A stretch of 64,000 nucleotides of DNA from Stentor roeselii (lineage: Eukaryota; Ciliophora; Heterotrichea; Heterotrichida; Stentoridae), in contig RSEH01000206.1 in assembly GCA_006503475.1 (NCBI GenBank), positions 23,875 through 87,874 on the forward strand. The letters are read 5' to 3'. Position 1 is the stretch's first letter, and each line of letters begins with the position of its first letter. The notes under the pieces were generated by a model. That model did no database searches, had not been told where the DNA came from, and was given only the letters and a program-made list of their open reading frames with translations. This document shows positions 1-64,000 of this stretch, piece after piece. The position numbers and the translations under genes were made by a program.

Positions 1-404
1 GTGCAGTTCAGTAATTTTGCAATCGACCTGTTATACTTATTAGGCGAAAAAATCCTTTTCACAGTTTTTTTTTCATTAGTCTTGCTTTCTTTCGACTTCT
101 TTCTTGGTCTTTGCTTGATCTCAGAAAGATGGTGGTAAGCATTAACGAGATTTATTTTGAATTTGATGCGACTCGATAAGGACGACTTCGGCATCATCGA
201 AGGTTTTATTTTCGAGTTGTCTGGAGTGCTTGATTGGAAAGTTTTAGTTAAAACTTCGGACCGGTCGTATAAAGTTGAAGGCTTTTTTTTGTCGACTGAC
301 CTTTTCATGTGTTTTACGTAGTCGTCCGCTTTTTCGTAGGCGTAAAAACGGAAGTCGTCAAGGACTTCTTTTGAGACTTTTTTTGTAAGAAAGGATGAAT
401 TCAT
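1..404 (-). CDS. Hypothetical basic protein, partial (C-terminus outside window)
   Basis: An open frame runs on the minus strand from an ATG at 404 to the window edge, about 134 codons, with an in-frame TAA at 417-419 just upstream, so this ATG is the first possible start. The visible protein begins MNSSFLTKKVSKEV and is rich in Lys, Ser and Arg (for example KQRPRKKSKESK), with no domain I recognise and no membrane segment. Codon use resembles the other genes here. It may be a short basic cytoskeletal or nucleic-acid-associated protein, but that is a guess; the remainder lies beyond position 1. Confidence 0.6.
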   Translation of the reverse strand, partial: MNSSFLTKKVSKEVLDDFRFYAYEKADDYVKHMKRSVDKKKPSTLYDRSEVLTKTFQSSTPDNSKIKPSMMPKSSLSSRIKFKINLVNAYHHLSEIKQRPRKKSKESKTNEKKTVKRIFSPNKYNRSIAKLLNC

Positions 405-1486
405 GTGTTTTTTTAATTAATTATAAGTATTTATAATCTTGGATAATTTTAAACGGGAAATTTTGGGTTTAGTTGAGATTTAGGTTTGGTAAATAGGATT
501 GTAGATGTTGGATTTAGTGAAATATTAATTTGATTAGTTAAGGTTTGGAGAGGATATTGGATGTAATTTTAATTGATTTGTGATTAGTTGATGTTATATG
601 AAAAAAAATTAGTATTAAAGATATAGTTTAATAATATAGAATTTACCATTGTTTTTATTTTAACTTTCAAGACCTAAGTAATAAAACTCTAGCTTCTGAT
701 TGACATGGTCTTCATATGAAATGCATATAAGCATGAGAATGTTATTGGATATGAATTATTACAATTGGTGGCTTATTATTTATAGGGTTACAATCAGCCT
801 TTCTTTCGCATAATGATCATTTTGAATCATGTCCTATAGCTTGTTCATGCACATCCATCCTTCAATATTATTGTATTCAACTTCGATTTAATAATAAGTT
901 ATTCCAAAATTGTAAATGAAATGAACTCTTCTACTCAACGATAAAAGAAATTTTTAAATGGTAAATAAATCTGATTAGCTTAATCTATAATCACTGTACA
1001 TTAATAGTGAAAAATGTGATTAAGATAATCCTTGTATTATATATATCAGAAATTTACAGTCTATATTGAAATTCTTCGAAAGGAATTATAAGAAGATTAG
1101 CACTATAATAAATAAATTTTCGCTGTGGTGTTATCAGAAAATTATTCTTATGCTGTCAGTACTCTGAGCACCTTATGAGTAATTTCGATGAGTATTAAGA
1201 CATATAAGTTTAACATGAGAATAGTTTTCAAGTACTAAATGAGTTCAGAATTTCATACTTTGTGACTTAGAATAAAATGCCTAAACCAATAATTATCTAT
1301 TTTAATTTTAAACCAAATTTTCAAACAAGAAAAAATCTTCAAAAAAAACATCAAAAATTTCAATAAATCCTTAAAACTCCAAAAAAAATCTAAAAACTAT
1401 CACCAATCCACCAATCTACCTCCATCACCTAAATCCCCAAAATCTAAATACCCAAAAAAAAATCCAAATATAAAACAATAAAACCG
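405..1486. other. Longest non-coding stretch (1.08 kb), divergent intergenic region
   Basis: It lies between the divergent starts at 404 and 1487. I see no long frame, tRNA or rRNA. The right end (about 1300-1486) is rich in C and A and almost free of G on the coding strand of MTG2. The left end (about 440-600) is G/T-rich on the plus strand, which is the same composition read from the minus-strand gene. The middle (about 640-1260) is ordinary AT-rich sequence with only short frames. Confidence 0.5.
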
Positions 1487-2581
1487 ATGCTATTTCGCAG
1501 TCTTCGGTTTCTCTCCAATCAATTTCCAATCTCATCATCAAGTTCCGACTCAGACTCCGCATTAGAGACAATAACAAAAACAACAGAGCAAATAACCCAA
1601 AACGTATTAAAACTAAACAAACCCTTCATCGATTTCACAGAAATCGAAGTTCATTCGGGTAATGGAGGCAACGGTTGTTACACATTCATCCGAAACCGAG
1701 GCTTCCGAGGAGTATTCCCGGCAGGTGGCAACGGCGGAGCCGGAGGCGACGTATGGATCACGACAAGTCCTCACAAAAAGACCTTAAAAATGCTGAAAGC
1801 TTTCAAAGCCGAAAACGGAGAAAACGGCCAAGGCAAAGACATGCACGGCAAAGGCGGAGAAGACTCAATCATAACAGTTCCCTTCGGCACAATCATCAGA
1901 GAAGTAAACAAATTCGGCAAAACTCGTCTCTTGGCTTCACTTGATAAACCTGAAGATAAAATCAAAGTCGCTGAAGGGGGAAAAGGCGGTAAAGGCAACA
2001 AGGAACACTCTCAGATCACTGAAGCTGGAAAAGGCGAACCTGGAAAGAGAAAAAGACTGCAACTTGAACTGAAGCTTATCGCGGATATCGGCTTTGTAGG
2101 CTTTCCAAATGCAGGGAAAACGACTCTTCTCGCAGCTCTTACTCGAGCCTGTCCGAAAATAGCGAGTTACCCGTTTACTACTCTTCAACCTTATGTTGGA
2201 ATTTTGGACTTTATCGACGGGCTTCGAATCACCGTCGCTGATATGCCGGGGATCATTGAAGGAGCTGCTGAGGGAAAAGGACTTGGACATGATTTTTTGA
2301 AACATATTCAAAGAACTAAAGGACTTGTTTATGTTCTTGATATTAATGATAGTCCTGGTAAGACTTTACTTACTCTTTATAATGAGTTACAACTTTTTGA
2401 TGAAAAACTCGTTAGAAAGCCCTTTACTATTGCTTTGAATAAAGCTGATGCCGCTTCAGAGCCAGAAAATATTCAAAAGACTTTTGGTGAGAAGTCTGTG
2501 ATTATTAGTGCTCGGTATGGAAGAGGACTTCCAGAACTTGTGAAACAGTTGAGGGATATTGTTGAGTCTTTTCAGAACTAA
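1487..2581 (+). CDS. MTG2: Mitochondrial Obg-family GTPase (MTG2/ObgH1-like)
   Basis: Obg GTPases bind the large ribosomal subunit; the mitochondrial form acts in mitoribosome assembly. The 364-aa protein starts with a basic/hydrophobic Ser-rich leader (MLFRSLRFLSNQF) fitting a mitochondrial presequence. An Obg glycine-rich fold follows at about residues 50-205 (GNGGNGC, PAGGNGGAGG, GKGGKGN), then a G domain with G1 GFPNAGKTT, G3 DMPGIIEG and G4 NKAD. Length is normal for the family without a C-terminal OCT extension. The ATG at 1487 follows a C/A-rich leader; CFAP77 begins 26 nt after the stop on the same strand. Family assignment is secure; mitochondrial targeting is inferred from the leader. 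Confidence 0.92.
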   Translation: MLFRSLRFLSNQFPISSSSSDSDSALETITKTTEQITQNVLKLNKPFIDFTEIEVHSGNGGNGCYTFIRNRGFRGVFPAGGNGGAGGDVWITTSPHKKTLKMLKAFKAENGENGQGKDMHGKGGEDSIITVPFGTIIREVNKFGKTRLLASLDKPEDKIKVAEGGKGGKGNKEHSQITEAGKGEPGKRKRLQLELKLIADIGFVGFPNAGKTTLLAALTRACPKIASYPFTTLQPYVGILDFIDGLRITVADMPGIIEGAAEGKGLGHDFLKHIQRTKGLVYVLDINDSPGKTLLTLYNELQLFDEKLVRKPFTIALNKADAASEPENIQKTFGEKSVIISARYGRGLPELVKQLRDIVESFQN

Positions 2582-2607
2582 AGGTTTCTTAGATGTATTA
2601 AGTTTAA

Positions 2608-3225
2608 ATGTCGAATCAAAAACCTACGGGATACCTCGACTTTCTACAGGCTACCAATAACTTTCTGTTGATTAAGGATGAAATTGGAAAACCTAAACCA
2701 ACTACGAGGGCTCTTCCTGACTCGAGCTTCATGTACGGAAAAAAAATTGAAATGGATAAAGAAGGGGCCGGGTCACTCATAACATCCTGGCAAAGTCACA
2801 GATCAAGCAGCGTAGCCAAAGCTGACAAAGACTTCAAACGTTTAAACGCCCTGAGTGTGTCAGAAAAGGTGTGCACGTCATCAGAGCAATACAAATTTCG
2901 TCAAAACGCTGACGTGCGCATGAAGTCAGCTCAATCTAAATCGCGAGCAGGTGTTCCAGACATGACATTTGGAAGTGAAAACAGACCAAGTACTCCCATG
3001 AAAGCTGTTCTTTCCAACTTTTACGGAGAGTTCGCAGGGGACCATCTGAACAGGTCTTATACGCCCTTGAGTACCAAGCCGAATATCCCTAAAGGTAGAT
3101 CAACGAAAGGATTTGATAAGAGAAATGAGGCGATAAAGGCCAGTCTTACAAACCACTCAAAGACTTTGTTTAAATTGAAAAAATTCTCCAATGTTCAAAG
3201 TAAGACAGAAACACGTCGAAAGTAA
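2608..3225 (+). CDS. CFAP77: CFAP77-like axonemal microtubule inner protein
   Basis: CFAP77 is a doublet-microtubule inner protein that sits near the B-tubule outer junction and stabilises the axoneme. The 205-aa product carries the family's two recognisable blocks: EIGKPKPTTRALPDSSFMYG near residues 25-45, and VPDMTFGSENRPSTPMK near residues 110-126, which matches the metazoan pattern with NMTFG followed by RPSTP. It is basic, has no membrane segment and is close to family length. It starts 26 nt after the MTG2 stop. The identification is from remembered family sequence, not from a search. Confidence 0.78.
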   Translation: MSNQKPTGYLDFLQATNNFLLIKDEIGKPKPTTRALPDSSFMYGKKIEMDKEGAGSLITSWQSHRSSSVAKADKDFKRLNALSVSEKVCTSSEQYKFRQNADVRMKSAQSKSRAGVPDMTFGSENRPSTPMKAVLSNFYGEFAGDHLNRSYTPLSTKPNIPKGRSTKGFDKRNEAIKASLTNHSKTLFKLKKFSNVQSKTETRRK

Positions 3226-3757
3226 TGAAAAGATTGAGGTCTATATAATAGCATAGTAATTGAAGGCATTTTAGATTATCATAGATTTTCTCTTTTGATT
3301 TAATTGATGTTGGGGATTTTTTTTGTTATCAGTTTGGAGCTTTATTCTCAGATTTTGATGAAAGTTAATTGAAGAGGTAATGACTGTGTGAGTATTAGTC
3401 AATTAGATAGAAATTATATTGGAAGATCTTACTTATTATGATCTTATTAATGATAACTGGGTAAATTCATATCTTATCAGAAAAGATTTTTTCTTATCAA
3501 AACATCAGAACCTGGAAAGTAAAATAATTTATTTTCATCATATCTACAAGTTAATCTTAAAATTCTTCTAATAAAACTTTCGATAAAAATCCTCTAAATG
3601 ACCATAATGGAAATGCAAGCTATTAAATAAAAATCTTAAAATCTGTAAAAAACTAAATTCTTCTATCAATAAACCAAACGACATCCCAAAATCATAAAAT
3701 TAAAAGAATAAACGATAACTATTTCTAAGCCAATCTGTGTCAATCAATCCGAAAACC
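3226..3757. other. Convergent intergenic region, no gene seen
   Basis: It separates the CFAP77 stop from the PKG stop. The sequence is AT-rich with short frames only. A near-direct repeat built on CTTATCA lies near 3471-3510; I attach no function to it. No tRNA cloverleaf elements or A/B boxes were recognised. Confidence 0.45.
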
Positions 3758-6406
3758 TTAAAAATCTTGATCCCACCCATCCTTAACCTTAACAGGTGTC
3801 CTTCTATTCGAAGGTATCTTATCCTGATCCTCCACCTTTCTTATCGCCTCATCAATTTCCTTTCCACCTTCAACCAAATGTTCAAAATTTCCCCAATCCT
3901 TCCCTTGCGGTGCATAAGGCGGTTGCAAAGCTTTGCTTGCAAGTTTTTCCCAATCAAATCCAGTAAACCAAGAATGAAGTTTCAAGTTTTCATATCCTCC
4001 AGGAATTCTTTTTGCCGGGTTTTTACTAAGCAACTGCGAGATAAGGTCCTGCACCTTCGACGCTTTCGACATCCATCCAGGAAAATCAAGTTTCCGTTCT
4101 TGGACTTTCTGATAAATAATATAAGGGTCTTCATCGTCTTCTCCAAAAGGGACCATGCCGAACAAGAATTCAAAAATCATGATTCCCAAACTCCAGCAGT
4201 CACTTTGAAGGCCGTATCCGTTGCTTGTAATGATTTCTGGAGCCATGTAATGAGGAGTTCCGATTATTGTGTAAGTTCGGCCTTTTAGGAACTTCGCTGT
4301 GCCGAAGTCGATCAGCTTTGGATAACCTTCCTCGTCGATTACGATGTTTTCTGGTTTTAGATCACGGTAGATTATCTCTCGCTCGTGAAGGTGCTCGAGG
4401 ATGTCGATTAAACAGCAGGTGTAGAATTTGGAGTCGGATTCGTTTAAAAGGTTGAGTTTTCGCATCACCTCGAATAGGTCCATTCCGTTTATGTACTCGA
4501 GAAGGAAATAAAGACGATGGTCATCTTTGAAAGTCTTGATAAGCTTTATTATAAAAACGTGATCAAGTTGCATTAAAATCCTTTTTTCCAATGTAATCGA
4601 TTCATGTAGTTCATAAGCTGAGATTTTTTTCCTGTCAACTGATTTCAACGCGAATAGTTTTTTTTTTCCTTTATGAGCAGCAAGAAAAACATTTCCAAAC
4701 ATTCCAGCTCCGAGTAACTTAACAACAGTGAGTTCTTCAAGTAAAATGCTGTCATCCTGATTGTCAATTCTTTTCAACAACTGAACCCTGACGTTTTCCT
4801 GAATAAGGGTCATGAAATCAGTCCTTAAAAGTTTCCAACAAGAAACTTTTCCCCTTGCAACAACAGTCGCAGATCGAAAGTCATTAAACAAAAGACTTCT
4901 TTCCCCAAAGTAATCATGTTTCGTGATAACTCTCAAACTGACCCCATCACGAAAAGCTTCAACATTTCCATGTTTAACAATAAAAAAAGAATCTCCAAGA
5001 TCATTTTGTTCAACAATAGTTTGTCCATCTTCGAAATTTTCTTCTTTCATGACAGCGAAAAGTTTATTTAAAGTGCTTGAATTGAGACTTCTTAAAATCA
5101 TGACTTTTCTAAGGACTTTTAAAGCTTCATTCTTTTTAATGACTGTGAAATAATCAGCACCTAAGACCGCCCTGAAGTCTTCTTTTGATATAAAAGCGAC
5201 GTCGGTTTCACCCTGAGCGACCAAGTTGGTTTCAAAGAGACCTTCAATGTCTTTAATCATGCTTTCAACAGCAAGGATGTCGAAGACCTTTCCGATGACT
5301 TCTCGTCCTTCCTTAGCGATGGTTCCTTTGAGAATGAGCCAGATATATGAAGACCTGTGAGTTCCAGCATGGATAACAACAGAGCCATCAGAGAAATTTT
5401 TAAGTTTCATGTTGACCATCAACAGTTCGATCTGTTCTTTGTTTAACTTTTTCAACAGCTGGTTTTTTTCCATGCAGATCCTCATCGAATTCTGATAAAT
5501 GATTGAACTCAGCTTGTCTCCAAGGACTTTATTTAACTTAGCACCTGAAATTGCAATTGCCTTTACATTATCAATCGCTGTTACTGTGGCAGTCCTCATT
5601 TCATTATAAATCAAAGCCTGTTCTCCGAAATAACTTCCTTTTCCCATCCTTCTTATCTCCTGTTCAGCTCGAGTACAGAGAACATTTCCTTCTTTAACAA
5701 TATACAAAAGTTCCCCTGGGTCTCCTTCTTTTATAATCTTGGTGCCCGGGTTGAAGTACTGAGTTGAAAAACTGTGAACAAGTGCTTCTTTCTGCCCAGT
5801 CGTTAAAGTCTCAAAGATAGGAATCGTTTCAATAAACTGTTTATTTTCCAAGTAATTCACAGACTCAAGTAACTCTAAAGTTTTACGAAAAGTTTTCCGA
5901 TCAAGTCCCCAAAGTGAGCTTTTTTCTAATGTTTTAATAGTCGCGGTTCTTAAAGTGTCATGAATCAAGGCCATTTCGCCGAAACTATCTCCTGGCTTTA
6001 AAACGCTCACAGGTTTCAAATTGATTATTACTTCTAGTTTTCCACTTGCAACAACGTAAAAATAGTTCCCTGGCTTGCCTTGTTCGAAGACAGTTTCATT
6101 TGAGTTTAAGAAGAAGTGCTTCATGTGATGCACCATGATTGACTTGTACTCTGGTTTTAAACTAGCGAAAATAAAGTGATGTTTCAATGAATTCACTATT
6201 TGACGAATTTCTTGCTCGGTCTTTGGAATATCTTGGACTATCGCTGTTAGGACTTCTGAGTAAATCATCGATGGTAAGCGGCCATCTACCATCATTCCTG
6301 CTTGTTTGTGATTTTTACGAGTTGTTGATTTAGGAAGCGACTCTGGACGGTTGTTTGGCTTGGAAAAAGATCCGGGGTTGACAGTGCGGCCAGTGCAAGA
6401 TCCCAT
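3758..6406 (-). CDS. cGMP-dependent protein kinase with four cyclic-nucleotide-binding domains
   Basis: A PKG-type AGC kinase of 882 aa, the expected effector of the guanylyl cyclase encoded at 55753-61914. Four tandem cyclic-nucleotide-binding domains fill roughly residues 75-550. Domains 1, 2 and 4 keep the phosphate-binding cassette (FGEMALI...RTATI, FGEQALI...RTATV, FGERSLL...RSATV); domain 3 has no recognisable cassette. The kinase domain (about 570-830) has LGAGMFGNVFLA, the HRD-type sequence YRDLKPENIV, DFGTAKF and a GTPHYMAPE activation segment, and the tail ends in an AGC-type WDQDF. The N-terminus MGSCTG suggests myristoylation plus palmitoylation. Four-domain PKGs are typical of alveolates. 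Its start is 29 nt from that of the divergent MYND kinase. Confidence 0.92.
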   Translation of the reverse strand: MGSCTGRTVNPGSFSKPNNRPESLPKSTTRKNHKQAGMMVDGRLPSMIYSEVLTAIVQDIPKTEQEIRQIVNSLKHHFIFASLKPEYKSIMVHHMKHFFLNSNETVFEQGKPGNYFYVVASGKLEVIINLKPVSVLKPGDSFGEMALIHDTLRTATIKTLEKSSLWGLDRKTFRKTLELLESVNYLENKQFIETIPIFETLTTGQKEALVHSFSTQYFNPGTKIIKEGDPGELLYIVKEGNVLCTRAEQEIRRMGKGSYFGEQALIYNEMRTATVTAIDNVKAIAISGAKLNKVLGDKLSSIIYQNSMRICMEKNQLLKKLNKEQIELLMVNMKLKNFSDGSVVIHAGTHRSSYIWLILKGTIAKEGREVIGKVFDILAVESMIKDIEGLFETNLVAQGETDVAFISKEDFRAVLGADYFTVIKKNEALKVLRKVMILRSLNSSTLNKLFAVMKEENFEDGQTIVEQNDLGDSFFIVKHGNVEAFRDGVSLRVITKHDYFGERSLLFNDFRSATVVARGKVSCWKLLRTDFMTLIQENVRVQLLKRIDNQDDSILLEELTVVKLLGAGMFGNVFLAAHKGKKKLFALKSVDRKKISAYELHESITLEKRILMQLDHVFIIKLIKTFKDDHRLYFLLEYINGMDLFEVMRKLNLLNESDSKFYTCCLIDILEHLHEREIIYRDLKPENIVIDEEGYPKLIDFGTAKFLKGRTYTIIGTPHYMAPEIITSNGYGLQSDCWSLGIMIFEFLFGMVPFGEDDEDPYIIYQKVQERKLDFPGWMSKASKVQDLISQLLSKNPAKRIPGGYENLKLHSWFTGFDWEKLASKALQPPYAPQGKDWGNFEHLVEGGKEIDEAIRKVEDQDKIPSNRRTPVKVKDGWDQDF

Positions 6407-6435
6407 AAATGATTATTATGATTCTTTAAAGTACC
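6407..6435. promoter_or_regulatory. 29-nt divergent gap between two start codons
   Basis: The PKG ATG (6406, minus) and the MYND-kinase ATG (6436, plus) are separated by only 29 nt of AT-rich sequence. If both ATGs are correct, both promoters must overlap each other or lie inside coding DNA. A second in-frame ATG at 6451 would widen the gap to 44 nt. Confidence 0.5.
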
Positions 6436-7836
6436 ATGGTTATAAAAATAATGAACTGCAAAAATAAATTCTGCTCGAACTCGGCTGTTGACAATAAAAT
6501 TTGTCCTAGTTGCTGCAAGGTCATGTATTGTTCTGATGCATGTCTTAAAATTGACTGGGATAGTCATAAAAACTCATGTACTCCTCATTTTTTCATATTG
6601 AAAGACCTGGTCACTATCAAAAACTCAGCTAAAAGTATTCTTGGAAGAGGGGCTTATGGAGAAGTGCAACTTGTTCAACATGCCAGATCGAAGATTTTGT
6701 ATGCACTTAAGATTATTAAGAAGGATAACTTGAACTATCAGACACCTGTTGAGATCTTTTTAAGGGAAATTTCTATTCATAAGTCGGTCATTCATCCGAA
6801 TATTACGAGGCTTTACGACCATCTCGAAGACAAGCAAAAATTCTATCTAATTCTCGAATACGTAGAAAAAGGCAGCCTGTATAATTTAATTAAAAAGAAA
6901 ATCAAGCTCTCCGAGTTAGAAGCCTGCGAAATTTTCAAACAAGCCTGCGTAGGAGTGAGTTTCCTTCACGACAACAAAATAATCCACCGTGACATAAAAT
7001 CCGAAAATTTTCTAATAAGCAAAGACGACATCGTGAAACTCTGCGATTTCGGCTGGTGCGCGATTGGAATTCAACCACGTGCAACATTTTGCGGAACAGC
7101 AGACTACATGGCTCCAGAAATGACGAGCAGCGAGAGCTACAACCACAAAGTCGACGTCTGGGCCTTGGGGATCCTTTTATACGAGTTAGTCCACGGCAGG
7201 CCTCCTTTTTTAACTGTGAACATTTTCGATAAACTTCAAGAAATCGAATCAGGAAATCTTCAAATAAGACCTGGGGTCTCTGAGTCACTTGCAAGCCTTA
7301 TTCGCATGATTTTGAATAAAAATCCTGAAGAAAGACCGGAAATTAGAGATATTCTTAAACATCACTGGTTTTCAGAAAGGATCAGCTGTAAGTTTCGAGT
7401 TGGAAACGCTGTTAAACACCCGGAATTTGGAGATGGTACTGTTGTTGATACTCAGGGAATGATGTGTATTTTGGAGTTCGGGAATAAAACGGTTGAAATG
7501 ATTGATGTTGAAATTCAGAGAATATGTGAAAGTAAAGCTAATCGAAGTAGTGTTACTAGAAGTCAGGAATTCAGGAATCGACCTCCTCTTGCCAAGGCGG
7601 TTGATAAAAGTCCGAAGATTAGTATTAACAAGGTCAACTCGCAGAAGGAGTTCTTGAAAAAGTCACCCTTGCCTAAGAGGGTAAGTGTTTTAAACACTTC
7701 TGTTGAAAGTTTACTTAGTCCTGCAACTCGTGCCAAGAAAAAAAGAGGAACTTTGTTTGACTTTAGCTTTGATGGAGTTTGTGATATTTCTTCGTTGTCG
7801 CCTGTTAAAGAAAGACGGAGAAGTCCTTTAGCTTAG
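6436..7836 (+). CDS. Aurora-like protein kinase with N-terminal MYND zinc finger
   Basis: The 466-aa protein starts with a Cys/His cluster (residues about 7-48: CKNKFC, CPSCC, YCSDAC, DWDSHKNSC) that matches a MYND finger, normally a protein-interaction module. A complete Ser/Thr kinase follows at about 60-315: LGRGAYGEVQLV, ALKIIKK, IIHRDIKSENFL, DFGW and an Aurora-like TFCGTADYMAPEM. A short block at about 320-365 (VKHPEFGDGTVVDTQG) resembles the Tudor-like beta module found at the C-terminus of PcrA/UvrD helicases. The basic Ser-rich tail (KKRGTLFDF) may be regulatory. Start choice: ATG 6436, with 6451 in frame as an alternative. The domain combination is unusual; substrates are unknown. 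Confidence 0.85.
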   Translation: MVIKIMNCKNKFCSNSAVDNKICPSCCKVMYCSDACLKIDWDSHKNSCTPHFFILKDLVTIKNSAKSILGRGAYGEVQLVQHARSKILYALKIIKKDNLNYQTPVEIFLREISIHKSVIHPNITRLYDHLEDKQKFYLILEYVEKGSLYNLIKKKIKLSELEACEIFKQACVGVSFLHDNKIIHRDIKSENFLISKDDIVKLCDFGWCAIGIQPRATFCGTADYMAPEMTSSESYNHKVDVWALGILLYELVHGRPPFLTVNIFDKLQEIESGNLQIRPGVSESLASLIRMILNKNPEERPEIRDILKHHWFSERISCKFRVGNAVKHPEFGDGTVVDTQGMMCILEFGNKTVEMIDVEIQRICESKANRSSVTRSQEFRNRPPLAKAVDKSPKISINKVNSQKEFLKKSPLPKRVSVLNTSVESLLSPATRAKKKRGTLFDFSFDGVCDISSLSPVKERRRSPLA

Positions 7837-7940
7837 ACTTTTCAATCAAAATTATTAAAAATGATGAAAAGAAAACTTCAGTGAATACTTTTAATCCTTT
7901 ATTGATTAAGCAAATGATTAAACTGAAGATCTTTATTAAC

Positions 7941-7964
7941 ACCTTAACACCCTAACACCCTAAA
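7941..7964. repeat. Telomere-like octamer run (CCCTAACA permutation)
   Basis: Three consecutive 8-nt units read accttaac, accctaac, accctaaa, preceded by a degenerate ttattaac at 7933-7940. ACCCTAAC is a permutation of CCCTAACA, the telomere repeat of heterotrich ciliates. The run ends 8 nt before the Sec8 start codon. It is internal to the window, so it is not a chromosome end here. Confidence 0.6.
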
Positions 7965-7972
7965 CTATAAAG

Positions 7973-10627
7973 ATGTCTAAACTAGAAGACCCTACATATG
8001 ACCCCTACCTGGAAGTCTTAAAGCTTCTACAAGACCCCAGCTCTTTAAAGTCACAAGTACAGAAACTTCAGCAACTTTCTACTAACATGGACGCGATAGC
8101 AGGCAAAAACGTTGACCAGAACCAGACAGAGATAAATGATTACCTCGTGAATCTTCGTGAAAGTGAAGAAGTCCTGATTGACTACCTGGGGTACATCCAA
8201 GAGATCCGAGGAGAACTTAAAGACTGCAAAAAGATGCTGAGTGAAAAACAAAGAGACATTCGAGGTATCTGGTTAAGTGGGATCTATAATGGAGAACTTG
8301 TTCATGGCTTTGAAGAAATCGATGAAATTATTGATAATTTGTATTCGATTGACCTGCTGATCAAGGAAAGAATGTACATGAAAGCTTCTAATGTGATTAA
8401 AGAAAATGTTAAGATTATTGATGCTTCGGATTTTGGATATCTTCCTGTTTCACAACGCATCAAAGAAGCTTTTACTAAAAAGATGAGGAAACTCAGTGAT
8501 CAGATCATGGAAGAACTCAAAACTTATCTGGTTCTTAAACATAGTTCTTTTGAAGTTGAACTCAAAAAATATGCTGTTGTAGGAATGCTTAATATTCCTT
8601 ATTTACTCTCGGAAGATGATGAAAAAGAACAGAATGATACTCAAACTTCGATACCTGGACTTATTGATGCTCTGGCATCTATTGACCAGCTTTCTAGAAT
8701 TGAACATCTTAGCATGTGGGACCTTCAGACTGATATTCAGGATTTGTATAAAAAATGCTTTGCGCAGTTTCCGACTATTCCTTTGGAAGAAGATGCTAAG
8801 TACTCTTATGCGCTTTCTTCTATTGTTGTTTCTAGAAATTCGAGAGAGACTGCTTTGAAAGTTATTAATAGTGTTATTGCTGTTGCTGCTTTAGTACTAA
8901 AAAATCATTTTTTGTTGAAACAGAGCTTGAATAAGTTCAAGTATACCTTTTCAATGGGAGGTCTCTGGGAAAAGCTCCAAAAAGAAACAATCGACATCTT
9001 CCGAACAATATGCAAACTTCCCGATAATGCAAGAGAATCAATGGCAGTCGACATATTAAACATAGAAGAAAAAGACTCAACCTATTTCTCTCTTCTTTCC
9101 TCAATTCTTGATTTAAGCAACTTCCACTTCCCCTACCTGTACCACCCAGTAACAACATATCTCGAGCAATTCCATTCCGCAGTGCAAGACGGTATTTTAT
9201 TCTCCTGGGTCGAAGACTTTTCTCTTCAATTTTTAGACATCCTAAAAGCAGACTCATGCAAAATGTTTTCCTCTTGCATGGTTTGCAACGATGCATTTCG
9301 AGTCGTTAAAACAAGTGACTCCAAATTTTTATCAAGTTTCGTTTTAAGTCAAAACCTTGAAACTTTAAACGAAATAAAAAATGCTTTACCAGAAAAGTAC
9401 TCTTTTTATATCATCGACATTGCAATGAACATGGTTTATCTCTTCATTAAAGACCTGCATATTTTGATGGACAAACAAACAAAAGACTCGAAATTTTACT
9501 CTTTATTCTTAGAAGACGATGAAATCTTTCAAGAACTTCGACTCGAGAAGCTCTTCCAGAAAGTTTCTTTAAAAATCCCGAATGAAGTCACTCATGGATT
9601 TTTATCTGCTCTTGGAAGGCAAAAATTAAGCAACGGAAAATTAGAAGAAACTGAAAATAACTTCTTAAAATTTAACCTTATTGGAAAAAGTGAATTTATC
9701 GGAGAAAGTGCGAAGGTAAGTACTAAATAGCTGAGTTTTTTCGCGAATCTTGTGAATAACTTAGAAGTCGTTTATAATAACTTGCTTCGTCTTTTAGACG
9801 ACATCGTCGAGATGATCTTCGAAGACGGTGAAGAAAAAATCCAAGACGAAAAACTTGAAAAAGTGATGAAAAAAAATTCAGCTTTTCGAAAATTCACCAC
9901 AAAAATCAAGGAAGGTTTAAAAAAACGTCGATTTTCTCACAAGTTTTTCATAGAAGCCCGTTTATCATCAGAGCAATTGAAAGGAACTGATGAAGAAATC
10001 ACGACAAGTTTAAAGAACCTTTTAATTTCTTTTCACAAAATTCACGACACTTGTCTTTTCCTTCTGCGAGGCGAGATTCGAATGAGGATCTACTCGTTTT
10101 TAAGTCATATAAAAGGACAGAACTATTGGGACGGCGAAGAACATTCAGATGCTGAGTGGTTCATCGGGCACTTGTCAAGAGAAATGATTTTGCTTCAACT
10201 TGCGATAAAGCACGTGATGCCCAGTAACAAGTTGATGTTTGTCTGGGAAAACGCTTTAGAAATCATGGCTGAAATGCTTATCACTGGACTTGGAGAGATC
10301 AAAGACCAGAGCATGTCGAAACAAGGACTTGCTACTTATGTAAAAAACGTGAAAGTCCTTCAGTCAGAACTACTTCAAATCGAAATCGTAAAAAACAAGT
10401 AGCCTGGAATCGTTCAAAGAGACGTTCTTGCAAAAGTTGTAGATTTTCTTGAACTTCTTCAACATAACGAGAAGAACCTGGTGAAAATCGTTAAAAGTGA
10501 CCCTCAGAAGCTACCTGAACATCATTGGAGCATTTTGATGAAAATCAAGACTCCAGCGAGGCCTTATGCAGTGATGCAGAACACCCAGAAGGTGATTTGG
10601 GACATTTTAAGAAGTAAAAAAGTATGA
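7973..10627 (+). CDS. EXOC4: Exocyst complex component Sec8/EXOC4-like
   Basis: Sec8 is a subunit of the exocyst, which tethers secretory vesicles to the plasma membrane. The gene needs two 15-nt introns (9716-9730 and 10388-10402). Exons 7973-9715, 9731-10387 and 10403-10627 join in one frame to 874 aa, ending in TGA. The N-terminal coiled-coil region (about 20-125) and the helical body fit exocyst subunits. The strongest matches to Sec8 are HDTCLFLLRGEIRMRIYSFL and the later HLSREMILLQ...MPSNKLMFVWE...SKQGLATYVKNVKVLQ, which parallel the EXOC4 C-terminal region. Without the introns the gene would appear as two unrelated frames. The Nup98 stop lies 13 nt downstream, convergent. Confidence 0.75.
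9716..9730 (+). other. 15-nt intron 1 of Sec8
   Basis: gtaagtactaaatag; its removal joins GCG AAG to CTG AGT in frame. Adenine at position 10. Confidence 0.9.
10388..10402 (+). other. 15-nt intron 2 of Sec8
   Basis: gtaaaaaacaagtag; its removal joins GAA ATC to CCT GGA in frame and adds 74 residues before TGA. Adenine at position 10. Confidence 0.9.
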
Positions 10628-10640
10628 AAATAGTTATTTA

Positions 10641-12989
10641 TTATAAGTGTTGGATTTTGAAGGTGAACTGATGAGTTAATTGGTCGTATTTTATGAATTC
10701 TGTCCCGTTTTCTTCACATTTTATTCGCAGGTCGATCTCGACTTTCCCTGGGTTCTTGCGAGGCTTGATGTTGTATAAAGTCACGAATGCTGGGCGGTTT
10801 AGTCTTTGATCTGAAATCTCTCCATTTGGAAAGCCGATGAACTGTTGGCTTTTAAAGCAGATGAACTGGTCGAAGTCGATTCCCACTACATCGACTTTTC
10901 CTTCAAAAACGATTTTTCCGAAGACGTTTTCTAATACAAGATTTTCCACGTTTTTTAATTGTTTCAAGCTCATTCTTTTCATCTGCTCGAGATCAGGAGT
11001 TACTTTTAAACATTGAGTGACAGGCAGGTGATGCTCTTCAGGGTATTCTTCAGTTTGAGTTTCGAAGAAAAGTTTAGAATTTGAATCAATTCCGAGATTA
11101 GCAACAGTTTCATATCCTTGAAGGACACGATCATTAAATTTCATTACAAAAAGTTTATTTGTATTCAGAGCTTGCATGACTTTTTCCCTGATATCAGAAA
11201 CGGTGCTATATAAAAAAGCACTTATTTTAAGTTTCTCCTCAACATCTGAATCATAAACAATGACTAAAAACTCAATCGGCTCTTCTTTAATCTCCACCAT
11301 CTTCGGTTGAATCACAGTTCCAACATCTTGAATATTTCTCTTAAACTTAATCTTTTTACTTTTTTCCCTTTTCACAAAACAAAGCCCTTCATCACGTTTA
11401 AACCTGGAAAAAAGCCCAACAGGTTCATTAATATTAAAATTTTCCTCTCTTTTCGACCCAAGAGGCACAGGTGCTTTAGGAGCTTTACGAGAAGCTAAAG
11501 ATGAAACTTGAGGAGTTGTTTCCTTTATCTTAAATTCATTCACTAGTTTTTCAGGGTCTTCATCAGGGAATATCCAAGTAAGTCCATGAGGGTCTTTGAA
11601 AGGGTTGACCAGAACTGGGAAGTCCGGCTTTGCAGTGTTCGTTAAAGTACTGGTCATGTTGTTGTACATGCTTCCTCCGAAATTCGGCATTTGCCCGCTG
11701 TCTGAGGGCCAAACTGACGACTGTCTGTAGAAGCCGCTATGAAGGTAGGGGTTTGAAGACGATTGGAAAAATCCAGAGGGTTGACTGTAAAATGATGGAG
11801 TTACACTTGTGAACTGATTAGGTCGCATTTGATTTGAATAAAAACTTGACTGGTTAAATGCATTTGATTGGTGGGAAGGATTCGACCAAGATGAAGGAGA
11901 TGGACCTACTTGGCTTGTAGTGAAAAATGAACTTCCATTTGATGGACCGTTGAATGAGTTTGAGGAAAATCCAGAACCGTTGAATGGATTTGGTTGAAAT
12001 CCTGATGATGAATTGTTGAATGGATTTGATTGAAGACTTGAAGAGCCAGTCATGAATGGATTTGATGAGGACCCATTGGCAAATGGATTTGATTGGAATC
12101 CGGAGGATGTACTCTGGGGAGAGATTGATGAGGCAAAGGGATTCATTTGAGTTGAACTGGAATAGGGCAAGGCTTGAGGTAAACTTGATGTGAAGGAATT
12201 GGAAGTTGAGGAATTTCCTGTTGTCAACGGGTTGAATGGGTTGGAATTCAATGATTGGCTGGAAAAAGGATTTGATTGACTTGGCTGGGTTAGGTTCTGG
12301 GGTCTTATTGAACTGCTTGGAAAACCTGAGCTATAACCTCCAGAAGAACCATTAAATGATCCTTGTCCTGAAGAGACATTAAAAGGATTATTACCTGAAG
12401 TATTAAATCCATTCCCCTGACTGGTTTGAGAAAAAGGGTTACCCGCATATCCAGTGCCACTATTTCCAGGATTAAAACTTCCTGCGAATGAGTTATTCAC
12501 AGGAGTGTTTGGTTTAAAAGGGTTATTTCCTTGATTCACATTAGAAAATGAGTTATTTGCGTAGTTATTCTGACTTTGATACCCGGGTCTATTGAAAGAA
12601 TTTCCGCTGCTGAAAGAGTTTGACTGGTTTCCAAGGCCTGAATTGTTATTAGAAAAAGACTGTCCAGAACTAAAACCACTTGAAGTGCCTCCAAATCCAT
12701 TATTTGAAGAAAAACCGGAAGAGTAATTTGAAGGGCGGGTTTGCCAGGTCTGACTGTTGCCAATAGCTGCACCGGTATAGGAGTACTTGTCGGGAGTCGC
12801 TGAATTCGGGCCAAAAGTGTTAAAACCTTGTCTTTTTTTCATTTGTCTGAAGCGGATTTCTTCAAGGGACTCGGATTGATTTTCATGAACTGCGTTGATG
12901 TTAAATACGGTTATTGATGATGAGTCTTCCATGAGTTTGAAAAAATTCATTGAACTTGGTTGGGTATAACTAGAATTACTCCAGTTCAT
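10641..12989 (-). CDS. NUP98: Nup98-type nucleoporin with NPF repeats
   Basis: A 782-aa nuclear pore protein. Near the N-terminus (about 25-55) NQSESLEEIRFRQMKKRQG resembles the Gle2-binding (GLEBS) segment. Residues about 55-470 are a low-complexity Asn/Ser/Gly/Phe region in which the cohesive motif is mainly NPF (about ten copies); only a few FG and no GLFG are present. A ubiquitin-like segment follows (EFLVIVYDSDVEEK to LFFETQ, about 580-650). The C-terminal 130 residues match the Nup98 autoproteolytic domain (FGKIVFEGKVDVVGIDFDQF, RLNRPAFVTLYNI) and end in FKIQHL, at the place where Nup98 precursors are cut. No Nup96 follows. The divergent FAHD1 start lies 42 nt away. Confidence 0.85.
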   Translation of the reverse strand: MNWSNSSYTQPSSMNFFKLMEDSSSITVFNINAVHENQSESLEEIRFRQMKKRQGFNTFGPNSATPDKYSYTGAAIGNSQTWQTRPSNYSSGFSSNNGFGGTSSGFSSGQSFSNNNSGLGNQSNSFSSGNSFNRPGYQSQNNYANNSFSNVNQGNNPFKPNTPVNNSFAGSFNPGNSGTGYAGNPFSQTSQGNGFNTSGNNPFNVSSGQGSFNGSSGGYSSGFPSSSIRPQNLTQPSQSNPFSSQSLNSNPFNPLTTGNSSTSNSFTSSLPQALPYSSSTQMNPFASSISPQSTSSGFQSNPFANGSSSNPFMTGSSSLQSNPFNNSSSGFQPNPFNGSGFSSNSFNGPSNGSSFFTTSQVGPSPSSWSNPSHQSNAFNQSSFYSNQMRPNQFTSVTPSFYSQPSGFFQSSSNPYLHSGFYRQSSVWPSDSGQMPNFGGSMYNNMTSTLTNTAKPDFPVLVNPFKDPHGLTWIFPDEDPEKLVNEFKIKETTPQVSSLASRKAPKAPVPLGSKREENFNINEPVGLFSRFKRDEGLCFVKREKSKKIKFKRNIQDVGTVIQPKMVEIKEEPIEFLVIVYDSDVEEKLKISAFLYSTVSDIREKVMQALNTNKLFVMKFNDRVLQGYETVANLGIDSNSKLFFETQTEEYPEEHHLPVTQCLKVTPDLEQMKRMSLKQLKNVENLVLENVFGKIVFEGKVDVVGIDFDQFICFKSQQFIGFPNGEISDQRLNRPAFVTLYNIKPRKNPGKVEIDLRIKCEENGTEFIKYDQLTHQFTFKIQHL

Positions 12990-13031
12990 TTTTATCTGGG
13001 ATTAAATCAGGATTCACTTGGATTTATTAAA

Positions 13032-13676
13032 ATGTTATTGTCTCCTAATACTCCGAAGGTCCTCTGCATAGCGAAAAATTACTTTGAGCATGCAGTAGAG
13101 ATGGGAGCATCAGACGTGCCACCGCACCCAGTGATCTTCCAAAAGCCTCTGACAAGCATAATCTACGAGGGTGAAAAAATCAGAATCCCAGATTCAGTGG
13201 AAGTGCATCACGAACTAGAACTTGCCTGCCAAATCTCAAAACGTGGCCGAGACATTCCAGCAGCTTCCGCCTACGAGTACATCTCTCACTATTGCCTGGC
13301 CCTTGACCTCACAGGGCGGAATATTCAAGCCGAAGCCAAAAAAAACTCGTGGCCGTGGGACATATCCAAAGGTTTCGATACGTTTCTTCCACTTTCGTCC
13401 TTCTTGGATAAGGACCAGCTGGGTGACCCGTATCGACTGACTCTTGAACTAAAGATCAACGGAAACCCTCGACAACGAGGACTGGTCGGTTCAATGCACT
13501 ACAAGATTCACGACATCATCGAGTACGTCTCTCGTGTAATGACCCTCAACCCTGGAGACTTGATTTTGACTGGCACACCTGCAGGAGTAGGACCCATCAG
13601 GTCTGGCGATGTCCTTGAATGCAACTTGACTGACGGAGAAGCTTCAGTTTTGAAAAGCCGGTTTGAAGTTGAGTAG
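13032..13676 (+). CDS. FAHD1: FAHD1-like acylpyruvase / oxaloacetate decarboxylase
   Basis: Fumarylacetoacetate-hydrolase-fold enzyme acting on acylpyruvates and oxaloacetate, usually mitochondrial. The 214-aa protein contains the metal-binding HHELELACQ, the Asp-containing ALDLTGRNIQAEAKK, and the family signatures SMHYKIHDIIEYVSRVMTL and DLILTGTPAGVGP. It matches human FAHD1 over its whole length. I chose the ATG at 13032 because an upstream in-frame ATG (12960) lies inside the divergent Nup98 coding sequence and would add residues unlike the family. The next gene starts 5 nt after the stop. Confidence 0.88.
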   Translation: MLLSPNTPKVLCIAKNYFEHAVEMGASDVPPHPVIFQKPLTSIIYEGEKIRIPDSVEVHHELELACQISKRGRDIPAASAYEYISHYCLALDLTGRNIQAEAKKNSWPWDISKGFDTFLPLSSFLDKDQLGDPYRLTLELKINGNPRQRGLVGSMHYKIHDIIEYVSRVMTLNPGDLILTGTPAGVGPIRSGDVLECNLTDGEASVLKSRFEVE

Positions 13677-13681
13677 TAATT

Positions 13682-14317
13682 ATGGAAAATCTTGAAATAC
13701 TTCTAAGGCTTAAACAAGCGAAGCAAAGCAGGAAACAAGCTGAAGAAGATGCTGAAAAAATCGCGAAAAGGATAAAAAGACTCAGGGATAAACAAGTTAG
13801 TTCTCAGAAAAGAATTGAAATTCTTAGAGATGTTTCTTTGAAAGTCAAAAAAATAAGGGATGAAAAAGATGAGGCTTTTAAGGAAAGGGAATATTTTAAA
13901 TCGGTTAATCAGGGAATTGTTCAGAGGAATAGAGAAGAGATTAAATTGAGGAAGATTGAAGGACTTGCGTTAAAAGAAGAAAATGTTAGGAAAATCTTGA
14001 AGGAAAGGAAAAATTATTATTTGGTTGAAAAGGAAAAAAAAAAGAATGATGAAGATTTTGTCAGAAGTCGAATTGAAACTTGTGCTGAGATTAATGCTTT
14101 AGTCAAAAATGAGATCTTTTTGAGGAAAGACCAGGTTTTAAAGCAACGCGAATTTGAATGGAGTGAAAGGAAAATGAAAACTCGACAAGATTTTGAAATG
14201 AGGGTTGAAAGAGAAAGAGGAATTGTTGATAGGAAAATGCTTGAAAAGAGTCTAATGCAAGATGTTGACTTAGGTGTACTTGAAAGACTTCAAAGTAATA
14301 AGTTCTTTGAGAGTTAA
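13682..14317 (+). CDS. Hypothetical coiled-coil protein, 211 aa
   Basis: Almost the whole protein is Lys/Glu/Arg-rich alpha-helical coiled coil (for example KQAEEDAEKIAKRIKRLRDK near residues 18-37). No catalytic or binding motif is visible. It starts 5 nt downstream of the FAHD1 stop on the same strand, one of the tightest spacings here. Function unknown; in a ciliate a ciliary or cortical structural role is possible but unsupported. Confidence 0.7.
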   Translation: MENLEILLRLKQAKQSRKQAEEDAEKIAKRIKRLRDKQVSSQKRIEILRDVSLKVKKIRDEKDEAFKEREYFKSVNQGIVQRNREEIKLRKIEGLALKEENVRKILKERKNYYLVEKEKKKNDEDFVRSRIETCAEINALVKNEIFLRKDQVLKQREFEWSERKMKTRQDFEMRVERERGIVDRKMLEKSLMQDVDLGVLERLQSNKFFES

Positions 14318-14489
14318 TCTGGATAAGGATTTAAATAAAAGTTTATAAAATTCTTTAGGGAATAGTTTAAATTATTTGTACATTTAGTCAACTCTAATGA
14401 TGATTCTTCAATCATACACTCCTTCATCATTCAAAAATCCATCATAAAGAATGATATTTAAAATCTCTGTAAAACTTCATCCAATAAAT

Positions 14490-17400
14490 ATGGGAAACTC
14501 ATCTTCTGAACTCTACCAAAAAATCTTAACCTTCTCCGACCTCGAATTACAAAAATTCCTCCATGAAGATGAAATCCTATTAACCCCAATCCCTGCACCT
14601 CTTTCATCAATCCTGGAATCTCAAAAGCAATCAAATCCAAACTTAATATTCGAAAACCCATCATCTTCAGAGACCTTAAACTCATCAATAGAAGACTTGA
14701 AACTCTGTTTCTCATCAAAAAAATCCTCAAAACTCAAAGAAAAGTACGAAAGTCTTCTTCACTCCTTACAACTAGATCAAAATTCTCTACTTTGTTCACT
14801 TCCAGACCCTTCATTCGAGGTCCCTTTAAAATTGATTTCATATTCTCTGAGCAAACAAAAGTCTCTTCTACAGTCCGAAGAGCGATTACGTCGAAAGCTC
14901 GAATCTTTAAAAATTAAGTCCTCAACTAATCAAGATTCAATTCCCTCTGAACCTTTACCCGCAGTAACAGAAGCCGGGGTAAACTTTTGCATCCGATCAG
15001 TGGTCGACATGATAGACTTACTCTCAGGAGTCGATGCAAGTATTTCCTTAAAAGTTTTAAAGAACCTTAACCAAATCCTATCAGAACTTCCTTTAAACTC
15101 ACTAACTTCCTCTAAAAACTTCAGTTCAAACCTACAAAAACTTGATGATTTTCTATTGAACCTCGAATTAAAAACCCCTTCTTCCGCCTTACTAAGTCTC
15201 TTTTCATTATCTCTAGCATCAGGTAATCTCGGTAGAACTCTTTGGATAGCTTTAAAGTTGTATGAAACTCGCTTTTTAACCAAATCCGATGCAAAAAATT
15301 TCCAAGAAACCTGCAAAAAACTAAAAAATTTCGAAGGAAAATCTTTCGGAAAACGTGTGTGGATGACCTGGAGTCACCACCGTTCAGCAGGAGACGTGAT
15401 TTCAACGAACCAGTCACTTACCGCTGGCAGAAATGAAAACTCTGGTTGGGGCTCGATGGTCACAGAGCAAAGTTTAAAGACAGGCTTTCATTATTTCGAA
15501 ATGAAAATCGACAGAAGAAGCAACAGCTCGAGTCTTGTTGGACTTGCAGGAAGGACTTTCGCGAGCTTTAATAAAAAGGCTTGCATTAGTCAATGTTTCA
15601 CTTTACATGCTGATGGAGATGTTTTTATTAATGAGGCAAATGCTGGAAAAGCTTTCAAGTTCGTTGAAGGAGACCGCGTCGGATTGTTTGTTGATATGGA
15701 AGCGAAATGTTTAACGTTTTATTTGAATGGAGTTAAACAGATCAAACCGCCTTTTTACCCTTTGCCTGATGAAGTTGTGTTGATTGCTTGTTTTGGAACT
15801 TCGGGACATTTGGTTACGATTGTTAATGATCCTCAACTTCCTGATGACCTTAAATTAACACTTGGACCTTTGGCTAAGTTGTTTGAGAAACCTTTTGTTG
15901 AGAAGAAGGATGACGTGATTGAAAAAAAGGAGAATTTTGGGAATTTTGATGATTTTTTTGGATTTCCTTTTTTTGCAGAAAGAATTTTAGAACATAAAGT
16001 ACTGAATAAGGATTATTTGAATGAAAAAGAAATTTCTGTTGTTGTTTTAGCATCATTGGATCGGATTGTTAGTCATTATTTCAGAATTTTTGACTTGCAA
16101 AGTATGAAGAAAGAGGTTAAGACTTGTTTAGATATTCCTTGTTTCGAACCGCTTGCTGTTGAAATCAGCGAAAATGTTATGAAAACGCTTTTGGGGATTC
16201 TTGAAAGGGTTTTCAAAGATATCTCTCAGCTGAACTGGCAAGATATCGACTCTAGTCTTACTATTTGGACTTGTTTAAGTACCTTAAGGATACTAAAAGC
16301 TCACTTTTTTGTTATCGATTACTTGAAAATCGATGGAATTACTTTTGGGATGACTCCAGAGCAAGCAAGTTGTTATTGTGTCCTTCTCGAGCAGCTTATA
16401 AATATCGATCTTCATGATTTTCCAGCACAAGATGCAGAAAAAGCCTTAAACGAGATAAAAAAAGAGGCTTCCCTTGCTTTTTACTATGGTTTTGACCTGT
16501 TTTACGCTTCAACTTCCTCTAAACTTCAATTTCTTCTAACCCGCCTTCACCTTTTTTCTGAAGAAGCGAAACAACAAGATGTTTACAAATCAATAACCTT
16601 AGACCTTCTCCATCCTGTTAACTTTTCAGTTATCTGCACAGAAGTTTCTCCTGATTTCGAGGAAAATTTCTCATTAATATCAGAAAAAATCCTGGAAATT
16701 ATTAAAAACTTTCTAGAAACTAAAGAAATACCAAAAAACAGCGAAATCTTCCTGATTGCCTTGAATTCGATTCACTCGACACTTCTTTCAAAATCCAGTC
16801 GCAACGATTTCAAAGGCCTTTGGAAGAGTATTTTAATGAGATACTCTCTGAAACTACTAAATGTATTAAAGGGGGTTTTTGAGTCAACTCCTGAAAACTT
16901 TTCAAGAATTGCGAAAAGTTCTGTTTTTTCTTGCTTTGTTGTTTTTTTTTATAATCTTTCATTTGCGAAACCAGATCTTACTGAAATCTCAGCGATTCTT
17001 GAAGGCACTGCCTCAGTCATCAAGTTAATGAATCGAGATGGGTTTAGAGACTACAAAGGAGAGTGCTGGAATTTTGAAGATTTCAACACTATTCATCCTT
17101 TTTCAGGGCAGGTTCCGGAAAAAGGAATAAAAACTCAAGGCCAGTCTAAATTTGAACTTGAATTTAATCAACTCTCTTCAACTGCAACTGAAAAGAATTT
17201 GCTAAAAATTTGGAAATTTACGGATAAAAAAGTATTGGTTGGCAGTTACTGTTTGAATGGCTTTCCACAAAAAGTTACTTTTGAGGGTTCTCAGATGCTT
17301 TTTGAGTACTGCCCTGAAGACCCTGAAAAGGAAAGCTGGGGCTGGGAAATACGAATAAAATATGTCTCCATCGACTTAGAATCCCAGTCTAACTTCAAAA

Positions 17401-20400
17401 ACCTGCTGCTAAGTCTATCATTTTTATCAATATTTTACTTGAAAACGTTAGTTTCTCTAGATTTTTCTTCAGAATCTTCTGAAATTTCTAAATTTTTATC
17501 AAATCCGATGATACGTTTCACCTTTCCATCAAAGATTAACTCAATACCAAAAAAATTTGTTATTGAAGATCTTTTAAAATTAAGTGAATTATCTTTTTCC
17601 CCATCAGGACCAGTTCAATTTGACGACATTTCTTCTGAAGCCAGCCAAGCGAGATTATCAGAAATTTCATTTACCAAGACATCAGACTCGATTCAAGACT
17701 TCATTGAAAGTTTTACCCAGGTAACCCTGCCAGACCTTGACAACTCTTTATTCTCCAAGTGGACTAGTGAAGACGATGCAGTAAAAGAAACCTGGGCCTG
17801 GTTAAAAGAACTTTCAATCACCCCAGGACCAAACTTTTCCATCGGTGGAAGTGATTTAGACAATTTAGAAAAAGCTGTTTTTTTCACTTTTTCAGTGATT
17901 TTCGGGTTCTCAGAGCTCTTAAAAAACCTAAAAAACCGCCCTGAACTCCCTTCTTCCTTTAAACTCCTCGTCAAACAAGCCTGCAACATCCGGGTCTGGG
18001 CTCAGCACTTCAAACAGACCTTAATCGATGAAGGAAACGAAAAAACCTATTCAGAAATCTCAGAAGAAGTCCTGAAAAAGTCGATGTTTTTCATCGCTGC
18101 TGGAAAAATCGACTTGGAAACCCAGGATTTTTGGAGTTTTCGAGAAAAAATCAAGAATTTCTTAGGAAGGACTGAAAAAGAAGAAGAAAGGTCAGGGGAC
18201 AGAAAAATCGACCTGGCCAAAGCTCTTGAAAGGGTCGGAAAATCTGTTCAAAGTGTGGGATTTGGAGGAGATGACCAGAAAAATGACTTGAATGTTGTGA
18301 AAACTGTTTATAAATGCTTGATTGACTTTTATAGTTCGAAGATATCTGCAGAGGTAATTTTAAGTTCTGTTAATTCTCGAAGAAAACTTGCTGTGGCTCG
18401 ACTGATTGGAATTGAATTGTTTCATAAGATGCTTTCGACCTTCTCAGCATCTAGAGACGAGATCTCCAATTGGACAATGCGTTTTTTTTCAGAGTCGTTC
18501 AAGTCGCAGCCTGGGAAAAAACATTATCTTTGCTCTTTAGAAGGAATCGAGCTACATCTACAAAAGCTTCTAAGATTGTCATTATTTTCTTTACAAAAAC
18601 ATTTATTTTCTATTCTTTCTTCAACTCAACCCTTGACCTTATCAAGATCTCAACTTTTTTTTTACTTATCTATATTGGACAATCTAGTTTTTCCAATAAA
18701 AGCTGAGGACATTTTGAGTCTTTCATCATTCAACCTCCACGAATATCTTTCTTTTCTTATATCAACAGCGCAGGGACAGGCTTTACTGTTTCAGCCAACA
18801 GGTAAGAAAGATCTGTCGAAAATAATAACAGGACTTGAAGTGCTAACAGAATATCCTGGACCTGGTTTTGAAACTGTTTGTCTTACTTCTGACCAGTCGG
18901 GATGTGAAAGTCTTGATTTCTTTGAAAGTAAAAAACTTTGGCTTAAAATTGAAAGAAATGAAAAAAATGAACTCTTGGATCCGATTAGTGAAATTTTTAC
19001 TGGAAATGAATGTCCTGATGGCTTTGAACCTGTTCAAGGAAGTATCGCGGAATCAGGTGAAGATTTATTTATTTTTGTGAAAAGAACTCCATTGATACCT
19101 GGAAAGAAGTTTTTAACTGGTTTAAAAGTTTTGGAAGAAAGACCTGTTGTTTTTAAGTGCTTTTTTGTGACTTTTGAAGAAATATTGGTTAAGGAAAATT
19201 ATGAAAATGAAGAAGATGATAAGTTACTTGGGTTGTTGATTAGAAAAATGGCTTGGGTTTTGTTTAAGTTTTTGTCGTATTCTATTATTGAGAATAGCCT
19301 CAATAGTAGCATATCCAATCAAAAAGCACAAAAGATTTTAGTTAATGTTCTGCTTGATTCAGTTAAATCGTTTGAATTTAAAACTTTACAACAAGAATTG
19401 AATACTGAAGAAAATTCTCCTTCTTTGTTTGAAATCTGTTCTGGAGAAAAGTGGATAAGAGAGACTTTCAAAGGAATTCTTATGAGTCAAAATCCGATGA
19501 AACTCTGGATTCACGAGTTTAAACGACTTTTCATTAAACAAGATGAAGATCAGTTGCTTTATGAACTAATTCAAGAGTTTATCATCGACTTAGATCCTTG
19601 CATGTCAGGAGTGGTCGAAACTGAGATAATTGAAGGTTTTGAAGATTGGACAAATAGTGAAGGAAAAATCGACTTTTTCGTATTTTTAAATTCAACTATC
19701 AAGAAAAACTACGCTGATCTCTGCCCTGATCTGCTATCCCATCCTTTTATGAAAATTCTTCCTAGAGACATGCAAGAAGCTCAATTTTTACTATCAGAAG
19801 ATCCAGAAACATTGACTAAAGTTCTCTTAAAATACGGAAACTTCTCATCAAGCCAATCGTTCTCATTATATCTAAACCTTCTTCTTCAACAAGAGTCTCA
19901 AGTATTTAAAGGTAGAATACCCCCTGCCTTCCTTCCTGAAGGGACTCCTCAAAACTTCTTAAACGACTCAGGTGAATTCGATTTAATAAAATCAATCTCA
20001 TCAATTCTTGATGATCCTTCAAAATTTCCAGTTTTTTATTCAGAACTTGAACCTTTTACTATCTTTTTACGGCAAATCAAATTGTTTAATGATGCATCTT
20101 GCAATAATGAAAAAACTTTATCTTCAATTCAATTCTTTTCTGAGTCTATTTTATGGATTTTGATGCAATCTCTTCCAGCACCTTGCATGAAAAAGATCTT
20201 AAGTCAAGAAATCGAGCTTTTTATCAAACTTTCTCTTTTAAGTCCAGGGTTTTTAAGTCAATTTTCCTTTAAAGTCCTTTCCGAGGTGCTGCCTTCTCAT
20301 CATTCACCTCATTCTTTAAAATCAATTTGGCAAAGATTAGACTTTTTCGAGTTAAAATTCACTTTTTTAGATCCTTCTGATTGGATTCGCACCTTTTTCT

Positions 20401-23400
20401 TAATAATCGGATTTGCAGGACTTTGGGTGGCCAGGACTGATTATTCCTGGTTTTCTAATTTCGGATGCGACGTAAAATTAATAAACAGACTCAACAAGCT
20501 CTGCTCTGAAAGCTGTTTATTGCTCGGTAGTCTCTGCTCTAGTCCAAGATGGAAAACTTTCATCATCTCAAGTCTTTGTTCTAGTTTAATTGATCCTGAT
20601 TCTTTACAAGTCATGATTGGAGGTCTGAGATTTCTGAGTAGATGCCTTGGGACCAATGATCTTTTAGACTGCTGGGTTTTCGAATGGACTAAAATTAAAC
20701 AATCTGGTTCAGTTCCAGCTGGAGTTGTGATTAGTTCTGATAACGAGAAAGACTTCGCCACTCTTTACAATGAAGAAACTGACTCTTTTCTTGAAATCGG
20801 AATTGAAAAACTGGAAAATATTGAACCTGCCTTTTGTTTAGATCTGTCATCGCTGGATCCCACCCTTAAAGAAAAAATTGTCAATAAATTGATTCAATTG
20901 GTGAAAAGTCAGCAACTAAGAAAATGGATTGAAAATTCAGGATTTTCTTATGTTTCTATTGTTGAAAACATCTGTTGTTCACTTATTTTTCGAGTAATTT
21001 CTGGAATTTTTCAAGATCTCAGCGATTTTAAAAGAATTGAACACGAAATTGTGATATTTCTGGTTAAAAAGTTGAAAAGTATCAAAAGTAAGGCAGTGAA
21101 AGAATCAGGAATCAGAATTCAAGAGCTGTTGAAAGTTCTGAGTTCTAGACTTGTCAAGCGAATTTCTTCAGAAAATAAAGAATTTAATGAAAAAGCTGAA
21201 ATTCAAGGAAAAATCAGGTCTTTTCAAATTTCTGCAGCAGATGAAGCAAGATTAATTTCAGGCATGAATGAAAATTTGCAGATAACAGTAGCTACTTTAC
21301 AGTCATTAAACTTCACCTTCTCAGATATTTACTCAGCGATACAGCTGGGAATCACAGGTACTGAAGAAATCATGACTTTTCTAGCAAGTCAAGAAGATAA
21401 GCTGAAAAATTCCTTCGAGATTCAAGAAGAAAAAGACAAATCCTTGATTTACAAGCTCCAAAAAACCCATTCAAAATTTTCAATAAAAGACCCAAGTTGT
21501 TTAGGCCATTTCGAAATAAGTCCATCAGGTCAGATGTCGATTCAAACTTCACATTCTTTAAAATCTCCTCTTTTCCTTTACAACACCCTTTCATCTCTGG
21601 TGACTCATTCTTTTTCATCAAGTAAAAATTTGGAAATTTTCATTAAAGTTTCTTTACTTGAAAATTTACTGTCAGGTTTATTTTTCTTCATTTTTGGAAA
21701 ATTGAAAATCCGAATTGACAGTCGATTCGATGACTGCTCACTTTATGCGAATGGGGATTATATCGGCTCTGTTGAAAAAAGAAAGGACTTTGTTTTCAAG
21801 ATTTCTTTGGAAGGACAGTCTTTTGACGACCTTTTCATCCAACTTCGAGACTCGCTTGTTTTTTTCAATTTGACTGACTCGAGTGTTTTTAATGGACTTT
21901 CCTTCGGCAGGTTCGGAATCGGCCTGGCTGAAGGAGCTGGAATTGTTTTAAACGACTTGGAAATCCGAGTTTTGAATGAAAAAATTGATGTGGATGAATG
22001 GCTTTCAACTGCTGAACCTTTTATCCCCAGTCCAATTGAGAGGTCGTCTTTTACAATTGAAAACAAGGCAGAGGTCACAGAAGCCAGCAAAGCAAGACTG
22101 AAACTTTTAGCAGTTTCAGAAGAGGACCTGCGAACAGTCAGTAGTTTTCATGACTTTCAGACAGTGCTTAAAGCGACTCTGCCCAAAATCCCTTCGTTTC
22201 TTGCTGACGAGGCTAGGGGGAATTACTTTCCTGTCATAGACGTGCAGCTCTTTGATACCCTTGAGGAAGTCCCTGAGGGTTTCACAGTAGTTCGAACTGT
22301 TTTCAAAGACCAAAAACTGTTCCCACTAGTTAACTCTGGCGAAAACTTCACGAAACTACTTCCAGGCCAGAGAGTTTTATGCATAAAACAGGGCAAAACC
22401 AGCTCTACAAGTGAAAAATACGTCGTTGGACTAAGTCTTGTTGACAACTTCGCGAATTCCTCAGGAGTTGACCTGGGCAGTCTCTTCAAAGAAAGCGAAA
22501 AGACTTGTAAAGTATGGGTCAATAAGATAAGCAGGTCTAAACTTGCAGGGATTTTACCTTTAAGCGATGTTTTTATCTTAGAAGTTGAAAATGGACTGCG
22601 ACCTCAGCTGCCTCTTGGTTATGAAATTGTTGAAGTTGATGGAAAACTTGTAAATCTCGCACCTGGTGCAGGTTTTTTTTATTTATGCTTCTCGAGACTT
22701 ACTTTTATTTTTAATATGCCTTTGGTTCCTCTCGTGTTTTCAAAGAGAAGCGTGCCGGATAAAGGAATGACTTCCGAAATGAGGAAACCGCCGTTGGCAG
22801 GAAGGTCAAAAAAACTGGCAAAAGCTGTTAAAGACTACCCAAGACTCTCTACTCTTGAATTACTCAGTCAAGTGCAGGCTATTCACTACTCCAACAAGCA
22901 TCTCTCTATGATTCTTTTGTTGAAAAAAATTGTAAAAGCTAGTCCTGATGTTTTTTCTTCTGTTTTTTTAAACTCTTCAAGAGTTTTCAGGAAGTTTTTC
23001 AAGATTTTTGCAGAAGATCTTGAATTTTTAAGGGTTTCAATTGAAAAAGTGCTTCTTCAGGATTCAAAACAAGAGAAAAGCAGGATTTTTTTCATGTTCG
23101 TTGAAATGATGACCTGTTTATCCTTCCAACCAATTCAAGATCCAGGTCTCGATGAGCAGCTTGTCGATTTAAAACTTCAAAACGACGAGAAAAACGATGA
23201 AGAAATCGCGATCCCTGGCGCTGACGGTTTACGATTAGAATTTCTAGAAGTTCGCATAGAAAAATTATCAGATCTTTATTTTTACCGTCATAAAAACCGT
23301 ATCGGTCTTCTACAGAAGTCAATAAAAGGAAAAATAAATGATTTTCAAGTACCTGGGGAAAGACTTTTCATGCATTTCGAGTCAAGCAGCTCTTCTCAAA

Positions 23401-26400
23401 AAGTTTTAAAATTCCGGGTGGTCCCTCTGCGCTTCCCAGGACTTCCCAAGCTGATGCTTCCAGACCACACAAGTGTCCTTCAAAGCAGGTGGCTTTTAAA
23501 GTGCCTTTTAAAGCACAGTTCAGAACTTTTTGAATTTTTAAGCCTTCCTCACTTCCAGGCAGGAGTTTTTTCATTTTTTCATAATACAAGTGACGAAGAG
23601 CTCAGACTGGACCTGCTTCAGTTGTTGGAAAAATCATTGAGTTTGAGGACTTCGAGTTTTAGCTTATCTCTGAATTCTTTTTTGCATCATGAACTGTGCC
23701 AGATACGACAGGCAGATAAAAGAAATAGTCAAATAACGACACTTCAACAAAAGTTAATATCTTTTTCGTGTGCGTCTTTTAATGACTCGCTGGTTAAACC
23801 TGAAGCAATTAATGAAAAATGGCTCCTGGAGACTCATAATTTTTACAAATTTATGCATGGAATGGTTCACAAGAGTCGGTTTCAAGATGCGCAGAAGGTT
23901 ATTTTGTTTCTTAATATCAAAAAAATTCCTTTGGTTAAGGTTAGGGAAAGTTTTCATCCGTATTCGAAGAAGAGTTTAAAACAGCTGGTTAAGATTGAAG
24001 GAGCGGCATTGCTTGAAATTAAAATTGACCCTCGCTGTGAACTAGACGTGGAGGACTCAATGTTATTTTCTTACGACCTTGAAGGAGAAAAGAGGATCGA
24101 GGCTAAAAAATCAATAGAAAATCAAGAAGCTTTTTGGTCAAGTAAATTCAAATGGACCGATGTCGTGTTTTCAAACAACAACTTATCAATAACTCGCACC
24201 AATTCAAGTGGCTGGGGATCAGCTCTTTGGTCTGAAGTATATTCAAAAGGAAAAATCAAACTTTCCTTTAAAATCGACAACGATGGTAAATCCGATTACC
24301 TCTACATCGGAATTTTGAAAGCTGATGGAAACTACAAATTAAATGAAGTAGTCAACAGCGACAACTCTCACGAGCTTTGGACCTGGAAAATCACTGGCGA
24401 GTTCCACCGAAAAGGATCCCGTCAATCAATTCCAGAAGGCAAGTACCGAACAGGAGACATTGTAAGTCTATTGCTAAATTTCACAGATCTTTCAATGACA
24501 TGTCTTAAAAACGGAATCGAAGTTTTCAAGTTCCTTCCGATAAGTAAAGAAGTAATTCCGATTATTTCTTTCGGAGGGTCGAACCAGCATGTGACAGCGC
24601 TTCCTGTAGAAAACTTGAGAAACGACCAAGAAAACCTAATCTGCAAAAAACTTCTAGTTCAGGGAGACTCGTTCTTTTTTCATTTTCCTGTAAGTTCTGG
24701 TCTTTTCTCACCGAAGCTGTTCTGGAAGCATAACTTTGAGAAGACTGTATTTTTTTCTAGTGACTTAAAAATCGCTAAAAGTCTTCCAGGCCTTGATGAA
24801 AAAGGATTGGTTTTGAATATTGGAGGAGCTTTCAAGGCTGGTAAGCATTTTTGCCAGATAGCTGCAAGGACTTCAAATGAGTCTACAGTGGCTTTTGCCT
24901 TGATTGCTGAAAATAGCGAAAATGAGGAAAAAAATGAGAAAAATGCATTGGTTTGGTTTGAAAGTAATGGAAAATTGTTGATTCAAGGAAATGAATACGA
25001 GATTAAGAGCTTTGGAAACATGGAGAAAGTTAGTATTTTCTTTGATTATGACGCGGGAGATGTAGGGTTGTTTAAAGATCATCAACAACTGGTCTTTACT
25101 AAGGTAAAGGTCGATGTTTCCAGCTATTCTTTCGCTTTTAAGTTCAAATCGCCTGGACAGCTTGCAAAGATTATAACGAATCCTGAAGTTCCTCCTTCTT
25201 TAAAAGCATTTTTAACAAGTTCTCTTTGGACTTCTGGAAGTCAGGGATCTAGCTGGGGGTACAAATTTTCAGTAATTCCTCATTTCTGGGGATCTTCAGT
25301 GACTCAACTAATTGAAACTCTATCAAGTTCATACCGAGAAGATTACTTAAAATTCTCTGAAACTTACAAAACTTCAGTTCCAAGGCAAGTAGAAGAGTTT
25401 TTAGTCGAATTCATCGACGAGCACTGCCAAAAATCAAAAACCGACCCACTTTTATTCTCATTTCTAAAACCCGGTTTAAAAGAAGACCTTCAAAATTTCC
25501 CTTCACTATCATCAATCCCAAGTGAAATATTAGAATCCCATTTAAATTCCCTTCAAAAATTCAACAAATCTCTTGAAAAATACCTGCCTCTTATCTCTTT
25601 AACCCTTTCAGACCTATCCGAAGAGTCTTTCTCCAAAAAAATCGAAGACTCTTTGCAAAGACTAGTCTTCTCAAGCGGTCCCTATATTTTTAATTCAGTT
25701 AAATCAACCTTTTTCTCCTCATCATTAACTTCTTCAGCATCCGAAGGAAAGTTAGAAGTTTCAATCGACAGGACAAAGGCCTTGAAGCTAAAAACATCAG
25801 GAAAATCAGACAGTCAAGGAATGGTATCAGTCTTCGGGCAGGTCTTCCGAAGTTTAAGTCAAGTTTCAAGCAGTCTTCTCCGAAGTAATGAAAGAAGTTT
25901 CAAAGTTCTCTTCCGTGGAGAAGGAGCAGTTGACTTAGGAGGTCCTTACAATGAAACTTTAAGCTGCATGTGTGACGAGCTGATGTCGAGGACTTTGAAT
26001 CTTTTCATTCCCACTCCGAACCACGTGCACAACACTGGAGAGAACCGCGAGTCATGGACTATCAACCCTTCAGCGACTTCTAAACTCGCTTTAGACATGT
26101 TTGAGTTCTTCGGAAAATTTATTGGATTCGCCATTCGCACTAATATCAACCTCAGCTTAACTCTTCCTCCTATCTTCTGGAAAAGACTCTTAATGCAAAA
26201 GACTTGCCTGAATGACTTGAAAGCTGTCGATGAATGCTGCTGGCAGATGATCAAAGACCTGAAAAATATGAAAAATATGAAAAATGGCTCAGAAGAACTA
26301 GGAAAAATCGAACATCTCTTCTTTGAAGTTCATGATTCTAGTGGGAAACTTGTCGAGTTGCAAGAAAATGGAAGGATTTTAAAGGTTGAACTTGAAAATT

Positions 26401-26924
26401 TGAATAAGTTTGTAAAACTGCTGAAAAGACTCAGACTTGAAGAAGCGGAATTACAATTTAGAAGGATTAGAAAAGGACTTAGTGCGATTTTACCTTTTGA
26501 TATGTTGTGTTTGTTCACTGGGAAACAAGTTGAAGATATGGTCTGTGGAACTGCTGACTTTGATGTTGATGTGTTGAGAGCTGTCACGGAGTATCAGGGA
26601 TTTGACGCTGAAGGACCTGTGATTAAAGGTTTTTGGCAGGTTTTAAAGGAAATGACGGCGAAAGACAAAAGCTTGTTTTTGAGGTTTGTGTCTGGAAGGT
26701 CACGTCTGCCTTTAAATCAGGAATATAGGAAGTTCAAAATCTTTTTACTTAAGAAAAGTGGAAACCCTGACCATTATCTGCCAGTTGCACATACTTGCTT
26801 CTTTCAAATTGATCTGCCGCAGTACTCGAGTAAAGAAATTTTGAAGGAAAAAATGTTTTATGCGATTAGACATTGCCGGATTATTGACCTTGATGCTATT
26901 GCTGGCGGAGGATGGGCAGATTAA
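14490..26924 (+). CDS. Giant HECT-type E3 ubiquitin ligase with SPRY domains
   Basis: A single uninterrupted frame encodes about 4144 aa. The C-terminal about 340 residues form a HECT domain (VLFRGEGAVDLGGPYNETL; LPVAHTCFFQIDLPQYS, catalytic Cys about 4103), so it should form ubiquitin thioesters. SPRY domains occur near residues 290-450 and 3210-3375 (both with NSSGWGS or NENSGWGS). A UBA-like helical segment lies near 2245-2305 and a laminin-G-like beta domain near 2330-2510. Segments near 1440-1565 and 2580-2730 have beta-prism (MABP-like) features. Overall it resembles the HERC1/HECTD4 class of large ligases. I chose ATG 14490 because it gives MGNSSSEL, an N-myristoylation consensus; ATG 14451 is in frame and adds 13 residues. 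RNPS1 follows after 29 nt. Confidence 0.85.
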   Translation: MGNSSSELYQKILTFSDLELQKFLHEDEILLTPIPAPLSSILESQKQSNPNLIFENPSSSETLNSSIEDLKLCFSSKKSSKLKEKYESLLHSLQLDQNSLLCSLPDPSFEVPLKLISYSLSKQKSLLQSEERLRRKLESLKIKSSTNQDSIPSEPLPAVTEAGVNFCIRSVVDMIDLLSGVDASISLKVLKNLNQILSELPLNSLTSSKNFSSNLQKLDDFLLNLELKTPSSALLSLFSLSLASGNLGRTLWIALKLYETRFLTKSDAKNFQETCKKLKNFEGKSFGKRVWMTWSHHRSAGDVISTNQSLTAGRNENSGWGSMVTEQSLKTGFHYFEMKIDRRSNSSSLVGLAGRTFASFNKKACISQCFTLHADGDVFINEANAGKAFKFVEGDRVGLFVDMEAKCLTFYLNGVKQIKPPFYPLPDEVVLIACFGTSGHLVTIVNDPQLPDDLKLTLGPLAKLFEKPFVEKKDDVIEKKENFGNFDDFFGFPFFAERILEHKVLNKDYLNEKEISVVVLASLDRIVSHYFRIFDLQSMKKEVKTCLDIPCFEPLAVEISENVMKTLLGILERVFKDISQLNWQDIDSSLTIWTCLSTLRILKAHFFVIDYLKIDGITFGMTPEQASCYCVLLEQLINIDLHDFPAQDAEKALNEIKKEASLAFYYGFDLFYASTSSKLQFLLTRLHLFSEEAKQQDVYKSITLDLLHPVNFSVICTEVSPDFEENFSLISEKILEIIKNFLETKEIPKNSEIFLIALNSIHSTLLSKSSRNDFKGLWKSILMRYSLKLLNVLKGVFESTPENFSRIAKSSVFSCFVVFFYNLSFAKPDLTEISAILEGTASVIKLMNRDGFRDYKGECWNFEDFNTIHPFSGQVPEKGIKTQGQSKFELEFNQLSSTATEKNLLKIWKFTDKKVLVGSYCLNGFPQKVTFEGSQMLFEYCPEDPEKESWGWEIRIKYVSIDLESQSNFKNLLLSLSFLSIFYLKTLVSLDFSSESSEISKFLSNPMIRFTFPSKINSIPKKFVIEDLLKLSELSFSPSGPVQFDDISSEASQARLSEISFTKTSDSIQDFIESFTQVTLPDLDNSLFSKWTSEDDAVKETWAWLKELSITPGPNFSIGGSDLDNLEKAVFFTFSVIFGFSELLKNLKNRPELPSSFKLLVKQACNIRVWAQHFKQTLIDEGNEKTYSEISEEVLKKSMFFIAAGKIDLETQDFWSFREKIKNFLGRTEKEEERSGDRKIDLAKALERVGKSVQSVGFGGDDQKNDLNVVKTVYKCLIDFYSSKISAEVILSSVNSRRKLAVARLIGIELFHKMLSTFSASRDEISNWTMRFFSESFKSQPGKKHYLCSLEGIELHLQKLLRLSLFSLQKHLFSILSSTQPLTLSRSQLFFYLSILDNLVFPIKAEDILSLSSFNLHEYLSFLISTAQGQALLFQPTGKKDLSKIITGLEVLTEYPGPGFETVCLTSDQSGCESLDFFESKKLWLKIERNEKNELLDPISEIFTGNECPDGFEPVQGSIAESGEDLFIFVKRTPLIPGKKFLTGLKVLEERPVVFKCFFVTFEEILVKENYENEEDDKLLGLLIRKMAWVLFKFLSYSIIENSLNSSISNQKAQKILVNVLLDSVKSFEFKTLQQELNTEENSPSLFEICSGEKWIRETFKGILMSQNPMKLWIHEFKRLFIKQDEDQLLYELIQEFIIDLDPCMSGVVETEIIEGFEDWTNSEGKIDFFVFLNSTIKKNYADLCPDLLSHPFMKILPRDMQEAQFLLSEDPETLTKVLLKYGNFSSSQSFSLYLNLLLQQESQVFKGRIPPAFLPEGTPQNFLNDSGEFDLIKSISSILDDPSKFPVFYSELEPFTIFLRQIKLFNDASCNNEKTLSSIQFFSESILWILMQSLPAPCMKKILSQEIELFIKLSLLSPGFLSQFSFKVLSEVLPSHHSPHSLKSIWQRLDFFELKFTFLDPSDWIRTFFLIIGFAGLWVARTDYSWFSNFGCDVKLINRLNKLCSESCLLLGSLCSSPRWKTFIISSLCSSLIDPDSLQVMIGGLRFLSRCLGTNDLLDCWVFEWTKIKQSGSVPAGVVISSDNEKDFATLYNEETDSFLEIGIEKLENIEPAFCLDLSSLDPTLKEKIVNKLIQLVKSQQLRKWIENSGFSYVSIVENICCSLIFRVISGIFQDLSDFKRIEHEIVIFLVKKLKSIKSKAVKESGIRIQELLKVLSSRLVKRISSENKEFNEKAEIQGKIRSFQISAADEARLISGMNENLQITVATLQSLNFTFSDIYSAIQLGITGTEEIMTFLASQEDKLKNSFEIQEEKDKSLIYKLQKTHSKFSIKDPSCLGHFEISPSGQMSIQTSHSLKSPLFLYNTLSSLVTHSFSSSKNLEIFIKVSLLENLLSGLFFFIFGKLKIRIDSRFDDCSLYANGDYIGSVEKRKDFVFKISLEGQSFDDLFIQLRDSLVFFNLTDSSVFNGLSFGRFGIGLAEGAGIVLNDLEIRVLNEKIDVDEWLSTAEPFIPSPIERSSFTIENKAEVTEASKARLKLLAVSEEDLRTVSSFHDFQTVLKATLPKIPSFLADEARGNYFPVIDVQLFDTLEEVPEGFTVVRTVFKDQKLFPLVNSGENFTKLLPGQRVLCIKQGKTSSTSEKYVVGLSLVDNFANSSGVDLGSLFKESEKTCKVWVNKISRSKLAGILPLSDVFILEVENGLRPQLPLGYEIVEVDGKLVNLAPGAGFFYLCFSRLTFIFNMPLVPLVFSKRSVPDKGMTSEMRKPPLAGRSKKLAKAVKDYPRLSTLELLSQVQAIHYSNKHLSMILLLKKIVKASPDVFSSVFLNSSRVFRKFFKIFAEDLEFLRVSIEKVLLQDSKQEKSRIFFMFVEMMTCLSFQPIQDPGLDEQLVDLKLQNDEKNDEEIAIPGADGLRLEFLEVRIEKLSDLYFYRHKNRIGLLQKSIKGKINDFQVPGERLFMHFESSSSSQKVLKFRVVPLRFPGLPKLMLPDHTSVLQSRWLLKCLLKHSSELFEFLSLPHFQAGVFSFFHNTSDEELRLDLLQLLEKSLSLRTSSFSLSLNSFLHHELCQIRQADKRNSQITTLQQKLISFSCASFNDSLVKPEAINEKWLLETHNFYKFMHGMVHKSRFQDAQKVILFLNIKKIPLVKVRESFHPYSKKSLKQLVKIEGAALLEIKIDPRCELDVEDSMLFSYDLEGEKRIEAKKSIENQEAFWSSKFKWTDVVFSNNNLSITRTNSSGWGSALWSEVYSKGKIKLSFKIDNDGKSDYLYIGILKADGNYKLNEVVNSDNSHELWTWKITGEFHRKGSRQSIPEGKYRTGDIVSLLLNFTDLSMTCLKNGIEVFKFLPISKEVIPIISFGGSNQHVTALPVENLRNDQENLICKKLLVQGDSFFFHFPVSSGLFSPKLFWKHNFEKTVFFSSDLKIAKSLPGLDEKGLVLNIGGAFKAGKHFCQIAARTSNESTVAFALIAENSENEEKNEKNALVWFESNGKLLIQGNEYEIKSFGNMEKVSIFFDYDAGDVGLFKDHQQLVFTKVKVDVSSYSFAFKFKSPGQLAKIITNPEVPPSLKAFLTSSLWTSGSQGSSWGYKFSVIPHFWGSSVTQLIETLSSSYREDYLKFSETYKTSVPRQVEEFLVEFIDEHCQKSKTDPLLFSFLKPGLKEDLQNFPSLSSIPSEILESHLNSLQKFNKSLEKYLPLISLTLSDLSEESFSKKIEDSLQRLVFSSGPYIFNSVKSTFFSSSLTSSASEGKLEVSIDRTKALKLKTSGKSDSQGMVSVFGQVFRSLSQVSSSLLRSNERSFKVLFRGEGAVDLGGPYNETLSCMCDELMSRTLNLFIPTPNHVHNTGENRESWTINPSATSKLALDMFEFFGKFIGFAIRTNINLSLTLPPIFWKRLLMQKTCLNDLKAVDECCWQMIKDLKNMKNMKNGSEELGKIEHLFFEVHDSSGKLVELQENGRILKVELENLNKFVKLLKRLRLEEAELQFRRIRKGLSAILPFDMLCLFTGKQVEDMVCGTADFDVDVLRAVTEYQGFDAEGPVIKGFWQVLKEMTAKDKSLFLRFVSGRSRLPLNQEYRKFKIFLLKKSGNPDHYLPVAHTCFFQIDLPQYSSKEILKEKMFYAIRHCRIIDLDAIAGGGWAD

Positions 26925-26953
26925 CAACCATTATATCTAGTAATTATAAAATT

Positions 26954-27391
26954 ATGCCTCGAAGGTCTCATAGCTCTTCATCGTCCTCTAGTTCAGATTC
27001 GTCAAGATACCAGTCAAGTTCATCCTCATCCCGAAGTCCTTCACCCGTGAGTCGTTTACTAAAAGTCTCAAACTTAACAGGTAACGTGAACCGTAACCAC
27101 TTATTCGAAATCTTCGAAAACTACGGAGTAATCAAATCCGTAAAACTCGCCGAAAAGCAAGTTCACGAAGGAAAACTCAAAAGAGGCTACGCTTACATAA
27201 AAATGGTTCACCGAGAAGACGCTTCAATGGCCAGAAGATGCATGGACGGTGGTTGGATCGACGGAAACATCATCGGAGTTTCAATGGTCGAAACAAAAAA
27301 GCACAAAAGAAGATACCGTCCAAGGTCCCGATCAGATCGACGTTCAAAGCGAAGCGATTCTTGTTCTTCATGCTCATATCGCAGGTCCTAA
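26954..27391 (+). CDS. RNPS1: RNPS1-like RRM splicing / exon-junction factor
   Basis: A 145-aa protein with a Ser/Arg-rich N-terminus (MPRRSHSSSSSSSSDSS), one RRM at about residues 35-115, and an RS-rich C-terminus. The RRM has RNP2 LLKVSNL and RNP1 KRGYAYIKM. The closest family by eye is RNPS1 of the ASAP/exon-junction complex (HMDGGQIDG in animals, CMDGGWIDG here). The ATG at 26954 is preferred; an upstream in-frame ATG at 26912 lies inside the HECT gene. The stop is 21 nt from the convergent DYRK stop. Confidence 0.82.
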   Translation: MPRRSHSSSSSSSSDSSRYQSSSSSSRSPSPVSRLLKVSNLTGNVNRNHLFEIFENYGVIKSVKLAEKQVHEGKLKRGYAYIKMVHREDASMARRCMDGGWIDGNIIGVSMVETKKHKRRYRPRSRSDRRSKRSDSCSSCSYRRS

Positions 27392-27412
27392 TTAACAGAA
27401 TTGCTGTACACT

Positions 27413-29161
27413 TTAATTCTTATTTAAAAAGTTGACTGAACGCTTGTGAGAACGATGCACAGTCGCCTTCACCAGCACTTCACTTGTCTTCTTGATATGT
27501 CGCGGGGTGAGTCCTTGATGAGGCTGGGCACTTCCTCCTCGCGAACTGCTCTTGTTGAGTTTAGGAGAGTCTGAAAACCATTCATGTTCCTTTGCCTCTT
27601 CTGGAGTCAGTCTTCTTGAAGGGTCCCACTCGAGACAGGCCATTACAAGTTGCAGGAAAAGACTGTCTGCCTTTCTTAGAAGGTCTTTAAGTGGTTTTTT
27701 TCCAGGGAACCTTACTTTTCCTCTTGAATTTGGAGTGATTCTTGGATGGTCACCGTCAAAAAACAGCTTTTTTCGAGTGGCTCTGTCTAAAAGGCTTGAA
27801 GGTGGCAAACCGAGCACTTCCATCATGCACTGGATCTGCTCAGCTTCACTTTCTCCAGGAAAAACTGGGTACCCTGTGAAGAGCTCGACGAGAATACAGC
27901 CGAAGCTCCACATGTCGATGCTAGTATTATAAGAAATTCCTAGAATAATCTCCGGTGCCCTGTAGAAGCGGCTTTGAATATAAGTGTAAATTCTCTGTTC
28001 ATAGAAACAAGATGAACCGAAATCGATTACCTTTAAAGAAGAGTGTTTTTCACTTTTTAGTAAAATGTTCTCTGGTTTCAAGTCGCAGTGAATGACTTTG
28101 TGCTTGTTTAGTAGAACCAAAGCTTCTAACATTTGACTTGCGAATCTTTTTATCAGTGACGGGCTGAGACCTTGGAAAGAGTTCAACTTGAGGAACTCGT
28201 AAAGGTTCATACTGAGCAGTTCGAAGGTTATGCACATGTGCTTTCGAAAGGAGAAGTAATCGCTAAGGTGCACTATGCAGTGATGGTCGTTAGGGTCTCT
28301 TTCTTTCAGGTATTTCAGGATTTTCACCTCGATCAATGCCTGTTCATGGAACCGAGACTTGTTTCTAATTATTTTAAGTGCGAGTTCTTGCTTTGATTTA
28401 TGGTCAAAGGCTTTTACCACTTGTCCGAAACTTCCTCTTCCAAGTACCTGCAAGATCTCATACCTATAAGAGACATGATCTCCAATAATAATCTTATAAT
28501 CTCCTCTATCATCATCAAAAACCTGGCTCTTCACCTGTTCTTTTCTCTCAACAACCAGCCCCAAATAATAAATTTCGGCATATCCAAGAATTTCTGCCTG
28601 TTCAAAATTACTCATTCTATGCATGAAAAGTTTTAAAACAGTCGCTGGAGAAGCAGGCAACTTCGTCATTTTCCAAGAAAGTCTTCTGTCATCATCAACT
28701 GTTTTACGTGGAGTGTAATTCTTAGAAAGAGACTCAGTTGAAGAAATAGTTTCGATGCCTCGATGAGGAGACCCCACCTGTCTTGAAAGTTTACTTTCAT
28801 TAGGCCGGGCTGTCGCGCATTGGAAACTCGCCTGCAAGTTGTTAAGATGAGTCAAGTTGTCGCTCAAGGTGTACTTGTGACGGCGGCTTCTGTTCGATGA
28901 AAGCTGACTGTCGCCTTCGTGGTTCAGCTTTGTGAATAAAAGCTTTGGCACTTCGTTCAATTTCCGGCTTGTTTGAGGCGCTTTTGATTGAAAACTCGTT
29001 GAAATGTACTTTGGAGTCGAGTAGTCTGATACTGATGGACGTTGGACTGACTTTTGAAGGGTCGCTGTCAGTTTTACTGCCGGACGTTTTAGTCTGATTT
29101 CAATTCGCTTGTGAGGAGATATTTCTGGTTGAGGAAGTTTTAGTCTTGTGAGGTTTAGCAT
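27413..29161 (-). CDS. DYRK-family dual-specificity protein kinase
   Basis: A 582-aa protein. The N-terminal about 170 residues are Ser/Arg-rich and probably disordered. A DYRK-homology box precedes the kinase (NFEQAEILGYAEIYYLG), which places it with class II DYRKs. The kinase domain (about 230-545) has VLGRGSFGQVVKA, ALKIIRNK, VIHCDLKPENILL (HCD as in DYRKs), DFGSSCF and the activation-loop YTYIQSRFYRAPE, whose second Tyr is autophosphorylated in this family. It is convergent with RNPS1 across 21 nt. Confidence 0.92.
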   Translation of the reverse strand: MLNLTRLKLPQPEISPHKRIEIRLKRPAVKLTATLQKSVQRPSVSDYSTPKYISTSFQSKAPQTSRKLNEVPKLLFTKLNHEGDSQLSSNRSRRHKYTLSDNLTHLNNLQASFQCATARPNESKLSRQVGSPHRGIETISSTESLSKNYTPRKTVDDDRRLSWKMTKLPASPATVLKLFMHRMSNFEQAEILGYAEIYYLGLVVERKEQVKSQVFDDDRGDYKIIIGDHVSYRYEILQVLGRGSFGQVVKAFDHKSKQELALKIIRNKSRFHEQALIEVKILKYLKERDPNDHHCIVHLSDYFSFRKHMCITFELLSMNLYEFLKLNSFQGLSPSLIKRFASQMLEALVLLNKHKVIHCDLKPENILLKSEKHSSLKVIDFGSSCFYEQRIYTYIQSRFYRAPEIILGISYNTSIDMWSFGCILVELFTGYPVFPGESEAEQIQCMMEVLGLPPSSLLDRATRKKLFFDGDHPRITPNSRGKVRFPGKKPLKDLLRKADSLFLQLVMACLEWDPSRRLTPEEAKEHEWFSDSPKLNKSSSRGGSAQPHQGLTPRHIKKTSEVLVKATVHRSHKRSVNFLNKN

Positions 29162-29520
29162 TTTTAAATGAATTGTTGAAAGATAACTGAATTTTTAGAT
29201 TTGGATTATATGAAAATAGTGGGAGGTTGGTTTTAGGTTGGTGGGATTGGAGTGGGTTTAGAGGAATAACTAGTATTAAAATGGAAGTAGAATGGATTTT
29301 AGATTATATTGGAATGATTAGATTTTGGAACTGGGTGGATAATTGAAGGGTGAAAGGTTGAGTAATTTAATTAAAATAATAGTGTGTATTGGTTCAGATA
29401 TTGGATTTATTTTAGCTTAGAAATTTAAGAGTTATTATTGAATATTTTATAAGAAAACGACATTACTAATCAAAGTAGATAATCATTCAATAGAAAAGGA
29501 TTAGCAATAATAAATAAACC
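29162..29520. other. Intergenic region with G/T-rich plus strand
   Basis: It lies between the DYRK start and the CDPK stop, both on minus. About 29200-29360 is G/T-rich and C-poor on plus, that is C/A-rich and G-poor in the direction of DYRK transcription, like the leaders of several other genes here. No gene seen. Confidence 0.45.
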
Positions 29521-30963
29521 TCATTTTGTGTTATTCATCATGACTTCAATAAACTCCATATAATCAATTTTCCCATCGCGATTCTTATCAACAGCATCAA
29601 TCATATTCTGTATCTCATTAAGCCTAATCGCGACCTCTCCAGTGCTAAAAACATGTTTAAGTTCATTAACAGTAATAAACCCGTCTCGATCCTACCTAAA
29701 CCTTACCTCATCATAAAACTCAAAAGCACTCTTCAAAATCCCAACATCAACATAAGCCTGTCCCGAAACACAAGCACTAATAAACTCAGTATAATCAATT
29801 TTCCCATTATGATTCATATCCATAACCTTCCACAAATTATCCAAATCACTTCTTTCCAATTTTCTCTGCATCCCTTCAAAAGCCCTATCAAATTCCGCTC
29901 GACTAATACTTCCATTTCCATCTTTATCAATAGAAACAAAAACATCTTTCAACAAATTAATTTCCTTTTCAGTTAACCGAGAAGCGATGTACATTAAAGT
30001 CGCTCTTTTAAACTTAGAGAAATTCATAAAATTGCTGATATCATCAAAAGTCTCTGAAGGCAAAGGACATTCAGGTACAGGGGACAAGACCTGAATCCAG
30101 GGGTGTTCAAAGGCTTGTTGAGCGGTGAGTCTCATTGCAGGGTCGTTGACGAGAAGACGTGAAATTAGGTCTTTTGCCATTTTTGATACTTTTTGAAAGG
30201 CTTTGCCCCTCAAGGAGTAGCTTCCGTTGTAGACCTTCATGAGGACTTCTTGGTTGTTTTTGCCTGTGAAAGGAGGTGAACCGGAGAGCATTGTGTACAT
30301 AATGATGCCGAGTGACCAGCAGTCGCATGTTAAGGAGTAACAACCGGAAAGCACCTCAGGAGCGACGTAATAAGCAGTGCCGCAGATTCTGTTTAAAGCT
30401 TGTTGCTCGGTGATAAATGCTGCCAACCCGAAATCTATTATTTTTATGTCGCTCTCGTCTGAAGTGTCTACCATCAAACAGTTCTCTGGCTTTAGATCTC
30501 GATGGCAGAGACCGTTTGAATGGCAGTACATCACTGCACTTATTAGCTTTCGCATTATGAATGCGGCTTTTAGCTCTGAGAAATTACGCTCTTGAGATAA
30601 TTTTTGGAATAGCTCTCCTCCTTCGCAGAACTCTAAGACTAGGTAACATAGCCTGTCAGTTTCAAAATACTCAAGAAGTTTGACAATATTCGGGTGATCC
30701 AAAAACTGCAAAACTTCCAATTCCTGCTTAAAAGTATGAGATTCAACCACTCGATTTTTCTGAATAATTTTGACCGCAACCAAGCGATTCGAGTTTTTTT
30801 CACGTGCCTTGAGGACAGTTCCATAAGTCCCCTTTCCGATTTCCCCTTCAAAAGTATAGCAATTTTCGATAGGATCTTTCCTAGAGTTGAGAAACCACTG
30901 CTTTCTGAGTTCAATGGAAGCATAAACCTCAGCCATTTGTGGATTAATATTCAATAAAACCAA
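29521..30963 (-). CDS. Calcium-dependent protein kinase (CDPK)
   Basis: A plant/alveolate-type CDPK of 475 aa once a 15-nt intron (29692-29706) is removed; exons are 30963-29707 and 29691-29521, ending in TGA. The kinase domain (about 35-290) has IGKGTYGTVLKA, AVKIIQKN, LCHRDLKPEN, DFGLAAF and GTAYYVAPEVL. A junction region and four EF hands follow; clear loops include DKDGNGSISRAEF, DMNHNGKIDYTEF, DRDGFITVNEL and DKNRDGKIDYMEF. The last two EF-hand loops depend on the intron being spliced out; without it the protein stops just before the third. The start could also be the internal Met 10 (MAEVYASI). Confidence 0.93.
29692..29706 (-). other. 15-nt intron of CDPK
   Basis: On minus gtaaggtttaggtag; its removal joins TAT GAT GAG to GAT CGA GAC and restores EF hands 3 and 4. 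Adenine at position 10. Confidence 0.93.
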
Positions 30964-31060
30964 GTTAGTATTAATATTCTAAAAAAGTTATTCTTCAAGC
31001 AGTAAAGTCCTCAGACAGTCCGAATCAATTTTTCCTGAAGATCAGTTTTTAATTAAATAA

Positions 31061-31552
31061 ATGCGAAGAGCGATAATTCCTGAACTAAACAACAAGTTGT
31101 TTAACACCCTGCGATTTATCAGACAACTGGAGGAATCTTCACAGCTGGTTGACTCTTACACTGGAGGACTTCAAATGATTTTTTCAAATGGCAACGAAAG
31201 ACTCATTCCTTTTCAAGTAGAAGAAGCGAATGAGCAACACCCTGAGCCTCATCATTTCAGCTTTGCCAATGAATCTGACATAGAAAATCCTCAGATTTAT
31301 GCGGAATCAGGAATGATTTCTGAGGAAGATAAAAATATTGATGACTTTCCAGTGATTAAAGGTATTGAAAACTACTCAACTGTCGTATATCGAAAAAATC
31401 AGACAAACTTAACATGTTCAATCTGTTTAGAAGATTTCATCGAAGGTGGTGAAGTGATTCGATTAGAATGTTTCCACGTCTTCCACAATAACTGCATCCG
31501 TGACTGGGCCAAGTCCAGTGAAATCTGTCCTGAATGTCGACGAGAAATTTAA
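31061..31552 (+). CDS. RING-H2 finger protein (probable E3 ligase)
   Basis: 163 aa. The C-terminal RING-H2 finger (about 120-160) reads CSICLEDF, then CFHVFHNNCIRDW, then CPEC, so all eight metal ligands are present. The N-terminal part is acidic and has no recognised domain or membrane segment. Likely a small cytosolic ubiquitin ligase; target unknown. The divergent CDPK start lies 97 nt away and the convergent B-box-like gene stops 26 nt beyond. Confidence 0.85.
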   Translation: MRRAIIPELNNKLFNTLRFIRQLEESSQLVDSYTGGLQMIFSNGNERLIPFQVEEANEQHPEPHHFSFANESDIENPQIYAESGMISEEDKNIDDFPVIKGIENYSTVVYRKNQTNLTCSICLEDFIEGGEVIRLECFHVFHNNCIRDWAKSSEICPECRREI

Positions 31553-31578
31553 AGATTTTCGATAAATACTTAAAATAA

Positions 31579-32190
31579 TCAATCCTTTACCTCTTCATCT
31601 AATCCAAAAATCAACTTGGCAATATAGTCATTTTTCAGATAAACCCTTTCAGTCACTATCCGAATGTAGTTGATTTCTTCCCACAATAAGAACTTCGTAG
31701 TCGTCGTCAATCCCAAAGCGTCAGTCATTCCGTTCAAGGTTTTCAGGTCCCAACTGAGAACATCGCGAATTGTAATGTTTCGCGTTTTCAGCCTTTGGAC
31801 CAAACTTGAGTCGCACTGGGCTCGCGACATGAGAAGCTCGAGAGGGTGAAGCAGGTCTTCGTAGTTTGGTGAATAATTATAACGAACTTCTATTTTGTGC
31901 ACTGTTCCGTGAAGGTCTAAGAGATGAGTGTCTAAACAGTATAAACAGTAGTTTTTACCTGTGCACCCACACATTACTTTTGCTTGAGCCAAACAACTTA
32001 GACCGTCACATTTCACGTAACCGATTGATGAGGGTATCGACTTTTCTTGCTGGATTCGCTTTGTGTTGTGAAAACCTGGAAGTGAGGTGTGGAATGAAAG
32101 GTGACTCATGCATATTAGAACTTTTGGAGATGAACACTCGCAGATTACTGTCGGCTTTTTTTGACAGTCGGGGAAGTAACATGAACTCAT
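31579..32190 (-). CDS. B-box-like double zinc-finger protein with helical C-terminus
   Basis: 203 aa. Two similar Cys/His clusters occupy about residues 4-95: CYFPDCQKK...CECS...CMSHLSFH, then CDGLSCLAQAKVMCGC...CLYCLDTHLLDLH. The spacing resembles B-box fingers. The segment after about residue 125 (ITIRDVLSWDLKTLNGMTDALG) has the look of a SAM-type helical domain, by eye only. No RING or ligase motif. It begins 9 nt after the phosphodiesterase stop on the same strand. Function unknown. Confidence 0.68.
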   Translation of the reverse strand: MSSCYFPDCQKKPTVICECSSPKVLICMSHLSFHTSLPGFHNTKRIQQEKSIPSSIGYVKCDGLSCLAQAKVMCGCTGKNYCLYCLDTHLLDLHGTVHKIEVRYNYSPNYEDLLHPLELLMSRAQCDSSLVQRLKTRNITIRDVLSWDLKTLNGMTDALGLTTTTKFLLWEEINYIRIVTERVYLKNDYIAKLIFGLDEEVKD

Positions 32191-32199
32191 TATAGGGGG

Positions 32200-34218
32200 C
32201 TACACATTAGAATTATTATTTTTTTCATTTAATCCACTTTTTTCCTTTTCATCCTCCAAAAAGCTTTTACGTCTCGAGGAAGACTTATAACTATCCCAGA
32301 ACAGTTGATTAGCCAGAAGTTGCTGAACACATTTTTCATCAATAACAGAAGAAGCAAGTACCACATTCAAAGTAGAAAACAAAGGAAAAACGATATTTTT
32401 AATAAAACCCGACTGAGACTTTCCAATATCCGTAGTTTCTCGATCACAGTACATCGAAACAGGAAGACCAAGTTGTTTTTCAAGGTCTCCCTGTTCATAA
32501 AACTCCTGAATAACAAGTCCACACCACTTTTCATGCAACTCAATAGATTTCGCGGCATGTCCAATATCAGCAGCCTTAATAATAAGTTTAAACAAATCAG
32601 CTCTAGTTTCCGCATCATCAAAATTATGATGTTCCGCACTAAGATACTTCGCTTTAAAAATCCCCAAAAGTTCAAAATGTTTTCCCATATCAGTCGCAAG
32701 TATCATATCAATAATATCCTTCCTCATAATAGCAAACTTTTCATCATTAAGTGAAACAAGTAAATTATTATCAGGTTTCTGCAGAATTTGAAAGAGTTTC
32801 GACGAGTGCATCATTTCTAAAACGCTCATATCATTATAAGTTATCGCGATTTCATCTCTGCTCATCACGATAAACCTGTTATTCTTACCCGGGTGGCCCA
32901 GGTCATGAGCGAGGGCCGAGATGATATTTGCCAGGAGCTCTAAAGACGTGAGACTTTCAATCAAACCTGAAGATTCAAGCAAAAAGACCGAAGAACACAT
33001 CACGTCTGCCGCATGGATCGAGTTGTGATAAGGATTTTTCAAGTAGGCACTTTCCATTTCTAGCAAAAAAGCATTCAACCTTCCTTCCGGGATCTGAAAA
33101 GCCTCGTCAAGACCAAAGCGTTTTATTGAATAAGACCCGATTACTTGTAAAGGAAGGTCATTTGTGCAGTTTGAAATGAAAAAAGTGTTGAAGTTCCAGT
33201 CTTTCCCGATATTTTTTAAGATTCCTAAAAGTTCTGACATACCGTAAGATGTTTCTCGGTCTTTTGGAAGGGGAAAGTCGAGTTTCGAGGTCCTTCTGCT
33301 GGAGACGTAGCTTTCGAAACAGGCCTGTTCGATGAAAATCTTGTCTTGTGCGTCGATGTCCTTCAGCACTGAGCTCATGTTTGCAGAGTAGATGTTCGGA
33401 GTTTGTCTCAAGGCTTTGTTTACCAGTTGAAGTTGACTGATGATTTTATTGAAATTGTTCGGGTTTTCATCGTTTTCGTGAATTTCTTGCATCTTGTGAA
33501 GGATTCCGTCTAGATTTGAAAGAATGTCTTCTACTCCTGTCGTAACTGGACCTGTTTGAACAGGTTTCGTCTTTGAAACTACTGTCTTTGAGTACAGTGC
33601 TCCGGTGGATAAGTAGATAAACAACAGGAAAAAGTGGAAAATTACTGAAAGTTTAGAAGTTTCGTTTGAAGATTGAATTATCGTCAGGATAAAAGACGTA
33701 GAACCCAACATTGTCATTACTGCAAAAGTCTTTAAAGTGCTTGACAAGTACCGATAACTCAAAGCTGCAAACAACACTAAAACCTGCAAACTAGAAAGAC
33801 TCGATTTCAAGTCCTTATAAAAAAGTCCAAAAACTGTTCTAGGGTCAAGCAACACAATCAAAAAAGCAGAGAAAAAAATCAAAGAAGTTCTATTAAAAAT
33901 TCGAGAAAGTCTTGAAAACGATTCATGTTCTTCTGATAAAATACACATCGAGCTGAAAAGCAAAACAAAAAGCAAAAGAACAGTCGTCGTGATCAAACAA
34001 GGCGAAAAGTTCATATCAAGTCCCATATAAACCAAACTATTCGAAAAGCTTAAAAACAAAATCAGGTAAAACTTCAAGTAAAAGTTTCTTCCAGGCTCAA
34101 GTAAAGCTTGAGGCTTCTGATTTTCTCTTGGTTTTAAACTTTTCTGAGGTTCTGAAAAGTGCTCAAAGTCGATAAAGCTGGTATGTTGAGACGTGTCCTG
34201 AATTTTCTGAGGGTTCAT
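32200..34218 (-). CDS. Membrane-bound 3',5'-cyclic nucleotide phosphodiesterase
   Basis: Class I PDE of 672 aa. About six hydrophobic helices lie within residues 48-215, followed by a linker and an HD-type catalytic domain (about 360-620). The metal-binding residues are visible in HNSIHAADV, AHDLGHPG and IIKAADIGHAAK. The helix-plus-catalytic layout is common in alveolate PDEs. It would hydrolyse cGMP and/or cAMP; with a guanylyl cyclase and PKG in the same window, cGMP is plausible but not shown by sequence. The upstream membrane RING gene stops 11 nt before its start. Confidence 0.9.
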   Translation of the reverse strand: MNPQKIQDTSQHTSFIDFEHFSEPQKSLKPRENQKPQALLEPGRNFYLKFYLILFLSFSNSLVYMGLDMNFSPCLITTTVLLLFVLLFSSMCILSEEHESFSRLSRIFNRTSLIFFSAFLIVLLDPRTVFGLFYKDLKSSLSSLQVLVLFAALSYRYLSSTLKTFAVMTMLGSTSFILTIIQSSNETSKLSVIFHFFLLFIYLSTGALYSKTVVSKTKPVQTGPVTTGVEDILSNLDGILHKMQEIHENDENPNNFNKIISQLQLVNKALRQTPNIYSANMSSVLKDIDAQDKIFIEQACFESYVSSRRTSKLDFPLPKDRETSYGMSELLGILKNIGKDWNFNTFFISNCTNDLPLQVIGSYSIKRFGLDEAFQIPEGRLNAFLLEMESAYLKNPYHNSIHAADVMCSSVFLLESSGLIESLTSLELLANIISALAHDLGHPGKNNRFIVMSRDEIAITYNDMSVLEMMHSSKLFQILQKPDNNLLVSLNDEKFAIMRKDIIDMILATDMGKHFELLGIFKAKYLSAEHHNFDDAETRADLFKLIIKAADIGHAAKSIELHEKWCGLVIQEFYEQGDLEKQLGLPVSMYCDRETTDIGKSQSGFIKNIVFPLFSTLNVVLASSVIDEKCVQQLLANQLFWDSYKSSSRRKSFLEDEKEKSGLNEKNNNSNV

Positions 34219-34229
34219 TTATTAAATAA

Positions 34230-35352
34230 CTACTTCTGGTTCGACTGGTCCAGAAAACTCGAGTCAGACACCAAAGGAAAAAGATTAGTCTTACAAACTG
34301 GGCAAAAGGGAATATTCAAGTTGTTTCTCACCCAGTTTTCAATGCAACTCGTGTGAAAAATATGCTTACAAGGCGTTTTTCTCACAAGTCCATCAACAAT
34401 AAATCTGTTTAAAACTCACTCATCAAAGCAAATAGGACAAGCAGGTTCTCCAACTTCTTGAAGACTTTTCTCGTACTTGATAACAGGGAGAACTTGATTT
34501 AAATTTTCATCTGAGATCTGAATTAAAGAGTTTTCTGGAATCACTTGATAAATCCTTGAACGTGCTTGGGTCCTTCTTCGGTTTCGCAGTCTCCAGGCTC
34601 TTGAGAACTTGAAACAGCAGAAGACGCAGCAGGAGCAACAAAGAAATAAAACAACTGAGACTGTGATGATCGCGACGATGCTTTCAATGTTAAGTTCACT
34701 TTTCTGACTTCCACATTTCCAAGAGATTTCAAGGTTTCCGTAGTAGTTTTGATTAGTTCCAGTGAAATAAACAATGTTCAAAAAATCGTCTTTCATCCAG
34801 ACCCCTTTTTTCCAGTTATTTTTTAAAGACTCGCCTTTATACTGGGAAAAGTCGTTGATTGAGGATGGAAGACGATAAGAAAGAACCAGAAGAGACCCGG
34901 CAGGCTGTTTAAAGAATACAAATGAACGTTTTATTTGGAGAAAAAGTGAAAGATCTGTCGAAGTTGAAAGAGCCTCACGCATGTCTAACACCCACTCGCA
35001 TAAACAACCGCCTGGCATCGGCTGGGACAAGCTGAAAAGACCTGAGCTTGACTTCGTCATTTGCACTCGGCAGACCTCAGTTTTAAATGAACAGTCTGGA
35101 AAGGAAGAGACCTCCGAGCAGAGCACTGAAGAGTTCCCTTCAAGACAGGAACTACAGGAATTATCGCAGGTTAAGTCTGATTCTAAACAAATAGAATTTT
35201 TGCAGATGTTGCTGAGTTTTTATTACTGGAGCCATAGTTCTTCACCTTTGAAACACTTCGTGCAAGGCTGGGAACAAGAAAGAGTTTGATGGATTATAAG
35301 GAACAAATGGATCAGCTTTATTATACTTAAGATAAATTGAATTGAGATTCAT
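34230..35352 (-). CDS. Single-pass membrane RING-H2 protein with Cys-rich ectodomain; start disrupted
   Basis: Two 15-nt introns (35212-35226, 34405-34419) join exons into a Cys-rich segment (CTKCFKGEELWLHNICKNS, CDNSCSSC), a luminal domain, a transmembrane helix (ESIVAIITVSVVLFLCC) and a RING-H2 finger completed across the second intron (CPICFDE, then CKHIFHTSC...CPVC). It ends in TAG at 34230-34232. The architecture suggests a membrane ubiquitin ligase. The N-terminus is a problem: the hydrophobic signal-like stretch (LIHLFLIIH) is open from 35348 but has no in-frame ATG. The ATG at 35350-35352 is one base out of frame. Exon 3 and the RING are secure; the start is uncertain. Confidence 0.72.
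34405..34419 (-). other. 15-nt intron completing the RING-H2 finger
   Basis: On minus gtgagttttaaacag; its removal joins GAT GA to A TTT ATT and supplies the second half of the RING. Adenine at position 10. Confidence 0.92.
35212..35226 (-). other. 15-nt intron in the Cys-rich ectodomain
   Basis: On minus gtaataaaaactcag; it contains an in-frame TAA, and its removal joins CTC CA to C AAC ATC. Adenine at position 10. Confidence 0.88.
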
Positions 35353-35374
35353 CTTTGAGGTTTATATAGAGTAA

Positions 35375-36619
35375 ATGGAAGGAAATCATTTGGAAAATCT
35401 TGGAATTCATGAAATTTTAGAAGTATTCGCTCGTGGAAATAAAGTGGCTGGAGAGGAAAGTGAAGTCATTGTAAAAACTTTTGAAAATTTTGCAGTAAAG
35501 CTTACAAAAAAACAACATAATTACCAATATGATTTTTTAACAAATTATAGGAAAATTAACTTTCCTAATGTTATTAAAATATACAATGTTGTTGAACTGG
35601 AAAATTGTTTTTATACGAAAATGGAAAAACTTTCAGAAGTTTCTCAAGGATTTAAGTCGTATAATGAAGCTTTTCGATTTTTAAAAGATTGTATCAATGG
35701 ATTGTTTGATTTACAGAAAAATGAAATCGCTCATAATGATATAAAAAATAAAAATATTATGAAAACAGATGACGGTGTGTTTAAAATCATCGATTTGGAT
35801 TATATTACAGTTGACAAGCACGACAAAAACGGTTTTAAAAATTCAAATTCAAATATTTTTACTGGAACTCCTGGATATTATAGTCCTGAACGTTTGAAAC
35901 AGAGTGAATTATATAATTTAGGCATAGAATTTAAGATAAATGCATATAAAAGTGATGTATATTCACTCGGAATCAGTTTTTTGAATCTTTTATTCTTTAC
36001 TTTTAATGGATATTATTGTAATTTACCTCTAGATAATCAAAATATTGAGGATCTGATTAATAATTTACCAGAGCCTTACAGTAATTTTAGGGAAATCATT
36101 ACAGAAATGTTGAATGATAATCCTGATCAAAGAGTAGATGCCATAGATCTCTATTATCAATTCCATGAAAAATTTGAAACTTGTCAGAAACTCTCAGGCT
36201 CCTGCTTTCTATGTAAATCTGAAAATACCCCTGAAAATGATTTATTTATTCTAGAAAATCGAGGAGTCTGCTGCAGAGACTGCATAAAAATAGTCCATTA
36301 TCAATTTAAAAAGTAATAAAAATCTAGGAACGAGCTGTACTAAACACTTAGTGAATGCTCTGAATGTTCTAACATAAACTGTGCTCATCTCTTTTGCTTC
36401 ATCTGCAAGTCATTAACCCACAACAGTTCCTGTGCTGAGCAAGAAGGAAGATCAATGATGAAAATCAAATGTCTTCAAAAGAACTGCACATCTTACCTCC
36501 TTCCAACAATCTCTTACTTCAAAAAATGTGAGGAAGACCACTACACCTGCATCGTCTGTTTCGGGGGTCTATGGCTTTCTCATGAAGTCTGCTCAAAATT
36601 CTATTCACTCGGTTATTAA
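35375..36619 (+). CDS. Divergent protein kinase fused to Cys-rich IBR-like zinc module
   Basis: Three exons (35375-36312, 36328-36336, 36352-36619) join to 404 aa ending in TAA. Residues about 15-270 are a divergent kinase: FAVKL lysine, IAHNDIKNKNI (HND instead of HRD, Asp kept), IIDLDYI (DLD instead of DFG), GTPGYYSPERL. After residue 275 comes a zinc-ligand-rich region: CFLCKSE, CCRDC, CSEC, then CAHLFCFICKSLTHNSSC and later CIVCFGGLWLSHEVC, whose spacing resembles IBR fingers of RBR ubiquitin ligases. The middle exon is only 9 nt. The divergent membrane RING gene's ATG lies 22 nt upstream. Catalytic activity of either half is unproven. Confidence 0.78.
36313..36327 (+). other. 15-nt intron 1 of kinase-IBR gene
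   Basis: gtaataaaaatctag; removes an in-frame TAA. Followed by a 9-nt exon (36328-36336). Adenine at position 10. Confidence 0.9.
36337..36351 (+). other. 15-nt intron 2 of kinase-IBR gene
   Basis: gtactaaacacttag; removes an in-frame TAA and joins GAG CT to T GAA TGC, opening the Cys-rich exon. Adenine at position 10. Confidence 0.9.
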
Positions 36620-36639
36620 CTATTCAAGACTTATTATTC

Positions 36640-38595
36640 TTATTTTTTTACCCCCCTTCCTCGACGATTATAAGCAGAATATTCTTGTCTCTGATTTTCG
36701 CTTAATCTTTGACGAATGGCCTCGACTTGATGTTTTTCTATGAAATTTTCAGAGATATTTGCAACGGTTTTCCAAAAATTGATTTTTTCCTGGAAGTTCG
36801 AGTTTTCTTTTAAGAGGTTTAATATTTCTAGGTACAAAGTCTTTTTGAAACCTGGATATCTTGATAGTCCTTTCAGGGAATTTAAAAGGTTGTTAGGGTC
36901 TTCTTCTGGAGAGTTTAGAGATTCGAGTAAAAGTTTGATGATGAGGTTTTTGATTTCTTGTTCTGGCTTTGAAGTGGACTCGGGTTCTGGAATGTTGGAA
37001 GACTGGGGCGCTTGGTGGTCAGAGATCAGGTCTTCGTCTTCATAGGACTTTGGCTTGATTTTTATTTGAAGAGCGGTTGAAGTAGATGGTAGTTCAGGTT
37101 TTGATTTACTTTCTTCTTTTTCTGGAGGTTTTGTATTGTTTTCGTCGTTTATTGAAGGATTTAGGTTTATTTCTTGTTTTTCTAAAGGTTTTGAATTGTT
37201 TTCTTCTTTTTCAGGGGATTTTTCTTTGGTTTCATGAGTTTTTTCGTGGGTGTTGGGAAGGTTTGAGTATGGGTTAGTTTCACCAGACTTTTTTACATAT
37301 TTTTTACCTTTGTACTCAACAGTGTCAAAAAATCTTTCTTTTTCATGTGGTTTTGAGCCTTTAAAGCCACTCTTTCTGCTTTCTTTTGACTCTTCATAGT
37401 TTCTGTTCTCTGCTGACTGCTTGTGCTGCTTGAAACTGTTTTCAAGTCCCAGTTTTCCATACCTAAAAGTATCAAAAAAAGATTCAGTTGACTTTTCGTC
37501 TTGAGTAATCGGTTCATCTGTGTAAGGTTTTTGGACTACTTTGATAAGACTTGCCTTTGGAGTCTGTTTCGAGTCATCTTTTTCCACTTTTTCAACATTT
37601 GAGTCATCTTTTTTGGCTTTTTCAACATTCAAGTCATCTTTTTTCACTTTTTCAACATTCAAGTCATCTTTTTTCTCTTTTTCAAAATTCGACTCATCTT
37701 TTTTCACTTTTTCGACATTCAAGTCAGGCATTTTTACCTGACTTAGCTGTCCTGGCTTGATATAAACCGTGTTTGGGTCTTCAGATCTCGAGCTTTCTAA
37801 AGGATTTTTATTTTTCAGCTGAGAATCTATCAGCAGCGAGCCAAAAGAATATCTAGAAAGCTCAGAATTCACTTGATTCACTTCTGTCTCAGGAAAAACC
37901 TTCGAGTTTCTCACTAAGATCTCAGAAATCCTCGTCAAATCTTCATTTTTATGGTGTTTCGCATAGCTTTGTACCTTAAACAGCAAAAAATTAGCCAAAT
38001 TTCTCATATCTTGTGTGAATCCTTGTTCTAAAACACTACAAGTTGCCTCTAAAACTTCACAAAACTCATTCAAATCAGCTAAATAATGAATTTTCGACAA
38101 TTCATCAATTTTTCGCACCAGGTTATCACTGACACTTGCCAAAAAACACTTAAGCAGAGGTCTGTTCTTCATGATTGCCTTAAGCATGATAGCGAATATG
38201 TCGTTTTCACAGAAGAGACTGACAAACTCCTGAGCGGTCTTCGAAAACTCCTGCGAAAAGACTTCGATTTGGGAAATCGTGAACTTGAGCTCACTGATGT
38301 ACTTGCAGAATTTGCAGAAAAGTTCAGAAATGTAAGAAATCGTAGTATTATAGATTTTCAGGTAGTTTTGAGACTCTTGTAAAAATTTTAAGATACCTGC
38401 GGTTTGGATGTCTTCTCGTTTCAAGGAGATGATTGTGAAGAGTGTCTCGAGAAGGTCGAATTCGTTGCTGATGTCGCTTTGATTGCATGAAAAAACTAAC
38501 CCGATTACGAATGAGTTCAACTCTTGACTTCCGCCTTTGATTGAATCTAAAAAGGAGGATTTGCTGGATATATAGAGATGCAGAGAAGTATCCAT
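36640..38595 (-). CDS. Hypothetical 651-aa protein, helical N-terminus and charged repeats
   Basis: Residues 1-260 look all-helical and hydrophobic/acidic with many Cys and Phe, like a helical-repeat domain. Residues about 285-345 hold five tandem 10-residue repeats (type DDLNVEKVKK). The middle (350-510) is Lys/Glu/Ser-rich and probably disordered, and the last 120 residues are helical again, ending YNRRGRGVKK. No family recognised; an RNA-binding or scaffolding role would be guesswork. The stop is 20 nt from the convergent kinase-IBR stop. Confidence 0.75.
   Translation of the reverse strand: MDTSLHLYISSKSSFLDSIKGGSQELNSFVIGLVFSCNQSDISNEFDLLETLFTIISLKREDIQTAGILKFLQESQNYLKIYNTTISYISELFCKFCKYISELKFTISQIEVFSQEFSKTAQEFVSLFCENDIFAIMLKAIMKNRPLLKCFLASVSDNLVRKIDELSKIHYLADLNEFCEVLEATCSVLEQGFTQDMRNLANFLLFKVQSYAKHHKNEDLTRISEILVRNSKVFPETEVNQVNSELSRYSFGSLLIDSQLKNKNPLESSRSEDPNTVYIKPGQLSQVKMPDLNVEKVKKDESNFEKEKKDDLNVEKVKKDDLNVEKAKKDDSNVEKVEKDDSKQTPKASLIKVVQKPYTDEPITQDEKSTESFFDTFRYGKLGLENSFKQHKQSAENRNYEESKESRKSGFKGSKPHEKERFFDTVEYKGKKYVKKSGETNPYSNLPNTHEKTHETKEKSPEKEENNSKPLEKQEINLNPSINDENNTKPPEKEESKSKPELPSTSTALQIKIKPKSYEDEDLISDHQAPQSSNIPEPESTSKPEQEIKNLIIKLLLESLNSPEEDPNNLLNSLKGLSRYPGFKKTLYLEILNLLKENSNFQEKINFWKTVANISENFIEKHQVEAIRQRLSENQRQEYSAYNRRGRGVKK
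37571..37720 (-). repeat. Five tandem 30-nt coding repeats
   Basis: Five 30-nt units in phase with codons encode variants of DDLNVEKVKK inside the hypothetical gene at 36640-38595. The units differ at several bases, so the array is not a recent duplication of one copy throughout. Confidence 0.85.
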
Positions 38596-38847
38596 TTATA
38601 TGAGTTTGGCATGAATGATGGGATCTTTGAGATAGCTGGGTGTTAAATTTAAAGGGGATTATTTTTTTATAATTTTTGTGAGGAGTATTTTAGGATTTTG
38701 CTTTTGTGAAGAGAAGAATTTGATTTGGATTATGTGAGATTTATGAGATTTAGATTAGGATGAATCTTTAGTTGGGTTCGTATTTGAAATATTGGCAGGG
38801 GTTTTTTATTAAAACTTCTTCCATATTAAATTTGCATTTTCACAACG

Positions 38848-40617
38848 ATGCATCTTCCTTCTGCCCCTGCATGGTCATTTCAAGGAAAATTTCCGAATAA
38901 ATTACAAGAATTAACACCCGGGCCAGGTCTCTACTCATCAAATTTGAACACTTCATCTCCAAGTTACTCAATAGGCATAAGCAAAAAAGCAGAATCTTCA
39001 TCTTCAATGACTCCTGGGCCAGGTAGTTATTCTTTAAAATCTCCCAATCCAGGTCCAAAGTACTCGATAAGCCGCAGTCCAAGACCTGAAACATCATCAA
39101 GAGACCGAAGCTCAAGTCCAGGCCCAGGGTCTTACAACTGTCGAGACCAGTCAAAAATTCAAGGAGGAGTAATTCCGAGATCTGACAAATCTTTTACTTT
39201 GATCAAGGCTGACAACCCAGGGCCAGGTTCATACAGTTTTAACTCTTTAGCAGTTGGAGGACCCAAGTTCAGCTTTCCGGAATCTCGCAGGCAAGAGTCA
39301 TTAGAAAGCTCTCCTGGGCCTGGGGCTTATTCGTATTCTTATCAAAATTTTAAACCGAGGCCTCCCTCTGCACGTATTGGAACTGCTGAGAGGTCGAATG
39401 ATAGAAGGTCTTTCTCTCCTGGACCTGGATCATACAAAGTTCAAGGATACTGGGCAGGACCAAAGTGGGGATTCAGCAAAACACAACGATGTGGACAAGA
39501 AATTTCTGGAATACCTGGCCCTGGATCTTATGAAATAAGAGCAGAACCAACAAGAGGATATACAATGCGTGGAAGAAAAGAATCAAAAAGTCCTGAAAAC
39601 TCGCCTGGACCAGGGGCTTATAATACTTTTAATAAAAGCAGGTCTCCAGCATATAGTTTGGCAAGATCATCAAGAGAAAATTCTCCTTTCGGTAGAGGGA
39701 AGGATAAGAATTCGAGCCCAGGTCCAGGTGCATATTCATCTAAGTCCACTTTTGAAACACTCGGGGGAAAATTCAGCAGATCAGAAAGGAACCTTATCAA
39801 TATATCAAATTCAAATCCAGGCCCAGGACAGTACAGTTATCAAGACCTGAAGACCTCGCCATCATATTCCATAAGAGGCCGAAAACAATCAGAAAAAAAT
39901 AACTCTAACCCAGGTCCCGGTCATTATTCATTATCAAGATCAGAGAGTTCTCCATCATATTCCTTCAGATCTCGTCCTCAAACCTCACAAGTGAATAACA
40001 ACCCAGGTCCAGGGCAGTACAGTTTAAGAGATCTACAAAAGTCTCCATCATACTCAATAGGCTTGAAACCTTCAAATATTTCAAAAGAATCATTGCCAGG
40101 TCCTGGGCAGTACTCGATTTCTTTAAACAATGTAAAAAGTTCTTCTCCGGCCTATTCGATTTCAAGAGGCCGAGAGTCGAATATTAATGAAAAAAATTCG
40201 TACCCGGGACCAGGATCTTACAGTCTTGTTGATAGGTCGTCTTCGCCGAGTTACTCAATGAGGATTAAGCACTTCCAGGGTAAGCTTGAAGCCAACCCTG
40301 GCCCAGGACAGTATCAGATCACTTTGAACCCTTGCTCGGCTTCATATTCAATAGGACTTAAAAACTATCAAAAAATTAAGGAAGGCACTCCTGGTCCAGG
40401 GCAATATGAAACGACTAAAAATTCATCAAGTCCTAGCTTTTCTATTGCTAAGAGCGAAAGACTTCAGAAATTTGAAGAAAGTCCGGGACCTGGATTGTAT
40501 CAACCAGGAATTAAATCTTCATCTCCAGCATACTCATTTAAAGGAAAAGGATTAGAGGGGAAATTAAATAATGAGCAGCGAGATTCCCTTGAGATACGCA
40601 GATTTAATTTAACATAG
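38848..40617 (+). CDS. SHIPPO/PGPG-repeat protein (ODF3/CIMAP-like)
   Basis: 589 aa containing 17 copies of a PGPGxY repeat spaced about 30-38 residues apart, each usually followed by SPSYSI or similar. This is the SHIPPO (STPGPxxY) repeat of ciliary microtubule proteins such as ODF3/CIMAP and related flagellar proteins. No other domain. The frame ends in TAG TAA at 40615-40620, yet recognisable PGPG units continue for about 500 nt downstream out of frame, so the natural C-terminus may be longer or the gene may be damaged here. The divergent hypothetical gene starts 252 nt upstream. Confidence 0.85.
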   Translation: MHLPSAPAWSFQGKFPNKLQELTPGPGLYSSNLNTSSPSYSIGISKKAESSSSMTPGPGSYSLKSPNPGPKYSISRSPRPETSSRDRSSSPGPGSYNCRDQSKIQGGVIPRSDKSFTLIKADNPGPGSYSFNSLAVGGPKFSFPESRRQESLESSPGPGAYSYSYQNFKPRPPSARIGTAERSNDRRSFSPGPGSYKVQGYWAGPKWGFSKTQRCGQEISGIPGPGSYEIRAEPTRGYTMRGRKESKSPENSPGPGAYNTFNKSRSPAYSLARSSRENSPFGRGKDKNSSPGPGAYSSKSTFETLGGKFSRSERNLINISNSNPGPGQYSYQDLKTSPSYSIRGRKQSEKNNSNPGPGHYSLSRSESSPSYSFRSRPQTSQVNNNPGPGQYSLRDLQKSPSYSIGLKPSNISKESLPGPGQYSISLNNVKSSSPAYSISRGRESNINEKNSYPGPGSYSLVDRSSSPSYSMRIKHFQGKLEANPGPGQYQITLNPCSASYSIGLKNYQKIKEGTPGPGQYETTKNSSSPSFSIAKSERLQKFEESPGPGLYQPGIKSSSPAYSFKGKGLEGKLNNEQRDSLEIRRFNLT

Positions 40618-41170
40618 TAAAAGGATAAGTATCGATAAAATGGATATTTTCCTCTTAAAACACAATTCAAAACTCCATCCTATTCCATAAACAGCCTACC
40701 TCAAGTTGAATTAAATCTCAAAAAATAATAACCCAGGCCCCGGAGAATACAGTTTCCAGCTAAAATCATCCTCTCCTTCCTATTCCTTTAAAACCAAAAG
40801 CCAAGGAGGTAAAACAGAAATTCTTCCAGGTCCCGGTCAATATTCCTATGAACTCCAAGGCAACTCTCCAAAGTACTCAATACGTAATCGAACCTCTCCA
40901 TCAAGAATCGAAAACTCTCCAGGACCAGGTCAATATTTCCCAGATAAAACATCAAAATCCAATAACCCCTCAAACATCATTCACACTTTTCAAGGAAATT
41001 CTCAGATGTACCTTCACAACTCATCAAACGGTCCATACTGGTCTTTCACAAGAGCAGAAAGAAGCACTGAGCAAAAGTCAAACAACCCAGGTCCAGGAGC
41101 ATATGAATTATTTTCATCAATTTCAAATCTCCCTTCATATGCCCGTCGAAAGTTAGAAAATTATAACTAA
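40618..41170 (+). pseudogene. Out-of-frame 3' tail of the SHIPPO gene
   Basis: The segment 40639-40713 stays in the frame of the upstream gene and encodes a repeat-like FKTPSYSI, but it is preceded by three in-frame stops (40615, 40618, 40636). After an A-run near 40713-40720 the reading shifts by one base and encodes four more units (NPGPGEYSF, LPGPGQYSY, SPGPGQYFP, NPGPGAYEL) to a TAA at 41168. No 15-nt intron removes the stops. Either a decayed C-terminal part of the gene or sequence errors. Confidence 0.65.
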
Positions 41171-41183
41171 AGTCTATTAGGCG

Positions 41184-41983
41184 CTATCCAAATTTCAGTT
41201 TTAAGTAAATGTTTTTTACTTCCTCTCGAATTTCCAGAAAAGCCTTTTTTGTGAGCCAACCAGTTTTTTTCTATTTAAAAAATACGCAACAATCAGGTGC
41301 AAGTGACTCAGGGTTTATTAAAATTTCTTTTATTGCTTCACTTTCGATGTCGCAGAGTTGGTACAATTGACCTTGTTGAGTGGGGAGAGAAGAAAAAGTG
41401 TAGTCGTAAGGACCACGATTGTTCCAAAGGTCTTCTTTTGTTCTGAAGTCGATCACTTGGTATATTACACTGCGAGGGTCGATCTTTGGGTTGTAGTCTA
41501 GACGAACGTATGTGTTTCTCCATGGACCACTTTCGAAACTGTAAGTGAAGTATGCGAGTAAGCTGATTATATTTACTGCTTTAAGTGGTTTTTTGAGATG
41601 TTCATTTCTTTTGGCAAGTGCTGGATTAGCACGTTTTTTAGGTACACTGGACGATCGTTAAAGTAATTTCTTATCATTTCGAAGAATACTGTCTTGCTGG
41701 TAGGCTTACAAATAGGAGAACTCGGAATATTAACTTCTTCAAAAGGTATCGAAATTGATTTGATAGCTTTAGACTCAATTTCAAGTTCTTCCTGTTTACT
41801 CTGCGAATAAGGACTATTTAACTCCTACTTATACGAAAAGGGAGGTATGTAAATTTGTTTGTGTTTAGTAAAACTGGAAGGTTTCAAATAATCCTTCAAA
41901 TTTCCACCACTTGCCAAGCAGTTTAAAATAGAATCATCAGACTCAGGTGTTTCGAAAATAAAGTCACAAAGCTTGTTTTCCAT
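41184..41983 (-). CDS. GTF3C5: TFIIIC subunit 5-like (GTF3C5/Tfc1) RNA polymerase III factor
   Basis: Three introns (41814-41828, 41563-41576, 41271-41285) join four exons to 251 aa ending in TAG. The diagnostic block is DRPVYLKNVLIQHLP, then LLAYFTYSFESGPWRNTYVR, then YNPKIDPRSVIYQVIDFR, which parallels the conserved region of GTF3C5/Sfc1 (GPWR, DPR, YQ.vDFR). The tail after the last intron has TGWLTKKAFLEIR, also family-like. TFIIIC binds the internal promoter of tRNA genes. The N-terminal domain of animal homologues is missing or lies in the gene upstream, which ends in a single TAA 33 nt before this ATG, in the same frame. The middle intron is 14 nt. Confidence 0.65.
41271..41285 (-). other. 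15-nt intron 3 of TFIIIC-like gene
   Basis: On minus gtattttttaaatag; removes an in-frame TAG and joins TGT TGC to AAA AAA. Adenine at position 10. Confidence 0.85.
41563..41576 (-). other. 14-nt intron 2 of TFIIIC-like gene
   Basis: On minus gtaaatataatcag, 14 nt; removal is needed to join AAG CA to C TTA CTC and keep the GPWR block in frame. The adenine keeps its distance from the 3' end. Confidence 0.7.
41814..41828 (-). other. 15-nt intron 1 of TFIIIC-like gene
   Basis: On minus gtaggagttaaatag; removes in-frame stops and joins TAT AA to T CCT TAT. Adenine at position 10. Confidence 0.85.
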
Positions 41984-42016
41984 AAAAAAAATATAATCAT
42001 CTAATGAAACACCAGT

Positions 42017-42373
42017 TTACTTAAGATGGTCGATTAAGTCCATAAAATCTCGTTCTTCTTCTTCATCAACTTTTTTAAACAAAGTCTGCAAGTTCTTTCG
42101 AGGAGTTGTTCGACGTTTTTCTGGAGTTCTTCTGTCTTTTGAGGTTTTTATTATGAATTCTTTCTGATGTGCGCCTTCTGGCATCGTATTCACCACTCGA
42201 CTTGATGGATTCGACTCCTCGTTTCGGTTTAAACTACTTGTGCGAGGGCGACTTTCAACTTTTGGACTGAGGACCTGAGCTGGGTAAGCGTTTCGTGGCG
42301 ACGAAGGGTATAGCGGCAGAAGTTCTTAGTGTTTCTTACTGTGAGAAGGCTTCTTTAGATTGAGCTGGTCCAT
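42017..42373 (-). CDS. Small basic hypothetical protein, 113 aa
   Basis: Exons 42373-42340 and 42324-42017 join across a 15-nt intron (42325-42339). The protein is basic and Ser/Pro/Arg-rich (KTSKDRRTPEKRRTTPRKN) with an acidic end, probably disordered. It stops at TAA 42017-42019. The frame stays open beyond that stop into the TFIIIC-like gene, so this could instead be that gene's N-terminus with a premature stop. As a separate gene it would fit the local spacing. No family recognised. Confidence 0.5.
42325..42339 (-). other. 15-nt intron of the small basic protein gene
   Basis: On minus gtaagaaacactaag; removes an in-frame TAA and joins CAC A to AA CTT. Adenine at position 10. Confidence 0.82.
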
Positions 42374-42579
42374 TTGTATTATTGAATTTATGGAGAAAGT
42401 TGAAGGATGATCTCAGTATGATTAAAACCGTTGAAAGTACTTCTAGAATATAAAAATCATAAAGAACAATCAAAAATAAAGCTAAAACATTGATTAACTA
42501 TTATAAACCTTTAATTCCCCAAACAAGCTATTTACAATCCAATAATTTCCATCCTATAATACCCTCTTAACTACCTAAT

Positions 42580-43677
42580 TTATTTCCTAGCCTTAACCTT
42601 GTTGTTCATAAACATGCCAATTGCAAAATAATCCAAAGTATGATGAGTTATTTTGCTTGTCGAATGTGACAAAGGACTTTCATACCTGATCTTATCAAAG
42701 TCCTTATTAGCCAGCAGGTTAGAAAAGACAGCAGGTTTCGCATATCTGCTCTTGGGTGAGTTCCTAGGGGATCCAATAATCGAGTTATTCTTAGAAGGCG
42801 GTACACTTAAAAAGTGCTGACTTCTGCGACTCTTAGGCTGAACAGGTGGCGGGGGGGGTGACAGCCAAGCCTGCAGTAAAAATCTTCCATCAAGAGAGTA
42901 AAGTTTATTGATTTGCTCAGTGATCTGCAGCAAACTTCTCTCATTGACCGTGATGAGATGTTCGTACTTCTCAATGTACATCTGATGAAAAGCTTGCATG
43001 TTGTAAAGCCACTGGCCGATCACTTTCACTTCTCCATTGCTGATGCCTTCAGGACCTTCCAAGTCGTACCATCTGCAATGAACCTGCTGGTCCTCGAAGG
43101 AGTCTAACTCAATTAAAAAGGACCCGATGAACTCTGGATGCCTTTCATCGTCCCAGACTTCTACCTCGATGTTGTGGTTTTTGTTTATTATTGGAATCAT
43201 GAAACGAGAGTTCCAGACAGGGTCTGCTGTGTCGCTTATCATCGGGCTTTGAAAAACGACTTTTTCGTCACATTTAACTGAGAAAAAAGGATCTGCGGTA
43301 TTGTTAGTGTTCATCGCTGGCAACTCACGAGCTTCTTCGACTACCAGACTTAGTTTGCTGTCTTTCATGATTTTTTGGTTTAAATCTGAATTTACGGCTT
43401 CTTCGTCGTATTTCGCTAAATGCATACGTTTTTTTACTTTAAACTGGTTTATTTGATATTTCAAGTACTCTTCTTGGTCTTGTAAACGGGTTATCTCACC
43501 TTGGAAGGCATCTAAAAAGTCAGAGAAATAGACTGATGATGGGAGCATGTCAGTGTTGACCTCCTGACCGATGTACTTTTTAAGGGCTCTTGTTGTGAAA
43601 CATGAACCACCTGCGGATATCTCTGCATGAATTTTTTCGAGTTGCTTAACTCGGCCTCGACTGCTCATATTTACCAA
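42580..43677 (-). CDS. C2-domain protein, 365 aa
   Basis: A helical/coiled N-terminus (residues 1-105) is followed by a C2 domain at about 108-225 (KLSLVVEEARELPAM, TADPFFSVKCDEKVVFQS, DPVWNSRFMIPI, VEVWDDERHPEFIGSF). The first calcium-binding Asp of loop 1 appears replaced by Asn (MNTNNTADPF) while the loop 3 Asps are present, so calcium binding may be weakened. The C-terminal part has a run of prolines (SPPPPPVQPKSRR) and a basic Ser-rich tail. A membrane-binding adaptor is likely; partner unknown. ATG 43677 and the internal Met 4 are both possible starts. Confidence 0.8.
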   Translation of the reverse strand: MVNMSSRGRVKQLEKIHAEISAGGSCFTTRALKKYIGQEVNTDMLPSSVYFSDFLDAFQGEITRLQDQEEYLKYQINQFKVKKRMHLAKYDEEAVNSDLNQKIMKDSKLSLVVEEARELPAMNTNNTADPFFSVKCDEKVVFQSPMISDTADPVWNSRFMIPIINKNHNIEVEVWDDERHPEFIGSFLIELDSFEDQQVHCRWYDLEGPEGISNGEVKVIGQWLYNMQAFHQMYIEKYEHLITVNERSLLQITEQINKLYSLDGRFLLQAWLSPPPPPVQPKSRRSQHFLSVPPSKNNSIIGSPRNSPKSRYAKPAVFSNLLANKDFDKIRYESPLSHSTSKITHHTLDYFAIGMFMNNKVKARK

Positions 43678-43998
43678 TCAAATCTTAAAAAAAATTTAAA
43701 TGTTCACATTGACTGAGAAATGCTTTGGAAGATAAGAGATGATTTTAAACCCCACTCAAAAAAACGAACTACAAAATTATTTAAAAACTTCCAATCAACT
43801 CCATCATAAAAAATAATCATGAATCTTATTTTTTATTTATAAAACTTCAAAACTTCCCTAAACCTTCCCACATCTAAAAAATTCCACAACCTTCTCATCC
43901 CTCACTCTAACCCAAACCTAAAACCAACTAAGCCCCATACTGACCTCTCGATGCTAAAACTCCAAAACCCTTCCCAAAATCCCTAAAAATGTTAAAAA
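43678..43998. promoter_or_regulatory. Divergent intergenic region with C/A-rich leader
   Basis: It separates the C2 gene start (minus) from the Aurora-like kinase start (plus). About 43745-43990 is rich in A and C with very little G on the plus strand, like the leader of MTG2. No gene or RNA element recognised. Confidence 0.45.
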
Positions 43999-46047
43999 AT
44001 GTCATCAAAGCCAATTCTTCCTCTTCCCCCAACATGTGAAATATACCTAAAAAGCGATTTCGAATTCCAAAGAAAAATCGGTTCAGGAGCATTCGGGCAA
44101 GTATGGCGAGTACGTCACAAGCGTTCTCTAATCCAATTCGCAATAAAGCAGATCCAGCGTTTAAAGATCCTGCGAATCCAAGACCAATTCAAGCGAGAGC
44201 TTCAAATAATGTATTCTCTGAGCCACCCTTACATAGTAAAACTTCTGAGTCACTTCGAAGACGACAAATACATTTACATGTTGATGGAACTATCGGAAGG
44301 AGGTAGTTTATTTTACAAGTTATCCCAAGAAAATGTTTTGTTAGAGCGAGTAGCTGCTCAGTATTTCCGAGAAGTGGCCTCAGCGATCGAGTATCTTCAC
44401 GGAAAAGACCCGGCGATCATTCATCGCGATGTCAAGCCGGAGAACATTTTGATACAAAAGTCAGGAGAAGTCAAACTCACTGACTTCGGGTGGGCGAATT
44501 ACGTCACACAGCCTGGGGAAAGGACCACTGCTTGTGGGACTTTAGAGTACCTTCCTCCTGAGATGATTGAAGAGAAAGGTCATGACACTTGTGCGGATAT
44601 CTGGTGTCTTGGAATACTTTTGTATGAAATGCTTGCTGGGATTACACCTTTTAAAGCCTCTGGAAGGGATAAAATCCTTGCAAATATCAAGAAGTCACCT
44701 TTGAAGTTCCCGAGGGGATTCCCTCCTCTTGCCAAGGACTTGATTGTCAGGATGCTTGAAAAGGATAAAGCGAAAAGATTTAATATTTTGCAGGTCAAGT
44801 CGCATAAATGGCTACTTACTGTTCCTCCTTTAAGAGAACTTTTACTGCTAATCGTTGCAAAGCCACCTCCACCTGCAGCTTATCAGAATAATGAAACTGA
44901 AAACTCTTGCTCTGAAAATGAAATTGAAGAAGAAGTTAAACATCCTCCAGAAAACACTTTTCGGAAAAGTATCTTGATGCTTAAAACAAGTCTTCAAAAA
45001 AAAAGCTTGCAAGTTGTCAGTCAGAGAAATAGTTTAAAAGTAGTAAACAACGAGATGGAGGTTTTAAACTTCCGGGTGAAAGAACTTCATGAAAAAATAG
45101 AAGAAAAAAGACTAGAAATCACTAATGTTAGCTTCAAGAACAAAGAAATGCTCACTCAAATCTTTGACTTCAACCTGGACCTTGAAAAACTCCAGGACCT
45201 TGGAAGTTTCTACTCCGGGAACGACATGAAAGACATGGTCGAACGACATCTTCACTTAAAAAAACTAGTAAACCTTCAAAAAATCATCTTGGAAAGCTTG
45301 AAACTCGAAGTAGTCTCCCTTTGCAAGAACAAATATGAATCCGAATCAACTCTCAAGTCCCTTCAAAACTACTTCCATGACCTGGAAACCTCGACATTCA
45401 GTAAAAAGTCCTCGCAAAGCTCAACTCTCCATGAAATGCAGCAAAACCTTTCCAAGCTCAAGTCACAGCTGAAGGAAAAAACCAGTTCAACCCTTTCAAT
45501 CGACCAGAGCCACTTCAAAGAACTGACGAGTTTCGTACGTGAAAAGCTTCCTTCTTTTCCAAACATGCACCGAGAACTGACCAGGAAGTTAGAAGTAGCA
45601 GAAGACCAGGGGAACGACAAAGAGCAACAAATTTCAGAGCTTACTATCGAGTTCGAAATGAAAAAATCACAAAAACTTTACAATTTAAGGAAAAAACGTG
45701 ATGAAATTTTAAGAAATCACAGAAAAATCAAAGAAGAAGGCAGAATAAAAGCACAAAAAGATCTAGATTCAAGAATTCAGGACTTCAGGGAGCGACTGGC
45801 CAGTTCTCGAAAAGCTGAACAGGTCGACCCTATGGACCTGAAACGTGTGAAGAAGCGTTTAAAGGTACGTCTCACTTAGACCTTGAAAGACGCTTTAGAA
45901 AGACTGAGCAAGATGAGAAGTAAGAAAATGAAAGAGCATCTTCAAAGTCGAGAAGAAATCGAAAAAAACAAAGACCGCATCTTGGACTTCGAACTTGAAA
46001 TGGGAAGACTCAAAGCGTGTTACTTTTACACTGAGATCTGTGAATAG
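43999..46047 (+). CDS. Aurora-like protein kinase with long C-terminal coiled coil
   Basis: 677 aa from exons 43999-45864 and 45880-46047, joined across a 15-nt intron, ending in TAG. The kinase domain (about 18-275) has IGSGAFGQVWRV, FAIKQIQRLK, IIHRDVKPENILI, DFGWANY and the Aurora-type TTACGTLEYLPPEMI. The remaining 400 residues are predicted coiled coil with repeated Lys/Glu heptads, unlike metazoan Auroras, which are short. The activation-loop Thr is present. The usual role would be spindle or basal-body control; the long tail may direct it to a cytoskeletal site. A Tim44-like gene starts 22 nt after the stop. Confidence 0.88.
45865..45879 (+). other. 15-nt intron of Aurora-like kinase
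   Basis: gtacgtctcacttag; joins TTA AAG to ACC TTG and extends the coiled coil by 55 residues. Adenine at position 10. Confidence 0.9.
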
Positions 46048-46069
46048 AATATTTAATATAAGAATTAAA

Positions 46070-47749
46070 ATGTTCAGAGGGATCCGAAGAGTTCTAAATG
46101 TCAGAACGTTTACCAGCTCAAAAGACCCTCAGACACTTAAAGACCAGTTCAAAAAAATGACAGAAATTCACAGCCAGGCCTCGAAAGACTCGAAAGAAAC
46201 AACTGAAGACATCAAAGTCACTGACCAGGAAAAAGCCACGGAAGACCTCAAATCTAAATTCGACCTTTTCAAGACTGACCTGTCGAAAAACACTGGAGAA
46301 GCTAAAAGTGTCTTTGAAAAACTATATGAAACAGCGAAAACTCTTAATAAAGACGACTTGAAGTTCTTCAATAAAGACCAGAAAAACTCATCAAGTAATC
46401 CAAGTACACCATCAGAACAACAGAAGGAAGGAAAGTCTTCTTCAATCTTCAAGATTTTCTCGTCTTCAGCCAACTCACTTGATGATGAACTCAAACAATT
46501 CAAAGAGATTGGAACTAAAAAAGCTCAAGCAGAGTTTCAGGCTGCATCAAAAACTTTTGAAGACCCTGAAATCCTGAAGTTCAAAGAAAAGATCGAAAAA
46601 GACCAAAAGGATCAAAAAGACCAAAAAGATCAAAAAGAACAAAAAGACCAAAAAGACCAAAAAGAAGAAAAGTATGAAAAAGAAGAAGACAAAAAAGATA
46701 AACAAGAATCATGCAACCCTTCCTCAGAACCCAAAAAAAGCTATTACCAAACCTTTTGCCATAAATTCCCCAAAGCCGGGTACTACACTGATGTCTGTGG
46801 CAAGTACGTCGGGGACTTATGGAAAGAAACATTTCCAAGCCCCGAGACCAAGCTTCAAAAACTAGTAAAAATCCACGAAATTCGAAAAATTTCCAGAGAA
46901 CTCGACGAAAAACTGTTAAAAGGTGAAATCACCGAAGACGACCTTCCAGCCTGGAAAAAATCCGCTTTGATAGTTCCAGAAGTAAAAAAGTCTAATTGGC
47001 AGAAGCTTCGAGAAAAGCTTTCAACTCACTCTTCAAAAGCTTCAGTGATTTCCGAGTCTGAAGCTGCAAAATCCGCTTCCTCAAAAATAAAAGACCTGAA
47101 GTCAAAAATCCGTGACTTAAAGACCGAAGTGGCTGACATGAAAGAAGCCGTTAACGAGGCGATTGAAGAGACCGACATTGGAATAGTCCACAAGGCGAAG
47201 AAGGTCGTTCGAGATAACTTGACAGACACAGTGGACGGCAGGACGACGAAGATAATGCGACAACACGACCCTGACTTCGACCTTTACGCAATGGAAGGCG
47301 AGTTGCCTATTCACGTAACTGACTTGTTCAACCACGCCCTTGACGGCGATGAAGATTTTGTGAAAGGAATCGCAACGGGGCAGGCCCTGGAGTACCTAAG
47401 CCTTCACCTGAAGAGCAACCGAGAAACAGAGATAACGAAATACAAATCAGCAGTCTCAACAATCACCAGAACTACTTTTCTTGGATGTAACTTGGATGAT
47501 AAAAATGAGCCGAAAGTCAGCTACTCAATGAAAATCAACTGGGTCATCAGCATTAAACATAAGATTGAATCGAGTAATGAACCTGGCAAAAAAATAGAGA
47601 CAATGGCAAGTGTCAAAAGTCAGTTCGGGAACTTCTTCATCACTATCACACCTCATCCTGATCCTGATGTGATAAGATATCGACACCCGTGGAAGTTTCT
47701 TATCTTCTTTCCTTCTGATGACACTAATAGGGTCGGTAGTTCTAGATAG
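46070..47749 (+). CDS. TIM44: Tim44-like mitochondrial import protein
   Basis: Tim44 anchors the Hsp70 import motor to the TIM23 channel. The 559-aa product starts with an Arg-rich presequence-like leader (MFRGIRRVLNVRTFTSS), has a charged helical middle, a KDQ-repeat run, and a C-terminal domain from about residue 400 (DPDFDLYAMEGELPIHVTDLF, later HPWKFLIFFPS) that resembles the Tim44 C-terminal fold. The central motif KYVGDLWKETFPSPETKLQK is also Tim44-like. I prefer ATG 46070 because an upstream in-frame ATG (45995) lies inside the kinase gene. The identification is moderate, resting on layout and weak motifs. Confidence 0.62.
   Translation: MFRGIRRVLNVRTFTSSKDPQTLKDQFKKMTEIHSQASKDSKETTEDIKVTDQEKATEDLKSKFDLFKTDLSKNTGEAKSVFEKLYETAKTLNKDDLKFFNKDQKNSSSNPSTPSEQQKEGKSSSIFKIFSSSANSLDDELKQFKEIGTKKAQAEFQAASKTFEDPEILKFKEKIEKDQKDQKDQKDQKEQKDQKDQKEEKYEKEEDKKDKQESCNPSSEPKKSYYQTFCHKFPKAGYYTDVCGKYVGDLWKETFPSPETKLQKLVKIHEIRKISRELDEKLLKGEITEDDLPAWKKSALIVPEVKKSNWQKLREKLSTHSSKASVISESEAAKSASSKIKDLKSKIRDLKTEVADMKEAVNEAIEETDIGIVHKAKKVVRDNLTDTVDGRTTKIMRQHDPDFDLYAMEGELPIHVTDLFNHALDGDEDFVKGIATGQALEYLSLHLKSNRETEITKYKSAVSTITRTTFLGCNLDDKNEPKVSYSMKINWVISIKHKIESSNEPGKKIETMASVKSQFGNFFITITPHPDPDVIRYRHPWKFLIFFPSDDTNRVGSSR
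46598..46660 (+). repeat. Seven tandem KDQ-type 9-nt codon repeats
   Basis: Seven 9-nt units encode KDQ (one KEQ) in the charged linker of the Tim44-like protein. Simple coding repeat, likely variable in length between isolates. Confidence 0.8.
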
Positions 47750-47763
47750 TTTCTTAATACATT

Positions 47764-49437
47764 ATGGAAAACAATCAAATTCCTCATCAGATGGTTCAGA
47801 ATTTGGAAAATTTACAGTTTTTCAGTAATTTTGACTCTGGAAATTTGCATCGTGCTGTTAAAGTTGCGAATAATCAGGTGAGGGTTAAGTAGTTTGAATT
47901 GTTTATTGGAGCGGATGCTAGTCAGAAGGGGTTTAGTCATTATCGCATTTGGTTTTACTTTGGGATTCGTGGGATGAGGAAGGGAAGTTATAAGTTTACT
48001 ATTATGAATGTTAGTGGGTGCAAGTTGTTTACGAGTAGTTGTTATAGACCTGTTTTTAGAATCATTCCTGCACAGAATGATTGGCAACGTATTCCTACTT
48101 CACCTACTTGTGTGCAGGTTTATTCAAGTAATTTTAGGTATTCTTGGGGATTTGAGTATATTGGAGGAGAAAATGATGTCTTTTTTGCCTTGGCCCCTCC
48201 GTACTCCTACGACCATCTAATGAAAAGTCTAGACCTATACGAGAGCCTTACCCCTCCAGACACTGTATTCTACCGAGAAGTTCTAACCCGAAGTCTCGAC
48301 AACAAAGACATCGAGTTGCTTACAATATCCCATCGAAAGAACTTTTCCTCTGACCGAGAAGACAAAAAAGCCGGTATTTTCCCCACAACCTACCCAAGAT
48401 GTTTCAAACCTCTGAAGCCAATAATATTTATCAGTTCGCGAGTGCATCCAGGCGAAACGCCAGCGAGTTACATGTTAGACTCCTTAATCCAAACCCTTCT
48501 CTCAAAAGACCCTCGAGCGACAGTGCTAAGAACTCAATTCGTCTTTAAAATAGTCCCAATGTTAAACCCCGATGGCGTCATCAGAGGTCACTTTCGAGTT
48601 GATCAAAACGGAATAAACCTTAACCGTTGTTATGCCTTTCCCAGCATGTTAGACCAACCGAGTATCTTCGCAGTCAAGGAGTACATCGAAAGTGTTCTTT
48701 TCGCTAATGTCTGTTTTTATCTAGACCTTCATGCACATGCCTCTAAAAAAAGCTGCTTCGTGTTTGGGAATTGTTTAGAAGGGCAGAGAGCTCAGGACAT
48801 TGAAGTTTTTGGAAAACTTTTAGAAATCAATTCTGGGTTTTTTGATTATCAGGATAGTGACTTCACGGAAAAAAATATGACGGCTAAGGACCCGAAAGAT
48901 CATCATTCGAAGGAAGGAAGTGGACGTGTCGCGTTTTATAAGAGCATTGATCTTACTCATAGTTATACTGTTGAGTCTTCGTATTTTATTCAGAAACCTT
49001 TGCATGTTGTTCCACCTTTGGTCAATGTCAAGACTGCCAAAAGAACTGCTGAGTTTCCTTATAGTGAAAAACATCTGGTGCAGGTTTATAATAGACAGAT
49101 GTTTATTGATATTTCTTTTGGAATAGTTTCTTCTATTTTAGATATTTTCAAATTCAACCCTTTTAGTCGCTTGCCTTCTACTGAGTATAAAAATATTGAG
49201 AATTTAAAGGAAGTCATTAATAATTATCGCAAGTTTAAAAAGTTCAAGATTAGGAAAAGTCATTCAAAAGTTGAGTTTCAGAGACTACAAAGTGAAAAAG
49301 CTCAGGAAATTAAAAAAGTGAAACTTCCTGTTTTGATTCAGGGGCAGTCTGAAAGAAATAATGATGGGTTGAAAACTTTAGTTCCTAGGCATAGGTCAAA
49401 TTTCAAGAATAATTATCGACCGAAGACTATGGTTTAA
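47764..49437 (+). CDS. AGBL5: Cytosolic carboxypeptidase CCP5/AGBL5-like (tubulin deglutamylase)
   Basis: M14D metallocarboxypeptidase, 552 aa from exons 47764-47877 and 47893-49437. CCP5 removes branch-point and other glutamates from tubulin. Motifs: FDSGNLHRAV in exon 1, HYRIWFYFGI, zinc ligands in SSRVHPGETPASYM and YLDLHAHASKKSC, MLNPDGVIRG and the general-base region HSYTVESSYF. SEKNM-type motif FTEKNMTAKDPKDHHSKEGSGR is CCP5-specific in my recollection. The exon 1 residues are essential to the family N-domain and come only from splicing. Transcription direction and a 14-nt gap link it to the Tim44-like gene, without evident functional relation. Confidence 0.9.
47878..47892 (+). other. 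15-nt intron of CCP5
   Basis: gtgagggttaagtag; joins AAT CAG to TTT GAA. Adenine at position 10. Confidence 0.92.
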
Positions 49438-49598
49438 TACACATGTTTTATAATGCATAGAGAAAAGTGAAGGACTTAGGAAATATTATATAATTATAAG
49501 GTTAGAAAATATTTTGTATCGTCATTGTGAAAAAAATAACTTTTCTTATAGTTTTTAGTTATTTTATCATATCGCCTGCTTTGAAAAAGTAGTAATAA

Positions 49599-51146
49599 AT
49601 GGAAGAGTCTATTTGTCAGGTCTGCAAGGTCAATCAAGCTTCCTTAATATGTAAATGTGCAAATATTCTATTGTGTGAACTTTGTTTAGGATCGCATATT
49701 ATGCAGATCATTCCAGGTAAGCACCGACCAGTTAAATTAAACACAGGATCATCAGACCCACAAAGAAACTCAGCCTCTTTCGACCTAGAATCCGTGATCC
49801 ACTCAAAACTAACAAACGAGCTTTTAGAACTCGAAGAATTCCGAAAGCTATCCCTTCAAAAAGTCTCAGAGTTACTTCAACGTGCAGAGCAAGAACTTCT
49901 AGAAACAGCTCAAAGAGTGATGATAAGTCTAAACGATTTATGCGAGATAGCCCACCGCGACATATCCTCAGCAATATCTCTAATAAATTTCCGAGACACT
50001 TCAAACAACTACATCTTAAACATGTTCAAATCCTGTAAATCAGCTGAAGAAGTTCGAAATCTTGGAATAATCCACAAAAGTTTAATCTACGTGCCTTTCA
50101 ACGTCGTTGAAATAATAAACTCTTCAATTTGTTTCAACCTGCAAATAACTCAAAGTCCTTCAGAGATTGACTTAAAAGGTGAAAATCTTCAGAAACTAAC
50201 ATTTGGACTGAGTCCTTCTCAACAAAACTTTAAAGTTAAGGCCTCAGAGCAGAATACCGCAAGTCCTTCAGTTAAACGTTCGATAAGTAACATCGAGGTG
50301 GAACTAGTCAACAAAAGAGTGATCGTCGAGCGGTCGATCACTGAAATTCTCGAACGACATGAAAACCCCAGCTTATTACCAGGAAACATTCCAAGAATCA
50401 TTTATTATTTCATGCCAGGGACTAACCGAATCGTCTGGTTTAACGCCGAAGACTCTTCTTTTCACGATATCCAGATACACGACAGGATCTTCTTTAAAGA
50501 CTCTGCCTGGAGTTTATGTGAAGGCAACAAAATAATGAACACTGGAGGATGCGAGTTTCAAGTAAAAGACTCTGTCTTTTTATTCAACCTTGAAACAAGA
50601 ACTGAAATAAAAGCACCTAGTCTTCCTAATAGAAGATGTAAACATGCTCAAGTCGCTCTTGGAAAGTTTGTTTATGTTGTTGGAGGCCTTTCGAAAAAAG
50701 GAAGTTTGAAAAGTGTTGATAAATTTAATTTGGAATCAGGAAAATGGAGAAAAGCTGGAAATTTAAGCTTTCCTCGGGAACACCCTGGGTGTTGCACACA
50801 TGATGGAAAGATTTATATTGTGGGAGGTGTTGGGTGTAGTGCTGTTGAAATTTATAACCCGATTAGTAAGAAGTTCTTTTTGCTTAATTTAAAGACTCCG
50901 AGCCCTGGAAGGAATTGTTTGTTTAGTTATGATGATTGTATTTTGATTTTAGCTGGGGAAAGTTTGATGAAATTTATTCCTAGGTCGATGAGTATCATTG
51001 AGAAAGGAAAAGTAGAGAGTTTTGATTGGAATATGAGTGGAGATCCTTATGTGATGGACAATAACTGTTTTTTTTTCTATATTGATCAAGTTTTTCAATT
51101 AAGTATTTCTGATTGTGTTGTCAGTTGTGTTGGTAAAGCACCTTGA
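49599..51146 (+). CDS. B-box-like/kelch-repeat protein, 515 aa
   Basis: N-terminal Cys/His cluster (CQVCKVNQASLICKCANILLC then H and CKH-like ligands) resembles a B-box finger. A coiled-coil segment (about 65-130) follows, then kelch repeats from about residue 275 to the end (YYFMPGTNRIVWF, HAQVALGKFVYVVGGL, CTHDGKIYIVGGVG), which should form a beta propeller. Such B-box/coiled-coil/kelch proteins are common in ciliates and may act as substrate adaptors. It ends in TGA, supporting the standard code. Confidence 0.75.
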   Translation: MEESICQVCKVNQASLICKCANILLCELCLGSHIMQIIPGKHRPVKLNTGSSDPQRNSASFDLESVIHSKLTNELLELEEFRKLSLQKVSELLQRAEQELLETAQRVMISLNDLCEIAHRDISSAISLINFRDTSNNYILNMFKSCKSAEEVRNLGIIHKSLIYVPFNVVEIINSSICFNLQITQSPSEIDLKGENLQKLTFGLSPSQQNFKVKASEQNTASPSVKRSISNIEVELVNKRVIVERSITEILERHENPSLLPGNIPRIIYYFMPGTNRIVWFNAEDSSFHDIQIHDRIFFKDSAWSLCEGNKIMNTGGCEFQVKDSVFLFNLETRTEIKAPSLPNRRCKHAQVALGKFVYVVGGLSKKGSLKSVDKFNLESGKWRKAGNLSFPREHPGCCTHDGKIYIVGGVGCSAVEIYNPISKKFFLLNLKTPSPGRNCLFSYDDCILILAGESLMKFIPRSMSIIEKGKVESFDWNMSGDPYVMDNNCFFFYIDQVFQLSISDCVVSCVGKAP

Positions 51147-51238
51147 GCTGTGTAAAATGAACTTTAGAGGGTTTTTTATTTACTAGGATTTGTTTTTATT
51201 AAGATGATTAGCTAACTCTTTCTATTTATCGATTCACA

Positions 51239-51991
51239 TTAACCTAGTCTATAACCTCTGCCGGCAAAAGGATTGTTTCGGGGAGCTTCTCTTGGTTGTT
51301 CTCTTGCAGGTCTGGCAACTCTCACATACCCTGAAATCTTCCGCTCAGCGAACTCGACAAGCCAAACGAACCACCCAGGAGGACTCAAAAGGTCGTATCC
51401 GTACTTTTCGGGGACACTTTCCTTCACAAAAAAGATGAGTTCTCCAAGAGCCAAGCCAATCAACTCTCCTAAAATCGACTGTCCGGAAAGCAGTCTAAAC
51501 CCAAGAATGACAAATGGAAGATAAAGTCCCTGAACCTGAAATCCCCACAAAAGCGTGTAAATCCTTTCAGGTTCATAACGACACCCAATATAAAGAAAGC
51601 TGAAAACCAATACTTCTCCCAATAAATACACCACAAAAAGCCAAGCACAAAAGACAATAATCAAAACTTCACAAAAAATCAGCCAATAAAAGCTTTTCGG
51701 GTTATTCAAAAACATAGGCATGAGTTCCAATGTCCTAGTCGAAATCACTCTACTTAAAACTTACAGAAAAGCCATATCAAAAAGCCAATTGAATCCAAAC
51801 TTTCCAAAAAATCCAAAAGCAGTGAAAATTCGCCAAACCTGGAAATGTTTGATGACCTCATCAGAGATGAACACAACCGAGTAAGGGCTGAACACATTTA
51901 AAGAAACCAGAATTGTTATAACTGATGTTGCTGCCAGGTAGTTGCGAGTCACAGGAGGCAAAGAGTAAAACCACGTGTTGATATCAGTCAT
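51239..51991 (-). CDS. DERL1: Derlin-1-like ER-associated degradation protein
   Basis: Derlins form part of the ER retrotranslocation channel in ERAD. Exons 51991-51765 and 51749-51239 join across a 15-nt intron to 245 aa. The N-terminus (INTWFYSLPPVTRNYLAAT and FQVWRIFTAF) and the segments YLPFVILGF and GELIGLALGELIFF match the Derlin/rhomboid-like core, with several membrane helices. It ends in GRGYRLG, close to the animal Derlin-1 end (GQGFRLG). The rhomboid catalytic Ser/His are not expected and not seen. Length is normal. Confidence 0.9.
51750..51764 (-). other. 15-nt intron of Derlin
   Basis: On minus gtaagttttaagtag; joins TTT CT to A GTG ATT. Adenine at position 10. Confidence 0.92.
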
Positions 51992-52022
51992 TTTTATTCA
52001 ATTTCTAACTATTTACAAACCT

Positions 52023-52544
52023 CTAAACTTTTGTAGTCGAATAAGGAGATATCGAACGCACTGGCTTCCCAAGGGTTCTTTTCGCTGGAATTCTACTTTG
52101 ATGTAACCCTCCTGTTGTAATATTCGTTATTTTCACTTTACTTTCACGATTTTCCTTTAAAACCGTGCCAAAGTCCTCAGCTGCTAAAAGCTTCCTCATC
52201 CTATTAAGCAAAAAATCTTTTTCCTCACATTCTTTTTTTAACTTCTGAATTTCCAGGACCAAAGCCGCGCTTTTTTCATTTTCCAGGATTTTCTGTTGTG
52301 CTAAAATTTTAGAAATTTCTGAATTTTTCTCTGTTTTCAGTTTTTCGTTTTCTTTTTTTAGTCGTTCTCGGTCCTCGTTGACGATTTCGAGTTGTGCTTT
52401 GAGTTCGTTAAGCTGACTGTTGATCACCGACGAGTTGAGTCGGTCAGATTCAGTTTCGCTGAGAAGGGAAAAGTTGCAGAACTCGAGGTTTCTAGGCGAA
52501 ATGGGAATGTTGAGTGAAAACCTTGTATGAGAAGTCGTTTCCAT
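52023..52544 (-). CDS. Hypothetical coiled-coil protein, 173 aa
   Basis: A helical region from about residue 35 to 125 with Lys/Glu heptads (RERLKKENEKLKTEKNSE) forms a probable coiled coil; both ends are Ser/Thr-rich. No known domain. It starts 42 nt from the divergent Sfi1-like gene (using that gene's ATG at 52587), so the two may share a promoter region. Confidence 0.7.
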   Translation of the reverse strand: METTSHTRFSLNIPISPRNLEFCNFSLLSETESDRLNSSVINSQLNELKAQLEIVNEDRERLKKENEKLKTEKNSEISKILAQQKILENEKSAALVLEIQKLKKECEEKDFLLNRMRKLLAAEDFGTVLKENRESKVKITNITTGGLHQSRIPAKRTLGKPVRSISPYSTTKV

Positions 52545-52586
52545 AGTTTAACTGAATTATTTAAACCTTACAAGACTTACATAAAA

Positions 52587-54164
52587 ATGAGGGTTTTGAT
52601 CAAACCTATTGAAACTTTGAAAAAACTATTGAAAGACATCACGAATAAGAATAGAAAAGCGCTTAATGATTGGTTTTTCAATGCCAAAGACCAGGACTTG
52701 AAGGACGCTGTGGCTTTGATGAACTCGAAGGAAATGATTGAACTTTACCCGAGACAGCACTTGAAAGAGTACATTAAGTTTGCAAGAAACCTTCTGAAAG
52801 GTGACCTGCCTCATCCTCCGACAGACCTGGACCTATGGTCGGATTTGAACATAAACTACTACAACTTCGCCCAAGGGTCTTACTTGTTGTTCTACAGTCT
52901 TCAAGAAAAAGTCCACCAGAAGCAAAAGACTCTCTTCCGCAAGTGCAGTTTAATGGCAGTGGCACAGAAGTCTTTATTCGCTTCAAGGTCACAACTGGTC
53001 CTTATCAGACATCTGGCGTCATTTTGCAGAATCATCAACTCTAGACTTCTGATAACTTTCAAGTTAAGCCTTAATTCACTTCTGCACTTTTCAGCAGGGT
53101 CTTTGCCGTTGTTTTCATTCAAATCAAAAGCGCAGAATAAGAAGTTGATGACTCGAGTGGTCCGTGAGATGATAAAGAAAGGAAGAGTCAACCTGGAACA
53201 AAGAGCCTTTTGGACCTGGCTCATAATTTATGATGAAAGTCGCTCTAAGACCTTGACTAGTCTTCGAGAGGACTTTTCGCTGTTGCGACTTGTGGCTCAC
53301 AGTGCGAATCTGAGGTACTTCCACTGTTTAAAGGGCAGGTTTGACAGGTGGAGAATGGTGAAGCCGGAACTACCGATTTACTCTTTATTGTCAACCTCGC
53401 CTGATACGCCTTTTCGCAACTCGACAAAGTCAGTCCTTCAATACACTTTTAAAAAAAAGTTGAAAAGAGGACTTTTAGGACTTATCAACTGTGCCTATAG
53501 TCGACTTGATTACTCTTTTAATATTGTGAAAAGATTCGCAGAGACCAGGTCTATTGACCAGTATCGACTTTCACAGTTGTTGTTTATTAAACCTTTCTTG
53601 AAAAATCTAGTCCATGTCCACTCAAAGCGACTGGCTGAGGTCTTTGAAAGATGGAGAGAAGGACTTTATGAGTATGAATATGAAGAAACTGTTGTTACTG
53701 TCTCTAACCAGAAGAAAAACTTTAAAATTTTAGTGAAACCTGCAGTGCCTATTGATTTTTATGATGACTGCAAAAATAACAAGGTGCTTATCAGGAATCT
53801 TGCTCATATCTTGCATCGAAAACTTTACTTTTATTGGACGAAGTGGCTTAAATGTAAGAAAAATGAACTTAATGTTTCGAATGATGCCAGTCTGGACCTG
53901 GCCATGTTTAAACTCCCATTCGCAAGGTTTGAGAAACTTAGAATGATCGTCGCTCACCTGCAGCAGGTCACTGAGGACAGAAAAAACCTTCCTAGAATGA
54001 TTTTAACCTACTGGATGCAAGGAACTAACAAGAGGAACTTGACGATTCAAAAGCTGAAAATCATTTTCCAGAACCAGTTAAAAAACCGAGAAGTGAAAAA
54101 ACACGCTTTTACCGCTTTTCAGATCTGCAACAAGTTCCAGACGGAGTTTACTGACGTTGTTTAG
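52587..54164 (+). CDS. Sfi1-like Trp/Phe-repeat protein (possible centrin binder)
   Basis: 525 aa, basic and almost entirely helical. It has scattered Trp-centred helices (AFWTWLIIYDESRSK, FDRWRMVKPE, FERWREGLYEY, FYWTKWLKCKKN, LTYWMQG) resembling the Sfi1 repeats that bind centrin. Repeat spacing is irregular, so the match is moderate. Centrin-binding proteins make contractile fibres and basal-body linkers in ciliates. The ATG at 52587 is chosen because an upstream in-frame ATG (52527) lies within the divergent gene. The stop is 26 nt from the convergent neighbour. Confidence 0.6.
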   Translation: MRVLIKPIETLKKLLKDITNKNRKALNDWFFNAKDQDLKDAVALMNSKEMIELYPRQHLKEYIKFARNLLKGDLPHPPTDLDLWSDLNINYYNFAQGSYLLFYSLQEKVHQKQKTLFRKCSLMAVAQKSLFASRSQLVLIRHLASFCRIINSRLLITFKLSLNSLLHFSAGSLPLFSFKSKAQNKKLMTRVVREMIKKGRVNLEQRAFWTWLIIYDESRSKTLTSLREDFSLLRLVAHSANLRYFHCLKGRFDRWRMVKPELPIYSLLSTSPDTPFRNSTKSVLQYTFKKKLKRGLLGLINCAYSRLDYSFNIVKRFAETRSIDQYRLSQLLFIKPFLKNLVHVHSKRLAEVFERWREGLYEYEYEETVVTVSNQKKNFKILVKPAVPIDFYDDCKNNKVLIRNLAHILHRKLYFYWTKWLKCKKNELNVSNDASLDLAMFKLPFARFEKLRMIVAHLQQVTEDRKNLPRMILTYWMQGTNKRNLTIQKLKIIFQNQLKNREVKKHAFTAFQICNKFQTEFTDVV

Positions 54165-54190
54165 ACTAGATTAATTTTTCAAGATTAAAA

Positions 54191-55720
54191 CTACTTCAAA
54201 ACCTCATCATTTACTTTTCCTTCTTCTTTCTTCCCAAAGTTCTTCTTCGCCATTTCATAAAGTTCTAAAGTCTTATGAACAACATTCTTCGCTGGACTTG
54301 TTCCTTTTTTAATAATCTTCGGTACAAATGTGCATTCTTCCAGTTCTTTATCTTGTTTCTCTATTTTTTCCTTCTGCGCTTGTTCAGCATGTTTCTTTTT
54401 TTCACCCAAATAATACTCAATTTTCTTCAAAGGTGAAAGTCCTCCAAGTTGTTCATATTTTTTTTTCGCTAAACTTTGAGACTTGCAATTAAGTTGCGGT
54501 GCGAATGAAAAGCCAGAAGTCATGGAATTCGAGGGCTTATGAGAGGGAATTCTTCGGTTTTCATTCAACTTATGAAAATTTTTATGTATTCTCATTTCAA
54601 GGTGAATAGGTAACGCTGTTGCAACAGTTTGGAAGTTAAGTTCTTTGGAAACTACTAAAAAACTGTTTACTACTTGTGAGGCGTAGATACCGAGAAGGGA
54701 CAACAGGCAAGATAAAGTCTTTTCCAATGAAATTTTCTCGGAATTCTGATCATTTATCGTGTTCCAAAGCTTTAACGCTAGAATCGAGTCATCGTCTTTC
54801 AAGAAGCGAAGATTTTTCATCACTACAAGAAAAGAGTCGAAAGAAACTTGAGGAATTTGCAGGTCTTCAATGATTTTTAAGAATTCTTTTGAAAATTTCT
54901 TTGCTAGGACTTGTTGTGACTTGATACTTGTGGTGATTTCGCTGTATTCATCTTTTTCATGGTGAATCGATGCTCTTCGTATTGCGTCTTCGTATAAGTC
55001 TTTGTCGACTTCTGATCTTTTGCGGGTTGGTGACACTTTTCGCTTTGTTGGTGAGTCAGTTTTTGGATTTTCAGTGATTTCAGGTCGTGGTTTGTTCGCT
55101 ATTTTGTAAAGCTGTTCGAATAAAGGTTCTTTTTTTGTTAGAAGCGTGCTGGAAGAGTAAAAATTTTTCATTGGACTTGAAGAAACTGTTCTCACCGACT
55201 TTTCTATCACTGAAGGGCGGAAGTTAGCCTTGCTTGGACTTTCATTGAAAATTTTATCAAGTTCTGCTGAGATTTTTCTCTCGTTTAAAGACTTTTGAGA
55301 GTTTCTTGACCTTTTTAGCTTAACAGGTGAGACTGTAGGTGTGATAAGGACTTCTTCGAATGGTTTGGCTTCAACGACTGGTTCGGGTTCAGCTGTTTGA
55401 GACGTTTCTGGAGGTTCTTGGACTTCAAAGTGTTTTTTATCTTCAGGGTGTTCTTTTGCTTTCTCCTGTTCTTTGATTTCCGCCTGTTCTTCGATTTCCG
55501 CCTGTTCTTTGACTTCCACCTGTTCTTTTATCTCTTCCAAAGGCTCTAAACTACAAAGATCCTTAACCCCTGCCTCTTCAGACTCACGCAAAGGACTCCC
55601 TCGATTTTCCGTCTTTTTATTTACCTTATTCGGTGAACTATTTGAACCTTTAGAATTTTTTTCAGGTTTCACTGGTTTTTTCCCTTTAGCATATAAAAGA
55701 GACGTGCCAGTTTTTTTCAT
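54191..55720 (-). CDS. Hypothetical EF-hand-like cytoskeletal protein, 509 aa
   Basis: The N-terminal third is acidic and repetitive (EIKEQVEVKEQAEIEEQ), the middle is Ser/Pro/Lys-rich, and residues about 275-350 look like a degenerate EF-hand pair (ILALKLWNTINDQNSEKISL). The C-terminal ECTFVPKI motif is found in several protist cytoskeletal proteins, as far as I recall. The stop is convergent with the Sfi1-like gene; the upstream guanylyl cyclase ends 32 nt before its start. Function unknown. Confidence 0.65.
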   Translation of the reverse strand: MKKTGTSLLYAKGKKPVKPEKNSKGSNSSPNKVNKKTENRGSPLRESEEAGVKDLCSLEPLEEIKEQVEVKEQAEIEEQAEIKEQEKAKEHPEDKKHFEVQEPPETSQTAEPEPVVEAKPFEEVLITPTVSPVKLKRSRNSQKSLNERKISAELDKIFNESPSKANFRPSVIEKSVRTVSSSPMKNFYSSSTLLTKKEPLFEQLYKIANKPRPEITENPKTDSPTKRKVSPTRKRSEVDKDLYEDAIRRASIHHEKDEYSEITTSIKSQQVLAKKFSKEFLKIIEDLQIPQVSFDSFLVVMKNLRFLKDDDSILALKLWNTINDQNSEKISLEKTLSCLLSLLGIYASQVVNSFLVVSKELNFQTVATALPIHLEMRIHKNFHKLNENRRIPSHKPSNSMTSGFSFAPQLNCKSQSLAKKKYEQLGGLSPLKKIEYYLGEKKKHAEQAQKEKIEKQDKELEECTFVPKIIKKGTSPAKNVVHKTLELYEMAKKNFGKKEEGKVNDEVLK

Positions 55721-55752
55721 TTTCAGAGAATTAATAAGAATAGAAAATTGAT

Positions 55753-58700
55753 TTACTCATAAACGATACTTTGGATGTCATCACAGTTCAGGAAGAAAGA
55801 CTTTTTGGAAATGCCAAGACTTGAAACTTCCACATCGGCACTTTCTTCGAAAAGAATTCCAGAAATGACTCGACTGCTGATCATTTCTTTTGTATCAATG
55901 GAAACTTTGATTCTACCCTTCTGGCCGTTGCTTTCCATTTTATTAGCAATAAGCACATCAGGTCCCCAGATGTCATATCTCACGATACTAGTTCCGATGA
56001 CTCCAGCGATGACTTCTCCAGTGTGAACACCGATTCTCATCCCAAGCTCTGAAGAGTGTTTTTCATTCTCAGCTTTAATTACTTCAATCATGTGATAAGC
56101 CATTTTGATCACATTTAAACATTCTTGTGAAGGGTTTCTTTGCTTTTTGCCAGTGTAGCCCATCACCACGTAGCAGTCTCCAATCGTGTGAACCTTGTAA
56201 ACATCGTACTCGACACACAAATTGTCGAATTGCGTGAAAAGGTTTGAAAGCATCTGAACGATTTCATTTGGAGTCTTTCGCGAACTCCAGTCAGTGAACC
56301 CGACAATATCCGCAAAAATCAAAGTGACTCCTTTGAGTCGATCTGTGATAACCTGATCATTTTCCAAGTTATCTAAAACATGAGGAGGCATCATCTGGAC
56401 TAGAAGATCTTCTGTTTCTTTCAATTCTTTATCAGCGAGTGCTTTCAAGTTGAAGTTAGTTCTTTCGTATTTTTCTTGAAGGTACTTTGATTTTATGTGG
56501 ATTACTACAAAGCCTGCTGCCAAAATTGCATTTGAGAAGTGAAGGATGAAATTATCGTAGAAATAAGAGAGAGTCACCCAGAGAATCAACATTGAAGATG
56601 CTGAGATTATGATTGGAAGTAGAGGATTTCGAAGTACTTGTGATAAAAGCATCAGGATGTAAACCATTTCTAAACCGATTAAGTTGTCAGGAGTTTCAGT
56701 CTTGCTGACTATCAGAAGAAGAAGCACCAGGTACATCAGCAGCCCGACCAACAGGAAGACAAACATGAAGTACCTTTTGAAATACAAGTATTTGTAAAAT
56801 AAAGCCATCAGTGAAAGGCATAAAAGGACTATCGACCTAACAACTACTGGACTCGAACTACTTTCTTCAATCGTTGTCAAACTGATCACATTTAAAACCA
56901 GCAGAATTGAAAAAGTCACAATCGACACAAGAATCGACACAAAAACACTGAAAAAGTCTTTAGAGAGATTCTGACTTCGAAAAGCAGACTCATGTTCATC
57001 ACACTCACTGTTGATCTTGAAGATGCTCGGCGTGTTGCTGATCATTTTCTCTTTAAAGTTCTTTTTAAACATCATATCTTTCCAGGTCCTTGACCTTCGA
57101 GTTAAATCACGTCGGGGCTGTTCTGAGTCGCTTTGCATTGATTTTTCTGACAAGAAACTCAGACAACTTGAATGGATTTTTCCGATACCTGCTCCATTTG
57201 ACACTCCTCCTGCGAAGTCTGAGTTAGTTTGACTTGATTCAGAGACGATGTAAGTGTTTAAAGTCCCTTTTCCTTTTGCTTCAACGGACTTGGGAATAAA
57301 ATGATATTCGTGGTATCCTCGAATCAACTCGAATGTACTTGATGAGATTTGGATTGAGTTGTAGGATTCTAATGTTGAACACATTCGACTTGCTGTGTTC
57401 ACTGTGTCGCCAACTAAGGAAAATTGAGGCTTGTGCTGGCCGACTACTCCGGCACTCACTGGACCACTGTTTATACCGATTTTTACTTGAAGCTTGTTAT
57501 CGTTTTTTAATTGGATTTCGGAGATTTCTTGGAGAATTGATAATGCGAACTCCACTCCTCTTCTACCGTGGTTTTCTTTTCGTAGGTGGGGGGGTAGGTC
57601 TTTGTCTGAATCTTTCAATCCAGCACAAGCCATATAAGTTTTCCCAACAGTTTCAATTTTCGTAACTCCAGTACTTTCACAAAGTGAATCAAACCTACTA
57701 AACACCGTATCAAGAAACCTAGTAAGTTCAAAAGGTTTATATTCTTTACAAATCTTCTCAAACTGTCCAATATCACAAAAAATAATAGTGACCTCAGCCT
57801 GACTTTCAGCGATATACCTGCACCCATCTTTAACTCGGTTCTTCACAAAGGGTGGCAGCATGATACTTAAAATAGAATTAGTTTTCTCAATACTGGACTT
57901 AAACTTATTAATAAGTTCATATTCAGTCCTAAGAGACTTTTCACTGTAATATCCTTGAATGGCAGTGATGAAAGTAATCGAAGTAATCAAAACAATAGCT
58001 GAAATCGTGTGAACAGCAGCGAATCCTGAATCATACTTGTAAGAAAACTCATACGAAACACTTATCACAAACAAAAATACGTTTAAAATACTCACAAGGA
58101 CCATACTCGAATAATGCACACTTAACACCAAGAATATCAAAGACGGAGCCAAGGCAGTTACCAAGAAACTCGTATTTTTATGAACTATTTCCAAAGCAAA
58201 CTTCGACAAAAGCGCGATTAAAATAGCGATGCAAGTATAAACCCGATAGTGTTTCTGAAAAAACCTAGTAAACAAAAAGAACAAAAACAAGCAAGCCCCA
58301 GCAAGTAAAACAATCCTTCCTAATGTGAACCCGATTCCAGAGTGAAAAACAGTTTCTCCTAAAATAATCCAAATAACAAGCAAAGTAATGACAACAGCGC
58401 AAGTGACTTTAAACTCAGTCAAATGTTCCCCAATGTAATTCTCAGCGTACTTTGTCTCTATATGAAGCAAGTCAAAGCTCATCGAATATTTCGAAGTCTT
58501 GAACTTGAGTTGCTCAAGTTTTGACTTCCAACTGTTGGAAGACTTGTAAATATCTGCAAGTCGGTCTTTAAACCAGTACAATTTTGTTTCATCAGTCGTG
58601 ATGTTGTAGTTCGACTTGATCAGTTCAATGTAAGACGAGTTGAACAGCTCTTGGTAGGTGTTGTAAGCCAGAACTGGAACTATGCAGGCAAGACTCGTGA

Positions 58701-61700
58701 AAAAAATGTTGAAAAAACTATGAGCGGACCTGCCAAGCATCAGCCAGATGCCGTTTAAACTTGAATCAGGGAAGTCAGTTTCTGATACAATTGCAAGGAA
58801 AATGATTAAACTGATCACAGAGAAAAGCATTGTCAGGTGATACCAAAGTGAATAAGAACTAGTCTCTAAAAATATTTGCACTAGGACAGTAACGATGATA
58901 GTGATGTAAATAAATGCCCCAACCACGTAAAAGTTCTCCCCATGGCCACCAGTGAAGATCACGAAGGCCATTTTGAATCCGAAAAGCGTTAAAATTACGG
59001 CTTGAACGACAGAAACACAGAAAAACTTTAACATCTGTTGAAAGTTAAAGTTTAGATTGAAAATTCCAATAGTATAAACCTGCGGCCTGTAAAGTATCTT
59101 CGAGTAATGAACATCTTCATCGTAAACTCCAATGAATATAATAGGCATAGTTGTGAAAAAAATGTTAAACCCGACGAACAACGAAGAACTATAAATACTA
59201 TTCCCCGAGAACCCACAAATGAAAGTGAATGCAAGTTGAACTAAAGTAAGCAGGCAGTTTTTATACAAGAACAAAAGAATGACCTTAGCCAATCTTGAGT
59301 AGTTATAATGTCCTTCAACTAAAATGAGATGGTCCAACTTTGAGAACTGGTCAACGACGACATCAGAGTAGTTAAAAACTAGCGAGTCATGATTTTGATT
59401 TACTGAAATTCCGATATCAGCAAGTTGAAGCATGCTGATGTCGCTTTCATCAGAGCCGATCGCTGCAATACATGGAGAAAATCTGAAGTTTTCTTTAAGT
59501 AGTTTAATCACATAGGACTTTTCTTTCGGCATGAGCTCTACAAAGCAAACTGACTTAGCACATGCAAGTACACAGACCAGCATTTTTCTACATTTTTCAT
59601 CATTTATCGCAAGTAAAAACGACTGCCGGTCGATGAGAACGGTGAATTCCATGCCAAAGGGTTCGAAAGGCTTTCCCAGGAGGTCGTCGACGTCGATATC
59701 AGCGTAAGTAATCGCTCTAAAGAACTCATTATTCGTTATTTGCGTATGTGCTGGGGGTTCTTCCATCTCTGCCAATAGTTCTTCATTTTCGCCTTCTTCT
59801 TGACGTTTTAACCTGTCCACATGAGAGACAGTTCTTTGAATCTTATAAGGATCGCCTCTTTCATATATAAGTTGTTTCACAGCTTTTCCTAAGAACTTAG
59901 AAAAAGCGAGTTCTGACCTGAGCTTTCTCACTTCAACAACTGAATAAGGGTCAATTACTCCAATTTCCTTCGCGATGGGAACTGTATTTTCATAAGAGTC
60001 ACTCGATGTAAGCCAAACACGAATACCGGACTTTTCAAATCTTTCAAAAGTTTCCACAACATTTTCCTGTAGTTCTTCAACGATACCAACCAATCCAATA
60101 AATTTCATGTTTTTTTCAATTTGTTTTAAAATCAACGAGATTTTTCCCTGAGAGTTCAAAAGTGACTTTTCTATTCTCTGTACTTTTCCCTTATATTCCA
60201 CGATTTCAGCAGAAGAGAGGATTTTATAAGCTAAGATGAGAACTCTTGAGTTATTTTCAGTGAGTTCTTCAATGTTTTTTTTAATATCTTCTAGTTCTTG
60301 ACTGGAAAGGTTGAGAAGAGGCAACATGACTTCAGGTTCGCCTTTCGAGTAAAAAACTCCACTGTTGTCGACGAGGTCTTCAACGAGAACCCTGCATCTT
60401 TTAGAGTTTTCATCGGAAGGGGAGGAGCAGATCATGATGAAGGGCATTGTCGCCTTGTCATAGCGAATGACGAATTTTTTCTGTGGTAGGACTTCAAGCT
60501 TGTAGCCTAAGTCGTTCGCTGTCTGGACCAAGACAATTTCTTCGTCTTGCCCGAGGTACTCGTCGTTGATGATGGTGAGACTGTGGCAGAGACTCATGCA
60601 TTTTAACAAGTGACTCACTATCGTGTTTTGAGTGGCACCGACAAGGATTTGCTTGATTTCTTCAAGGTCCTGGAAGTCTCCTGTTACTTCGAATAAAAAC
60701 CTTTCGGATTGTGGAGAATTTGTTACTTTTGACTCAGTTTTAACGTATTTTGAATCGTTAAAAACACAGTATTTTACTTTTAACTTGTTTTTCGTGAATG
60801 TTGAGGTCTTGTCTGTCACTAGATACTCGATTTGTCCGAGGTTCTCGTTAAGGTCATCAGTGTTAAAGGTGTATCCAGGAAACGACCTTCGAAACATGAA
60901 ACTTTGAATCATTCTGATGATATCAATAGAAAAAAATAACGAAATCGGAATCAAATTCGAGTAAAGAAGAGTAAAACTAATAACAACTGAAATCGTCGAG
61001 TCTTCCCTCTTTGGCGAGAGGTAATACCCAATCAACGACCCAACAACAAGCAAAGCAAGAAAAATCAAAATAAACAAGACCCACTTATTCACATTTTCCT
61101 CAACCCTGCTGTATTTTTTCCTATAAGTCTCACTGTTAAGCAGCATTCGAGTTTCCACTCCACAATAAGCCACTAAGCCAATAACAGACCCAGCGCCTTT
61201 CAACTTACTTCCTGAAAAAAGCATCTGATTGACTGAAACTTCAGAAGCACTAGGATGTCCATCAAGTTTCAAACTTCCAAAAAAACTTTGGTAATCCGGA
61301 GTGGGTTCCGGCAGTTTCACGATTCCTGAAAGACACCCGAGGCCGATTTCCTCAGTTTCAATGCCCAAGGCTTTCTCGACTTTATCCAGGCCTTTTTTCT
61401 TTTCACAGGTGCTGACCCCTAACAAGTTGGTCATGTCTAAAAAGATCGAGTCTTGAAGACGTGAACGAGAAAGAAGAATCACGTCTGCCGGGACTAAGTC
61501 GTTCACGTTTAAAAGGATTATCTGCCCGACTAGGATGTCTTGAGATTGAACAGCGACGAAGTCTTCACCGTTCCAAATGCCGTAAACGCTCTCGTTTAGT
61601 CGTTTTAGCTTTTTTGATAACAGAAAGTCGTTGTAAGCGTCTTGGGATAAGGATATCAGTAGAAGAATTGAAAGAGGAGCTATTGTCGTCCAGGAGTCTG

Positions 61701-61914
61701 TCGGGTTCAGCTGGTAAGGCAGGAGTTGGAAGATTGAGACTATCAGAAACCAGATGTTCGCTACTCGTTGGAACTGTTGGAATAGGTTTTTGGGAAGAAG
61801 GGTCAACCAGGAGTACTTTGAGAGTTGAAGCTTGTTCGTTGGGTAGATTGATGAATTTACTGGCAAGTCTCCTTTTATTTGCAGTTCACGGAGAAGGGTT
61901 TTGTGAGACTTCAT
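55753..61914 (-). CDS. P4-ATPase-like/guanylyl cyclase fusion (ciliate-apicomplexan type)
   Basis: One uninterrupted 2053-codon frame. Residues 1-1080 form a P4-ATPase-like module with about ten helices. The phosphorylation motif reads DKTSTFT (about 366) instead of DKTGTLT, the DGET position reads LGVS, and the hinge reads GSDESD. Residues about 1110-1800 add two more membrane blocks, with cyclase domains near 1370-1560 and 1855-2040. The first has IIFCDIGQFE and KIETVGKTY, with the Glu typical of guanine specificity. The second has LIFADIVGFT and HTIGDCY, with both metal-binding Asps. This inverted order is the hallmark of protist guanylyl cyclases. Product cGMP would feed the PKG and phosphodiesterase in this window. 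Confidence 0.93.
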   Translation of the reverse strand: MKSHKTLLRELQIKGDLPVNSSIYPTNKLQLSKYSWLTLLPKNLFQQFQRVANIWFLIVSIFQLLPYQLNPTDSWTTIAPLSILLLISLSQDAYNDFLLSKKLKRLNESVYGIWNGEDFVAVQSQDILVGQIILLNVNDLVPADVILLSRSRLQDSIFLDMTNLLGVSTCEKKKGLDKVEKALGIETEEIGLGCLSGIVKLPEPTPDYQSFFGSLKLDGHPSASEVSVNQMLFSGSKLKGAGSVIGLVAYCGVETRMLLNSETYRKKYSRVEENVNKWVLFILIFLALLVVGSLIGYYLSPKREDSTISVVISFTLLYSNLIPISLFFSIDIIRMIQSFMFRRSFPGYTFNTDDLNENLGQIEYLVTDKTSTFTKNKLKVKYCVFNDSKYVKTESKVTNSPQSERFLFEVTGDFQDLEEIKQILVGATQNTIVSHLLKCMSLCHSLTIINDEYLGQDEEIVLVQTANDLGYKLEVLPQKKFVIRYDKATMPFIMICSSPSDENSKRCRVLVEDLVDNSGVFYSKGEPEVMLPLLNLSSQELEDIKKNIEELTENNSRVLILAYKILSSAEIVEYKGKVQRIEKSLLNSQGKISLILKQIEKNMKFIGLVGIVEELQENVVETFERFEKSGIRVWLTSSDSYENTVPIAKEIGVIDPYSVVEVRKLRSELAFSKFLGKAVKQLIYERGDPYKIQRTVSHVDRLKRQEEGENEELLAEMEEPPAHTQITNNEFFRAITYADIDVDDLLGKPFEPFGMEFTVLIDRQSFLLAINDEKCRKMLVCVLACAKSVCFVELMPKEKSYVIKLLKENFRFSPCIAAIGSDESDISMLQLADIGISVNQNHDSLVFNYSDVVVDQFSKLDHLILVEGHYNYSRLAKVILLFLYKNCLLTLVQLAFTFICGFSGNSIYSSSLFVGFNIFFTTMPIIFIGVYDEDVHYSKILYRPQVYTIGIFNLNFNFQQMLKFFCVSVVQAVILTLFGFKMAFVIFTGGHGENFYVVGAFIYITIIVTVLVQIFLETSSYSLWYHLTMLFSVISLIIFLAIVSETDFPDSSLNGIWLMLGRSAHSFFNIFFTSLACIVPVLAYNTYQELFNSSYIELIKSNYNITTDETKLYWFKDRLADIYKSSNSWKSKLEQLKFKTSKYSMSFDLLHIETKYAENYIGEHLTEFKVTCAVVITLLVIWIILGETVFHSGIGFTLGRIVLLAGACLFLFFLFTRFFQKHYRVYTCIAILIALLSKFALEIVHKNTSFLVTALAPSLIFLVLSVHYSSMVLVSILNVFLFVISVSYEFSYKYDSGFAAVHTISAIVLITSITFITAIQGYYSEKSLRTEYELINKFKSSIEKTNSILSIMLPPFVKNRVKDGCRYIAESQAEVTIIFCDIGQFEKICKEYKPFELTRFLDTVFSRFDSLCESTGVTKIETVGKTYMACAGLKDSDKDLPPHLRKENHGRRGVEFALSILQEISEIQLKNDNKLQVKIGINSGPVSAGVVGQHKPQFSLVGDTVNTASRMCSTLESYNSIQISSSTFELIRGYHEYHFIPKSVEAKGKGTLNTYIVSESSQTNSDFAGGVSNGAGIGKIHSSCLSFLSEKSMQSDSEQPRRDLTRRSRTWKDMMFKKNFKEKMISNTPSIFKINSECDEHESAFRSQNLSKDFFSVFVSILVSIVTFSILLVLNVISLTTIEESSSSPVVVRSIVLLCLSLMALFYKYLYFKRYFMFVFLLVGLLMYLVLLLLIVSKTETPDNLIGLEMVYILMLLSQVLRNPLLPIIISASSMLILWVTLSYFYDNFILHFSNAILAAGFVVIHIKSKYLQEKYERTNFNLKALADKELKETEDLLVQMMPPHVLDNLENDQVITDRLKGVTLIFADIVGFTDWSSRKTPNEIVQMLSNLFTQFDNLCVEYDVYKVHTIGDCYVVMGYTGKKQRNPSQECLNVIKMAYHMIEVIKAENEKHSSELGMRIGVHTGEVIAGVIGTSIVRYDIWGPDVLIANKMESNGQKGRIKVSIDTKEMISSRVISGILFEESADVEVSSLGISKKSFFLNCDDIQSIVYE

Positions 61915-62107
61915 TTATATCGGAATGTTAGATTTATACCATGAGAAGAAAGGATTATGTCTATGAATAGGGATTTATTATAAAGTGAAACTGGAATAAT
62001 TTGGATTGAAGAAAAGTTGAAAAAAATAATGAAATTTTTGTATTTTCTATGATTTTCTGGAAAGTTTTAAAAAAACTAGAATTTAAAAGAATTTTTTTTT
62101 GTTTATA

Positions 62108-62638
62108 ATGAGGAAAGTGTTTAGAAGACTTTTTACTGAATTTGAGGTAATTTTTGATAAGTTTGGAAGAAAGTTGCCACAACGGCAAGGTGGTTACTTT
62201 CTTCCTTCAATCACCACTGATGCCCTGGTCTTTAGAGACAGGTCTGACGGTCTTCATGATATTCTTTTGATAACTAGAAAAAAAGACCCATTTGCCGGGT
62301 TTTTAGCTTTTCCAGGAGGTTTTGTTGACTACAACGAAGACCCAAAAGAAGGATGTTTAAGAGAGTTAAAAGAAGAATGCTCAATTCAAGGCTCTGACCC
62401 TGTTCTTGTCACTGTTGAAGGCCACCCTTTAAGAGACCCCAGAGGTCACGTGATTAGCATTGTTTATCGAGTCCTGGTGCCTCCTGATGCTAAAGTTCTA
62501 CCCGCTGATGATGCTTCAGACGCTCGGTTCTACCCAGTTATAGAAATTATTCAACAGGAAAAGTGGAAACTCGCCTTTGACCATCTGGAAATCTTGAAAA
62601 AAGGCCTCAAAAGTATGAAGGTTGAGGAAAAGTATTAA
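62108..62638 (+). CDS. Nudix hydrolase
   Basis: 176 aa with a Nudix box GGFVDYNEDPKEGCLRELKE followed by EC, fitting GX5EX7REUXEE; the catalytic glutamates are present. It hydrolyses a nucleoside diphosphate linked to another group; substrate cannot be told, though ADP-ribose is possible. The ATG at 62108 follows a T-run, and a TTG-initiated extension is not used. The basic N-terminus (MRKVFRRLFTEFEVIF) could be a mitochondrial leader. The divergent cyclase gene starts 193 nt away. Confidence 0.85.
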   Translation: MRKVFRRLFTEFEVIFDKFGRKLPQRQGGYFLPSITTDALVFRDRSDGLHDILLITRKKDPFAGFLAFPGGFVDYNEDPKEGCLRELKEECSIQGSDPVLVTVEGHPLRDPRGHVISIVYRVLVPPDAKVLPADDASDARFYPVIEIIQQEKWKLAFDHLEILKKGLKSMKVEEKY

Positions 62639-62911
62639 ATTTTAGTTTTCGATTTTAGTCTGTACCTGAACGACAGTTATTTCAGCTGCTCACTTATCTC
62701 AGACTGTGAATTTTTGACGTGATACCAACAGAGTTCTAATGAGAACCCTCCTCGGCTTAGTCATGTTTAAAGTTTTTTTCAGGATTTTCTAGAAATTATT
62801 AGAAATATGCATTAGATGATTGAGAGTCTCATAAGATGTAAGATTTATTTTTGAATTACTGAATGTTTTGAAAGGTTTTTTAGTATTATGAAAATTTAGG
62901 ATTTCTTGTAA

Positions 62912-63325
62912 ATGAATAGAGAAACTGGAGATATTAACAGGGTGAGAGGTGAAAAGAGGATTGAAAAACTTTTATTTAAAAACTCTGAATTGTCGCGAAG
63001 ATTGTCGGAATTAGATCAGCAGGTTAAAGAATCTAGTGCAAAAATAACGTTTGATGAGATGGAATTTGTAAAAGAGAGCAGTAGAGTGCAAAAAGATATT
63101 GAATTGATTACTAGCTTTTATGACTTTGAAATTAATCAAATGCAGTTGATGAGGCTTGGAGCGAGTATTGAATCTAAGAAGAAAGATTATGAAGGAAAGA
63201 AAAATCAATATGAGATGATGAAAGTAGAAAATCAGGAAAAAGAATCCTTAAAATACAAGGATTCTATTAGAGAAAACAAGAAATTACTTGAAATGTGCTT
63301 TGATAGTTTAAACAATCTAAAATGA
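62912..63325 (+). CDS. Small coiled-coil protein, 137 aa
   Basis: Charged and helical throughout (RIEKLLFKNSELSRRLSELD) with no known motif. It ends at TGA-free TAA-type context (stop at 63323-63325) and is 273 nt from the Nudix stop, which shows no other frame. Probably a structural or linker protein. Confidence 0.65.
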   Translation: MNRETGDINRVRGEKRIEKLLFKNSELSRRLSELDQQVKESSAKITFDEMEFVKESSRVQKDIELITSFYDFEINQMQLMRLGASIESKKKDYEGKKNQYEMMKVENQEKESLKYKDSIRENKKLLEMCFDSLNNLK

Positions 63326-63472
63326 TGTTAAATTTATAGGAAATATATTCCTGTATAAAATTTTATGATGAAAGCTTTAAACCCAACCTTCATCAACTAA
63401 ATATATTCAAATAAAACATTAACACTCTAACAACAAATAAACAATAAATCTCATTTCTACTTCAACAATAAT

Positions 63473-64000
63473 CTACGACTGTAAAACTTGTAAAATTATC
63501 GGAAATCTATTAACATAATCCGTGAATTCTTCCAAACTGATATAAGTTCCATACGGTGCTAAAAGAGTTTCAATCGCTTCTTCTCTATCTTGCATACTAA
63601 TATTCCTAACATCTTCTTGCAAGTAAAAAATATCATCTCTCTCATATTCAACATTCAACATGACATTCAACAAAGAAAGTAAAACTTTTTTCATATCTGA
63701 CTTCTCAACAAGTCCCGTTTTCTTCAAATCAAAAATCGTGTAAAAAAAACCGATTCTCTCTTCAAGGCTTCCATTGGCCAAAACACTTACACCTTTCAAA
63801 AACTTTGGAAAGTCAATCGAACCTGTCGGGGCAAAGCAAGCGTAAAGTCTCTCCACGAATAATGTACCGTCAAGCTCTTCAAGTCGAAAATAAGAGATAA
63901 AGCCTTTTTTTGTTAGGATTTCGACTTTGTTACAGTGATCTTTGTAGTTTAAACGAAGTTGCTTTATTTCTTGTTGTGAGAAATTTTCGATTATGCTTAA
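63473..64000 (-). CDS. EF-hand domain protein, partial (N-terminus outside window)
   Basis: An open minus-strand frame enters at the window edge and ends with TAG at 63473. The visible 175 residues have recoverin/calcineurin-B-like features (APTGSIDFPKFLKGVSVL, FYTIFDLKKTGLVEKSDMKK, then EEFTDYVNRFP). The EF-hand loops look degenerate, with several acidic ligands absent. The apparent start at 63856 is a GTG inside this frame and not a real start. May be part of a larger calcium-regulated protein. Confidence 0.7.
   Translation of the reverse strand, partial: LSIIENFSQQEIKQLRLNYKDHCNKVEILTKKGFISYFRLEELDGTLFVERLYACFAPTGSIDFPKFLKGVSVLANGSLEERIGFFYTIFDLKKTGLVEKSDMKKVLLSLLNVMLNVEYERDDIFYLQEDVRNISMQDREEAIETLLAPYGTYISLEEFTDYVNRFPIILQVLQS

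Follow-up and report, generated by a model that had tools for sequence, protein, structure and literature searches.

The closest described systems are the RBR (RING1-BRcat-Rcat) E3 ubiquitin ligases, of which HHARI, parkin and HOIP are examples and in which RING1 recruits the E2 and has eight ligands. The cysteine of the Rcat (RING2) finger of these ligases takes ubiquitin from an E2, as described in the cited part of the RBR literature (PMC3940038). MAP3K1 (MEKK1), which has N-terminal SWIM and PHD/RING fingers, already unites a kinase with a ubiquitin-ligase part of zinc-finger type in a single chain (PMC13072407). The protein described here was predicted from a 64,000-nucleotide stretch of Stentor roeselii DNA (hereafter the window). 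It resembled the RBR ligases in the order and ligand spacing of its IBR/BRcat-like and Rcat-like fingers, and RBR proteins of the same genome aligned with the tails of its family; it differed from them in lacking the Rcat catalytic Cys and an eight-ligand RING1, and in carrying a kinase domain in front. It also differed from MAP3K1, the functions of which have been studied, as its fingers form a C-terminal IBR-Rcat pair. According to its title, a preprint on the Stentor kinome reports heterotrich kinase families that are expanded and combine domains in new ways, and the kinase-IBR layout may already be listed there. No kinase-IBR protein appeared in the titles or abstract openings among the matches listed in a search of the open-licence literature, a scope that leaves most subscription journals and bioRxiv outside. 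Our leading explanation, which we hold with about even confidence, is that the window gene belongs to an expanded kinase family in which a Ser/Thr-type kinase has been joined to a tail that resembles an RBR ligase's C-terminal region, with the zinc folds kept without ubiquitin transfer as a docking or regulatory module.

The gene for the kinase with its Cys/His-rich tail occupied positions 35375-36619 on the plus strand of the window, running from an ATG at 35375 to a stop codon at 36617-36619, and yielded a predicted protein of 404 aa (404 codons) once both 15-nt introns were taken out (Table 1). The kinase frame closed with TAATAA at 36314-36319, inside predicted intron 1. The initial annotation had placed the start codon at 35375 and had located HND, DLD and two Cys/His blocks, and all of these were borne out. 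It had also proposed that the kinase runs into the tail after splicing, a claim that gained support from the 404-codon frame and from the recurrence of the layout in 20 other genes, and the span that it named for the splice, 36313-36351, encloses both predicted introns. Judged by its sequence, the kinase with its Cys/His tail is real and is one protein.

Table 1. Predicted features of the kinase-tail gene (window positions).
Feature	Positions	Strand	Basis
Exon 1: Pkinase domain (approximately residues 34-256, Pfam) and first C4 zinc finger, CFLC...VCCRDC	35375..36312	+	Pkinase 68.5 bits, E 7.9e-19; motifs read directly
Predicted intron 1: 15 nt, GT..AG, GTAATAAAAATCTAG, phase 2, A at position 10, in-frame TAATAA; seen in the window gene only	36313-36327	+	Sequence
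Exon 2: 9 nt	36328-36336	+	Follows from the two predicted introns
Predicted intron 2: 15 nt, GT..AG, GTACTAAACACTTAG, phase 2, A at position 10	36337-36351	+	Same place as the single intron of 12 relatives
Exon 3 and stop codon: the larger part of the IBR-like finger (...CAHLFCFICKSLTHNSSC), then an Rcat-like finger, KCLQKNC...SYFKKC...CIVC...HEVC, that lacks the catalytic Cys	36352..36619	+	Tail alignment; hhalign to RBR proteins

The 44.4-Mb assembly (522 contigs) was searched with the 404-residue protein, giving 96 matches at E <=1, several of which covered both the kinase and the tail. We examined 20 stretches around such kinase-tail matches, 20 around IBR matches and 1 around a further kinase. 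The kinase-tail stretches and the further kinase allowed at least 20 more genes with the kinase-tail layout to be assembled, and 21 members were read, including the window gene (W; other labels name the contig, so that C150a lies on contig 150). The kinase passed into the tail in one frame, with no splicing, in 8 of the 21 (C150a, C11a, C11b, C171, C266, C138, C58 and C494), and the other 12 relatives had one 15-nt phase-2 intron each, between the first finger or fingers and the IBR-like finger. Five further loci (C126, C141, C371, C495, and C213 at 44787-46102 in two pieces) aligned over both halves and were seen as alignments only, bringing the loci with both parts to at least 26. One more gene, C150c, had the kinase and the first finger, and its second exon was not found within the 500 bases examined. 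Neighbouring copies with diverging tails clustered on C150, C11 and C213. By these sequence comparisons, the window gene is a member of an expanded kinase family and not a lone oddity.

The length spectrum of GT..AG stretches in the 64-kb window had no clear peak at 15 nt, and a strict scan for 15-nt introns joining two long frames found only 2 in the window. As these window-wide counts give little, the case for the introns rests on the relatives. GT..AG stretches of 14-18 nt were sought near the end of each relative's first frame, and a 15-nt candidate was present in all 12 spliced relatives, with C516 alone having an 18-nt candidate as well. Both window introns shared the phase and the placement, after the C4 finger, of the relatives' introns. 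Position 10 was an A in 14 of 14 introns (12 in relatives and 2 in the window gene); in the sequences examined, the same was true of 30% of 2189 GT..AG 15-mers and 54% of 111 GTA..TAG 15-mers, both of which sets contain the 14 introns themselves and count overlapping loci twice. In Stentor, 15-nt introns carrying A at position 10 have been reported, and the part of that study cited here puts the branch point at position 10 in 90.9% of introns (PMC9505925). Another frame-preserving GT..AG stretch of 15 nt, at 36018-36032, was not taken as an intron because it has C, not A, at position 10. Open frames with 250 codons or more numbered 21 in the window and ended in TAA (10), TAG (9) or TGA (2).

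The window protein matched Pfam Pkinase (PF00069) well over the cut-off of 31.7 bits, and three Pfam kinase models stood above their cut-offs. HND replaced HRD and DLD replaced DFG, changes that keep the catalytic and metal-binding Asp and lose the HRD Arg and the DFG Gly; with the HRD arginine lost, the kinase is non-RD by the usual definition. Read directly, the domain retained the catalytic-loop Asn (KNKNI), GTPGYYSPE and DVYSLG, and a candidate Lys was present. The nearest solved kinase by sequence was CaMKK2 (2.7e-9). For the relative C516 it was NEK7 (E ~1e-20), though an entry labelled PKR and another kinase ranks first.

A tree was built from 49 kinase domains of the same genome, 22 with the family tail (the 21 members and C150c) and 27 others, leaving out one partial duplicate row and matches shorter than 180 residues. 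The two groups were separated by one change on the tree (support 63/80), and one change sufficed in 59% of 200 bootstrap trees; this weakly supported split agrees with a single fusion. One of the 27 others, the kinase C31 (L059:479-2014), carried a tail of its own, in which a stretch looked RING-like by eye and IBR was matched at 20.4 bits in the whole protein, under the cut-off of 24.3, and at 25.4 bits in the genome scan, over it. Because the kinase of C31 stands outside the family in the tree, albeit on the longest branch (2.66), it likely records a second, separate kinase-RING/IBR joining. A related kinase without the family tail (L039:1412-3022) had an N-terminal Cys/His stretch that looked B-box-like by eye, with no Pfam zinc match.

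The divergence of the window kinase allows another explanation, one that we consider unlikely but worth weighing: that this copy is degenerating, as a pseudokinase or an ageing duplicate, with an altered HRD and DFG and a second intron-like insert. Its branch (2.25) was the longest end branch among the family kinases, and it fell in no starred set and had no firm place in the tree. Compared with the 20 relatives one by one, it was 22-26% identical, and its mean of 23.9% was the lowest among the 21 members. HRD was present in all 20 other members and D-x-G in 19 of the 20 (C150d has GLG), leaving the window protein the only one of the 21 without HRD and the only one with DLD, and the extra intron was seen in this gene alone. 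However, removal of two consensus-like introns left a frame open over its full 404 codons, and the catalytic Asp, the Asn and the metal-binding Asp were all retained. The window protein also kept 13 (the HRD His and 12 in the tail) of the 14 Cys/His columns conserved across 17 or more of its 20 relatives.

By sequence and alignment, the window tail consisted of a C4 finger, an IBR-like finger and an Rcat-like finger. The tail alignment, which omitted C150e, C11c and C494 and so covered 18 tails out of 21, had ten invariant Cys/His ligand columns, and in the window copy both later fingers were, by eye, one Cys short of the classic pattern. Five members (C138, C266, C58, C171 and C494) had long tails, in which the IBR was preceded by a C4HC3-like finger with eight ligands and by a stretch spaced like a RING, though incompletely so in C171; the short form may have arisen by reduction, or the long form by extension. 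The two tail blocks had both been described as IBR-like in the initial annotation: the first does correspond to the IBR-like finger, but the second aligns with Rcat. The broader proposal of an IBR-like tail on a kinase drew its support mainly from the relatives, through their Pfam IBR matches and profile alignments, whereas the window tail alone matched no Pfam zinc family and no IBR or RING model. A TVHS-like match in the window tail was weak (E 0.05) and implausible.

Pfam IBR matched 6 of the 18 family tails at a loose limit of E <=10 (best 2.2e-5) and 4 of the 5 long tails at E <=1. A six-frame scan of the genome with PF01485 returned 134 stretches at E <=1, mostly outside the kinase-tail family; relative to the cut-off of 24.3 bits, C266 (28.1) and C138 (26.7) were over, and C171 and C179 were under. 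Scanned as whole proteins, C266 and C138 scored 22.7 and 21.9 bits for IBR, both under the cut-off, and Pfam found no IBR at E <=0.01 in the whole C494 protein. Profile-to-profile alignment with hhalign matched the 18 tails to nine RBR proteins of the same genome with a probability of 95.8 (E 7.7e-9), the aligned region covering the last part of the IBR finger together with the Rcat finger, and the profile of the five long tails reached a probability of 90.1 (E 1.6e-6). A rerun of the 18-tail alignment scored 52.1, compared with a maximum of 34.0 and a mean of 20.6 in 40 block-order shuffles that kept the Cys/His columns; 40 column shuffles reached at most 17.0, and the reversed profile scored 20.6. 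Masking Cys brought the score down to 10.3. With the signal vanishing in this way, the homology rests on the ligand pattern, and the tail, as far as its residues can tell, is RBR-like by ligand pattern and order and by little else.

A sequence search of the PDB with the window tail gave no match; in profile searches, none of the 25 rows for the 18 tails or the 23 rows for the long tails was an RBR structure, and none was convincing. Top-ranked for the 18 tails was 6tly_A, a 99-residue chain named "Protein kinase, putative", matched over the last finger (E 0.007); it is zinc-finger-like and perhaps comes from another kinase with a zinc tail. For the long tails, the best rows were neurexophilin and Midline-1 (0.011) and several PHD fingers. 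A single-sequence structure prediction of the window protein, in which the introns were read through with TAA as Gln, had a mean pLDDT of 32.6 and was uninformative. These PDB rows, together with the loss of the profile signal under Cys masking and the lack of a Pfam zinc match in the window tail, would suit an array of zinc fingers of independent origin, IBR-like by ligand spacing and not derived from an RBR protein. We think such an origin rather improbable, given the Pfam IBR matches in both sets of tails, the genome-scan scores of C266 and C138, though both fell under the cut-off as whole proteins, and a finger order that is that of IBR followed by Rcat.

Eight of the nine RBR proteins compared from the same genome had the catalytic Cys in a GC....C motif, five residues before the third ligand. 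Among the 18 kinase-family members that could be scored by this rule, Cys occupied the place in none; it was taken by Ser in 10, by His, Gly and Glu in 2 each, and by Leu or Asn in the others. Ser stood there in the window protein (SYFKKC). The three members not scored by rule (C150a, C150e and C11d) had no Cys at that place by eye, so the Rcat-like finger lacked it in 21 of 21, and C11b had a Cys two places further up. Where RING1 would stand, the window protein had a single four-Cys finger, C-x2-C...C-x2-C, and no eight-ligand RING1. Because the Rcat Cys is absent in all 21 and a four-Cys finger replaces RING1, ubiquitin transfer of the RBR type by the window protein is unlikely, which runs counter to the kinase-controlled transfer of that kind first suggested for this gene. 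It is very doubtful that the kinase instead carries a working ligase under its control, with the zinc module binding an E2 as a RING-type adaptor and forming no thioester (compare MAP3K1): the C4HC3-like fingers and RING-like stretches of the five long-tailed relatives and the precedent of a kinase and an E3 in one MAP3K1 chain, as given in the cited passages (PMC13072407), speak for it, but the window protein and the other 15 relatives had only C4 fingers in that place (by eye), RING models were below their cut-offs in all Pfam scans made, and the Rcat Cys is missing throughout. A RING-type role without thioester chemistry is possible mostly as a prospect for the long-tailed members.

The kept ligand pattern and the missing Cys point instead to a divergent kinase with a zinc module for docking or regulation, and thus favour the second option of the initial annotation, a zinc scaffold regulating the kinase. 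Under this model, a Ser/Thr-type kinase domain would have been joined to a tail resembling the C-terminal part of an RBR ligase, and the tail would have retained its zinc folds while losing ubiquitin transfer. By docking ubiquitin, an E2 or a particular partner, the tail could bring the kinase to its substrates or hold it in check. Tandem duplication followed by tail divergence could then have provided each kinase with its own partner, and the docking-module model fits the clusters of neighbouring copies with diverging tails. A bolder version, which we put forward only tentatively and regard as doubtful, is that one ciliate lineage converted the rear portion of an RBR ligase into a modular kinase reader devoid of catalysis and multiplied it to at least 26 loci with diverging tails, the ubiquitin-pathway fold serving as a targeting code for a whole kinase subfamily. 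If the docking model is true, the family would be a clear case of a ligase fold that lost its enzyme chemistry and was retained and multiplied as a partner module for kinases. It would offer a direct way to ask what IBR and Rcat folds bind without catalysis, and would indicate a further route by which very large ciliate kinomes, such as that of Stentor, may have diversified.

Other genes of note were seen in the window and elsewhere in the genome. On the minus strand of the window, at 34230-35219 and divergent to the kinase gene, lay a gene whose open frames, connected across a predicted 15-nt intron at 34405-34419 with A at position 10, showed by eye a RING-H2 finger and a hydrophobic stretch; the open frame begins approximately 155 bases from the kinase ATG, counted from the frame start, from which the true start may differ. 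A cyclic-nucleotide phosphodiesterase (PDEase_I, 253 bits) was encoded on the same strand at 32203-34218, and a kinase with an N-terminal MYND zinc finger (Pfam, 26.1 bits; cut-off 22.7) on the plus strand at 6430-7833. Two proteins (L049:4496-5917 and L051:605-2065) combined a PARP catalytic domain (38.7 and 37.9 bits; cut-off 26.7) with IBR-like fingers, which scored 24.1 and 20.4 bits, under the IBR cut-off of 24.3, but exceeded that cut-off in the genome scan. At L053 (contig C402), L057, L058, L065 and L067 lay long proteins rich in Cys, each having 14 to 22 C-x(1-2)-C pairs; the genome scan matched them to IBR, in some cases under the cut-off, and four lay in a row on C402.
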